A stretch of 33,206 nucleotides of DNA from an uncultured Prevotella sp. (lineage in GTDB: Bacteria; Bacteroidota; Bacteroidia; Bacteroidales; Bacteroidaceae). The notes beneath the pieces are model-generated. The model ran no database searches. It was not told the origin of the DNA and saw only the letters and a list, made by a program, of their open reading frames with translations. This document shows, one piece after another, positions 1 to 33,206 of the stretch (its first letter is position 1; every line of letters starts with the position of its first letter). Location of the stretch: positions 1 to 33,206 of the forward strand of contig CAMHEA010000005.1 of the NCBI GenBank assembly GCA_946184025.1, written 5' to 3'. A program made the position numbers and the translations under genes.

Positions 1-156
1 CCTTGCGTCATCCCTTCCCCAACTTACGGGGAAAGGTCTGTTGCGGCTCATACTTGCATAATACAAACATTCGCTAAACCGCCGATAAACAGGCGTTTCT
101 GCAAAGAAAATCATCATACAATGCCGATATTTCTTCCGTTTTATAGGCAGAACTGA

Positions 157-164
157 TACCTTTG
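157..164 (+). promoter_or_regulatory. Putative Bacteroidota -7 box TACCTTTG
   Basis: TACCTTTG matches the TAnnTTTG element recognised by the primary sigma factor of Bacteroidota. A clear -33 TTTG is not visible at the usual 19-21 bp upstream, so this is a half-supported promoter. An AT-rich stretch follows, as is common after Bacteroidota start sites. Confidence 0.35.
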
Positions 165-170
165 CACCAT

Positions 171-318
171 GTTTGAGTTTTATTAATAAAGTTGTTAATT
201 AGATTATTATGTTAGGTTTTTAGTTGTTTTAAGTTTGTAAGGAACATCGTCTGTCGTGAGACACACAACGTTAATGAATATACAGGATGTGCCGGGAGGT
301 GCGTCCTGTGTGTTTTTT
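171..318 (+). ncRNA. Candidate small transcript between promoter-like box and terminator-like hairpin
   Basis: A TACCTTTG box at 157-164 is followed about 120 bp later by a hairpin and T-run (282-318), with no convincing ORF of useful length between them. A short hairpin GTCT-N6-AGAC lies at 249-262. A 16-codon ORF beginning near 274 overlaps the hairpin and could be a leader peptide, or chance. The existence of an RNA here is inference from the spacing of signals only; no known RNA family was recognised. Confidence 0.22.
282..318 (+). terminator. Possible intrinsic terminator
   Basis: ACAGGATG and CGTCCTGT form an imperfect stem (ACAGGA/TCCTGT is perfect) around a GC-rich loop, and six Ts follow at 313-318. 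It is weaker than the other terminators in the window. Confidence 0.35.
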
Positions 319-581
319 GTATAGATCCTTCCGCTATTTCTCCGTGGAGGGTGTCGATGCTTGTCTGCCGTAGCGCGTAAAGCGCACAACGTACAAAGAT
401 GCAAGGCACCTCTTCCGGCTGAAGCCGTCTTCTTAGTGACCTCCAGTTCGGTTCCATTCCACGTTTCCCACATATATTCCCATTATACTTTTTGTGCTCG
501 CAAACACCGATAAAATGGGCAATCTAAAAAATATTGAGTGATACAAATGCCATATTTTTTCTTTTATATTATTATAATATA

Positions 582-589
582 TACCTTTG
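582..589 (+). promoter_or_regulatory. Putative promoter (-7 TACCTTTG) for the surface protein gene
   Basis: TACCTTTG sits at the end of a very AT-rich tract and about 135 bp before the ATG at 725. It fits the Bacteroidota TAnnTTTG consensus. The -33 region is T-rich but has no clean TTTG. If it is used, the mRNA has a leader of roughly 130 nt. Confidence 0.45.
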
Positions 590-724
590 TACCCGACAAT
601 TTGCTGCGGGAACAGGTCTTTACACCGTATAAATGTAAAAACAGCACACATATATTGTCTCACAATAGGGAAAGCAATTTCAACCAACTATAATATTTTA
701 AAGTATTCAAACTAATAGGAAAAG

Positions 725-3700
725 ATGAAAAAGAGAACATTTCTCAATCAGATGAAACAGAAGTATCGTGTCCTCATCGCGGCCATCGTATGCTTCGCAG
801 GCGGTGTTGTGAAAACATCCGCAGACCAGACGGTCTACTTCTTTCACACTTACTTGGTCCAGCAAGGTGAGACGATAACCTTTGGCGACAGTTATGTGGA
901 CAACACCAAGAGTGCCTTCATGTCCGACATATTGGAGCCAGTAGCAGGAAACACCAAACAGTTCCGTTTTCTTGGAGCTACCGGTTACTATTGTTTCCAG
1001 AGTTATGACGTGAATCCGTTCCTAAGAGGATCGCGCTTGAATTGGGGTACGCCTTATTCTGGCAATTACGATGACTGGAAGAGCGATGACATTGTCAACA
1101 ATAATACCACTTACAACTCCCACCGCTTTGTGGAGCCCAATGATCCCAGAACGACTAAAACCGATAATGGTGCGAACGGAGCTGAATACATCTATGTGAT
1201 GCCTGTCTACGATGCAAAGAACGGGCAGCCTTCGCTTGATGGCGGCAATAATGTGAACTTCCAGAGCAATGACCTTTCCTGGTTTGATGCTGTACATAAT
1301 GGGAATTATTTCGGTTTCGGACATATTTGGTTGGTAGGCAGCAATGCCTTTGGATTCCCCTCTGTCTTTGCATGGAAGGGAGACCGTGCTTTCAAAGGAT
1401 GGACTTATGACGGCAACCGCGACAATTTTGTGCCCATGACACAGACTTCCAAGAATGTCAATGTCATTACCATGCGCACGGGCAAGCAACTGAATACTAA
1501 GCAGTCGGACTTTGCTTTCAAGTTCTTTGCTTCGCAGGGAGCGTGGGGCGGCAATGGAGAACAGTATGGAACGAATTCCATAGAATATGGTAACGGAGCA
1601 TATTATCAGTTTGCAGGAATTACCTCGTCTCAGACCACGGTCGATTTTGTTCAGTTGGTGAGTGGCGGCAATGTGCAAGGTGTCAACAAGGATGCCAGTG
1701 CGAAGAATGAAGCCGAGAAAAACTCTGCCCTTCCTTTGCTTCCTTTGAACTATGACCTTCGCTTTACCGTTGACTTGAGCGGCTTTGATTTTAATGCAAA
1801 TCATGCCCAGATGCCTTTGGTTCTTGAGATTCCGAACCGTCCCAAGCTCACTGAGAACGCCAATGTGAACAACTATTGTGAGGTGAGTCTGACAGGTACG
1901 CTGATTGACAAAGAGAAAAACCCGCTATGGAGCGATGACGGTGTGAACAACTACACGCTGGCTGACGCGCTTCGCTTCCAGGCTAACATTGCTTATGCGG
2001 ATCAGGTGAATACCAACTACAAACGGTTGAAGCTCAACGGCACGCTTACGGCATCGGATCTGACCTACCTGCAATGGCTCATTAGCAACGGAAAGGTGCA
2101 GGAAATAGACCTCAGCGGAGCTAACTTGCCAGAATTGACAATTCCTTCCAATTTTGTCAGCAATGCAGGCTGTACGACATTGACCACCATCGTGCTGCCA
2201 CAATACCTCAATAAAATCGATGCCAACGCCTTTGCAGGCTGCACTGCACTCTCAACGGTAGAGTTTACGGGTACGGAGACCGGTGGATGTGAAATCGGCG
2301 AAGGTGCTTTCAAGAACTGTACGTCACTGAGTGGAGCCTCCATCGGTGAAATTCTGAAGACCACCACTGAAGTGAAAGCAGGCGTTTTCGAGGGTTGTCT
2401 TCAGACGGAAAACAGCTATGAAATTTCTATTCCTGCCAATATCTCGGCGATTGCAGAGGATGCGTTCAAGGATTGTCATATCAACAAGGTGAACGTACCG
2501 GCCAAATACGTTGCACCTACAGCTAAGCCCTTCTCCGTAGACCGCGTGGGCTCACCTTATAATGGTCCGCATAATCTCACGACAGAAACTAACCAATGGT
2601 CATTTGTTGAAGCAGAAGATTTCAATAAGGGAACCTCAGGCGTTGCCTATCTCTTTAATCACAATTCCAATCTGAGCAGTTACTATCCTTATCGTTCGGA
2701 TGTGGAGGGTGCTCCTGTTTGGAAAGTAGGAAAGCCGAGCAACCACTTTGGCAACTGCCAGTCTCCAGCAGGCGAAAGTGACAAACATTTGATTATCGGT
2801 GACTTTGAAACTGGCGATTGGATGAACTATACGGTCAACGTTCCTGAAAAGGGTGGACGTTACATGTTGGATTTCTTCGTTGCGAAAACGGGTGGCGATG
2901 GTGCCTTCTCGGCATACATTGACGGTGAAAAGATTGGAAGTAGAGAGAATATCGGCGGACAGAACGACGACTGTAATGAGCAGAACATATTCTCCAACAT
3001 CCTTCTTTCTAAGGGACAGCATGTCATCCAATTCTATTGTGACAAGAAGCTCAACTTCGACCGCATTGGATTCCAGCGTCTCTATGATGACACGAGTGCC
3101 GACTCAGACGAGGAAGGAAGCTCTTCTGGCTATGACGGAAAGGTTCCCACAGTGAGTGAATCCGCATTTACTACCGATGCCAACCATTTGGAGATTGCTT
3201 TTGCCGATGTTTCAGCATATGAGAGCGAAGCTGAGCGACTGGAATATATCCATGAATACAAGAAAAATGGTTCGCAGTGGAAGAATCTGATTACCAAGGA
3301 TCTCTACGAGAACAGCAGCAGCGAAGTGGAGGCGAGCAAGAAATACGATGTATGCAACCAAGAATATGCCGACGTGCGGTTGCACCGTGACTTTGGAAAT
3401 GCGACCAACTGGGAAACTCTGGTGCTGCCGTTTGATGTGAAGGCTGGTCAGGAAGGTGTAGCCAGCAGCTACGATAACCCTGCAACGGTGAACACCATGG
3501 AGGGCAAAATCAAATTTGCAGCCATCTATATCGGCACGAACGGTGAAATGCTACGCTTCCTGAATGTCGGAACGCATAACCAGACAGCCGCAGAAGCATC
3601 GGCTACGGAAGGATCAGCAGACTATACCATTACTGCCGGAACGCCGTTTATCATCTATCTGGACAAGGAAAAGAACCTTTCTACGGATGCTGCGAATGGT

Positions 3701-4228
3701 GACTATGTCACTTTCGTTGACGTAGACTTGAAGGGCAACCAAAGTGTGAACCACTTTAAGAAAGATGGTTACTGGTTCTGTGGAACGTTCGATGCCATTA
3801 CCAAGCACGATGTTCCTGAAGGTGGACTCTGGGCAATGAGTGGCGACAAACTGATGCATGCCACCAAGACGGCTAAGTTTAAGGGCTACCGTTGCTGGTT
3901 CCAGACAGAAGCGAGTGCCGCGACGGCTACAGAAGTATTCCCCTATGGTCTGTCAGGGGCAGCCAAAGAGGAATCCATGGACGTCATCTTGCTCGGATTT
4001 GCTGCCGAAGACGGCGAATGGGAGAGCTCGGAAACCGGAGATGACAATCAAGATGTGGAAGATGGTGGTATGGAGTCGGGTGATGGCAACCAGGAAACAG
4101 GTATTTTCCTGCCCGACGGCAACCGCATCGAAGTGGTAGACAACATCTATACGCTCACGGGTGTACGCGTTCTGCATCCGCAGAAAGGCATCTACATTGT
4201 CAACGGTAAGAAGATGGTGATTAAGTAA
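725..4228 (+). CDS. Secreted multidomain surface protein: BspA-like LRR plus CBM6-like domain
   Basis: 1167-aa protein with a signal peptide (KYRVLIAAIVCFAGG, cleavage probably near residue 33) and no lipobox. Residues about 35-410 are of unknown fold; around residue 264 the FAFKFFASQGAWGGNG stretch resembles SusE/SusF-type beta-sandwich binding modules. Residues about 415-595 contain BspA-type leucine-rich repeats (LNKIDANAFAGCTALSTVEF). Residues about 625-788 look like a CBM6-type carbohydrate-binding module (VEAEDFN, GDWMNYTVNVP, FDRIGF). A region with LHRDFGNATNWETLVLPFDV follows, typical of Prevotella surface proteins. The tail, YTLTGVRVLHPQKGIYIVNGKKMVIK in two pieces, is the common Prevotella C-terminus and may be an outer-membrane sorting signal. 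No catalytic motif was seen. The likely role is binding of glycan or host surface. RBS AGGAAAAG supports the start. Domain names are by eye; secretion route is inference. Confidence 0.75.
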   Translation: MKKRTFLNQMKQKYRVLIAAIVCFAGGVVKTSADQTVYFFHTYLVQQGETITFGDSYVDNTKSAFMSDILEPVAGNTKQFRFLGATGYYCFQSYDVNPFLRGSRLNWGTPYSGNYDDWKSDDIVNNNTTYNSHRFVEPNDPRTTKTDNGANGAEYIYVMPVYDAKNGQPSLDGGNNVNFQSNDLSWFDAVHNGNYFGFGHIWLVGSNAFGFPSVFAWKGDRAFKGWTYDGNRDNFVPMTQTSKNVNVITMRTGKQLNTKQSDFAFKFFASQGAWGGNGEQYGTNSIEYGNGAYYQFAGITSSQTTVDFVQLVSGGNVQGVNKDASAKNEAEKNSALPLLPLNYDLRFTVDLSGFDFNANHAQMPLVLEIPNRPKLTENANVNNYCEVSLTGTLIDKEKNPLWSDDGVNNYTLADALRFQANIAYADQVNTNYKRLKLNGTLTASDLTYLQWLISNGKVQEIDLSGANLPELTIPSNFVSNAGCTTLTTIVLPQYLNKIDANAFAGCTALSTVEFTGTETGGCEIGEGAFKNCTSLSGASIGEILKTTTEVKAGVFEGCLQTENSYEISIPANISAIAEDAFKDCHINKVNVPAKYVAPTAKPFSVDRVGSPYNGPHNLTTETNQWSFVEAEDFNKGTSGVAYLFNHNSNLSSYYPYRSDVEGAPVWKVGKPSNHFGNCQSPAGESDKHLIIGDFETGDWMNYTVNVPEKGGRYMLDFFVAKTGGDGAFSAYIDGEKIGSRENIGGQNDDCNEQNIFSNILLSKGQHVIQFYCDKKLNFDRIGFQRLYDDTSADSDEEGSSSGYDGKVPTVSESAFTTDANHLEIAFADVSAYESEAERLEYIHEYKKNGSQWKNLITKDLYENSSSEVEASKKYDVCNQEYADVRLHRDFGNATNWETLVLPFDVKAGQEGVASSYDNPATVNTMEGKIKFAAIYIGTNGEMLRFLNVGTHNQTAAEASATEGSADYTITAGTPFIIYLDKEKNLSTDAANGDYVTFVDVDLKGNQSVNHFKKDGYWFCGTFDAITKHDVPEGGLWAMSGDKLMHATKTAKFKGYRCWFQTEASAATATEVFPYGLSGAAKEESMDVILLGFAAEDGEWESSETGDDNQDVEDGGMESGDGNQETGIFLPDGNRIEVVDNIYTLTGVRVLHPQKGIYIVNGKKMVIK

Positions 4229-4275
4229 AGAGTGCATCAACAATGTTTCATAATGATTTTAGTATAAAGGACAAC

Positions 4276-4473
4276 ATGAAGACGATATATATAAAGCCGG
4301 AAACAGAAATCATCGTCGCACCGGAGCCCATCCTTGCTGGGCTCAATGGTGCCTCCGACGGCAACGGTACAAGCAGCAACTTCAATCCGGAGACCACCAT
4401 TGGCACCGGTGAGATGGAAGACGGTGACTTTGCCAAGCCCGTGAATCCATGGAACTCTGCTTGGGAAGATTAA
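4276..4473 (+). CDS. Small acidic protein of the MKTIYIKPE type
   Basis: 65 aa from the ATG at 4276, which has AAAGG just upstream; the track's longer start at 4243 adds 11 residues without a better RBS. The N-terminus MKTIYIKPETEI plus a downstream LAG and a Gly/Asn/Asp/Glu-rich tail is a pattern I recognise from many short Bacteroidota/Prevotella hypothetical proteins. There is no signal peptide, transmembrane segment or catalytic motif. It begins 47 bp after the surface-protein stop codon and is followed by a strong terminator, so it is almost certainly co-transcribed with that gene. Its function is unknown. Confidence 0.65.
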   Translation: MKTIYIKPETEIIVAPEPILAGLNGASDGNGTSSNFNPETTIGTGEMEDGDFAKPVNPWNSAWED

Positions 4474-4534
4474 AATGATAGTTGGTTTTCAGAAGAAAAT
4501 CAGGGTAACTAAGTGATAAATATCCTATTACCCG

Positions 4535-4570
4535 GCCTCGGCATGTTGTAGAAACATGTCGGGGCTTTTT
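4535..4570 (+). terminator. Strong intrinsic terminator
   Basis: A 13-bp stem (GCCTCGGCATGTT pairing with AACATGTCGGGGC, two G-T wobbles) with a 5-nt loop is followed by TTTTT. It closes the surface-protein/small-ORF transcript. Confidence 0.85.
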
Positions 4571-4716
4571 CGTTTTTCATGGGAATGAGGATAGGAGCAA
4601 GGTGTTGGAAGCCAATTCCGGACGAAAAAGCCGACTTGAAATGTTATTTTGTGCCAATATTGCCACGCCATCCCAATAAAATATTGCCTATAAATAAGGT
4701 ACTCACATTCGAAAAA

Positions 4717-4732
4717 GCAAAAACTATTTTGC
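4717..4732. promoter_or_regulatory. Operator-like dyad, first copy
   Basis: GCAAAA-ACTA-TTTTGC is a perfect 6-bp inverted repeat that overlaps the -33 TTTG of the upstream promoter copy. A regulator binding here would compete with polymerase. No regulator can be assigned from the sequence. Confidence 0.35.
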
Positions 4733-4758
4733 ATTTTGCTCATTTAATCGTACCTTTA
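4728..4758 (+). promoter_or_regulatory. Upstream (degenerate) copy of the FKBP operon promoter
   Basis: TTTG at 4728-4731, a 19-bp spacer and TACCTTTA at 4751-4758. The final G of the TAnnTTTG box is replaced by A, so this copy may be weak or act as a decoy site for sigma factor or regulator. Confidence 0.45.
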
Positions 4759-4782
4759 CATAAGGTACTTGCGTTCGAAAAA

Positions 4783-4798
4783 GCAAAAACTATTTTGC
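4783..4798. promoter_or_regulatory. Operator-like dyad, second copy
   Basis: The same GCAAAA-ACTA-TTTTGC dyad, 66 bp downstream of the first, overlaps the -33 TTTG of the intact promoter copy. Confidence 0.35.
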
Positions 4799-4824
4799 AT
4801 TTTGCTCATTTAATCGTACCTTTG
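4794..4824 (+). promoter_or_regulatory. Promoter of the FKBP operon
   Basis: TTTG at 4794-4797, a 19-bp spacer and TACCTTTG at 4817-4824 match the Bacteroidota -33/-7 consensus. The predicted start is near 4831, about 60 nt before the ATG at 4892. Confidence 0.75.
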
Positions 4825-4891
4825 CACGCTGAAGAACAAGTTATATATATAATATAAGGTATAATCTCAATTCTAAAATAAAAGAACAAAT

Positions 4892-5497
4892 ATGGATAAA
4901 GTAAGCTATGCACTCGGTCTGGGTATAGGCCGGCAGCTCGCTCAGATGGGCGCTACGGAGCTCTGTATAGACGATTTTGCACAGGCCATCAAGGATGTCG
5001 TGGCTGGGGCAGAACTACAGTTGAAGGAGGCTGAGGCTCAGGCCATTGTGCAGGATTTCTTCCAGAAGCAGGAAGAAAAGCAGCATGCTGCTGCCGCTGA
5101 GGCTGGTAAGGCTGCGCGTGAGGCTGGTGAGAAGTATCTGGAGGCCAACGGCAAGAAGGAAGGTGTTGTCACCACGGTCAGCGGTCTGCAATATCAGGTG
5201 TTGAAAGAAGGTACGGGCAAGCAACCGAAGGCCACCGACAAAGTGCGTTGCCATTATGAAGGCATGCTCATCGACGGCACGTTGTTCGACAGCAGCATCC
5301 AGCGTGGTGAGCCGGCCGTGTTCGGTCTGAATCAGGTCATTGCCGGATGGACTGAAGGTCTGCAACTGATGAAGGAGGGCGGAAAGTATCGCTTCTTCAT
5401 TCCTTACCAGCTGGGCTACGGAGAGCGTGGTGCCGGTGCAGCCATTCCGCCGTATGCAGCACTGGTGTTCGATGTAGAACTCATCGAAGTGGTATAA
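4892..5497 (+). CDS. FKBP-type peptidyl-prolyl isomerase, cytoplasmic
   Basis: 201 aa, with no signal peptide, so cytoplasmic. Residues 1-105 form the FKBP_N dimerisation segment (MDKVSYALGLGIGRQL), including a charged Ala/Glu-rich helix (KQEEKQHAAAAEAGKAA). Residues about 110-201 are the FKBP domain with the expected pocket residues: HYEG, LFDSS, QVIAGW, LGYG and LVFDVEL. It should catalyse cis-trans isomerisation at Xaa-Pro bonds and act as a folding helper; the architecture is FklB-like. First gene of a three-FKBP operon behind a duplicated promoter, with 56 bp to the next gene. Confidence 0.9.
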   Translation: MDKVSYALGLGIGRQLAQMGATELCIDDFAQAIKDVVAGAELQLKEAEAQAIVQDFFQKQEEKQHAAAAEAGKAAREAGEKYLEANGKKEGVVTTVSGLQYQVLKEGTGKQPKATDKVRCHYEGMLIDGTLFDSSIQRGEPAVFGLNQVIAGWTEGLQLMKEGGKYRFFIPYQLGYGERGAGAAIPPYAALVFDVELIEVV

Positions 5498-5553
5498 TCC
5501 AGGAGACAGAAGAAAGGAAAATAAAGATAAAAACATCCATAAAAGCAAAGAAA

Positions 5554-6459
5554 ATGAAGAAATTATCAATGGTAGCCGTTATGGCTATGGCTGCAATGGC
5601 ACTGGCCTCTTGCAGCAAGTCGGCTCCGAAGGCCAATCTGGAGAGCGACCTTGACTCGCTGAGCTATGCTTTCGGCGTTGAGCAGTCACAAGGTGTGAAG
5701 CCGTTCCTACAGCAGATGGAGATTGATTCCACCTATATGGAACTGTTCGTTCAGGGTATTACCGAAGGTGCCGAGGGTGCCGACGACAACAAGAAGAAGG
5801 CTTACAATGCCGGAATCATGGTGGGTCAGCAGATTATGATGATGCAGCAGAACTATGCTCGTCAGCTTTTCGACGGTGATTCCACGAAGACGCTGTCCAA
5901 GGACAACTTCATTGCTGGTTTCCTTGCAGGTGCAACGGGTAAGGATCAGAAGATGACCATGGAGCAGGCACGCATGGTTGGCCAGCAGGTGGCACAGGCA
6001 CTGCAGATGAAGCAGGCTGAAGTGAAGTTCGGCAAGGAAAAGAAGGCTGCCGATGCATTCATGGCTGCCAACGCCCAGAAGGAAGGAGTGCAGAAGCTCG
6101 GAAAGGGTGTTCAGTATAAAGTGTTGAAGGAAGGCAAGGGCGAAATTCCCACTGCCGATGCCATTGTGAACATCAACTATGAGGGAAAGACCATCGACGG
6201 CAAGACGTTTGACAAGCGCGATGGTGCCAAGATGCCCGTAGGTGGTGTCATTGCAGGCTTCACCGAGGCTCTCACCCACATGCCGGTAGGCTCGAAGTGG
6301 GAAATCTACATCCCCTACAGTGCCGGTTATGGTGCTCAGCAGGTAAGTCAGGATCTCAAGCCCTTCTCTACGCTCATCTTCACCGTTGAACTTCTCGGTA
6401 TTGAAAAGAAACCGGAGCCGCAGGCAGCCCCCAACGTTGCTGCTCCGAAAGTGAAATAA
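5554..6459 (+). CDS. FKBP-type peptidyl-prolyl isomerase lipoprotein
   Basis: 301 aa with a lipoprotein signal peptide ending in LASC (Cys20) followed by SKSAP, so membrane-anchored and facing the periplasm or the surface. An FKBP_N dimerisation region spans about residues 28-170 (DSLSYAFGVEQSQ). The FKBP domain spans about 185-285, with NYEG, TFDKR, GVIAGF, AGYG and LIFTVEL. The usual Trp at the base of the pocket is Phe here (VIAGF instead of VIAGW), which could alter inhibitor or substrate binding. A Pro/Ala-rich tail follows. Second of three adjacent FKBPs; the next gene begins 5 bp after its stop, so they are co-transcribed. Confidence 0.88.
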   Translation: MKKLSMVAVMAMAAMALASCSKSAPKANLESDLDSLSYAFGVEQSQGVKPFLQQMEIDSTYMELFVQGITEGAEGADDNKKKAYNAGIMVGQQIMMMQQNYARQLFDGDSTKTLSKDNFIAGFLAGATGKDQKMTMEQARMVGQQVAQALQMKQAEVKFGKEKKAADAFMAANAQKEGVQKLGKGVQYKVLKEGKGEIPTADAIVNINYEGKTIDGKTFDKRDGAKMPVGGVIAGFTEALTHMPVGSKWEIYIPYSAGYGAQQVSQDLKPFSTLIFTVELLGIEKKPEPQAAPNVAAPKVK

Positions 6460-6464
6460 CAGCT

Positions 6465-7343
6465 ATGAAGAAACTGCTCGTTTTGGCACTCGTCGTTGTG
6501 GCGAGTGCCTCTTTTAGCACCGCAGGTGCCAAGGGAAAGAAGGATAAGAAGAATGCGGCCGCAGCTCCGCAACCCGTGGTACTGGCTACGCCGACGGACT
6601 CGTTGAGCTATGCTGCCGGCATGTCGTTGACCGATGGCCTGCTGCCGTATCTCAAACAGCAGTATGGTGTGGACGAAAGCCAGCTGGCCGATGTCGTCCG
6701 CGGTTTCAAGGAAGCTGCTGCTCACCGCAATGACAGCGTCTTTACAGCCTATGTGGCCGGTCTTCAGGTTGCCGAAATGGTCAAGTCGCGCATGCTTCCT
6801 AACCTGCAAGGCGACTTTGAGGAGGTCAATGCCGATTTGGTGTATGCCGGTTTTGCTGCGTCTTTGGAAAAAGACCACACCGTCTATACCGACTCTGCGG
6901 CTCAGCGTGTCTTCACCGCAGGCCGCGAGGAGCTGGTGCGCAAGAAGAACGAGGCTGTCCGCCTGGAAGGCGAGGCGTTCCTGGCTGAGAACAAAACCAA
7001 GGCCGGGGTGGTAACCTTACCCAGCGGACTCCAGTATAAGGTGCTGAAGCAGGGTGCCGGTCCCCAACCGAAGGCCACGGACAAGGTGAGAGTCGCCTAT
7101 GAGGGCCGTACCCTCGACGGCAACGTGTTCGATGCGACCTCCAAGCATGGCAAAGACAGTGATTCGTTCAGCGTCGGCGGGCTCATCAAAGGATGGACGG
7201 AAGCCCTCCAGTTGATGCCTGTTGGCTCAAAGTGGGAACTTTATATCCCGCAGGAGCTGGCCTATGGCGAGCGCGGTGCGGGTCGGAACATCAAACCCTA
7301 CGCCACTTTGATTTTCACGCTGGAACTCCTCGGAATCGAATAA
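6465..7343 (+). CDS. FKBP-type peptidyl-prolyl isomerase, secreted/periplasmic
   Basis: 292 aa with a cleavable signal peptide (LLVLALVVVASASFSTAGA) and no lipobox Cys, then a Lys-rich stretch (KGKKDKKN). An FKBP_N region (DSLSYAAGMSLTDG) runs from about residue 45 to 175. The FKBP domain, about 190-292, has AYEG, VFDAT, GGLIKGWTEAL, LAYGERGAG and LIFTLELLGIE, so the pocket Trp is kept. It starts 5 bp after the lipoprotein FKBP gene and ends at a strong terminator, making it the last gene of the operon. The three paralogs share the D-S-L-S-Y-A start of the FKBP_N segment (first copy KVSYA), which suggests tandem duplication followed by retargeting. Confidence 0.88.
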   Translation: MKKLLVLALVVVASASFSTAGAKGKKDKKNAAAAPQPVVLATPTDSLSYAAGMSLTDGLLPYLKQQYGVDESQLADVVRGFKEAAAHRNDSVFTAYVAGLQVAEMVKSRMLPNLQGDFEEVNADLVYAGFAASLEKDHTVYTDSAAQRVFTAGREELVRKKNEAVRLEGEAFLAENKTKAGVVTLPSGLQYKVLKQGAGPQPKATDKVRVAYEGRTLDGNVFDATSKHGKDSDSFSVGGLIKGWTEALQLMPVGSKWELYIPQELAYGERGAGRNIKPYATLIFTLELLGIE

Positions 7344-7360
7344 ATGATCGTGAAGTAAGC

Positions 7361-7388
7361 AAAATGCGCCTTTTGGGCGCATTTTTTG
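7361..7388 (+). terminator. Intrinsic terminator of the FKBP operon
   Basis: AATGCGCC and GGCGCATT pair around a short T-rich loop and are followed by a run of Ts. It lies about 18 bp after the last FKBP stop codon. Confidence 0.85.
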
Positions 7389-7398
7389 TTTCAAAACG

Positions 7399-7429
7399 TT
7401 GGCAGTTTCATTTTATTTGTTTACTTTTG
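7399..7429 (+). promoter_or_regulatory. Promoter of the Lrp/AsnC gene
   Basis: TTG at 7399-7401, a 20-bp spacer and TACTTTTG at 7422-7429 fit the Bacteroidota consensus. The predicted start is about 45 nt before the ATG at 7481. Confidence 0.6.
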
Positions 7430-7480
7430 CTGACAGAATGTAAATAAAACGAAGGATTTTGCAGAAATAACTATCAAACA

Positions 7481-7942
7481 ATGGACAAAATAGACAATTT
7501 GGATCGCAAGATCTTGAGCATTCTGTCGAAGAATGCCCGCATTCCTTTCAAGGATGTAGCAGCAGAGTGTGGTGTGTCGCGTGCGGCCATCCACCAGCGT
7601 GTTCAGCACCTTATCGAGGGTGGAGTGATTACCGGTAGCGGCTTCGATGTCAACCCGAAGAGCCTCGGCTACAGCACCTGCACCTACGTCGGACTGAACC
7701 TGGAGCGTGGAAGCATGTATAAGGAAGTGGTGGAACAAGTTTCTGCCATTCCCGAAATCGTGGAATGCCACTTCACGACAGGTCCTTATACCATGCTGGT
7801 GAAGCTCTATGCGCGCGACAACGAACAGCTCATGGACTTGCTCAACAACAAGTTGCAGGGCATCCATGGTGTGACAAGCACCGAAACACTCATCTCTTTG
7901 GAGCAGAGTGTCAAGCGTGAGATTCCCGTTACGGTAGAATAA
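7481..7942 (+). CDS. Lrp/AsnC family transcriptional regulator
   Basis: 153 aa, the usual family length. The N-terminal winged helix-turn-helix is clear (LDRKILSILSKNARIPFKDVAAECGVSRAAIHQRVQ, shown here as two joined parts of the family pattern), followed by the linker GVITGSGFDVNPKSLGY and the C-terminal RAM/AsnC effector-binding domain with VECHFTTGPYTMLVKLY. Family members bind DNA as dimers/octamers and respond to amino acids. Own promoter upstream and a hairpin terminator downstream. The next genes are peptide- and amide-cleaving enzymes, so a role in amino-acid or peptide metabolism is a reasonable inference; targets cannot be read from the sequence. Confidence 0.9.
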   Translation: MDKIDNLDRKILSILSKNARIPFKDVAAECGVSRAAIHQRVQHLIEGGVITGSGFDVNPKSLGYSTCTYVGLNLERGSMYKEVVEQVSAIPEIVECHFTTGPYTMLVKLYARDNEQLMDLLNNKLQGIHGVTSTETLISLEQSVKREIPVTVE

Positions 7943-7951
7943 AGAAAATCC

Positions 7952-7989
7952 AAGGCAGGCTTTCCGCCATCGGTGGAGCCTGCCTTTTC
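7952..7989 (+). terminator. Intrinsic terminator or attenuator after the Lrp gene
   Basis: AAGGCAGGCT pairs with AGCCTGCCTT, with an inner CCGCC/GGTGG extension and a TTTTCT tail. It lies only 57 bp before the next ATG (8046), and no promoter box is seen in between, so partial read-through into the glutaminase-dipeptidase gene is likely. Confidence 0.75.
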
Positions 7990-8045
7990 TGTTGCTGCCG
8001 CCCACCGGTGCCGTCGGGGGCGGTCGTATCAAATGGAAGAGAGCC

Positions 8046-9830
8046 ATGAAGAATGACAAATACAGCCTGGCAGCACAGTTAGATGCTATCTATGCGGCGT
8101 TTCCCGAAGGCGGGGAGCGTCCTGTCATCGGTTTGACGGCCAACTACTGGGACGGCGATGCAAGTCTGCGCGACCGCTACTACAATCAGGTGGTCAAGGC
8201 CGGCGGTGTGCCCGTGCTGCTGCCGCCCGTATCCGATGCCGAAGTCATCATCAACACCCTGTCGCAGCTCGACGGACTGCTGCTTTCCGGCGGTGCCGAC
8301 TACAATCCCCTGTGGGCTGGCGAAGAACCGTCGCCCCACCTGCACCATGTCAATGCCACGCGCGACCTGCCCGAACTCCTGCTGACGCGTCTGGCCTACA
8401 ACCGCCAACTGCCCATGCTGGGCATCTGCCGAGGTATTCAGACACTGGCGATGGCACTTGACGGCGAGGTGGAACAAGACATCTATCACCCGAAGGAAGC
8501 CACTGCCCAGGCGGCTATGATACGCCATTCGCAGGATGCTGACCGTTGGGAGCCCACCCACCGCGTTGCCGTTGCGGCCGATACGGTGCTTCATGAGATT
8601 TATGGATGTGACGAACTGCTTGTCAACTCGTTCCACCATCAGGCCGTGCGCAGCCCGGGACCACGCTTCCGCGTTTCCGCCACCTCGCCCGATGGCGTTA
8701 TCGAGGCCATGGAGAGCTGTGAGGAGAAGTCCATGATGGGCGTACAGTGGCATCCCGAATGGCTCGGCGACGATGGATTGCCGCTTTTCCGCTGGCTGGT
8801 GGACCGTGCCCGCGAATACCATGCCGCCAAACATATCCACGACCGCATCCTTACCATCGACACCCATGTGGACACACCGATGTTCTTTCCGCAGGGAATA
8901 GACTTCGGCCGACGCGACCCGCGCATCAAGGTGGACCTCCACAAGCTGTCGGAAGGTCGTCAGGATGCCGTGTTCATGGTAGCCTACATCCCGCAGGCGA
9001 TGGGGAATCAGGAGGCTGGAGAATCCCCTTTTGCCTATGCCAACGACATCTTCGACAAGATCGAATCCATCGTGGCCGCCCACTGCGCCCATCTGGCACT
9101 GGCGCGCACGCCCGCCGCCCTTGTGCAGAACAAGCAGACGGGGCGCAAGAGCATCGTGCTGGGCATCGAAAACGGCCTTGCCCTCGAAGGCAGGCTGGAG
9201 CATCTGCCCCATTTCCGTAAACGCGGCGTAGCCTATATGACCCTTTGCCATAACGGGCATAACGACATTTGCAGTTCTGCCCGGAGCGAGGAGAAGGACA
9301 TGGGTGTGTTCCCCTTCGGCGAGAAAGTCATCCGCGAGATGAACCGGCTGGGCATGATGGTGGACCTGAGCCACGGCAGCGAACAGTCGTTCTATGATGC
9401 CCTGGACATCAGCTGCACGCCCATTGTATGCAGCCATAGTAACAGCAAGGCACTCTGCAACCATCCCCGTAACCTCACCGACGACCAGCTGCGAGCCTTG
9501 GCCGCCCACGGCGGCGTGGCTCATACCACGTTCTATCCCGGATTCCTGCGCACCGACAGCGAAGCCACCATCCGCGACGGCGTGGCTCACCTCGAACACG
9601 CCATCCAAGTGATGGGCATAGACCATGTAGGCATCGGCACTGACTTCGACGGTGACGGTGGCGTGCCTGGTATGAACGACGCCTCGGAAGTCATCAACTT
9701 TACCATTCAGCTCCTGCGCCGCCGCTATTCCGAGGCCGACATCCGACGCATCTGGGGTGGCAACTGGTTGCGCGTGATGCAAGCGGTGCAGGACTATCCA
9801 CAAACCATAGACAGCAAGCAATCAAGATGA
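8046..9830 (+). CDS. Fused class I glutaminase-like (peptidase C26) and membrane-dipeptidase-like (M19) enzyme
   Basis: 594 aa from the ATG at 8046, which has a GGAAGAG site; the track's TTG start at 7992 lies against the terminator and is rejected. Residues about 25-265 are a PuuD/peptidase C26 class I glutamine-amidotransferase fold with LSGGADY, nucleophile Cys128 (LGICRGIQ) and His236/Glu238 (GVQWHPEW). Residues about 267-585 are an M19 renal-dipeptidase domain: metal motif His274-x-Asp276 (DTHVDTP), bridging Glu in GIENGLALEG, VDLSHGS, VCSHSNS and GIGTDFDGDGG. No signal peptide, so cytoplasmic. Expected chemistry is hydrolysis of gamma-glutamyl amide bonds by one half and of dipeptides by the other, which would suit gamma-glutamyl peptides such as glutathione (inference). 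The stop overlaps the next start by ATGA, so translation is coupled. Confidence 0.87.
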   Translation: MKNDKYSLAAQLDAIYAAFPEGGERPVIGLTANYWDGDASLRDRYYNQVVKAGGVPVLLPPVSDAEVIINTLSQLDGLLLSGGADYNPLWAGEEPSPHLHHVNATRDLPELLLTRLAYNRQLPMLGICRGIQTLAMALDGEVEQDIYHPKEATAQAAMIRHSQDADRWEPTHRVAVAADTVLHEIYGCDELLVNSFHHQAVRSPGPRFRVSATSPDGVIEAMESCEEKSMMGVQWHPEWLGDDGLPLFRWLVDRAREYHAAKHIHDRILTIDTHVDTPMFFPQGIDFGRRDPRIKVDLHKLSEGRQDAVFMVAYIPQAMGNQEAGESPFAYANDIFDKIESIVAAHCAHLALARTPAALVQNKQTGRKSIVLGIENGLALEGRLEHLPHFRKRGVAYMTLCHNGHNDICSSARSEEKDMGVFPFGEKVIREMNRLGMMVDLSHGSEQSFYDALDISCTPIVCSHSNSKALCNHPRNLTDDQLRALAAHGGVAHTTFYPGFLRTDSEATIRDGVAHLEHAIQVMGIDHVGIGTDFDGDGGVPGMNDASEVINFTIQLLRRRYSEADIRRIWGGNWLRVMQAVQDYPQTIDSKQSR

Positions 9831-10858
9831 TGAAGAGAAAGACCCTTTCCATGGCTGTTGCCGCAGCCATGGTCCTGATGATGATACCCGTTTCGTGCAA
9901 GAACAAGCGCGTCGGAGTCTCCGACGGCAACAATGGCGACACGGCTGTCACCGTCGTACAATTCAATGCCGACTCGGCCTATGCCTTCTGCGAGGCGCAG
10001 TGTGCCTTCGGACCGCGTACGATGAACTCCGAGGCCCACGAGAAGTGCAAGGAATGGATCATGGAAGCCTTCCGCCGCTACGGCTGTGAGGTCAAGACAC
10101 AACAGGCCGACCTTCAGGGCTACGACGGAACCATCCTGAAAGCCACCAATATCATGGCCAGCTACCATCCCGAAGCCTCCACCCGCATCCTTCTTTGCGC
10201 CCACTGGGACAGCCGTCCGTGGGCCGACAACGACCCTGATGAGGCCAACCGCAAGAAGCCTGTCATGGCAGCCAACGACGGAGCCAGCGGAGTGGCGGTC
10301 ATGCTGGAGGTGGCACGCGTCCTGGCCGACCATGCTGCCACCCACCCCGGCGATACGTTGCAGCTGGGAGTAGACTTCGTCTGTTTCGATGCCGAAGACT
10401 GGGGCATACCCCAGTGGGCCGACAGCCACGCGGACACGGGCGAAACCTGGGCACTGGGGGCGCAGTTCTTTGCTGCCCATCTGCCTCAGGGCTATGAGGC
10501 GCGCTATGGAATCCTGCTCGATATGGTCGGCGGTGAAGGCGCGAAGTTCTATCGCGAAGGCATGTCTGTGCGCTATGCCAATGCCATTGTTGGCAAAGTG
10601 TGGGCAGCGGCGAAGGTTGCCGGCTACGGAAGCCTGTTTCCCGACGAGGAGGGTGGTGCTGTCACGGACGACCATCTGCCCCTGAACGAAGTGGCAGGCA
10701 TCCCCACCATCGACATCATTCCTTTCTATCCGGACTGTCAGCAAAGCTCGTTCGGCCCTACTTGGCACACGGTCAACGACGACATGACGCACATCGACCG
10801 CAACACCTTGCAGGCTGTGGGGCAGACCCTCCTTCAGGTGTTGTTCACGGAGGAATAG
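9827..10858 (+). CDS. M28-family lipoprotein, glutaminyl-peptide cyclotransferase-like
   Basis: 343 aa with a lipoprotein signal ending in IPVSC (Cys24; an alternative start one codon later is possible). The zinc-peptidase M28 fold shows the expected metal and catalytic motifs in order: LLCAHWDSRPW, ANDGASGVAVMLE, FDAEDWG, LDMVGGEG, and a C-terminal TWHTVNDDMTHID. The AHWDSRPWAD form and overall length resemble bacterial glutaminyl cyclases, which convert N-terminal Gln to pyroglutamate, more than broad aminopeptidases; sequence alone does not settle this. It should sit on the outer face of the inner membrane or in the outer membrane. Overlaps the upstream glutaminase-dipeptidase gene by 4 bp. 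A 22-bp-unit repeat element begins 52 bp after its stop. Confidence 0.85.
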   Translation: MMKRKTLSMAVAAAMVLMMIPVSCKNKRVGVSDGNNGDTAVTVVQFNADSAYAFCEAQCAFGPRTMNSEAHEKCKEWIMEAFRRYGCEVKTQQADLQGYDGTILKATNIMASYHPEASTRILLCAHWDSRPWADNDPDEANRKKPVMAANDGASGVAVMLEVARVLADHAATHPGDTLQLGVDFVCFDAEDWGIPQWADSHADTGETWALGAQFFAAHLPQGYEARYGILLDMVGGEGAKFYREGMSVRYANAIVGKVWAAAKVAGYGSLFPDEEGGAVTDDHLPLNEVAGIPTIDIIPFYPDCQQSSFGPTWHTVNDDMTHIDRNTLQAVGQTLLQVLFTEE

Positions 10859-10910
10859 AAACCCTGCAAAACAGCTTCTCCCGTCCTTGGGCGGACGCGG
10901 CAGAAAACAC

Positions 10911-10998
10911 CAATAAAGCCTTTATTACTTTTCAATATAGGCTTTATTGCTTTTTAATATAGGGTATATTACGATGTAATATAGGCTCTATTACTTCA
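10911..10998 (+). repeat. Four-unit 22-bp intergenic element, copy A
   Basis: Four tandem units of exactly 22 bp (10911, 10933, 10955, 10977). Each carries the core YAATAWAGSSTNTATTR, an imperfect dyad. It lies between the M28 gene and miaB. Units share the core but differ in the last five bases. The same structure occurs at 20140-20227 and 30806-30893. There are no flanking direct repeats and no coding capacity. Unknown element; see findings. Confidence 0.9.
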
Positions 10999-11091
10999 CG
11001 GCTACAGTCCGTTGCCCTGCAAAAGCGGCCTCGTAGTGGGCGTGAGCGTGCGATTTTCCTGTATAAATTCTTATTTCTTGATTAAATGTTG

Positions 11092-11099
11092 TACCTTTA
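11092..11099 (+). promoter_or_regulatory. Possible promoter for miaB
   Basis: TACCTTTA lies 26 bp before the miaB ATG, resembling the Bacteroidota -7 box with the last G changed to A. No convincing -33 TTTG is seen, so support is weak. Confidence 0.35.
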
Positions 11100-11125
11100 C
11101 ACCCAAATTGTGAAGTTCCCAAACG

Positions 11126-12463
11126 ATGAAGAAACTCTATATAGAAACCTACGGATGTCAGATGAACGTGGCCGACTCGGAAGTCGTTGCCTCCGTGATG
11201 AAGATGGCCGGCTATGACGCATGTGCGTCCTTGGAAGAGGCAGATGCTGTCTTCCTGAACACTTGCTCGGTGCGCGACAATGCCGAACAGAAGATTTTCC
11301 GCAGGCTGGAAGCTCTCCATGCAGAACGGAAGAAGCGCGGCGGACTGATCATCGGCGTGCTGGGCTGCATGGCCGAGCGTGTAAAGGACGACCTGCTGGA
11401 GCACCATCACTGCGACCTCGTGGCCGGACCGGATGCCTACCTGAGTCTGCCCGACCTCATTGCGCAGGCCGAGGCGGGGCATAAGGCCATGAACATTGAG
11501 CTGTCTACGACGGAAACTTATCGCGACATCGTTCCGCAGCGTCTCCATGGTGCCCATCTGAGTGGTTTCGTGAGCATCATGCGTGGCTGCAACAACTTCT
11601 GTCACTACTGCATCGTGCCCTATACGCGCGGCCGGGAACGTTCGCGCGACGTGGAAAGCATCCTTACCGAGGTGCGCGACCTGCGCGACCGTGGCTACAA
11701 AGAGGTGACACTGCTCGGGCAGAACGTGAATTCTTACCGATGGGAAGAACAAGGCACATCGTCCCCGAATACCGTTTCCTTCCCGCAACTGTTGCGTCGT
11801 GTGGCTGAGACGGCACCTGAGATGCGCATCCGTTTCACCACCTCGCACCCCAAGGACATGAGCGACGACACGCTGCGGGTGATAGCTGAGGTGCCCAATG
11901 TGTGCAAACATATCCACTTGCCGGTGCAGTCGGGGTCTGACCGCATCCTGAAAGGCATGAACCGCAAGTATACGCGGGCGTGGTATCTGGACCGTGTGGC
12001 TGCCATCCGGCGCATCGTGCCCGACTGCGGACTCTCCACCGACATCTTCGTGGGCTACCACGACGAAACGGAGGAGGACCACCAGCTGTCGCTTTCGTTG
12101 ATGAAGGAGGTGGGCTACGATTCTGCTTTCATGTTCAAGTACAGTGAGCGGCCGGGTACCTATGCTTCGAAGCATCTGCCTGACAATGTTCCTGAGGAGG
12201 TGAAACTGCGCAGGCTGGCGGAGCTCATAGAACTGCAGACGCAGCTTTCGGCTGAGCAGAATGCCAAGGATGTGGGCAAGGAGTTTGACGTGTTGGTGGA
12301 AAACTTCAGCAAACGCAGTCGCGAGCAGCTCTGTGGACGTACGGAGCAAAACAAGATGGTGGTCTTCGACAAGCGGGGGCACCACATCGGCGAGACCGTC
12401 CGCGTGCGTATCACCGGCTCTACGAGTGCCACGCTGCTGGGCGAGGCCGTAGGGGAGGGCTGA
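11126..12463 (+). CDS. miaB: tRNA-2-methylthio-N6-isopentenyladenosine37 synthase MiaB
   Basis: 445 aa, the usual length. The N-terminal methylthiotransferase domain carries the three cluster cysteines Cys10 (ETYGC), Cys47 (LNTCSVR) and Cys81 (VLGCMAER). The radical-SAM motif CxxxCxxC is Cys155/159/162 (CNNFCHYCIVPYTRG). A C-terminal TRAM domain follows (about 375-440, VLVENFSKRSREQLCGRT). It adds the 2-methylthio group to i6A37 in tRNAs reading UNN codons, using S-adenosylmethionine and two 4Fe-4S clusters. The YTRGRERSR segment favours MiaB over MtaB or RimO. It is separated by 90 bp from the downstream ABC exporter and may be co-transcribed with it. Confidence 0.95.
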   Translation: MKKLYIETYGCQMNVADSEVVASVMKMAGYDACASLEEADAVFLNTCSVRDNAEQKIFRRLEALHAERKKRGGLIIGVLGCMAERVKDDLLEHHHCDLVAGPDAYLSLPDLIAQAEAGHKAMNIELSTTETYRDIVPQRLHGAHLSGFVSIMRGCNNFCHYCIVPYTRGRERSRDVESILTEVRDLRDRGYKEVTLLGQNVNSYRWEEQGTSSPNTVSFPQLLRRVAETAPEMRIRFTTSHPKDMSDDTLRVIAEVPNVCKHIHLPVQSGSDRILKGMNRKYTRAWYLDRVAAIRRIVPDCGLSTDIFVGYHDETEEDHQLSLSLMKEVGYDSAFMFKYSERPGTYASKHLPDNVPEEVKLRRLAELIELQTQLSAEQNAKDVGKEFDVLVENFSKRSREQLCGRTEQNKMVVFDKRGHHIGETVRVRITGSTSATLLGEAVGEG

Positions 12464-12553
12464 CCGGACAGAAAGGCCGGGAGGAATCGCCTTGCCAGAC
12501 GAGGGCGATGACGGATTTTTAGGAAGTTAAGAAGAAAAGCAAAAATACGAAGA

Positions 12554-14383
12554 ATGAGGGAGTTCATGCAAGTGTTGCGGCGTTTTGTGCCGCCCTACAA
12601 GAAGTATCTGGTGCTGTCGGTGGTGTTCAACATCCTCAGTGCGGTGCTCAACATCTTCTCTTTCGCCACGCTTATCCCCATGCTGCAGATCCTTTTCAAG
12701 ACGGAAAAGGCGCATCGGGCAACGGAGCTTATGGCGTGGGACTGGGAGCATGCGAAGGACGTGCTGTCGAACAATGCAGACTATTACATACAGTCGCTCA
12801 CCGGCCACCTCGGGGCAACCAACACGCTGCTCGTCATCGGTGCCGCGCTGGCCGTGATGACATTTCTCAAGACGGGAGCCTACTTCCTTTCCTCGGCAAC
12901 CATCATTCCGATACGCACGGGCGTGGTGCGCGACATCCGCAACCAGCTCTATGAGAAAATCACGTCCTTGTCGCTCGGATTCTTCTCGGAAGAACGCAAG
13001 GGCGACATCATTGCCCGTATGAGCGGCGACGTGCAGGAAATAGAGAACAGCATCATGTCATCGCTGGACATGCTGTTCAAGAATCCCATCCTCATCATTG
13101 CTTACTTTGCTGCGCTGGTGGCCATCTCGTGGCAGCTGACCCTCTTCACGATCATCTTTGTGCCTGTGTTCGGATGGTTCATGGGGCTTGTAGGGCGCAA
13201 GCTGAAGGCAAAATCCATCAAGGCGCAGTCGCTCTGGAGCGACACGATGAGTCAGGTAGAGGAGACCTTGGGCGGACTCCGCATCATCAAAGCCTTCTGT
13301 GCGGAGGAAAAGATGAACAGCCGCTTCGATACTGTCAATTCGGACTATCGCAACCATATTATGCGTGTCAACATCCGGCAGCAGCTGGCCCATCCGATGT
13401 CGGAGTTCTTAGGTACGGTGATGATTGTCGTGGTGCTTTGGTATGGTGGGTTGCTGGTGCTGAACTACCAGACTCTGTCCGGTCCGGTGTTCATTTACTA
13501 TATGACCATCCTCTATTCCATCATCAATCCCTTGAAAGAGTTCTCCAAGGCGGGCTACAATATTCCCAAGGGACTGGCTTCGATGGAGCGCGTAGACAAA
13601 ATTCTGATGGCTGAGATAGACATCAGGGAGCCGGAAAATCCTGTTCCCTTCCAGGCGTTTGAACATGAGATTGAGTTCCGCCATGTCTCTTTCCGCTATG
13701 ATCAGCAGTGGATTCTGCGAGACATCAACCTTGTTATTCCCAAGGGAAAGACCGTGGCCATCGTGGGGCAGAGTGGCAGTGGCAAATCGACACTCGTGGA
13801 CCTGATTCCTCGCTATTACGATGTGCAGGAGGGAGCGGTGCTCATCGACGGAGTCAACGTGAAGGACTTGGGCATCCACGACCTTCGCCAGCTTATCGGA
13901 AACGTCAACCAAGAGGCCATCCTCTTCAATGATACGTTCTACAACAACATTACGTTCGGGGTGGAAAATGCCACACAGGAGCAGGTGGAGGAAGCCGCCC
14001 GCATTGCCAATGCACATGAGTTTATCTTGCAAAGCGAGCACGGCTATGACACCAATATCGGTGATCGGGGCAGCCGTTTGAGCGGTGGCCAGCGGCAGCG
14101 TGTCTCCATAGCCCGCGCCATCTTGAAGAATCCGCCGATCTTGATTCTTGATGAGGCAACGAGTGCATTGGATACGGAGAGTGAACGGTTGGTGCAAGAC
14201 GCACTGGAACGGCTGATGAAGACCCGTACAACGGTTGCCATTGCCCACCGGCTGTCGACCATCAAGAATGCCGATGAGATTTGCGTGCTCCACGAAGGAC
14301 GTATCGTGGAACGGGGTACGCATGAAGAACTGCTGTCCATGGACGGGTATTACAGAAAACTGCACGATATGCAAGCCATCTAA
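12554..14383 (+). CDS. MsbA-like ABC exporter (lipid A/lipid flippase family)
   Basis: 609-aa half-transporter with a fused six-helix membrane domain (about residues 1-340) and an ATPase domain (about 365-605). Walker A is GQSGSGKST, the signature is LSGGQRQR, Walker B is ILILDEATSALD and the H-loop is AIAHRLSTIK, so it should be an active ATPase. The early helices are clear (YLVLSVVFNILSAVLNIFSF; LLVIGAALAVMTFLKTGAYF), with a long soluble insertion between them. The family flips lipid-linked molecules across the inner membrane. With an acyltransferase and glycosyltransferases downstream, lipid A-core export is the likeliest cargo, though the substrate is inference. The next gene begins 15 bp later. 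Confidence 0.85.
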   Translation: MREFMQVLRRFVPPYKKYLVLSVVFNILSAVLNIFSFATLIPMLQILFKTEKAHRATELMAWDWEHAKDVLSNNADYYIQSLTGHLGATNTLLVIGAALAVMTFLKTGAYFLSSATIIPIRTGVVRDIRNQLYEKITSLSLGFFSEERKGDIIARMSGDVQEIENSIMSSLDMLFKNPILIIAYFAALVAISWQLTLFTIIFVPVFGWFMGLVGRKLKAKSIKAQSLWSDTMSQVEETLGGLRIIKAFCAEEKMNSRFDTVNSDYRNHIMRVNIRQQLAHPMSEFLGTVMIVVVLWYGGLLVLNYQTLSGPVFIYYMTILYSIINPLKEFSKAGYNIPKGLASMERVDKILMAEIDIREPENPVPFQAFEHEIEFRHVSFRYDQQWILRDINLVIPKGKTVAIVGQSGSGKSTLVDLIPRYYDVQEGAVLIDGVNVKDLGIHDLRQLIGNVNQEAILFNDTFYNNITFGVENATQEQVEEAARIANAHEFILQSEHGYDTNIGDRGSRLSGGQRQRVSIARAILKNPPILILDEATSALDTESERLVQDALERLMKTRTTVAIAHRLSTIKNADEICVLHEGRIVERGTHEELLSMDGYYRKLHDMQAI

Positions 14384-14398
14384 TTGTAAACAGACGAT

Positions 14399-16426
14399 AT
14401 GAGAAGAAACAAAGCAAATATCCTTGATACGGCCTTGGGTTCCGTGGTGGCGTTGCTCGGCAATCTCGCCCTCGCGTACCTTTTATATATGATAGCGCGC
14501 GTTGTCTATCTGCTGGAGAACTATAGTTATTTTGCCGAGGGCATGCGCTTGGACCATATTCTGGAAATGCTTGGCGGCGCCTTGCGCTTCGATACGTCTG
14601 CCATTCTTTATACGAACCTGCTCTACATCGTCCTGATGCTCCTCCCGGTGTGGGCCAAGGAGCAGGCAGGCTACCATCGTTTCTGCAAGTGGGTGTTCGT
14701 TGTTGTCAACAGTCTGTGCCTGGTTGTCAACCTGTGCGATGCCGCCTATTTCCCCTATACGCTCCGACGTACCACGACCAGTGTGTTCCGTGAATTTCAG
14801 AATGAGAACAACCTGGCCGGTGTGTTTGGTACAGAGTTGGTCAATCATTGGTATTTGGTGCTCATCGGTGTGGTACTGATCTTCGGATTGTGGAAGCTCT
14901 ACATCCAGCCGCGTACAGAAGGACACCGCTATACGACGCTGAAGGAACGCCTGGGCTATGCCGCCATCTATGTTTTGAGCCTTGCCGTAGCCGTACCGTT
15001 ATGTATTGGCGGGTGCCGTGGAGGTCTGGCATCCGGCATCCGGCCCATCACCATCAACAATGCCAACCAGTATGCTGAACGTCCGACGGAGTGTGCCTTG
15101 GTGTTGAACACGCCGTTTGCCCTGATTCGTACCATTGGTAAGAGTGTTTTCAAGGTTCCCGACTATTATTCCGACCCGAAAGCACTGGAGGCGGTGTTCA
15201 CTCCGATACACCAACCGGGCTTATCCGCCTTGTCCGATAGCCTCGTTGCGCCAGCCTCGCCAGTCTTTTCCGACAGCATTGTCTATCCGCGGAAGAAGAA
15301 TGTGGTCGTTATTATCGTTGAAAGCTTCGGCCGTGAGTATATCGGTGCGTTCAACCGCGACCTCGACGGAGGACGATACAAAGGCTATACGCCCAACGTA
15401 GACAGCCTCATTGCCCATAGTGCCGTCTATCGCTATTCGTTCTGCAACGGTCAGAAGAGCATCGACGGCATGCCAAGCGTGCTCTGTAGCATCCCGATGT
15501 TTGTGGAGCCGTTTGTCCTGACACCTGCATCCATGAACAGCTATACGGGATTGGCAGGCTTGCTGAGCAACTGGGGGTATCAGACGGCGTTCTTCCACGG
15601 AGCCAACCGAGGCTCAATGGGCTTCCTTGCCTTTGCCAATAAGACCGGCTTCCAGCATTACTATGGTCGTCAGGACTATGCCGGCGACGCGCGTTTCGGC
15701 GGCGATGGTGACTTCGATGGGAACTGGGGCATCTGGGACGAGCCCTTTATGCAGTATTATTGCACAAAGATGTCGGAGATGAAGCAACCGTTCTTCACCG
15801 CCCTCTTCACCGTATCGTCCCATCATCCGTTTGTTGTTCCTGCACAGTATAAGGCTGTTTATCCTGAAGAACATCTTCCTATCCAAAAGTGTATCCGCTA
15901 TACCGACATGGCCATCGGCCGTTTCTTTGCCTCGGCCAGCAAACAGCCGTGGTTCAAGAATACGATCTTCGTGATTACGAGCGACCATACCAACCAGAGC
16001 GACCATGCCGAATACCAGACCGACTTGGGTCGTTTCTGCTCACCCATCATCATCTATGATCCCTCCGGCGACATCCAGCCAGGCATGCGTGAGGCCATTG
16101 CGCAGCAGATAGACATTGTACCCACGGTGCTGGGACATATCGGCTACGACCGGCCTTACCTCGCTTTTGGCATCGACCTGTTCCGTACGCCGGCTGAGGA
16201 GACTTTCGCCGTGAACTATCTGAACGGAGTCTATCAGTATGTGAAGTACGGCTATGTGCTACAGTTTGACGGTGAGAAGACCAAAGCCGTCTACCGGCTC
16301 ACCGACCGTCTGATGCAGCACGACTTGAAAGGGCGCGTCCCTGTTCAGGCAAAGATGGAACGTGAACTGAAAGCCATCATACAGCAATATATGGAACGGA
16401 TGGTGAACGACCATCTGATGCCCTGA
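14399..16426 (+). CDS. LTA-synthase-family membrane sulfatase-fold phosphotransferase
   Basis: 675 aa. About five transmembrane helices lie in residues 15-210 (LLGNLALAYLLYMIARVVYL; LVLIGVVLIFGLWKLY), then a periplasmic sulfatase/alkaline-phosphatase fold from about residue 300. Metal and active-site motifs are visible: VVVIIVESFG (metal Glu), NGQKSIDGMPS with Ser354 at the nucleophile position where LtaS has Thr, SSHHPFVVP, and ITSDHTNQSDH (Asp/His metal site). Relatives transfer phosphoglycerol or phosphoethanolamine from phospholipids to lipid or glycan acceptors. Between an MsbA-like exporter and an LpxL-like acyltransferase, decoration of lipid A or LPS core is the best guess, but the acceptor and donor are unknown. 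It ends 18 bp before the acyltransferase. Confidence 0.8.
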   Translation: MRRNKANILDTALGSVVALLGNLALAYLLYMIARVVYLLENYSYFAEGMRLDHILEMLGGALRFDTSAILYTNLLYIVLMLLPVWAKEQAGYHRFCKWVFVVVNSLCLVVNLCDAAYFPYTLRRTTTSVFREFQNENNLAGVFGTELVNHWYLVLIGVVLIFGLWKLYIQPRTEGHRYTTLKERLGYAAIYVLSLAVAVPLCIGGCRGGLASGIRPITINNANQYAERPTECALVLNTPFALIRTIGKSVFKVPDYYSDPKALEAVFTPIHQPGLSALSDSLVAPASPVFSDSIVYPRKKNVVVIIVESFGREYIGAFNRDLDGGRYKGYTPNVDSLIAHSAVYRYSFCNGQKSIDGMPSVLCSIPMFVEPFVLTPASMNSYTGLAGLLSNWGYQTAFFHGANRGSMGFLAFANKTGFQHYYGRQDYAGDARFGGDGDFDGNWGIWDEPFMQYYCTKMSEMKQPFFTALFTVSSHHPFVVPAQYKAVYPEEHLPIQKCIRYTDMAIGRFFASASKQPWFKNTIFVITSDHTNQSDHAEYQTDLGRFCSPIIIYDPSGDIQPGMREAIAQQIDIVPTVLGHIGYDRPYLAFGIDLFRTPAEETFAVNYLNGVYQYVKYGYVLQFDGEKTKAVYRLTDRLMQHDLKGRVPVQAKMERELKAIIQQYMERMVNDHLMP

Positions 16427-16444
16427 CCTAAAACGACAACGACA

Positions 16445-17395
16445 ATGAAAGCACTCAGTTACATCGGTTACACCCTTGCTTACGGCATCTGGTACCTGCT
16501 CTCTCTGCTGCCGTTCCGCGTGCTCTACGTCCTTTCCGACATCATCTATTTCTTTCTCGGAAAGGTTTTCAAGTACCGTCACCGTGTGATATGGCACAAT
16601 CTCACCTCGTCGTTCCCCGACAAGAGCGAAACCGAGCTTCGTGCCATCGAGCGCGGGTTCTACCACTGGTTCTGCGACTATCTGGTGGAGACCATTAAAC
16701 TGATGTCCATCAGCAAGGAGAAACTCATGCGCCACATGACCTTTACCGGCATGGAGACGTTCAACCAAGTGCTCAACAGCGGGCAATCCTGTGCCGTCTA
16801 TCTGGGGCACTATGGTAACTGGGAGTGGATAACCTCTTTATCCTATTGGGTGCCCCCGCACGTCCTTTGTACGCAGCTCTATCATCCACTTGAAAACGAA
16901 TATTTCGACAAACTTTTCAAATATGTCCGCGAACGCCAGCAGGGCATCTGTATCCCCATGCAGGAATCTTTGCGCGAGATTCTACGCTACCGGCGCGAGA
17001 ACCAAGCCATTGTCGTTGGCTATATCTCTGACCAGGTGCCCTTGTGGCAGAACATTCACCACTGGGTGGACTTCCTCCACCACGACACACCCGTACTGAC
17101 AGGAGGCGAGCGTATTGTACGCAAGACCCGGCAAGCGGTCTTCTATGGCGATATGCGGCGCATCCGGCGCGGTTACTACAACTGCGAAATGAAACTTGTC
17201 ACACGGGAGCCGGAGCAGCTGGCCGAGTTTGAAATCACCGACATTTATTTCCACCTGTTGGAAGAGAGCATCCGCACCACCCCTGAGATATGGCTGTGGA
17301 GCCACAACCGCTGGAAGCGCACCAGGGAAGAGTTCGACCGCTGTTTCGTCGTAAAAGACGGAAAGGTCGTCCATCGCGACCCCCAAACATCCTGA
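16445..17395 (+). CDS. LpxL/HtrB-type lysophospholipid (lipid A) acyltransferase
   Basis: 316 aa, typical length. An N-terminal membrane anchor (LAYGIWYLLSLLPFRVLYVL) is followed by the acyltransferase domain with the H-x4-E catalytic motif, His122...Glu127 in LGHYGNWEW. Other family signatures include YISDQVP and the C-terminal PEIWLWSHNRWK. It transfers a secondary acyl chain to a lipid A precursor at the inner membrane. Its place immediately after the sulfatase-fold enzyme and before three glycosyltransferases supports an LPS role. The exact position acylated cannot be read from sequence. A 44-bp gap separates it from the first GT2 gene, which in the ORF track appears to overlap only because of an artefactual upstream start. 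Confidence 0.9.
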   Translation: MKALSYIGYTLAYGIWYLLSLLPFRVLYVLSDIIYFFLGKVFKYRHRVIWHNLTSSFPDKSETELRAIERGFYHWFCDYLVETIKLMSISKEKLMRHMTFTGMETFNQVLNSGQSCAVYLGHYGNWEWITSLSYWVPPHVLCTQLYHPLENEYFDKLFKYVRERQQGICIPMQESLREILRYRRENQAIVVGYISDQVPLWQNIHHWVDFLHHDTPVLTGGERIVRKTRQAVFYGDMRRIRRGYYNCEMKLVTREPEQLAEFEITDIYFHLLEESIRTTPEIWLWSHNRWKRTREEFDRCFVVKDGKVVHRDPQTS

Positions 17396-17439
17396 TTAAT
17401 CATTCCCCCTGTTCGCCCATCCTTAAAGCATCTGAAGCT

Positions 17440-18237
17440 ATGACTATCGGTGTCATCATATCCACCTACAACAACCCCCGCTGGCTGGAAAAGACCCTGT
17501 GGGGATACCTCTTCCAGACCCGTCAGGCCGACGAAATCATCATTGCCGACGACGGATCCACTCAGGAGACGGCTGCCCTCATAGCCGCCTATGCCACCCG
17601 CTTGCCCCTGCGGCATGTCTGGCAGGAAGACAAGGGCTTCCGAAAGACACGCATTCTCAACAAGGCACTCCTCGAAGCCACTGCCGACTACCTTGTCTTC
17701 ACCGACCAGGACTGCGTGCCCCGACCCGATTTCCTGGCCGTCCATGAGCGATACGCCCTGCCGCGGCGTTTCCTCAGCGGTGGTTATTTCAAACTGCCCA
17801 TGGACATCAGCACCCAACTCACCTTGGACGACATCCGCAGTGGCCGGGCATTCCGCCTGTCGTGGCTTCGCGAGAACGGACTGAGGACTACCTTCAAGTG
17901 CACGAAACTCATACAAAACCCCACCTTCTCCAGCCTGATGAATGCAATAACGCCTACCAAGGCCACTTGGAACGGCATGAATGCGAGCACCTGGCGCACC
18001 CTGCTGTTGGATGCCAAGGGCTTCGACGAGCGTATGCAGTATGGCGGTGAGGACCGCGAGTTGGGCGAACGCCTTGTCAATGCAGGCATTACGGGGCGGC
18101 AGATACGTTATTCGGCCGTCACCCTCCATCTCGACCACGCCCGACCCTATGTCAACCAAGCTGCCTGGGACACGAATCATGCCATCCGGCGAGCCACCAA
18201 GGCCGCCCACCTGACACAGACAACACACGGAATATGA
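17440..18237 (+). CDS. GT2-family glycosyltransferase (first of a paralogous pair)
   Basis: 265 aa starting at the ATG in MTIGVIISTYNNPRW; the track's 50-residue longer version runs back into the acyltransferase gene, is low-complexity and Arg-rich, and is rejected. GT-A fold motifs: ISTYNNP, ADDGSTQET, HVWQEDKGFRKTRILNKA, metal-binding Asp89-Gln-Asp91 (FTDQDC) and the acceptor/catalytic Glu204-Asp205 (YGGEDRELGERL). No membrane segment, so a cytoplasmic or membrane-associated transferase that adds a sugar from a nucleotide donor, probably to LPS core. The stop overlaps the next start (ATGA), and the next gene is a paralog. Confidence 0.88.
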   Translation: MTIGVIISTYNNPRWLEKTLWGYLFQTRQADEIIIADDGSTQETAALIAAYATRLPLRHVWQEDKGFRKTRILNKALLEATADYLVFTDQDCVPRPDFLAVHERYALPRRFLSGGYFKLPMDISTQLTLDDIRSGRAFRLSWLRENGLRTTFKCTKLIQNPTFSSLMNAITPTKATWNGMNASTWRTLLLDAKGFDERMQYGGEDRELGERLVNAGITGRQIRYSAVTLHLDHARPYVNQAAWDTNHAIRRATKAAHLTQTTHGI

Positions 18238-19022
18238 TGAAGACAAGCCTTGTTATCACCACCTACAACAACCCCGACGCACTCCACCTGGTGCTCCTGA
18301 GCCTCCAGAGGCAGACCCTGCTGCCTGCCGAAGTGGTTGTCGCCGACGACGGTTCCACCGACGAAACCCGACAGCTTCTCCAACAGTGGCGCAGCCTCCT
18401 GCCGTGCCCCATTGTCCATGTGTGGCAGGAAGACCGCGGCTACCGGCGTTCGCGCATTCTCAACAAAGCCTTCGCCAAGGCCACCGGCGACTACCTCATC
18501 AATATCGACGGCGACATCATCATGGAGAAACATTTCATTGCCGACCACGTCCGATACGCCCGCAAGGGATATTTCGGCTGCGGCGGACGTGTCAGGCTGG
18601 GGCCCACGGTCACCAAGCAGATCTATGTGGCCAGGGACTATCGCCTGCATTTCTTCACGTCAGACCTCACCGACCGCTTCAACCTGTTGCGGATGCCCTT
18701 GCTCACGCCCCTTTTCTTCAACCGGCAGCACCTCCGCGGCTGCAACATCGCCTTTTGGCGCGACGACCTGATTGCCGTCAACGGCTATGACGAACAGTTC
18801 GAAGGCTGGGGACTGGAGGATTACGACATCGCCAACCGGCTGAAACTCATAGGCCGGCGCATCCGCCACATCAAGTTCTCCGCCATCGAATACCACCTCT
18901 ACCATCCCGAACGCAGCAACGACGGACAGAGCAACGCCCGCAACGAAGCCGCCCTCCGGCAGAATATGCAGGAGCAACGCCACCGCGCCAAGGAAGGAAT
19001 GGACAAATACCTGAACGTATGA
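18234..19022 (+). CDS. GT2-family glycosyltransferase (second of a paralogous pair)
   Basis: 262 aa. It shares with the preceding protein the motifs TTYNNP, ADDGSTDET, HVWQEDRGYRRSRILNKA, with Asp92-Gly-Asp94 (NIDGDI) as the DxD metal motif and GWGLEDYDIANRL as the catalytic ED segment. The close similarity and ATGA overlap point to a tandem duplication, followed by divergence of the second half (RVRLGPTVTKQIYVARDY), which would carry acceptor specificity. Predicted to add a sugar to a core oligosaccharide or surface glycan; donor and linkage are unknown. The next gene begins 57 bp downstream. Confidence 0.88.
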   Translation: MMKTSLVITTYNNPDALHLVLLSLQRQTLLPAEVVVADDGSTDETRQLLQQWRSLLPCPIVHVWQEDRGYRRSRILNKAFAKATGDYLINIDGDIIMEKHFIADHVRYARKGYFGCGGRVRLGPTVTKQIYVARDYRLHFFTSDLTDRFNLLRMPLLTPLFFNRQHLRGCNIAFWRDDLIAVNGYDEQFEGWGLEDYDIANRLKLIGRRIRHIKFSAIEYHLYHPERSNDGQSNARNEAALRQNMQEQRHRAKEGMDKYLNV

Positions 19023-19079
19023 GTACCGGATTTCTGCTGTTTCCAGAATCTTGTTTCCTGTTCTCAAAGAAGAAGACAA

Positions 19080-20093
19080 ATGTCCACGAAAGCAAGAAAA
19101 ATATATTATAACCTCCATAGCGGCAAAAACTCCAAATTAGCCTATTTTGCCCGTTGCTACCTGCGTCGTTGCATGCCCTCGCGCCTCCTGCAAAGCCGCA
19201 GGCAAAGCCTTCTTGACGAAGTGCAGCAACGCGCCGACAAGGACTACATTCTGCAACGCGTGGACTATTACTGCCGTCTGAACGAAGCCGGAGAACTGTC
19301 AGCCGAAGATCAGGTCGACTTCCTGCGCCAGTCCATGCCTGTCGGAAAGCAGCCGGTCTTGCACCCCAAGGTCTACTATTTTGACTCCATGCAGTATGCC
19401 CGGTGGTTCCCTCCGACGTCACGGTGGATTCTTCTACCCGGCGACATCACCCATGTGCCCCAGCTACCCTCCATCGTCAAGAGCCGCCCGTTGGGCGGTG
19501 ACAACCACCGTTCCGTATTACTCAATCTCGACAAAGTCCGACACTTCACCTTTGTGAACGACCGAAAGCCCTTTACGGAAAAGAAAGACCAAGCCATCTT
19601 CCGCGGACTCATCGCACAGGTGAGGGACGGCGGGCTGAAGACCAACCGCTATGACTTCATGGAAAAGTTCTTCGGCCATCCCATGGTGGATGCAGGTGTC
19701 ATCGACAAGCGGTTTCCCGAGTGGCTCACGGAGAAAATCACCATAGCCGAACACCTGGACTACAAGTTTGTCATGGCCCTCGAGGGCAACGACGTGGCCT
19801 CCAACCTCAAGTGGATCATGTCGTCCAACTCTGTTGCCGTCATGCCGCCGCCCACCTGCGAAACCTGGTTCATGGAGGGAACCCTCATTCCCGACTACCA
19901 CTACATAGCCATCAAGCCCGACTACTCCGACCTGGAGTCGCGCCTGCAATACTTCATCGACCATCCCGACGAGGCACAAGCCATCATTGACCATGCCCAC
20001 GACTATGTTGCACAGTTCCGCAACGCACGGCGAGAACTCCTCATTTCCCTGCTTGTACTCGACAGATACTTCCGCGCTACGGCCTCCCAATAG
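19080..20093 (+). CDS. GT90-like (CAP10/LpsA-type) glycosyltransferase
   Basis: 337 aa starting with a basic N-terminus (STKARKIYYNLHSGKNSK). The C-terminal two thirds match the CAP10/GT90 pattern: AIFRGLIAQ, NRYDFMEKFF, LTEKITIAEHLDYKFVMALEGND, SNLKWIMSSNSVAVMPPP, and an acidic tail YIAIKPDYSDLESRLQYF. In bacteria this family includes LPS core glycosyltransferases such as LpsA; in eukaryotes, protein O-glucosyltransferases and xylosyltransferases. The setting at the end of a lipid A/LPS cluster favours a core or surface-glycan role. It is followed by repeat copy B, and no terminator hairpin is obvious. Confidence 0.8.
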   Translation: MSTKARKIYYNLHSGKNSKLAYFARCYLRRCMPSRLLQSRRQSLLDEVQQRADKDYILQRVDYYCRLNEAGELSAEDQVDFLRQSMPVGKQPVLHPKVYYFDSMQYARWFPPTSRWILLPGDITHVPQLPSIVKSRPLGGDNHRSVLLNLDKVRHFTFVNDRKPFTEKKDQAIFRGLIAQVRDGGLKTNRYDFMEKFFGHPMVDAGVIDKRFPEWLTEKITIAEHLDYKFVMALEGNDVASNLKWIMSSNSVAVMPPPTCETWFMEGTLIPDYHYIAIKPDYSDLESRLQYFIDHPDEAQAIIDHAHDYVAQFRNARRELLISLLVLDRYFRATASQ

Positions 20094-20139
20094 CCCCGAC
20101 GGCAGTTCTCCAAAGGTCTGTTTCCGTTCCTTTTTCTTC

Positions 20140-20227
20140 TAATATAGGCTTTATTACTTGGCAATATAGCCCATATTGCTCGGTAATATAGCCTATTTTG
20201 CTCTGTAATAAAGGGTATATTACTAAC
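20140..20227 (+). repeat. Four-unit 22-bp intergenic element, copy B
   Basis: Units begin at 20140, 20162, 20184 and 20206, each exactly 22 bp, with the same dyad core as copies A and C. It begins 46 bp after the GT90 stop codon and lies more than 200 bp upstream of the SusC promoter. No homology to flanking sequence is seen. Confidence 0.9.
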
Positions 20228-20375
20228 CTGGTCGGGCCGAAAGGGATGGAGAAACGGGCAGAAATGGCCTTTTCTTTTGCCCCTTTCACCATTTCAGACA
20301 AGACATTCCATCCACATCAAAAACCGTTTTTGCCTATATTCAAGAAACTTCCGAAACCTCTTTAAACAGGAGATT

Positions 20376-20399
20376 GTGAGGTGAAAAGTGAGGTGAAAA
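20376..20399 (+). repeat. Tandem 12-bp direct repeat upstream of the SusC promoter
   Basis: Two adjacent perfect copies of GTGAGGTGAAAA, about 50 bp upstream of the -7 box. The spacing suits a direct-repeat activator site; PUL regulators of the hybrid two-component or SusR type bind direct repeats upstream of susC genes. No such regulator gene is seen in the window, so this is inference. Confidence 0.5.
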
Positions 20400-20446
20400 G
20401 TCTTTATGAAATCCTTTGCAAGGAAGGAGCCGATGTGGAAAAACCA

Positions 20447-20454
20447 TATCTTTG
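20447..20454 (+). promoter_or_regulatory. Promoter box of the SusC/SusD locus
   Basis: TATCTTTG fits the Bacteroidota -7 consensus exactly. A TTTG occurs at 20415-20418, but the 28-bp spacing is too long, so -33 recognition is poor, as expected of an activator-dependent promoter. Confidence 0.55.
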
Positions 20455-20620
20455 CAACAGATAAGTTCGGAAAGGGCACCCCATCATGCTCAGCGGAACC
20501 GACATCCATTGCTCAAAGAGACCTGCTTTTGACATCATGGCAACCGAAAAGGGCTGAACCTGTTCCATCCATGTGCAATAATACCTATTTATAAAAATAA
20601 CATCTATCAATAAACTAACT

Positions 20621-23602
20621 ATGGGAATAAGAAACAATGAATCTGCAACGAGGAAGGTTTGGATGCTTTCTTTGTTCGCTTTGCTTCTCTCGGCATCGGC
20701 CTTCGCCCAGAAGGTGACGATACGCGGAGAAGTTGTTGACTCTCAGGACGAGCCGGTCATCGGTGCCACGGTCATCGAGAACGGCACGCAGAACGGTGCC
20801 GTGACCGACTTGGACGGACGGTTCAAGCTGGACGTGAATGCCGGTGCAACGCTCCGCTTCTCTTATGTAGGCTTCAAGACGGCCACGTCGAAGGCTGCCA
20901 ACGGCATGCGCGTGGTGCTTGAGGAAGAGGCTAACGTGCTCACCGAGGTGGTAGCCATCGGTTACGGCTCGGTCAGAAAAAAGGACGTGACGACGGCGGT
21001 ATCGACCGTTTCGACGAAGGACTTGGACACGCGCCCCATCGTTTCGGCTGTCCAGGGCATGCAGGGTAAGGCGGCGGGTCTGCAAATCTCACAGGCCAAC
21101 GGTCAGCCGGGTGCTGCTCCGACCATCCGCGTGCGCGGTACCACGTCACTGAATGCATCCAACGATCCATTGTATGTTGTCGACGGTGTGCCTTGCACCG
21201 ACATCGACTTCCTTTCTCCGGCCGACATCAACGACATCCAGGTGCTGAAAGATGCCTCTTCGGCTGCCATCTATGGTTCGCGTGCTGCCAACGGTGTGAT
21301 CATCATCAACACCAAGCAGGGTAAGGACGGTGTCTCTAAGATCACCTTGAATGCCCACTACAGCTTCAACTCCGTACGCGACAACCGCAAGGTGCTCAAT
21401 TCGTGGGAGTATAAGGAACTGATGGACGAGATTGGCATGGTGAAGATACCAGCCGGACTGCCCGACCAGACCGACTGGAAGGACGAGGTTTACCGCACCG
21501 GCTCCGTTCAGGACTATCAGCTGTCGCTCACCAATGGCAACGACAAGCTGCGCTACTTCCTCTCCGGTGGCTACACGGGTGAGAAAGGTGTGCTGAAGAT
21601 GTCTGACTACAAGCGTTACAACTTCCGCATTTCTGTTGAGAACGACATCAAGAGCTGGCTGAAGCTGAACGCCAACGTGTCGTATGCCGACTATACCAAC
21701 AGGGGTACAAACATTACCAGTGGTCAGGGCGCCAACCGTGGCGGTGTGATTGCTGCCATCGTGAACACCCCGACTTACGCACCCGTTTGGAACCCCGAGT
21801 TCCCCACCCAGTACTACAATAACTTCTATGGTGTGAACATCACGTCGCCGGCTGAGAACCTCGCCCGCACAAAGGACAACAAGACACAGTACAACCACTT
21901 ACTTGCTACGGGTAAGGCTACCATCAAGTTCCTGCCAGAGCTGACGCTGACCTCCTCGCTGACGTTTGACCGCTCTACGGGCCATACCTTCGACTTCCTT
22001 GACCCGAACGAAACCCAGTATGGCCGCGACACCCATGGTACGGGCTATGAAAATCGCTCTGCTGGTACGGTATGGGTATGGGACAACGTGCTGAACTACA
22101 GGAAAAACCTTGGCAAACACACCCTCGATGCCATGGTTGGTTCTTCCTGGACGAAGAGCTCCTGGAGCCAGAACTACATCAACGCCAGCCACTATGCCAA
22201 CGCCGACATCAAGACACTGAACGCTGCCAATAAGATTTCCTGGAACGGCACTGGCTCCAATGCTTCAGAATGGTGTATCAACTCTTACTTTGCTCGTCTG
22301 CAATACAACTATAACGACACCTACCTTTTTACTGCCAATATGCGTGCCGACGGTTCGTCGAAGCTCGCTCCCGGCCATCGTTGGGGATATTTCCCCTCAT
22401 TCTCGGCTGCATGGCGTGTATCTCAGGAGAAGTTTCTGAAGGACGTTGAGTGGATCTACGACTTGAAACTGCGTGGCGGCTGGGGACAGACTGGTAACCA
22501 AAGTGGGTTGGGCGACTATAGCTATTTAGCTACCTATGAAATTGTTCGCTTACAGTGGTTTGGTGACGGTGCAGATGAAAATGCTGTACCAACACGAGGA
22601 CAAAGTACCGTTTCAAACCCTGGACTCACTTGGGAAACAACCACTTCTACCGACATCGGTATCGACTTCTCTGTATTGGATGGCCGTCTGACTTTAAATG
22701 CCGACTACTACTACAAGAAAACGACCGACATGCTGATGTACGCTAGACTGCCTGCAGGTAGTGCCGCAGCTATCTCGCTAATGCGTAATGGCGGTACGAT
22801 GGTCAACAAAGGATGGGAGTTCACCATTTCTTCGAAGAACCTCACCGGACAGTTCACCTGGGACACCGACTTTAATATCTCGTTCAACAAGAATGAACTC
22901 AAGTCGCTCTCACTTACACAGGTCTATTACAATGCAAAAACTACCGATTATGTTAACGACTATGTGGTTCGAAGTGTACCAGGCATGCCCATCGGCTCTT
23001 TCTGGGGATACATTGCTGACGGCGTAGATCCCGAGACCGGCGACATGATTTATCGCGATGTGAATGGCGACGGTGTGGTATCGGCCTCCGACCGTACCTA
23101 TATCGGTGACCCCAACCCCGACTTCACTTTCGGTCTGACCAATACGTTCTCTTGGAAAGGCCTGAACCTGAGCATTCTGCTACAGGGTTCCGTTGGCAAC
23201 GACGTGTACAACGTATCGCGCATGGAAACAGAAGGCATGTATGACGGCAAGAACCAGAGCACGAAGGTGCTGGAGCGCTGGCGCGTTCCCGGTCAGGTCA
23301 CCGACGTGCCGCGTGCAGGCTATGACCTCCGCAACTCAAGCTACTTCATTGAGGACGGCAGCTACCTGCGTGTAAAGGACATTTCACTCTCTTACGACAT
23401 TCCGCGCAACCTCATCCAGAAGTACGGTCTCTCTCGCCTGCAGCCCTACGTTTCGGCAACGAACCTGATTACGTTCACAAAGTACACGGGCATGGATCCG
23501 GAAGTAAACCAGTATGGCAACAGCGGACAGGTACAGGGTCTCGACTGGGGCTCCTACCCGCTCAACCGCTCGTTCGTGATGGGTCTGAAGGTTGAATTCT
23601 AA
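20621..23602 (+). CDS. SusC/RagA-family TonB-linked outer membrane transporter
   Basis: 993 aa. A signal peptide (MLSLFALLLSASAFAQ) is followed by a carboxypeptidase-regulatory-like domain (about 30-105, IRGEVVDSQDEPVIGATV), a TonB-box/plug segment with LTEVVAIGYG and the SusC signatures TIRVRGTTSLNASNDPLYVVDG and DASSAAIYGSRAANGVIIINTKQ, then a long beta-barrel ending in the typical PLNRSFVMGLKVEF. It imports oligosaccharides through the outer membrane using TonB energy, with the SusD protein as its lid. First gene of a four-gene PUL, 42 bp before SusD. A stretch near 22500-22930 uses more AT-rich codons than its surroundings. Confidence 0.95.
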   Translation: MGIRNNESATRKVWMLSLFALLLSASAFAQKVTIRGEVVDSQDEPVIGATVIENGTQNGAVTDLDGRFKLDVNAGATLRFSYVGFKTATSKAANGMRVVLEEEANVLTEVVAIGYGSVRKKDVTTAVSTVSTKDLDTRPIVSAVQGMQGKAAGLQISQANGQPGAAPTIRVRGTTSLNASNDPLYVVDGVPCTDIDFLSPADINDIQVLKDASSAAIYGSRAANGVIIINTKQGKDGVSKITLNAHYSFNSVRDNRKVLNSWEYKELMDEIGMVKIPAGLPDQTDWKDEVYRTGSVQDYQLSLTNGNDKLRYFLSGGYTGEKGVLKMSDYKRYNFRISVENDIKSWLKLNANVSYADYTNRGTNITSGQGANRGGVIAAIVNTPTYAPVWNPEFPTQYYNNFYGVNITSPAENLARTKDNKTQYNHLLATGKATIKFLPELTLTSSLTFDRSTGHTFDFLDPNETQYGRDTHGTGYENRSAGTVWVWDNVLNYRKNLGKHTLDAMVGSSWTKSSWSQNYINASHYANADIKTLNAANKISWNGTGSNASEWCINSYFARLQYNYNDTYLFTANMRADGSSKLAPGHRWGYFPSFSAAWRVSQEKFLKDVEWIYDLKLRGGWGQTGNQSGLGDYSYLATYEIVRLQWFGDGADENAVPTRGQSTVSNPGLTWETTTSTDIGIDFSVLDGRLTLNADYYYKKTTDMLMYARLPAGSAAAISLMRNGGTMVNKGWEFTISSKNLTGQFTWDTDFNISFNKNELKSLSLTQVYYNAKTTDYVNDYVVRSVPGMPIGSFWGYIADGVDPETGDMIYRDVNGDGVVSASDRTYIGDPNPDFTFGLTNTFSWKGLNLSILLQGSVGNDVYNVSRMETEGMYDGKNQSTKVLERWRVPGQVTDVPRAGYDLRNSSYFIEDGSYLRVKDISLSYDIPRNLIQKYGLSRLQPYVSATNLITFTKYTGMDPEVNQYGNSGQVQGLDWGSYPLNRSFVMGLKVEF

Positions 23603-23644
23603 TCCGACTTCTACACATTATTATAATATATAGAAAGGAAAATA

Positions 23645-25180
23645 ATGATGAAAGCAATATATAAGACTATGATCATCGGGCTGACCACGGCATCGCTCAC
23701 CGCTTGCTCGCTGGATTACGAGCCCATCTCCGCTCGTACAGAACTCACAGAAGAAGTTAATAAAACAGAACGTGAAGATGAATTAGAAGCGTCAACTCTT
23801 AAAGACAGACAAGCTGCGCTTGATCAGTTAGCTTTGTTGTACGAGCAGTTCCGCAATCGACAGGAACATTGGCACCTTGACTATCTGCTCGTGGGCGAGT
23901 CACACTCCGACAATGCCTACGCTGGAACGACCGGTGCAGAGGTGGAACCTTACGAGACCAACTCCATTGATGCCAGCAACTCCGTGTTGAGCCGCGACTG
24001 GAACCGTTATCTCGAAGACATTGCAAAAGCCAACGTGCTCATCAATGGTGTGGATGACCTGCTGGCAAAAGGACAACTGCAAGACGCCGAGGCACGTCAA
24101 CTGAAGGCACAAGGCGAGCTCTTCCGCGCCATGATTATGTTCAACATGGCTCGGTTGTGGGGATCGTTCCCAGTGATTACCACTATTGCCAAGACGATTA
24201 CCGCAGAGAACATCGAGGAGGTCTATCCCACCTACTATCCGCCGCGCAGCACCACGGAAGAATGCTATCAGCAGATTATTTCCGACTTGCTCGATGCAGA
24301 AAAGTACGCCCCTGACTTCAATAGTGCCGACCGTACGCTGATGACGAAGACGGTGGCACAGGCCATGTTGGCCAAAGTCTATGCCGAGCGTCCGGTGCAG
24401 GACTATCAGAAAGTGGTGGAATATGCACAGAAGGTGCGCAACACCGCCGGCGTGGAGCTCGAACCGGAGTTCTCTACGCTCTGGGGATGGGACGAAGAGA
24501 AGAAAGACTGCGTCAAGCGCAATACTTCTGAAGGCATTCTGGAAGTACACTGGAGCGCAGGAGCCGGAAACTGGGAGTCATGGATGTACGGACGCTGTCT
24601 GGAAGACTATGACTACTACTTCACCTGGGCTAAGTGGATTACTCCCTCACGCGACCTGATCAGTGATTTCCAACGGGAAGGCGACGAGGTGCGCTTCAAC
24701 GAGACTGTAGTCTACTACGCCTGCACCTGGAGCAACTACTATCCGGCATCGAACTATCCGTTCATGTATAAGTATCGTTCGGGTTACAACAACCAGTATA
24801 AGCTCCGTCTGGCCGACATCATCCTGCTGGAGGCTGAGGCGCAAGCCTACTTGGGCAACCTTTCGCAAAGTGCTACGCTCGTCAACCAGATTCGTCAGCG
24901 TGCCAAGCTGCCTAACCTGACTGCCGACAAGACCAGCAGCCAGGACAAGATGAAGGAAGCTGTGCTCCACGAGCGTCGTCTGGAACTCGCCATGGAAGGC
25001 GAACGCTGGTATGACCTGTGTCGCAACGGCGTGGTAGAGGAATATCTCAATGCCGCCTATGCGAAGGATGCAGGCCGTCTGCCGCAGAAGAAGCTCTTCA
25101 ATGAGAACTCCTACCTGCTGCCTATCCCTCAGACTGCCCTCGACGAGAACGTCAACCTCGAGCAGAATCCGGGTTACTAA
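23645..25180 (+). CDS. RagB/SusD-family glycan-binding lipoprotein
   Basis: 511 aa with lipoprotein signal ending LTAC (Cys21) and following SLDYEP. The fold is typical: AKANVLINGVDDLL and QLKAQGELFRAMIMFNMARLWG in the helical N-terminal half, PVQDYQKVVEYAQKV, then the conserved C-terminal LRLADIILLEAEAQAYLGN, VNQIRQRAKLP, VLHERRLELAMEGERWYDLCR and LLPIPQTALDEN. It binds glycan on the cell surface and closes the SusC barrel. RBS GAAAGGAAAA supports the start. The segment coding for residues about 35-65 is unusually AT-rich and Glu/Thr-rich compared with the rest. 32 bp before the GH30 gene. Confidence 0.95.
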   Translation: MMKAIYKTMIIGLTTASLTACSLDYEPISARTELTEEVNKTEREDELEASTLKDRQAALDQLALLYEQFRNRQEHWHLDYLLVGESHSDNAYAGTTGAEVEPYETNSIDASNSVLSRDWNRYLEDIAKANVLINGVDDLLAKGQLQDAEARQLKAQGELFRAMIMFNMARLWGSFPVITTIAKTITAENIEEVYPTYYPPRSTTEECYQQIISDLLDAEKYAPDFNSADRTLMTKTVAQAMLAKVYAERPVQDYQKVVEYAQKVRNTAGVELEPEFSTLWGWDEEKKDCVKRNTSEGILEVHWSAGAGNWESWMYGRCLEDYDYYFTWAKWITPSRDLISDFQREGDEVRFNETVVYYACTWSNYYPASNYPFMYKYRSGYNNQYKLRLADIILLEAEAQAYLGNLSQSATLVNQIRQRAKLPNLTADKTSSQDKMKEAVLHERRLELAMEGERWYDLCRNGVVEEYLNAAYAKDAGRLPQKKLFNENSYLLPIPQTALDENVNLEQNPGY

Positions 25181-25212
25181 TCAACGAATCAACTTTTTAA
25201 TAACATAAAACA

Positions 25213-26730
25213 ATGAAAAAGAATAATATGATGATACTATCAATGGCCAGCGCACTGCTGTTTTCCATGGCAGCATGTGGCAGTATCGACTCTATCGACG
25301 ATACTCCGAATCCCAATGACAATGGCGGAGTCGTGCCCACGGGAGACGTGGCTACCATCTATACCACCACCGCCAACGGCTTCTATCAGATGGAGAAAAG
25401 CGTGAGTGAAGTAACAACAGGTACCAATATGGCACCGACGACCATCCAGGTTGATCCCTCGGAAACCTTCCAGGGCATCGACGGCTTCGGATTTGCCATC
25501 ACTTATTCTACCTGCTACAATCTCTTGCAGATGTCGCAGGATGCACGCACGGCATTCCTGAAGCAGACTTATTCTGAAACGGAAGGCTATGGTGTGAGCT
25601 ACGCACGCATCTCGATCGGCTGTAACGACTTTTCGAGTACCGAGTATACGCTTTGCGACACGAAGGGATTGGAGAATTTCCGCCTCTACAAGGATGAAAC
25701 GGACTACGTCATTCCCATCCTGAAGGAAATTCTGGCCATTAACCCGCATGTAAAGATCATTGCTGCCCCTTGGACGTGCCCGAAATGGATGAAGGTGAAC
25801 AACCTGACGAGTCTGGGTGCCCATGATTCATGGACCGACGGACATTTGAATCCCGCCTATCGTGCCGATTACGCCCAGTATTTCGTGAAGTTCGTGCAGA
25901 CCATGAAGCAACAGGGCATCGACATCTACGCCGTAAGCCCGCAGAACGAACCTCTCAACCACGCCAACTGTGCCTCTCTCTACATGCCTTGGCAGGAAGA
26001 AGCGGAGTTCGTTAAGGAACTGGCAGCTGCGTTTAAGCAGAATAGCTTGAAGACAAAGATTTATCTCTTCGACCATAACTACAACTATGATGGACTGGCT
26101 GACCAGCAGGACTATCCCGTGAAGATCTACAACGCATTGGGTAACTCCTATGAAGGCTCCGAACTCGTTGTAGGTGCGGCCTACCATGACTATGGCGGCA
26201 GCAACGAAGAACTCACCGACATCTACAATCAGGCTCCCGACAAGGAACTGATCTTCTCCGAGAGTTCCATCGGAACCTGGAACAACGGCCGAGACCTCAC
26301 CCAGCGTCTGCTGGCTGACATGCGCAACGTCACCCTTGGAACCGTAAACAAGCAGTGCAAGGCCGTACTCGTTTGGAATCTGATGCTCGACGAGAACATG
26401 GGACCGAACCTTGACGGTGGCTGTCAGACTTGCTATGGTGCCGTGGACATCTACGACAACTACACAACACTGAAGCGCAACTCTCATTACTACATCATCA
26501 GCCACATGTCGTCCGTCGTACGCCCCGATGCCGTACGCATTGGCACCGACCAGCGCAGCATCAGCGGCAGCGGTCTCGTCTACTCCGCCTTCCAGAATCC
26601 TGACGGTTCCAAGGCTCTTGTGGCCATGAACAGCGGCGATGAGGACATCACGGCCACCGTCAGCGACGGTACCCGTTTCTTCAAGGCGATCATTCCGGCA
26701 CAGGGTGTTGTATCATGCAGTTGGAAATAA
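25213..26730 (+). CDS. GH30-family glycoside hydrolase lipoprotein
   Basis: 505 aa with lipoprotein signal MAAC (Cys22) and an acidic spacer (SIDSIDDTPNPND). The TIM-barrel of GH30 is marked by QGIDGFGFAITYSTCYNL, SYARISIGCNDFSS, AAPWTCPKWMK, acid/base Glu246 in VSPQNEP and nucleophile Glu350 in LIFSESSIGTW; a C-terminal beta-domain follows (SALVAMNSGDEDITATV-like region). Retaining mechanism. GH30 enzymes cleave glucosylceramide, beta-1,6-glucan, xylan and others; the SusC-SusD-GH30-binding-protein order is like known beta-1,6-glucan loci (GH30_3 subfamily), so endo-beta-1,6-glucanase is my preferred reading. The subfamily cannot be fixed by eye. Ends 16 bp before the next gene. Confidence 0.88.
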   Translation: MKKNNMMILSMASALLFSMAACGSIDSIDDTPNPNDNGGVVPTGDVATIYTTTANGFYQMEKSVSEVTTGTNMAPTTIQVDPSETFQGIDGFGFAITYSTCYNLLQMSQDARTAFLKQTYSETEGYGVSYARISIGCNDFSSTEYTLCDTKGLENFRLYKDETDYVIPILKEILAINPHVKIIAAPWTCPKWMKVNNLTSLGAHDSWTDGHLNPAYRADYAQYFVKFVQTMKQQGIDIYAVSPQNEPLNHANCASLYMPWQEEAEFVKELAAAFKQNSLKTKIYLFDHNYNYDGLADQQDYPVKIYNALGNSYEGSELVVGAAYHDYGGSNEELTDIYNQAPDKELIFSESSIGTWNNGRDLTQRLLADMRNVTLGTVNKQCKAVLVWNLMLDENMGPNLDGGCQTCYGAVDIYDNYTTLKRNSHYYIISHMSSVVRPDAVRIGTDQRSISGSGLVYSAFQNPDGSKALVAMNSGDEDITATVSDGTRFFKAIIPAQGVVSCSWK

Positions 26731-26746
26731 CATGAAAGGAAAGATT

Positions 26747-28111
26747 ATGAAAGCAAGACATTTCATCATAGCCAGTATCGTTGCATTGCCCTTCTTGGCT
26801 GCATGCAGCGACGACGATTACAACGTGATCACTCCGGCAGGCAATCCGCAGGTTGCCGCCGACGTACCGGCCCATGCCGAAATGGGGCAGACCGTCGACT
26901 TCAGTGTCAACTGTAGCGATGCTGCGGGCAAGGCACTCTCTACGCTTACGGCAGAAATGCAGTACAGCGGGGAAACCGTCGACCAGGTAGTCATCCGCAC
27001 CCGGGAAGCCGGCAACTACGACGTAAGCCTCAAGGCTCCCTTCCTCCGCTTCATTCCTAACGGAAAGGCGCAGATTGTGCTCACCCTTCAGAACGTGACG
27101 ACGGCCAAGACCGTCAAGGTCTTCGATGTAGACATGACGCGTCCCCACTTCACAGACCTGCTGTTTGTTGACGACAGCAAGAATAAATATCCCATGACGG
27201 AAGATGCTGAAGGCAACTACAACTACACGGCTACGATACCTATCGCGAAGAATACCTTCCGCGGACACTTTGAAACGGCCGACGGGCGTTTCGTCTTCGG
27301 TAGCGACGGAGCCGAGATTGCACTGGGGGGCACAGGCGACCTGAACCTGCAAAGTGCTACGGTGGGCAATGTAGAGGTGACGTTCAACACTGCTGACTTC
27401 AGCTACGGACCACAGGAGCCGCTCGATGTGCAGCCCATTGAATTTGCCGACAACGAAGGCGGAAGGGTCTTCACCGGCGAACTCGTACAAGGAAAAGTCT
27501 ACTCCTTCGAAGGCGAAGCCGCACTCACTGATGCAGATTGGTTCTACGATCCCGACTTCTTCACCAAGACAGAGGATAACACCTATGCCTTCAATGCCAT
27601 GACGGGTACCTACACCATCACCGCCGACTTCACCCACAAGGGATTCCGCATCTTTGCCGGTACGCCAGATGCCCCTGCAACGTTGCAGGCCGACGGAACC
27701 GGAGCCGTTTGGGCTATTGGTAGTCAAGGAATCAACAAGCCCACCTATGACTCCGTGAGTCAAGATTGGTGGACAGGCATCGAAAACAACTTATGCCTGG
27801 CACCCATTGCGGAGAAGACTTATCAGTTGACGTTAGTCATTGGCAAGCAGTTGAATGCTGGCAACGTGAACTTCAAGTTCTTTGGACAACCCAACTGGGG
27901 TACTGAGTTCAAGGGTTCAGGTGGTGATTTCATGCTGACCAGCACCAGCGACCTCTTCCTTGTGGGAATGGGTAAGGAAAATAACGGCCACGACGATGGC
28001 AACATCTTCCTTGCCGACGGCGCGTCCTTGACCGACGGCGATACCTATGTCTTCACCATCGACCTGACTTCCGGCACGTCAACAGCCAAGCTCAGTGTCG
28101 TGAAGAAGTAA
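26747..28111 (+). CDS. SusE/F-like surface glycan-binding lipoprotein
   Basis: 454 aa from the ATG at 26747, which has GAAAGGAAAG just upstream; the ATG at 26732 is possible, while the track's start at 26639 lies inside the GH30 gene and is rejected. Lipoprotein signal LAAC (Cys20) followed by SDDD, the acidic +2 pattern that exports lipoproteins to the surface in Bacteroidota. Two or three beta-sandwich modules are suggested: an N-terminal Ig-like one, a central one (LLFVDDSKNKYPMTEDAEGN), and a C-terminal one with VNFKFFGQPNWGTEFKG and TYVFTIDLTSGTS, which resemble SusE/SusF starch-binding repeats. Role: holding glycan at the surface for the GH30 enzyme and SusCD. No catalytic motif. Last gene of the PUL. 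Confidence 0.78.
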   Translation: MKARHFIIASIVALPFLAACSDDDYNVITPAGNPQVAADVPAHAEMGQTVDFSVNCSDAAGKALSTLTAEMQYSGETVDQVVIRTREAGNYDVSLKAPFLRFIPNGKAQIVLTLQNVTTAKTVKVFDVDMTRPHFTDLLFVDDSKNKYPMTEDAEGNYNYTATIPIAKNTFRGHFETADGRFVFGSDGAEIALGGTGDLNLQSATVGNVEVTFNTADFSYGPQEPLDVQPIEFADNEGGRVFTGELVQGKVYSFEGEAALTDADWFYDPDFFTKTEDNTYAFNAMTGTYTITADFTHKGFRIFAGTPDAPATLQADGTGAVWAIGSQGINKPTYDSVSQDWWTGIENNLCLAPIAEKTYQLTLVIGKQLNAGNVNFKFFGQPNWGTEFKGSGGDFMLTSTSDLFLVGMGKENNGHDDGNIFLADGASLTDGDTYVFTIDLTSGTSTAKLSVVKK

Positions 28112-28131
28112 ACACACTCCCCCTGAATGCC

Positions 28132-28166
28132 AAGCGCGGACAGCATGAAAGCCTGTCCGCGCTTTT
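28132..28166 (+). terminator. Strong intrinsic terminator of the PUL
   Basis: A perfect 12-bp stem (AAGCGCGGACAG with CTGTCCGCGCTT), 9-nt loop and TTTTA tail, 20 bp after the stop codon of the surface-binding protein. Confidence 0.92.
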
Positions 28167-28237
28167 ATTTGCTCAAAACAAATACCACGCTGACATCAAG
28201 TCAAAGACCGAATTTGGGATAAAAAACGGCGCAGAAG

Positions 28238-28269
28238 TTTGGCTGTTCGGAGAAATAGGACTATCTTTG
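28238..28269 (+). promoter_or_regulatory. Promoter of the tRNA pair
   Basis: TTTG at 28238-28241, a 20-bp spacer and TATCTTTG at 28262-28269. This is among the best -33/-7 matches in the window, with a start predicted near 28276, about 30 nt before tRNA-Gly. Confidence 0.8.
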
Positions 28270-28304
28270 CAGGCGCAAAGGTGCCGACGGCATCGTTTTC
28301 TCAT

Positions 28305-28377
28305 GCGGAAATAGCTCAGTTGGTAGAGCACAACCTTGCCAAGGTTGGGGTCGCGGGTCCGAGTCCCGTTTTCCGCT
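28305..28377 (+). tRNA. tRNA-Gly (anticodon GCC)
   Basis: 73 nt. The acceptor stem GCGGAAA/TTTCCGC is perfect, with discriminator T. D-arm AGCTCAGTTGGTAGAGC is standard. The anticodon arm is CAACC-TTGCCAA-GGTTG, giving anticodon GCC. The T-stem GCGGG/CCCGT encloses the loop TCCGAGT, in which position 55 is C rather than the usual T. No CCA is encoded. Decodes GGC and GGU. Confidence 0.95.
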
Positions 28378-28435
28378 CTTGCGCCCATGGCGCAGCCTTT
28401 CTGTATCCGGAGGGCGGCTCATCGGCGAACACCAT

Positions 28436-28519
28436 GCCGCAATGGTGGAATTGGTAGACACGAGGGACTTAAAATCCCTTGGCCGTAAGGCTGTGCGGGT
28501 TCGAGTCCCGCTCGCGGCA
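28436..28519 (+). tRNA. tRNA-Leu (anticodon TAA)
   Basis: 84 nt with a long variable arm (TTGGCCGTAAGGCTGT region), typical of tRNA-Leu. Anticodon loop CTTAAAA gives TAA, read as UAA. The T-loop TTCGAGT is normal. In the acceptor stem GCCGCAA pairs with TCGCGGC, so the sixth pair is an A-C mismatch. Discriminator A is as expected for Leu; no CCA is encoded. It lies 58 bp after tRNA-Gly and is probably co-transcribed. It would be a MiaB substrate (UNN decoder), and miaB is in this window. Confidence 0.93.
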
Positions 28520-28572
28520 CACTTTATCAATAGAATAAAGGAAGGAAAGTAAAAAGGTAAAACATCAAGCTT

Positions 28573-29610
28573 ATGAAACACAACAGTTTTCACAGCGTAC
28601 GCAAGGGCGTAAGGATTTTACCTCTTTACTTTCTTTTTTTATGCACTTTCCTGCTCACCTCGTGCGGTTCGCGCAGCGGATACTTCAAGATTGAAGGCCG
28701 TTTCCTCCACATCAACCAAGGCGAGCTCTATGTCTACAGCCCCGACGGCGGACTGAAGGGCATCGACACGATCAAGATCCAAGCCGGCCGCTTTGCCTAT
28801 GAGACCCCGATGCCTCGGCAAGCCATGCTGATGCTTGTCTTTCCCAACTTCTCTGAGCACCCCGTCTTTGCCACACCGGGTGGCAGCGTGGACATCAAGG
28901 CCGATGCCTCCCACCTGAAAGAAATGACCGTGGAGGGTACGAAGGAGAACGAACTGATGACGAAGTTCCGGAAAATGACAGTCAGCGTGTCGCCACCTGA
29001 GGAACGGCGGCTGGCAGAACAGTTCGTCAAAGACCATCCTGAGTCGCCCGTAGGCATCTATCTCGTCAGGAAATATTTCATCCAGACAGCCGAGCCCGAC
29101 TACAGGAAAGCCCTCGAACTCGTTGACATGATGCACGGCAAGCAGACTGAAAACGGCCTGCTGGTGCAGCTGAAGCAGTCGCTGGCGGGTATGCTGAAGC
29201 TGACCAAGGGCAGCAGTCTGCCTCGTTACAAGGCCACTGACACCGAAGGGCGGCAGCAGACCGATGCCGACCTGCGTGCAGGCATTGCCGTCATCAACGT
29301 GTGGGCTACCTGGAACTACGAAAGTCAGGAAACCCAGCGCATCATCCGCGACAAACGAAAGAACGGCGGCAGTCTCAAGGCACTCAGCATCAACATTGAT
29401 GCCAGCCCGAAAGAGTGCCAGCGGTGGATGGAGAGCAACGAAATCAGCTGGCCTAACGTTTGCGACGGACAGATGCTGGAGTCTCCCCTGCTGAAACAGC
29501 TGGGGCTGAGCCGCGTGCCTGAGACCGTCGTACTGCGCAACGGGCGCGTCATCGAACGCAATCTGAGCAACAACGACTTGCGCCGTCGGCTCAATGAACT
29601 TCTTCCTTAA
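28573..29610 (+). CDS. DUF4369/thioredoxin-fold lipoprotein lacking the CxxC motif
   Basis: 345 aa with lipoprotein signal LLTSC (Cys31). The N-terminal region, about 35-130, resembles DUF4369 (FKIEGRFLHINQGELYVYSPDG). A helical linker follows. From about residue 215 there is a TlpA/ResA-like thioredoxin fold: INVWATWNYESQ, SINIDASPKECQRWM, and the cis-Pro loop SRVPETVVLRNG. Where a redox protein has W-C-x-x-C, this one has Trp247-Asn248-Tyr-Glu-Ser251, so both cysteines are lost and it cannot be a thiol oxidoreductase by the usual mechanism. It is probably a structural or binding protein in the periplasm or on the outer membrane. It begins about 50 bp after tRNA-Leu. Confidence 0.82.
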   Translation: MKHNSFHSVRKGVRILPLYFLFLCTFLLTSCGSRSGYFKIEGRFLHINQGELYVYSPDGGLKGIDTIKIQAGRFAYETPMPRQAMLMLVFPNFSEHPVFATPGGSVDIKADASHLKEMTVEGTKENELMTKFRKMTVSVSPPEERRLAEQFVKDHPESPVGIYLVRKYFIQTAEPDYRKALELVDMMHGKQTENGLLVQLKQSLAGMLKLTKGSSLPRYKATDTEGRQQTDADLRAGIAVINVWATWNYESQETQRIIRDKRKNGGSLKALSINIDASPKECQRWMESNEISWPNVCDGQMLESPLLKQLGLSRVPETVVLRNGRVIERNLSNNDLRRRLNELLP

Positions 29611-29724
29611 CTGTCAGGGACGTGCCGACGGGAGCTCAGGCCTCTAAATGATAGATAAATAGTAAATGATAAGGCCAATATCCCAAAAGCCTAAGCACCC
29701 CAATACCCATTGTTTTTCTAAAGA

Positions 29725-30705
29725 ATGAAACATCTACTCATCCTACTTTCCCTTTTTGTCCTACCCGCCTCAGCCCAGAGCCGGCACGAGGAAATCAAGA
29801 CAAGGGTGGACAGTGTGTTGCAGAAAAGATACCGGCGGGTTACCTACGACACCGCCTACATCATGCGTCCGAAGGAGAAACTGACGTTGCGTGTACGGAC
29901 AAACCTCAGCGGAAACTACCTTCACGGACGGGGAACCGTAGACGGGCAGACAATCAAGGGCGACCTGAAGACGGCTCTCCGGGGTACCATCAACTTCGGA
30001 GCCAGCTACATGGGCGTGGCCGCAGCCCTCTCCCTCAATCCAGGCAGCCTGAGCGGACGCAACAAGGACTATGAACTGAACCTCTCGGCCAGCAGCAACC
30101 GCTATTGTGTGGATGCCAGCTATCAGCTCTCCAAAACCCTGTCGGGCACCATGACCCACGGAGATGTTGTCAGCGACGTGGAGAAAGGGCTTGTGGATAT
30201 GCAGATGTTCAACCTTACAGCCTATTATTTCTTCAACCACCGCCACTTTTCCTATCCTGCCGCCTTCACGCAGACCTATCTGCAGAAACGCTCGGCTGGC
30301 TCCTGGCTGGCAGGATTTGCCTATCAGGGTGGTCGTTTCAAGACCACCGACGAGGCGTCTTCCGACGAGCCCCATGGGCGGATCTATGTGGGCTATTTCG
30401 GCATTGGCGGCGGCTACGGCTATCATCTCGTTCTCAGCGACAAATGGCTGTTCCACCTTTCTTCCCTTCCCATGCTGATTGTCTTCAACCGCAACAACAT
30501 GACCGTAGACGGAATGCGCCGCGATGCACCCACGCGCTTCCCTGAAATGATTCTCAACGGACGTTTCGCCGTCGTCCGCCGCTTGTCGGCTCGCAGCTTT
30601 GCCGGATTCACCGTCAAAGGTTCCACATCGTTTCTGGAAGGCAGCAATGGCAATGTCAGGTATCATCGGTGGCAGGGACGCATCTTTCTGGGATTCCGCC
30701 TGTAA
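29725..30705 (+). CDS. DUF4421-like outer membrane protein
   Basis: 326 aa with signal peptide LLILLSLFVLPASAQS. The start of the mature protein (VTYDTAYIMRPKEKLTLRVRTNLSG) is characteristic of the DUF4421 family of Bacteroidota. Alternating hydrophobic strands with aromatic girdles (NLTAYYFFNHRHFSYPAAFTQ, GRIYVGYFGIGGGYGYHLV) and a C-terminal Phe-containing strand (WQGRIFLGFRL) suggest a beta-barrel of about 12 strands. Function is unknown. It stands 114 bp after the preceding gene, with AAAG before the ATG, and has a likely terminator just after its stop. Confidence 0.7.
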   Translation: MKHLLILLSLFVLPASAQSRHEEIKTRVDSVLQKRYRRVTYDTAYIMRPKEKLTLRVRTNLSGNYLHGRGTVDGQTIKGDLKTALRGTINFGASYMGVAAALSLNPGSLSGRNKDYELNLSASSNRYCVDASYQLSKTLSGTMTHGDVVSDVEKGLVDMQMFNLTAYYFFNHRHFSYPAAFTQTYLQKRSAGSWLAGFAYQGGRFKTTDEASSDEPHGRIYVGYFGIGGGYGYHLVLSDKWLFHLSSLPMLIVFNRNNMTVDGMRRDAPTRFPEMILNGRFAVVRRLSARSFAGFTVKGSTSFLEGSNGNVRYHRWQGRIFLGFRL

Positions 30706-30723
30706 ACGGCTGAGTACTCCGAC

Positions 30724-30753
30724 GGGCAGACAGCCTGTCCCGTCTGCCCCTTT
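30724..30753 (+). terminator. Possible intrinsic terminator after the DUF4421-like gene
   Basis: GGGCAGAC pairs perfectly with GTCTGCCC around a 10-nt loop, followed by CTTTC. The T-tail is short, so termination may be partial. Confidence 0.55.
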
Positions 30754-30805
30754 CATGGCTTTACGAGGCTTGTTTTTTCCAGGTATCGGAGCTTCGGCCG
30801 AAAAG

Positions 30806-30893
30806 CAATAAAGCCTATATTGCTCAGTAATATAGGCTGTTTTACCGAGTAATATAGGCTGTCTGATGAAGTAATAAAGGGTATATTGCTTGC
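30806..30893 (+). repeat. Four-unit 22-bp intergenic element, copy C
   Basis: Units begin at 30806, 30828, 30850 and 30872, each exactly 22 bp, with the same core as copies A and B; the third unit is eroded in its right half (GTCTGATG). It lies between two convergent genes, about 100 bp from one stop and 50 bp from the other. A perfect TTCGGCCGAA palindrome sits directly to its left (near 30793-30802). Confidence 0.9.
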
Positions 30894-30942
30894 TGAAAGT
30901 CGCCCGGAAGCGGGGAGGGCATCGCTGATTTGTGCTGTGCTT

Positions 30943-31770
30943 TTATTCAAAAAGCATTTCGATGGAGTCAATTTCGCCGATTGTCCATTGCACGATGTTG
31001 CCTTCCGGGTCTATCAGTACATAGGTTGGGGCAGCCACGATGCCATATCTTTTAGCCACGCTGTCCGCTCCTGCTGAATCTTCTTCTCTGTCCAGAACGA
31101 GCTTCCAAGGCAGCTGGTGTTCTTCAACGGCCGCTTTCCACTTGTCTTCTTGGTCGTGGAAGGCCACGCCGACGATTTCTAATTTGTCGCGATGGTGCTC
31201 ATAGAAGTTTTTCATGTGGGGGAATTCTGCGATACAACCTCCACACCATGACCCCCAAAAGTCGAGTATCACATAGCGTCCGCGAAGCGATGACAGCGTC
31301 AGTTGCCGTCCGTTGATGTCTTCAAGTGTGAAGTCCTTGGCTTCTTTTCCGATGGGACAGGCCTCGCGTGTCTTCGTGGTCATTTCGTCAAACTCCTTGA
31401 CTCCGTCACTGTAGGCATGATAGAGTTTCTTCATGTTGCCGTTTCTGGCTCGTTCCGACAGGAGAGAGAGGATTTTCCTTCCATGGTTTATGCCTCTGAC
31501 ATGTCCCAGCAGATAGACAGAACCGTCGCTGTCGGGATGGTTTGACACATAGTCCAGGACGGCCTGGTTCTTGGCCTTTTGGTCAGTGAGGTCTTGTATC
31601 ACGGACTCTGCCTCTTGCAGTTGCAGGAAGGTGGCCGACGACTTGCTGACGGTGATGGTGTCAACGGGCAGATAGCCATAGTTGAGAACGATGGTTGTGT
31701 CGGCTTCTTGGCTGAATGCCGCCAGCGCAAGGATGGCCGACCAGAGGGTTAGTGTCAATCTCTTTTTCAT
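30943..31770 (-). CDS. TlpA-family thiol-disulfide oxidoreductase, periplasmic
   Basis: 275 aa from the start MKKRLTLTLWSAILALAAFSQ, which is a clear signal peptide without lipobox; the track's 28-residue upstream extension covers the promoter and is rejected. Residues about 30-125 are an unassigned helical region. The thioredoxin-like domain spans about 130-275: GKEAKDFTLEDINGRQLTLSSL, active site FWGSWCGGC, VVGVAFHDQEDKW, and cis-Pro in GIVAAPTYVLIDPEG. The WCxxC motif is intact, so it should exchange disulfides in the periplasm as a reductant. Convergent with the DUF4421-like gene and divergent from yifB. Compare the Cys-less relative at 28573-29610. Confidence 0.87.
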   Translation of the reverse strand: MKKRLTLTLWSAILALAAFSQEADTTIVLNYGYLPVDTITVSKSSATFLQLQEAESVIQDLTDQKAKNQAVLDYVSNHPDSDGSVYLLGHVRGINHGRKILSLLSERARNGNMKKLYHAYSDGVKEFDEMTTKTREACPIGKEAKDFTLEDINGRQLTLSSLRGRYVILDFWGSWCGGCIAEFPHMKNFYEHHRDKLEIVGVAFHDQEDKWKAAVEEHQLPWKLVLDREEDSAGADSVAKRYGIVAAPTYVLIDPEGNIVQWTIGEIDSIEMLFE

Positions 31771-31814
31771 AACAGGGTGATGCGTGTTGGGTCGTGTAAT
31801 GTTGAAATCGTATG

Positions 31815-31822
31815 CAAAGATA
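31815..31822 (-). promoter_or_regulatory. Minus-strand -7 box for the TlpA-like gene
   Basis: On the minus strand TATCTTTG lies about 45 bp upstream of the ATG at 31770. It sits within a perfect inverted repeat CGTAT-N6-ATACG. The -33 region is an A-tract without TTTG. Confidence 0.6.
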
Positions 31823-31908
31823 CGCTTTTTTTTTGTTATTTGATTTTTTCGCACATTAAAAAGTAACCAAAGGACGGTGAAACATGATTGGGATAGGAAA
31901 TAAAATCG

Positions 31909-31916
31909 TATCTTTG
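31909..31916 (+). promoter_or_regulatory. Promoter box for the YifB-like gene
   Basis: TATCTTTG lies 21 bp before the ATG at 31938, with TTG at 31888-31890 (18-bp spacer). The leader would be very short. Confidence 0.6.
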
Positions 31917-31937
31917 CGGAAAATAACGAATAATACC

Positions 31938-33206
31938 ATGCTTGTCAAAACCTATTGCGCGGCTGTCAACGGCCTTGAGGTAACGACCGTGACCGCAGAA
32001 GTAAGCATGACGCGCGGCGTGCTTTTCCATCTCACGGGACTTGGCGACACAGCCGTCAAGGAAAGCCGCGACCGCATCGCTGCCGCCATGTTCAACAACG
32101 GATTCAAGTTTCCGGTGGCCGATATCACCATCAACCTTGCTCCTGCCGACATCAGGAAAGAGGGTAGCAGCTATGACCTGCCGCTGGCCGTGGGCATCCT
32201 GGCCGCTAATGAGTGTATGAGTGTTGAACGCCTTAAAGACTATATGCTCGTGGGCGAACTGAGTCTTGACGGCAGCCTGCAGCCTATCCGCGGCGCACTG
32301 CCCATCGCCATTCAGGCGAGGAAAGAGAAATTCAAGGGGCTCATCGTGCCCAAGCAGAACGAGCGCGAGGCGGCCGTGGTCAACAATCTGGAGGTGTATG
32401 GCATGGAAAATCTCATGGAGGTCATCGGTTTCCTCAACGGACAGCTGCATCAGGAGCCGTGCTTCGTCGATACCCGTAAGGAGTTTTATGAGCGTCAGGC
32501 CGATTTCGACCTCGACATGGCCGACGTGCGGGGACAGGAGAATGTGAAGCGTGCCATGGAAGTGGCTGCCGCCGGTGGCCACAACATGATTATGATAGGT
32601 CCGCCGGGAAGCGGAAAGTCCATGCTCGCCAAACGGCTGCCCAGCATCCTGCCGCCGCTGTCGCTCGCCGAGAGTCTGGAGACAACGCAGATCCATTCCA
32701 TCGCCGGAAAGACCGACCGTAACACGTCGCTCATCTCGCAACGTCCTTTCCGCAGTCCGCACCATACCATCTCGCAGGTGGCACTCGTCGGGGGCGGCAC
32801 CAGTCCGCAGCCGGGTGAAATCTCACTCGCCCACAATGGCGTTCTCTTCTGTGACGAGCTGCCGGAGTTCAACAAGCAGACGCTGGAGGTGCTCCGTCAG
32901 CCGCTGGAAGACAGGAAGATCACCATCTCGCGTGCCAAATACAGCATCGAATATCCCTGTTCGTGCATGTTTGTAGCCTCGATGAATCCCTGTCCTTGCG
33001 GCTATTACGGTGACCCTACGCATCATTGCGTCTGCACGCCGGGACAGATCCAACGCTACATGAACAAGATCAGCGGCCCGTTGCTCGACCGCATCGACAT
33101 CCATTGCGAAATCCAGGCTGTGCCATTTGCCGATTTAAGCAAGATGCAGCAGGGAGAGCCAAGTGCTGTAATACGTGAAAGGGTTATAAAAGCAAGACAG
33201 ATACAG
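31938..33206 (+). CDS. YifB/ComM-type Mg-chelatase-like AAA+ protein (partial, runs off the window)
   Basis: The ORF track misses it because no stop falls inside the window; 423 codons are open in frame to the last base. It starts [22 protein letters not shown], the ChlI-type N-domain with a Lon-protease-like fold ([36 protein letters not shown]). The AAA+ module has Walker A from Gly221 (GPPGSGKS), FRSPHHTIS, Walker [29 protein letters not shown], and [16 protein letters not shown]. Full-length relatives have about 510 residues, so roughly 90 are missing. ComM-type helicases promote branch migration in natural transformation; whether this one does so is inference. Confidence 0.93.

Follow-up and report, generated by a model that had tools for sequence, protein, structure and literature searches.

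Four 17-bp palindromes spaced 22 bp apart form a small DNA element that occurs in about 80 copies in the genome of an uncultured Prevotella sp. (GenBank assembly GCA_946184025.1), three of which lie within the 33,206-bp stretch analyzed here (contig CAMHEA010000005.1, positions 1 to 33,206, hereafter the window). Related Prevotella species carry the same design spelled in a different, species-specific sequence, and copies lie near gene ends and, apart from one duplicated pair, at least about 5 kb apart, thereby suggesting a selected landing platform for an unknown DNA-binding protein.

Anatomy and copy number of the palindrome arrays

The initial annotation had described three dispersed 88-bp blocks, each made of four head-to-tail 22-bp units. 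We confirmed the presence and position of these blocks, with unit starts at 10911/10933/10955/10977, 20140/20162/20184/20206 and 30806/30828/30850/30872. However, each unit is an imperfect 17-bp palindrome (YAATAWAGSSTNTATTR) separated from the next by a 5-bp spacer, a symmetry which had been overlooked, as had the degeneration of the third unit in the third block. The four palindromic cores span 83 bp, and the last 5 bp of each 88-bp block are flank. The arrays and the neighboring genes considered below are as follows:

10911..10993 (no strand assigned), array 1, four 17-bp palindromes at 22-bp period, 52 bp after the stop of an M28-peptidase gene and 132 bp before miaB
20140..20222 (no strand assigned), array 2, four 17-bp palindromes at 22-bp period, 46 bp after the stop of a gene ending at 20093 and about 440 bp before the susC-like gene 20663
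30806..30888 (no strand assigned), array 3, four units, the third one degenerate (TAATATAGGCTGTCTGA), between convergent genes ending at 30705 (+) and 30943 (-)
7481..7942 (+), Lrp/AsnC-family gene
9827..10858 (+), M28-type peptidase gene directly upstream of array 1

Within the window, the unit was found 27 times at up to 3 mismatches, compared to 1.8 expected in shuffled sequences. In the whole genome (1.99 Mb, 178 contigs), which is a 68%-complete MAG, a two-unit pattern gave 201 forward and 207 reverse hits and none in the reversed control. We extracted 81 arrays, which account for 192 of 201 and 197 of 207 of these hits. Of these, 77 have exactly four in-phase units, one has four with a 1-bp deletion, one has four with a decayed fourth unit and two have three, whereas none is longer. 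No isolated unit was found in the 259 kb examined.

Additional features were noted in the window. An Rfam search yielded only two tRNA genes (28305-28377 and 28436-28519). A 66-bp direct repeat in 2.1 copies (92% matches) is present at 4687-4823, just upstream of the gene at 4892, and the region 4892-7343 contains three consecutive genes which, judging from their translations, read like FKBP-type peptidyl-prolyl isomerases, apparently a tandem paralogue cluster. One ORF (7992-9830) appears to fuse a glutamine-amidotransferase/peptidase C26-like half to a membrane-dipeptidase-like half, and the same length range matches in several relatives. Finally, two copies of GTGAGGTGAAAA lie shortly after array 2 (20376-20401).

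Unit number and phase are maintained without a visible trace of duplication or recent copying

To determine how the arrays evolve, we compared their sequence identities to those of arrays drawn independently from the column frequencies. Whole-array identities (median 0.70, maximum 0.83) equal those of the independent draws (0.69, 0.83), and units of one array are no more alike than units of different arrays (0.780 vs 0.775), whereas flanks are essentially unrelated. There is therefore no visible trace of tandem duplication or of recent copying in this genome, and yet number and phase are kept, with only one indel in 81 arrays despite saturated sequence divergence. From these results we infer purifying selection on four sites in register. 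These findings support the view of the initial annotation that the constant number reflects a functional unit rather than slippage.

Unit number is also typically four in G085, a related Prevotella genome (2.7 Mb, two contigs, 99% complete) using another word. There, a four-unit pattern gave 108 hits with 0 in the control and only one clear five-unit array. In an 800-kb sample, 38 of 51 chains have four units, and 142 of 146 steps are exactly 22 bp. A search for isolated units in G085 gave 7, compared to 9 in shuffled sequence.

Half-sites do not covary

We next asked whether the palindromes behave as hairpins. Complementarity between the two halves of a unit, between neighboring half-units, between whole neighbors and in the 1-4/2-3 register is at or below shuffled expectation in the home genome (z from -1.3 to -3.2) and clearly below it in G085 (z from -2.3 to -5.4). 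The two halves of a unit gave z of -1.5 and -4.1, and adjacent halves -2.2 and -5.4, in the home genome and G085, respectively. Half-sites thus vary independently, or even anti-covary, as expected for duplex recognition by a dimer and not for RNA or single-strand folding.

Arrays are located near gene 3′ ends and avoid each other

Using our own gene calls, obtained with a hexamer-scored caller, we observed that 75 arrays in the home genome lie a median 72 bp from the 3′ end of a gene and 204 bp from a 5′ end. Gaps between convergent genes are over-represented (24 of 75, against 2 of 38 array-free gaps; Fisher p=0.0009), and in tandem gaps 32 of 40 arrays are nearer to the end of the upstream gene. 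In G085, 14 of 44 array gaps are convergent against 26 of 213 (p=0.0025), 19 of 21 tandem-gap arrays are nearer to the upstream end, and one of 49 overlaps a called gene. About 15-20% of arrays, however, lie between divergent genes. No terminal or flanking inverted repeats were found, and no enrichment for target-site duplications was observed for k = 4-9 at any offset in three genomes.

The spacing of about 9-11 kb indicated in the initial annotation holds for the window only; the genome-wide mean is about 25 kb with a hard minimum of about 5 kb. In the home genome no gap is below 5 kb, where 11.4 are expected. On the G085 chromosome, 106 mapped arrays (mean gap 25 kb) have two gaps below 7 kb where 25 are expected. 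The smallest of these (4.7 kb; positions 2166278 and 2171002) joins two near-identical copies, apparently a local segmental duplication, and is the only pair below 6.8 kb on that chromosome. In a third genome, G028, the smallest gap observed is 6.1 kb, and in a fourth, G093, no gap is below 6.5 kb (8.8 expected), the spacing being rather regular on two contigs (CV 0.28 and 0.39). With the exception of the duplicated pair, minimum gaps in the four genomes are 5.2, 6.1, 6.8 and 6.9 kb. Restricting random placement to transcription-unit-end gaps did not remove the effect (0 vs 7.4 below 5 kb, P=0.0002). Outside the last tenth of the chromosome, positions in G085 are near-evenly distributed.

One geometry is spelled in many words across the genus

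A sequence model of the arrays finds relatives in 84 of 398 species of the genus. In other species the 22-bp frame is kept while the word changes, for example to TAAAATAGGCTATTTTA (G028, G295 and G270), TAATATGGGCCATATTA (G093), TAATATATGATATATTA (G224, G284, G196 and G349) and CAAWTTSGSCSAAWTTG (G085). Other rumen/gut Prevotella carry 4-9 unit tandem palindromes at period 22 in wholly different words (e.g. CTGGAGCATTGCTCTGT, CAACGGGGCCGCCGTTG, TTACAGACTATTTGTAA; loci L206:229, L205:3225, L241:1080, L257:8105 and L225:9053). In addition, a scan ignoring sequence and asking only for three or more tandem 17-bp palindromes found 19 arrays at period 22 in 80 named Prevotella/Segatella loci, four each at periods 18 and 21, none at the other ten periods between 19 and 30, and none in shuffled DNA. 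Outside the genus, hits of a frame pattern are near control level, except possibly in one genus. As the sequence is species-specific while the geometry is shared, the element is the architecture rather than the motif. Unit number is likewise species-typical, namely four in the home genome and in G085, but mostly three in G028 and G093 (14 of 25 in G093, range 3-8).

The Segatella copri complex uses period 21 and RTTCA-N7-TGAAY, with centres that differ by species. Its arrays (loci L267, L270, L272 and L278) have conserved outer ends AAATCTCCG ... CGGAGATTT, a possible short terminal inverted repeat not seen in the home genome. Orthologues of the M28 peptidase gene in three S. copri-complex species and two other Prevotella also have a four- or three-unit tandem-palindrome array just downstream, spelled in other words. 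At this site, the three S. copri-complex species have a four-unit array, and in one of them three of the four centres have changed while frame, number and position stayed. In two further loci (L190 and L192), tandem GGCCTGCGGCC/GAAAGGTTCAGAAGGGTTAAGAG repeats occupy the same intergenic place after the M28 gene. A clean empty site for array 1 was not obtained, because the gene after M28 differs in the relatives checked.

In contrast to the home genome, dozens of arrays in G093 share the exact word and near-identical spacers, and several show locally duplicated units. Many abut a second dispersed GC-rich repeat (CCCACCCCCNNCCCCTCCCCAAGGGAGGGG; loci L432, L439-L450 and L402-L431), followed in several cases by a CATAAG/CTTATAAG repeat, giving mosaic intergenic elements, and a similar GC-rich stretch follows M28 in L206. 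This looks like a recent spread. Moreover, array positions are shared between species (comparisons with G028 and G093) only at roughly chance level, although orthology counts are small and the chance levels are rough estimates, with a few clear shared sites (for example L416 and L006, both flanking genes). Families thus arise, spread and turn over, and in some species settle into a constrained old state.

A tentative model of a cooperative protein-binding platform

Taken together, these properties fit a model in which each array is a landing platform on double-stranded DNA, with four dimers of one unidentified sequence-specific protein binding four pseudo-palindromic sites two helical turns apart, hence on one face of the helix, and cooperating as one complex. 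As the arrays sit at the ends of transcription units and keep several kb apart, their most likely role would be architectural, namely an insulator or domain-boundary-type element, or a DNA anchor, between neighboring transcription units. Whereas number, phase, placement and spacing were directly observed, protein binding, cooperativity and insulation are inferred, the architectural function from placement only, and we consider this reading tentative (probability of roughly 0.48). The chance-level sharing of positions between species is unlike a conserved structural landmark, and the variable, near-identical arrays of G093 look like recent spread rather than long-kept function. In the home genome, among others, the families appear to be old and kept by purifying selection.

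We tested one candidate protein family with suitable symmetry, Lrp/AsnC, since octamers of four dimers, proposed for Lrp/AsnC or RemA to wrap DNA (PMC8481266), would explain four sites in phase, and one such gene lies in the window (7481-7942). Both conserved Prevotella orthologues, however, keep essentially invariant recognition helices (VSRAAIHQR and VSGAAIHQR) across 18 species with unrelated words, indicating that they do not set the word, and they were rejected as the binding factor.

Alternative explanations

The strongest alternative, although unlikely on present evidence, is a dispersing, non-autonomous repeat, selfish or domesticated, inserted by a transposition machinery with kb-scale target immunity, in which a transposase bound to the four 22-bp sites keeps new copies away, as Mu and Tn7 end sites do, and gene-end placement reflects purifying selection on insertions. 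The near-identical arrays at dozens of loci in G093, the turnover of positions and the species-specific families are in line with this view. Furthermore, the exclusion distance (5.2-6.9 kb) is close to Mu cis-immunity in E. coli (sharp rise about 5 kb, bulk about 7 kb; PMC7350765), and the Tn7 right end has four 22-bp TnsB sites (PMC11406308). On the other hand, we found no target-site duplication, no terminal or flanking inverted repeats, no element body and no excess of near-identical copies in the home genome, where number and phase are preserved in saturated copies. No Y1 transposase, the only type searched for, was found near arrays, and Tn7/Mu sites, in contrast to those described here, are probably not palindromes.

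The remaining alternatives appear very unlikely. Transcribed hairpins acting as a bidirectional terminator or 3′-end stabilizer, as proposed for some REPs, would agree with placement just after genes and between convergent genes, and one inter-unit hairpin with a T-rich tail is called terminator-like, but this reading is largely refuted by the pairing statistics in two species. In addition, a separate ordinary terminator precedes the array in S. copri, and 22-bp phasing across spacers has no role in hairpins. Tandem palindromes in phase also look like cooperative operators, which could belong to one large regulon of about 80-110 arrays, yet they sit about 200 bp from gene starts, avoid one another over 5 kb and are only at chance level next to the same genes in related species. 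Species-specific dialects and gene-end placement resemble the Neisseria DUS (PMC3630211), but DUS/USS occur as hundreds to thousands of single sites, whereas here there are about 80-110 arrays without single units in the sequence examined, and a fixed four-unit block is not expected from point-wise drive. An ordinary minisatellite expanded by slippage, for which the tandem arrangement and the locally duplicated units of some G093 arrays could speak, is refuted for the home genome by the constant number and the lack of within-array similarity.

Comparison with known repeats and chromosomal protein sites

The initial annotation had excluded a CRISPR and a known IS end and had not recognized the element as REP/BIME, which holds on the features tested. 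Only 5-bp spacers are present, instead of the unique spacers of similar length to the repeats found in CRISPR. Similar to REP/BIME elements and RAYT (TnpA-REP) systems, the arrays are extragenic, palindromic, present in about 100 or more copies per genome in species-specific families, and often near gene ends. However, the outer flanks are symmetric AAG/CTT without the GTAG or CGTC tag (PMC3733652), stem changes do not compensate each other, and the fixed in-phase four-unit blocks exclude each other over about 5 kb. Moreover, no Y1_Tnp was found in the incomplete home genome, in G270 or in G805, and none of 15 Y1_Tnp loci elsewhere has an array in the flanks examined (up to 1.5 kb).

The BrickBuilt MITE of Porphyromonas gingivalis (PMC4596501) is likewise an intergenic, spacer-less tandem repeat of similar unit length in Bacteroidales, but consists of a 23-nt repeat in 1 to 22.8 copies inside a MITE with leader, tail and IS5-type inverted ends at 19 loci, compared to 22-bp palindromes in four units at 81 loci without such ends. 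A 22-nt tandem repeat reported in P. gingivalis W83 is mentioned in the same study. Sets of chromosome-wide protein sites such as Noc/NBS, SlmA/SBS and MatP/matS also comprise tens to about 100 dispersed palindromic sites per chromosome, although as single sites rather than arrays of four with species-specific words. A prophage origin was not supported, as the exact words of three species are absent from IMG/VR contigs.

Implications

Dispersed intergenic palindromic repeats are common, but a repeat that is counted (four), kept in helical phase, all-or-none, spelled differently in each species and self-avoiding over kilobases does not fit any repeat class we could test. A more far-reaching possibility, which remains unlikely but is not excluded, is that Prevotella chromosomes carry a previously undescribed chromosome-organizing system. 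In this view, a protein with fast-evolving DNA specificity loads as a fixed multimer (four dimers here) on about 100 arrays per chromosome, placed at transcription-unit ends and spaced by a mechanism that excludes a second array within about 5-7 kb, and the whole set of sites is rewritten in step with the protein as species diverge. The arrays would give an entry point to chromosome organization, or to an unknown transposition machinery, in a dominant gut genus in which we found no described system of this kind in the open-licence literature searched, and the species-specific word on a constant geometry makes the unknown partner findable by co-evolution.
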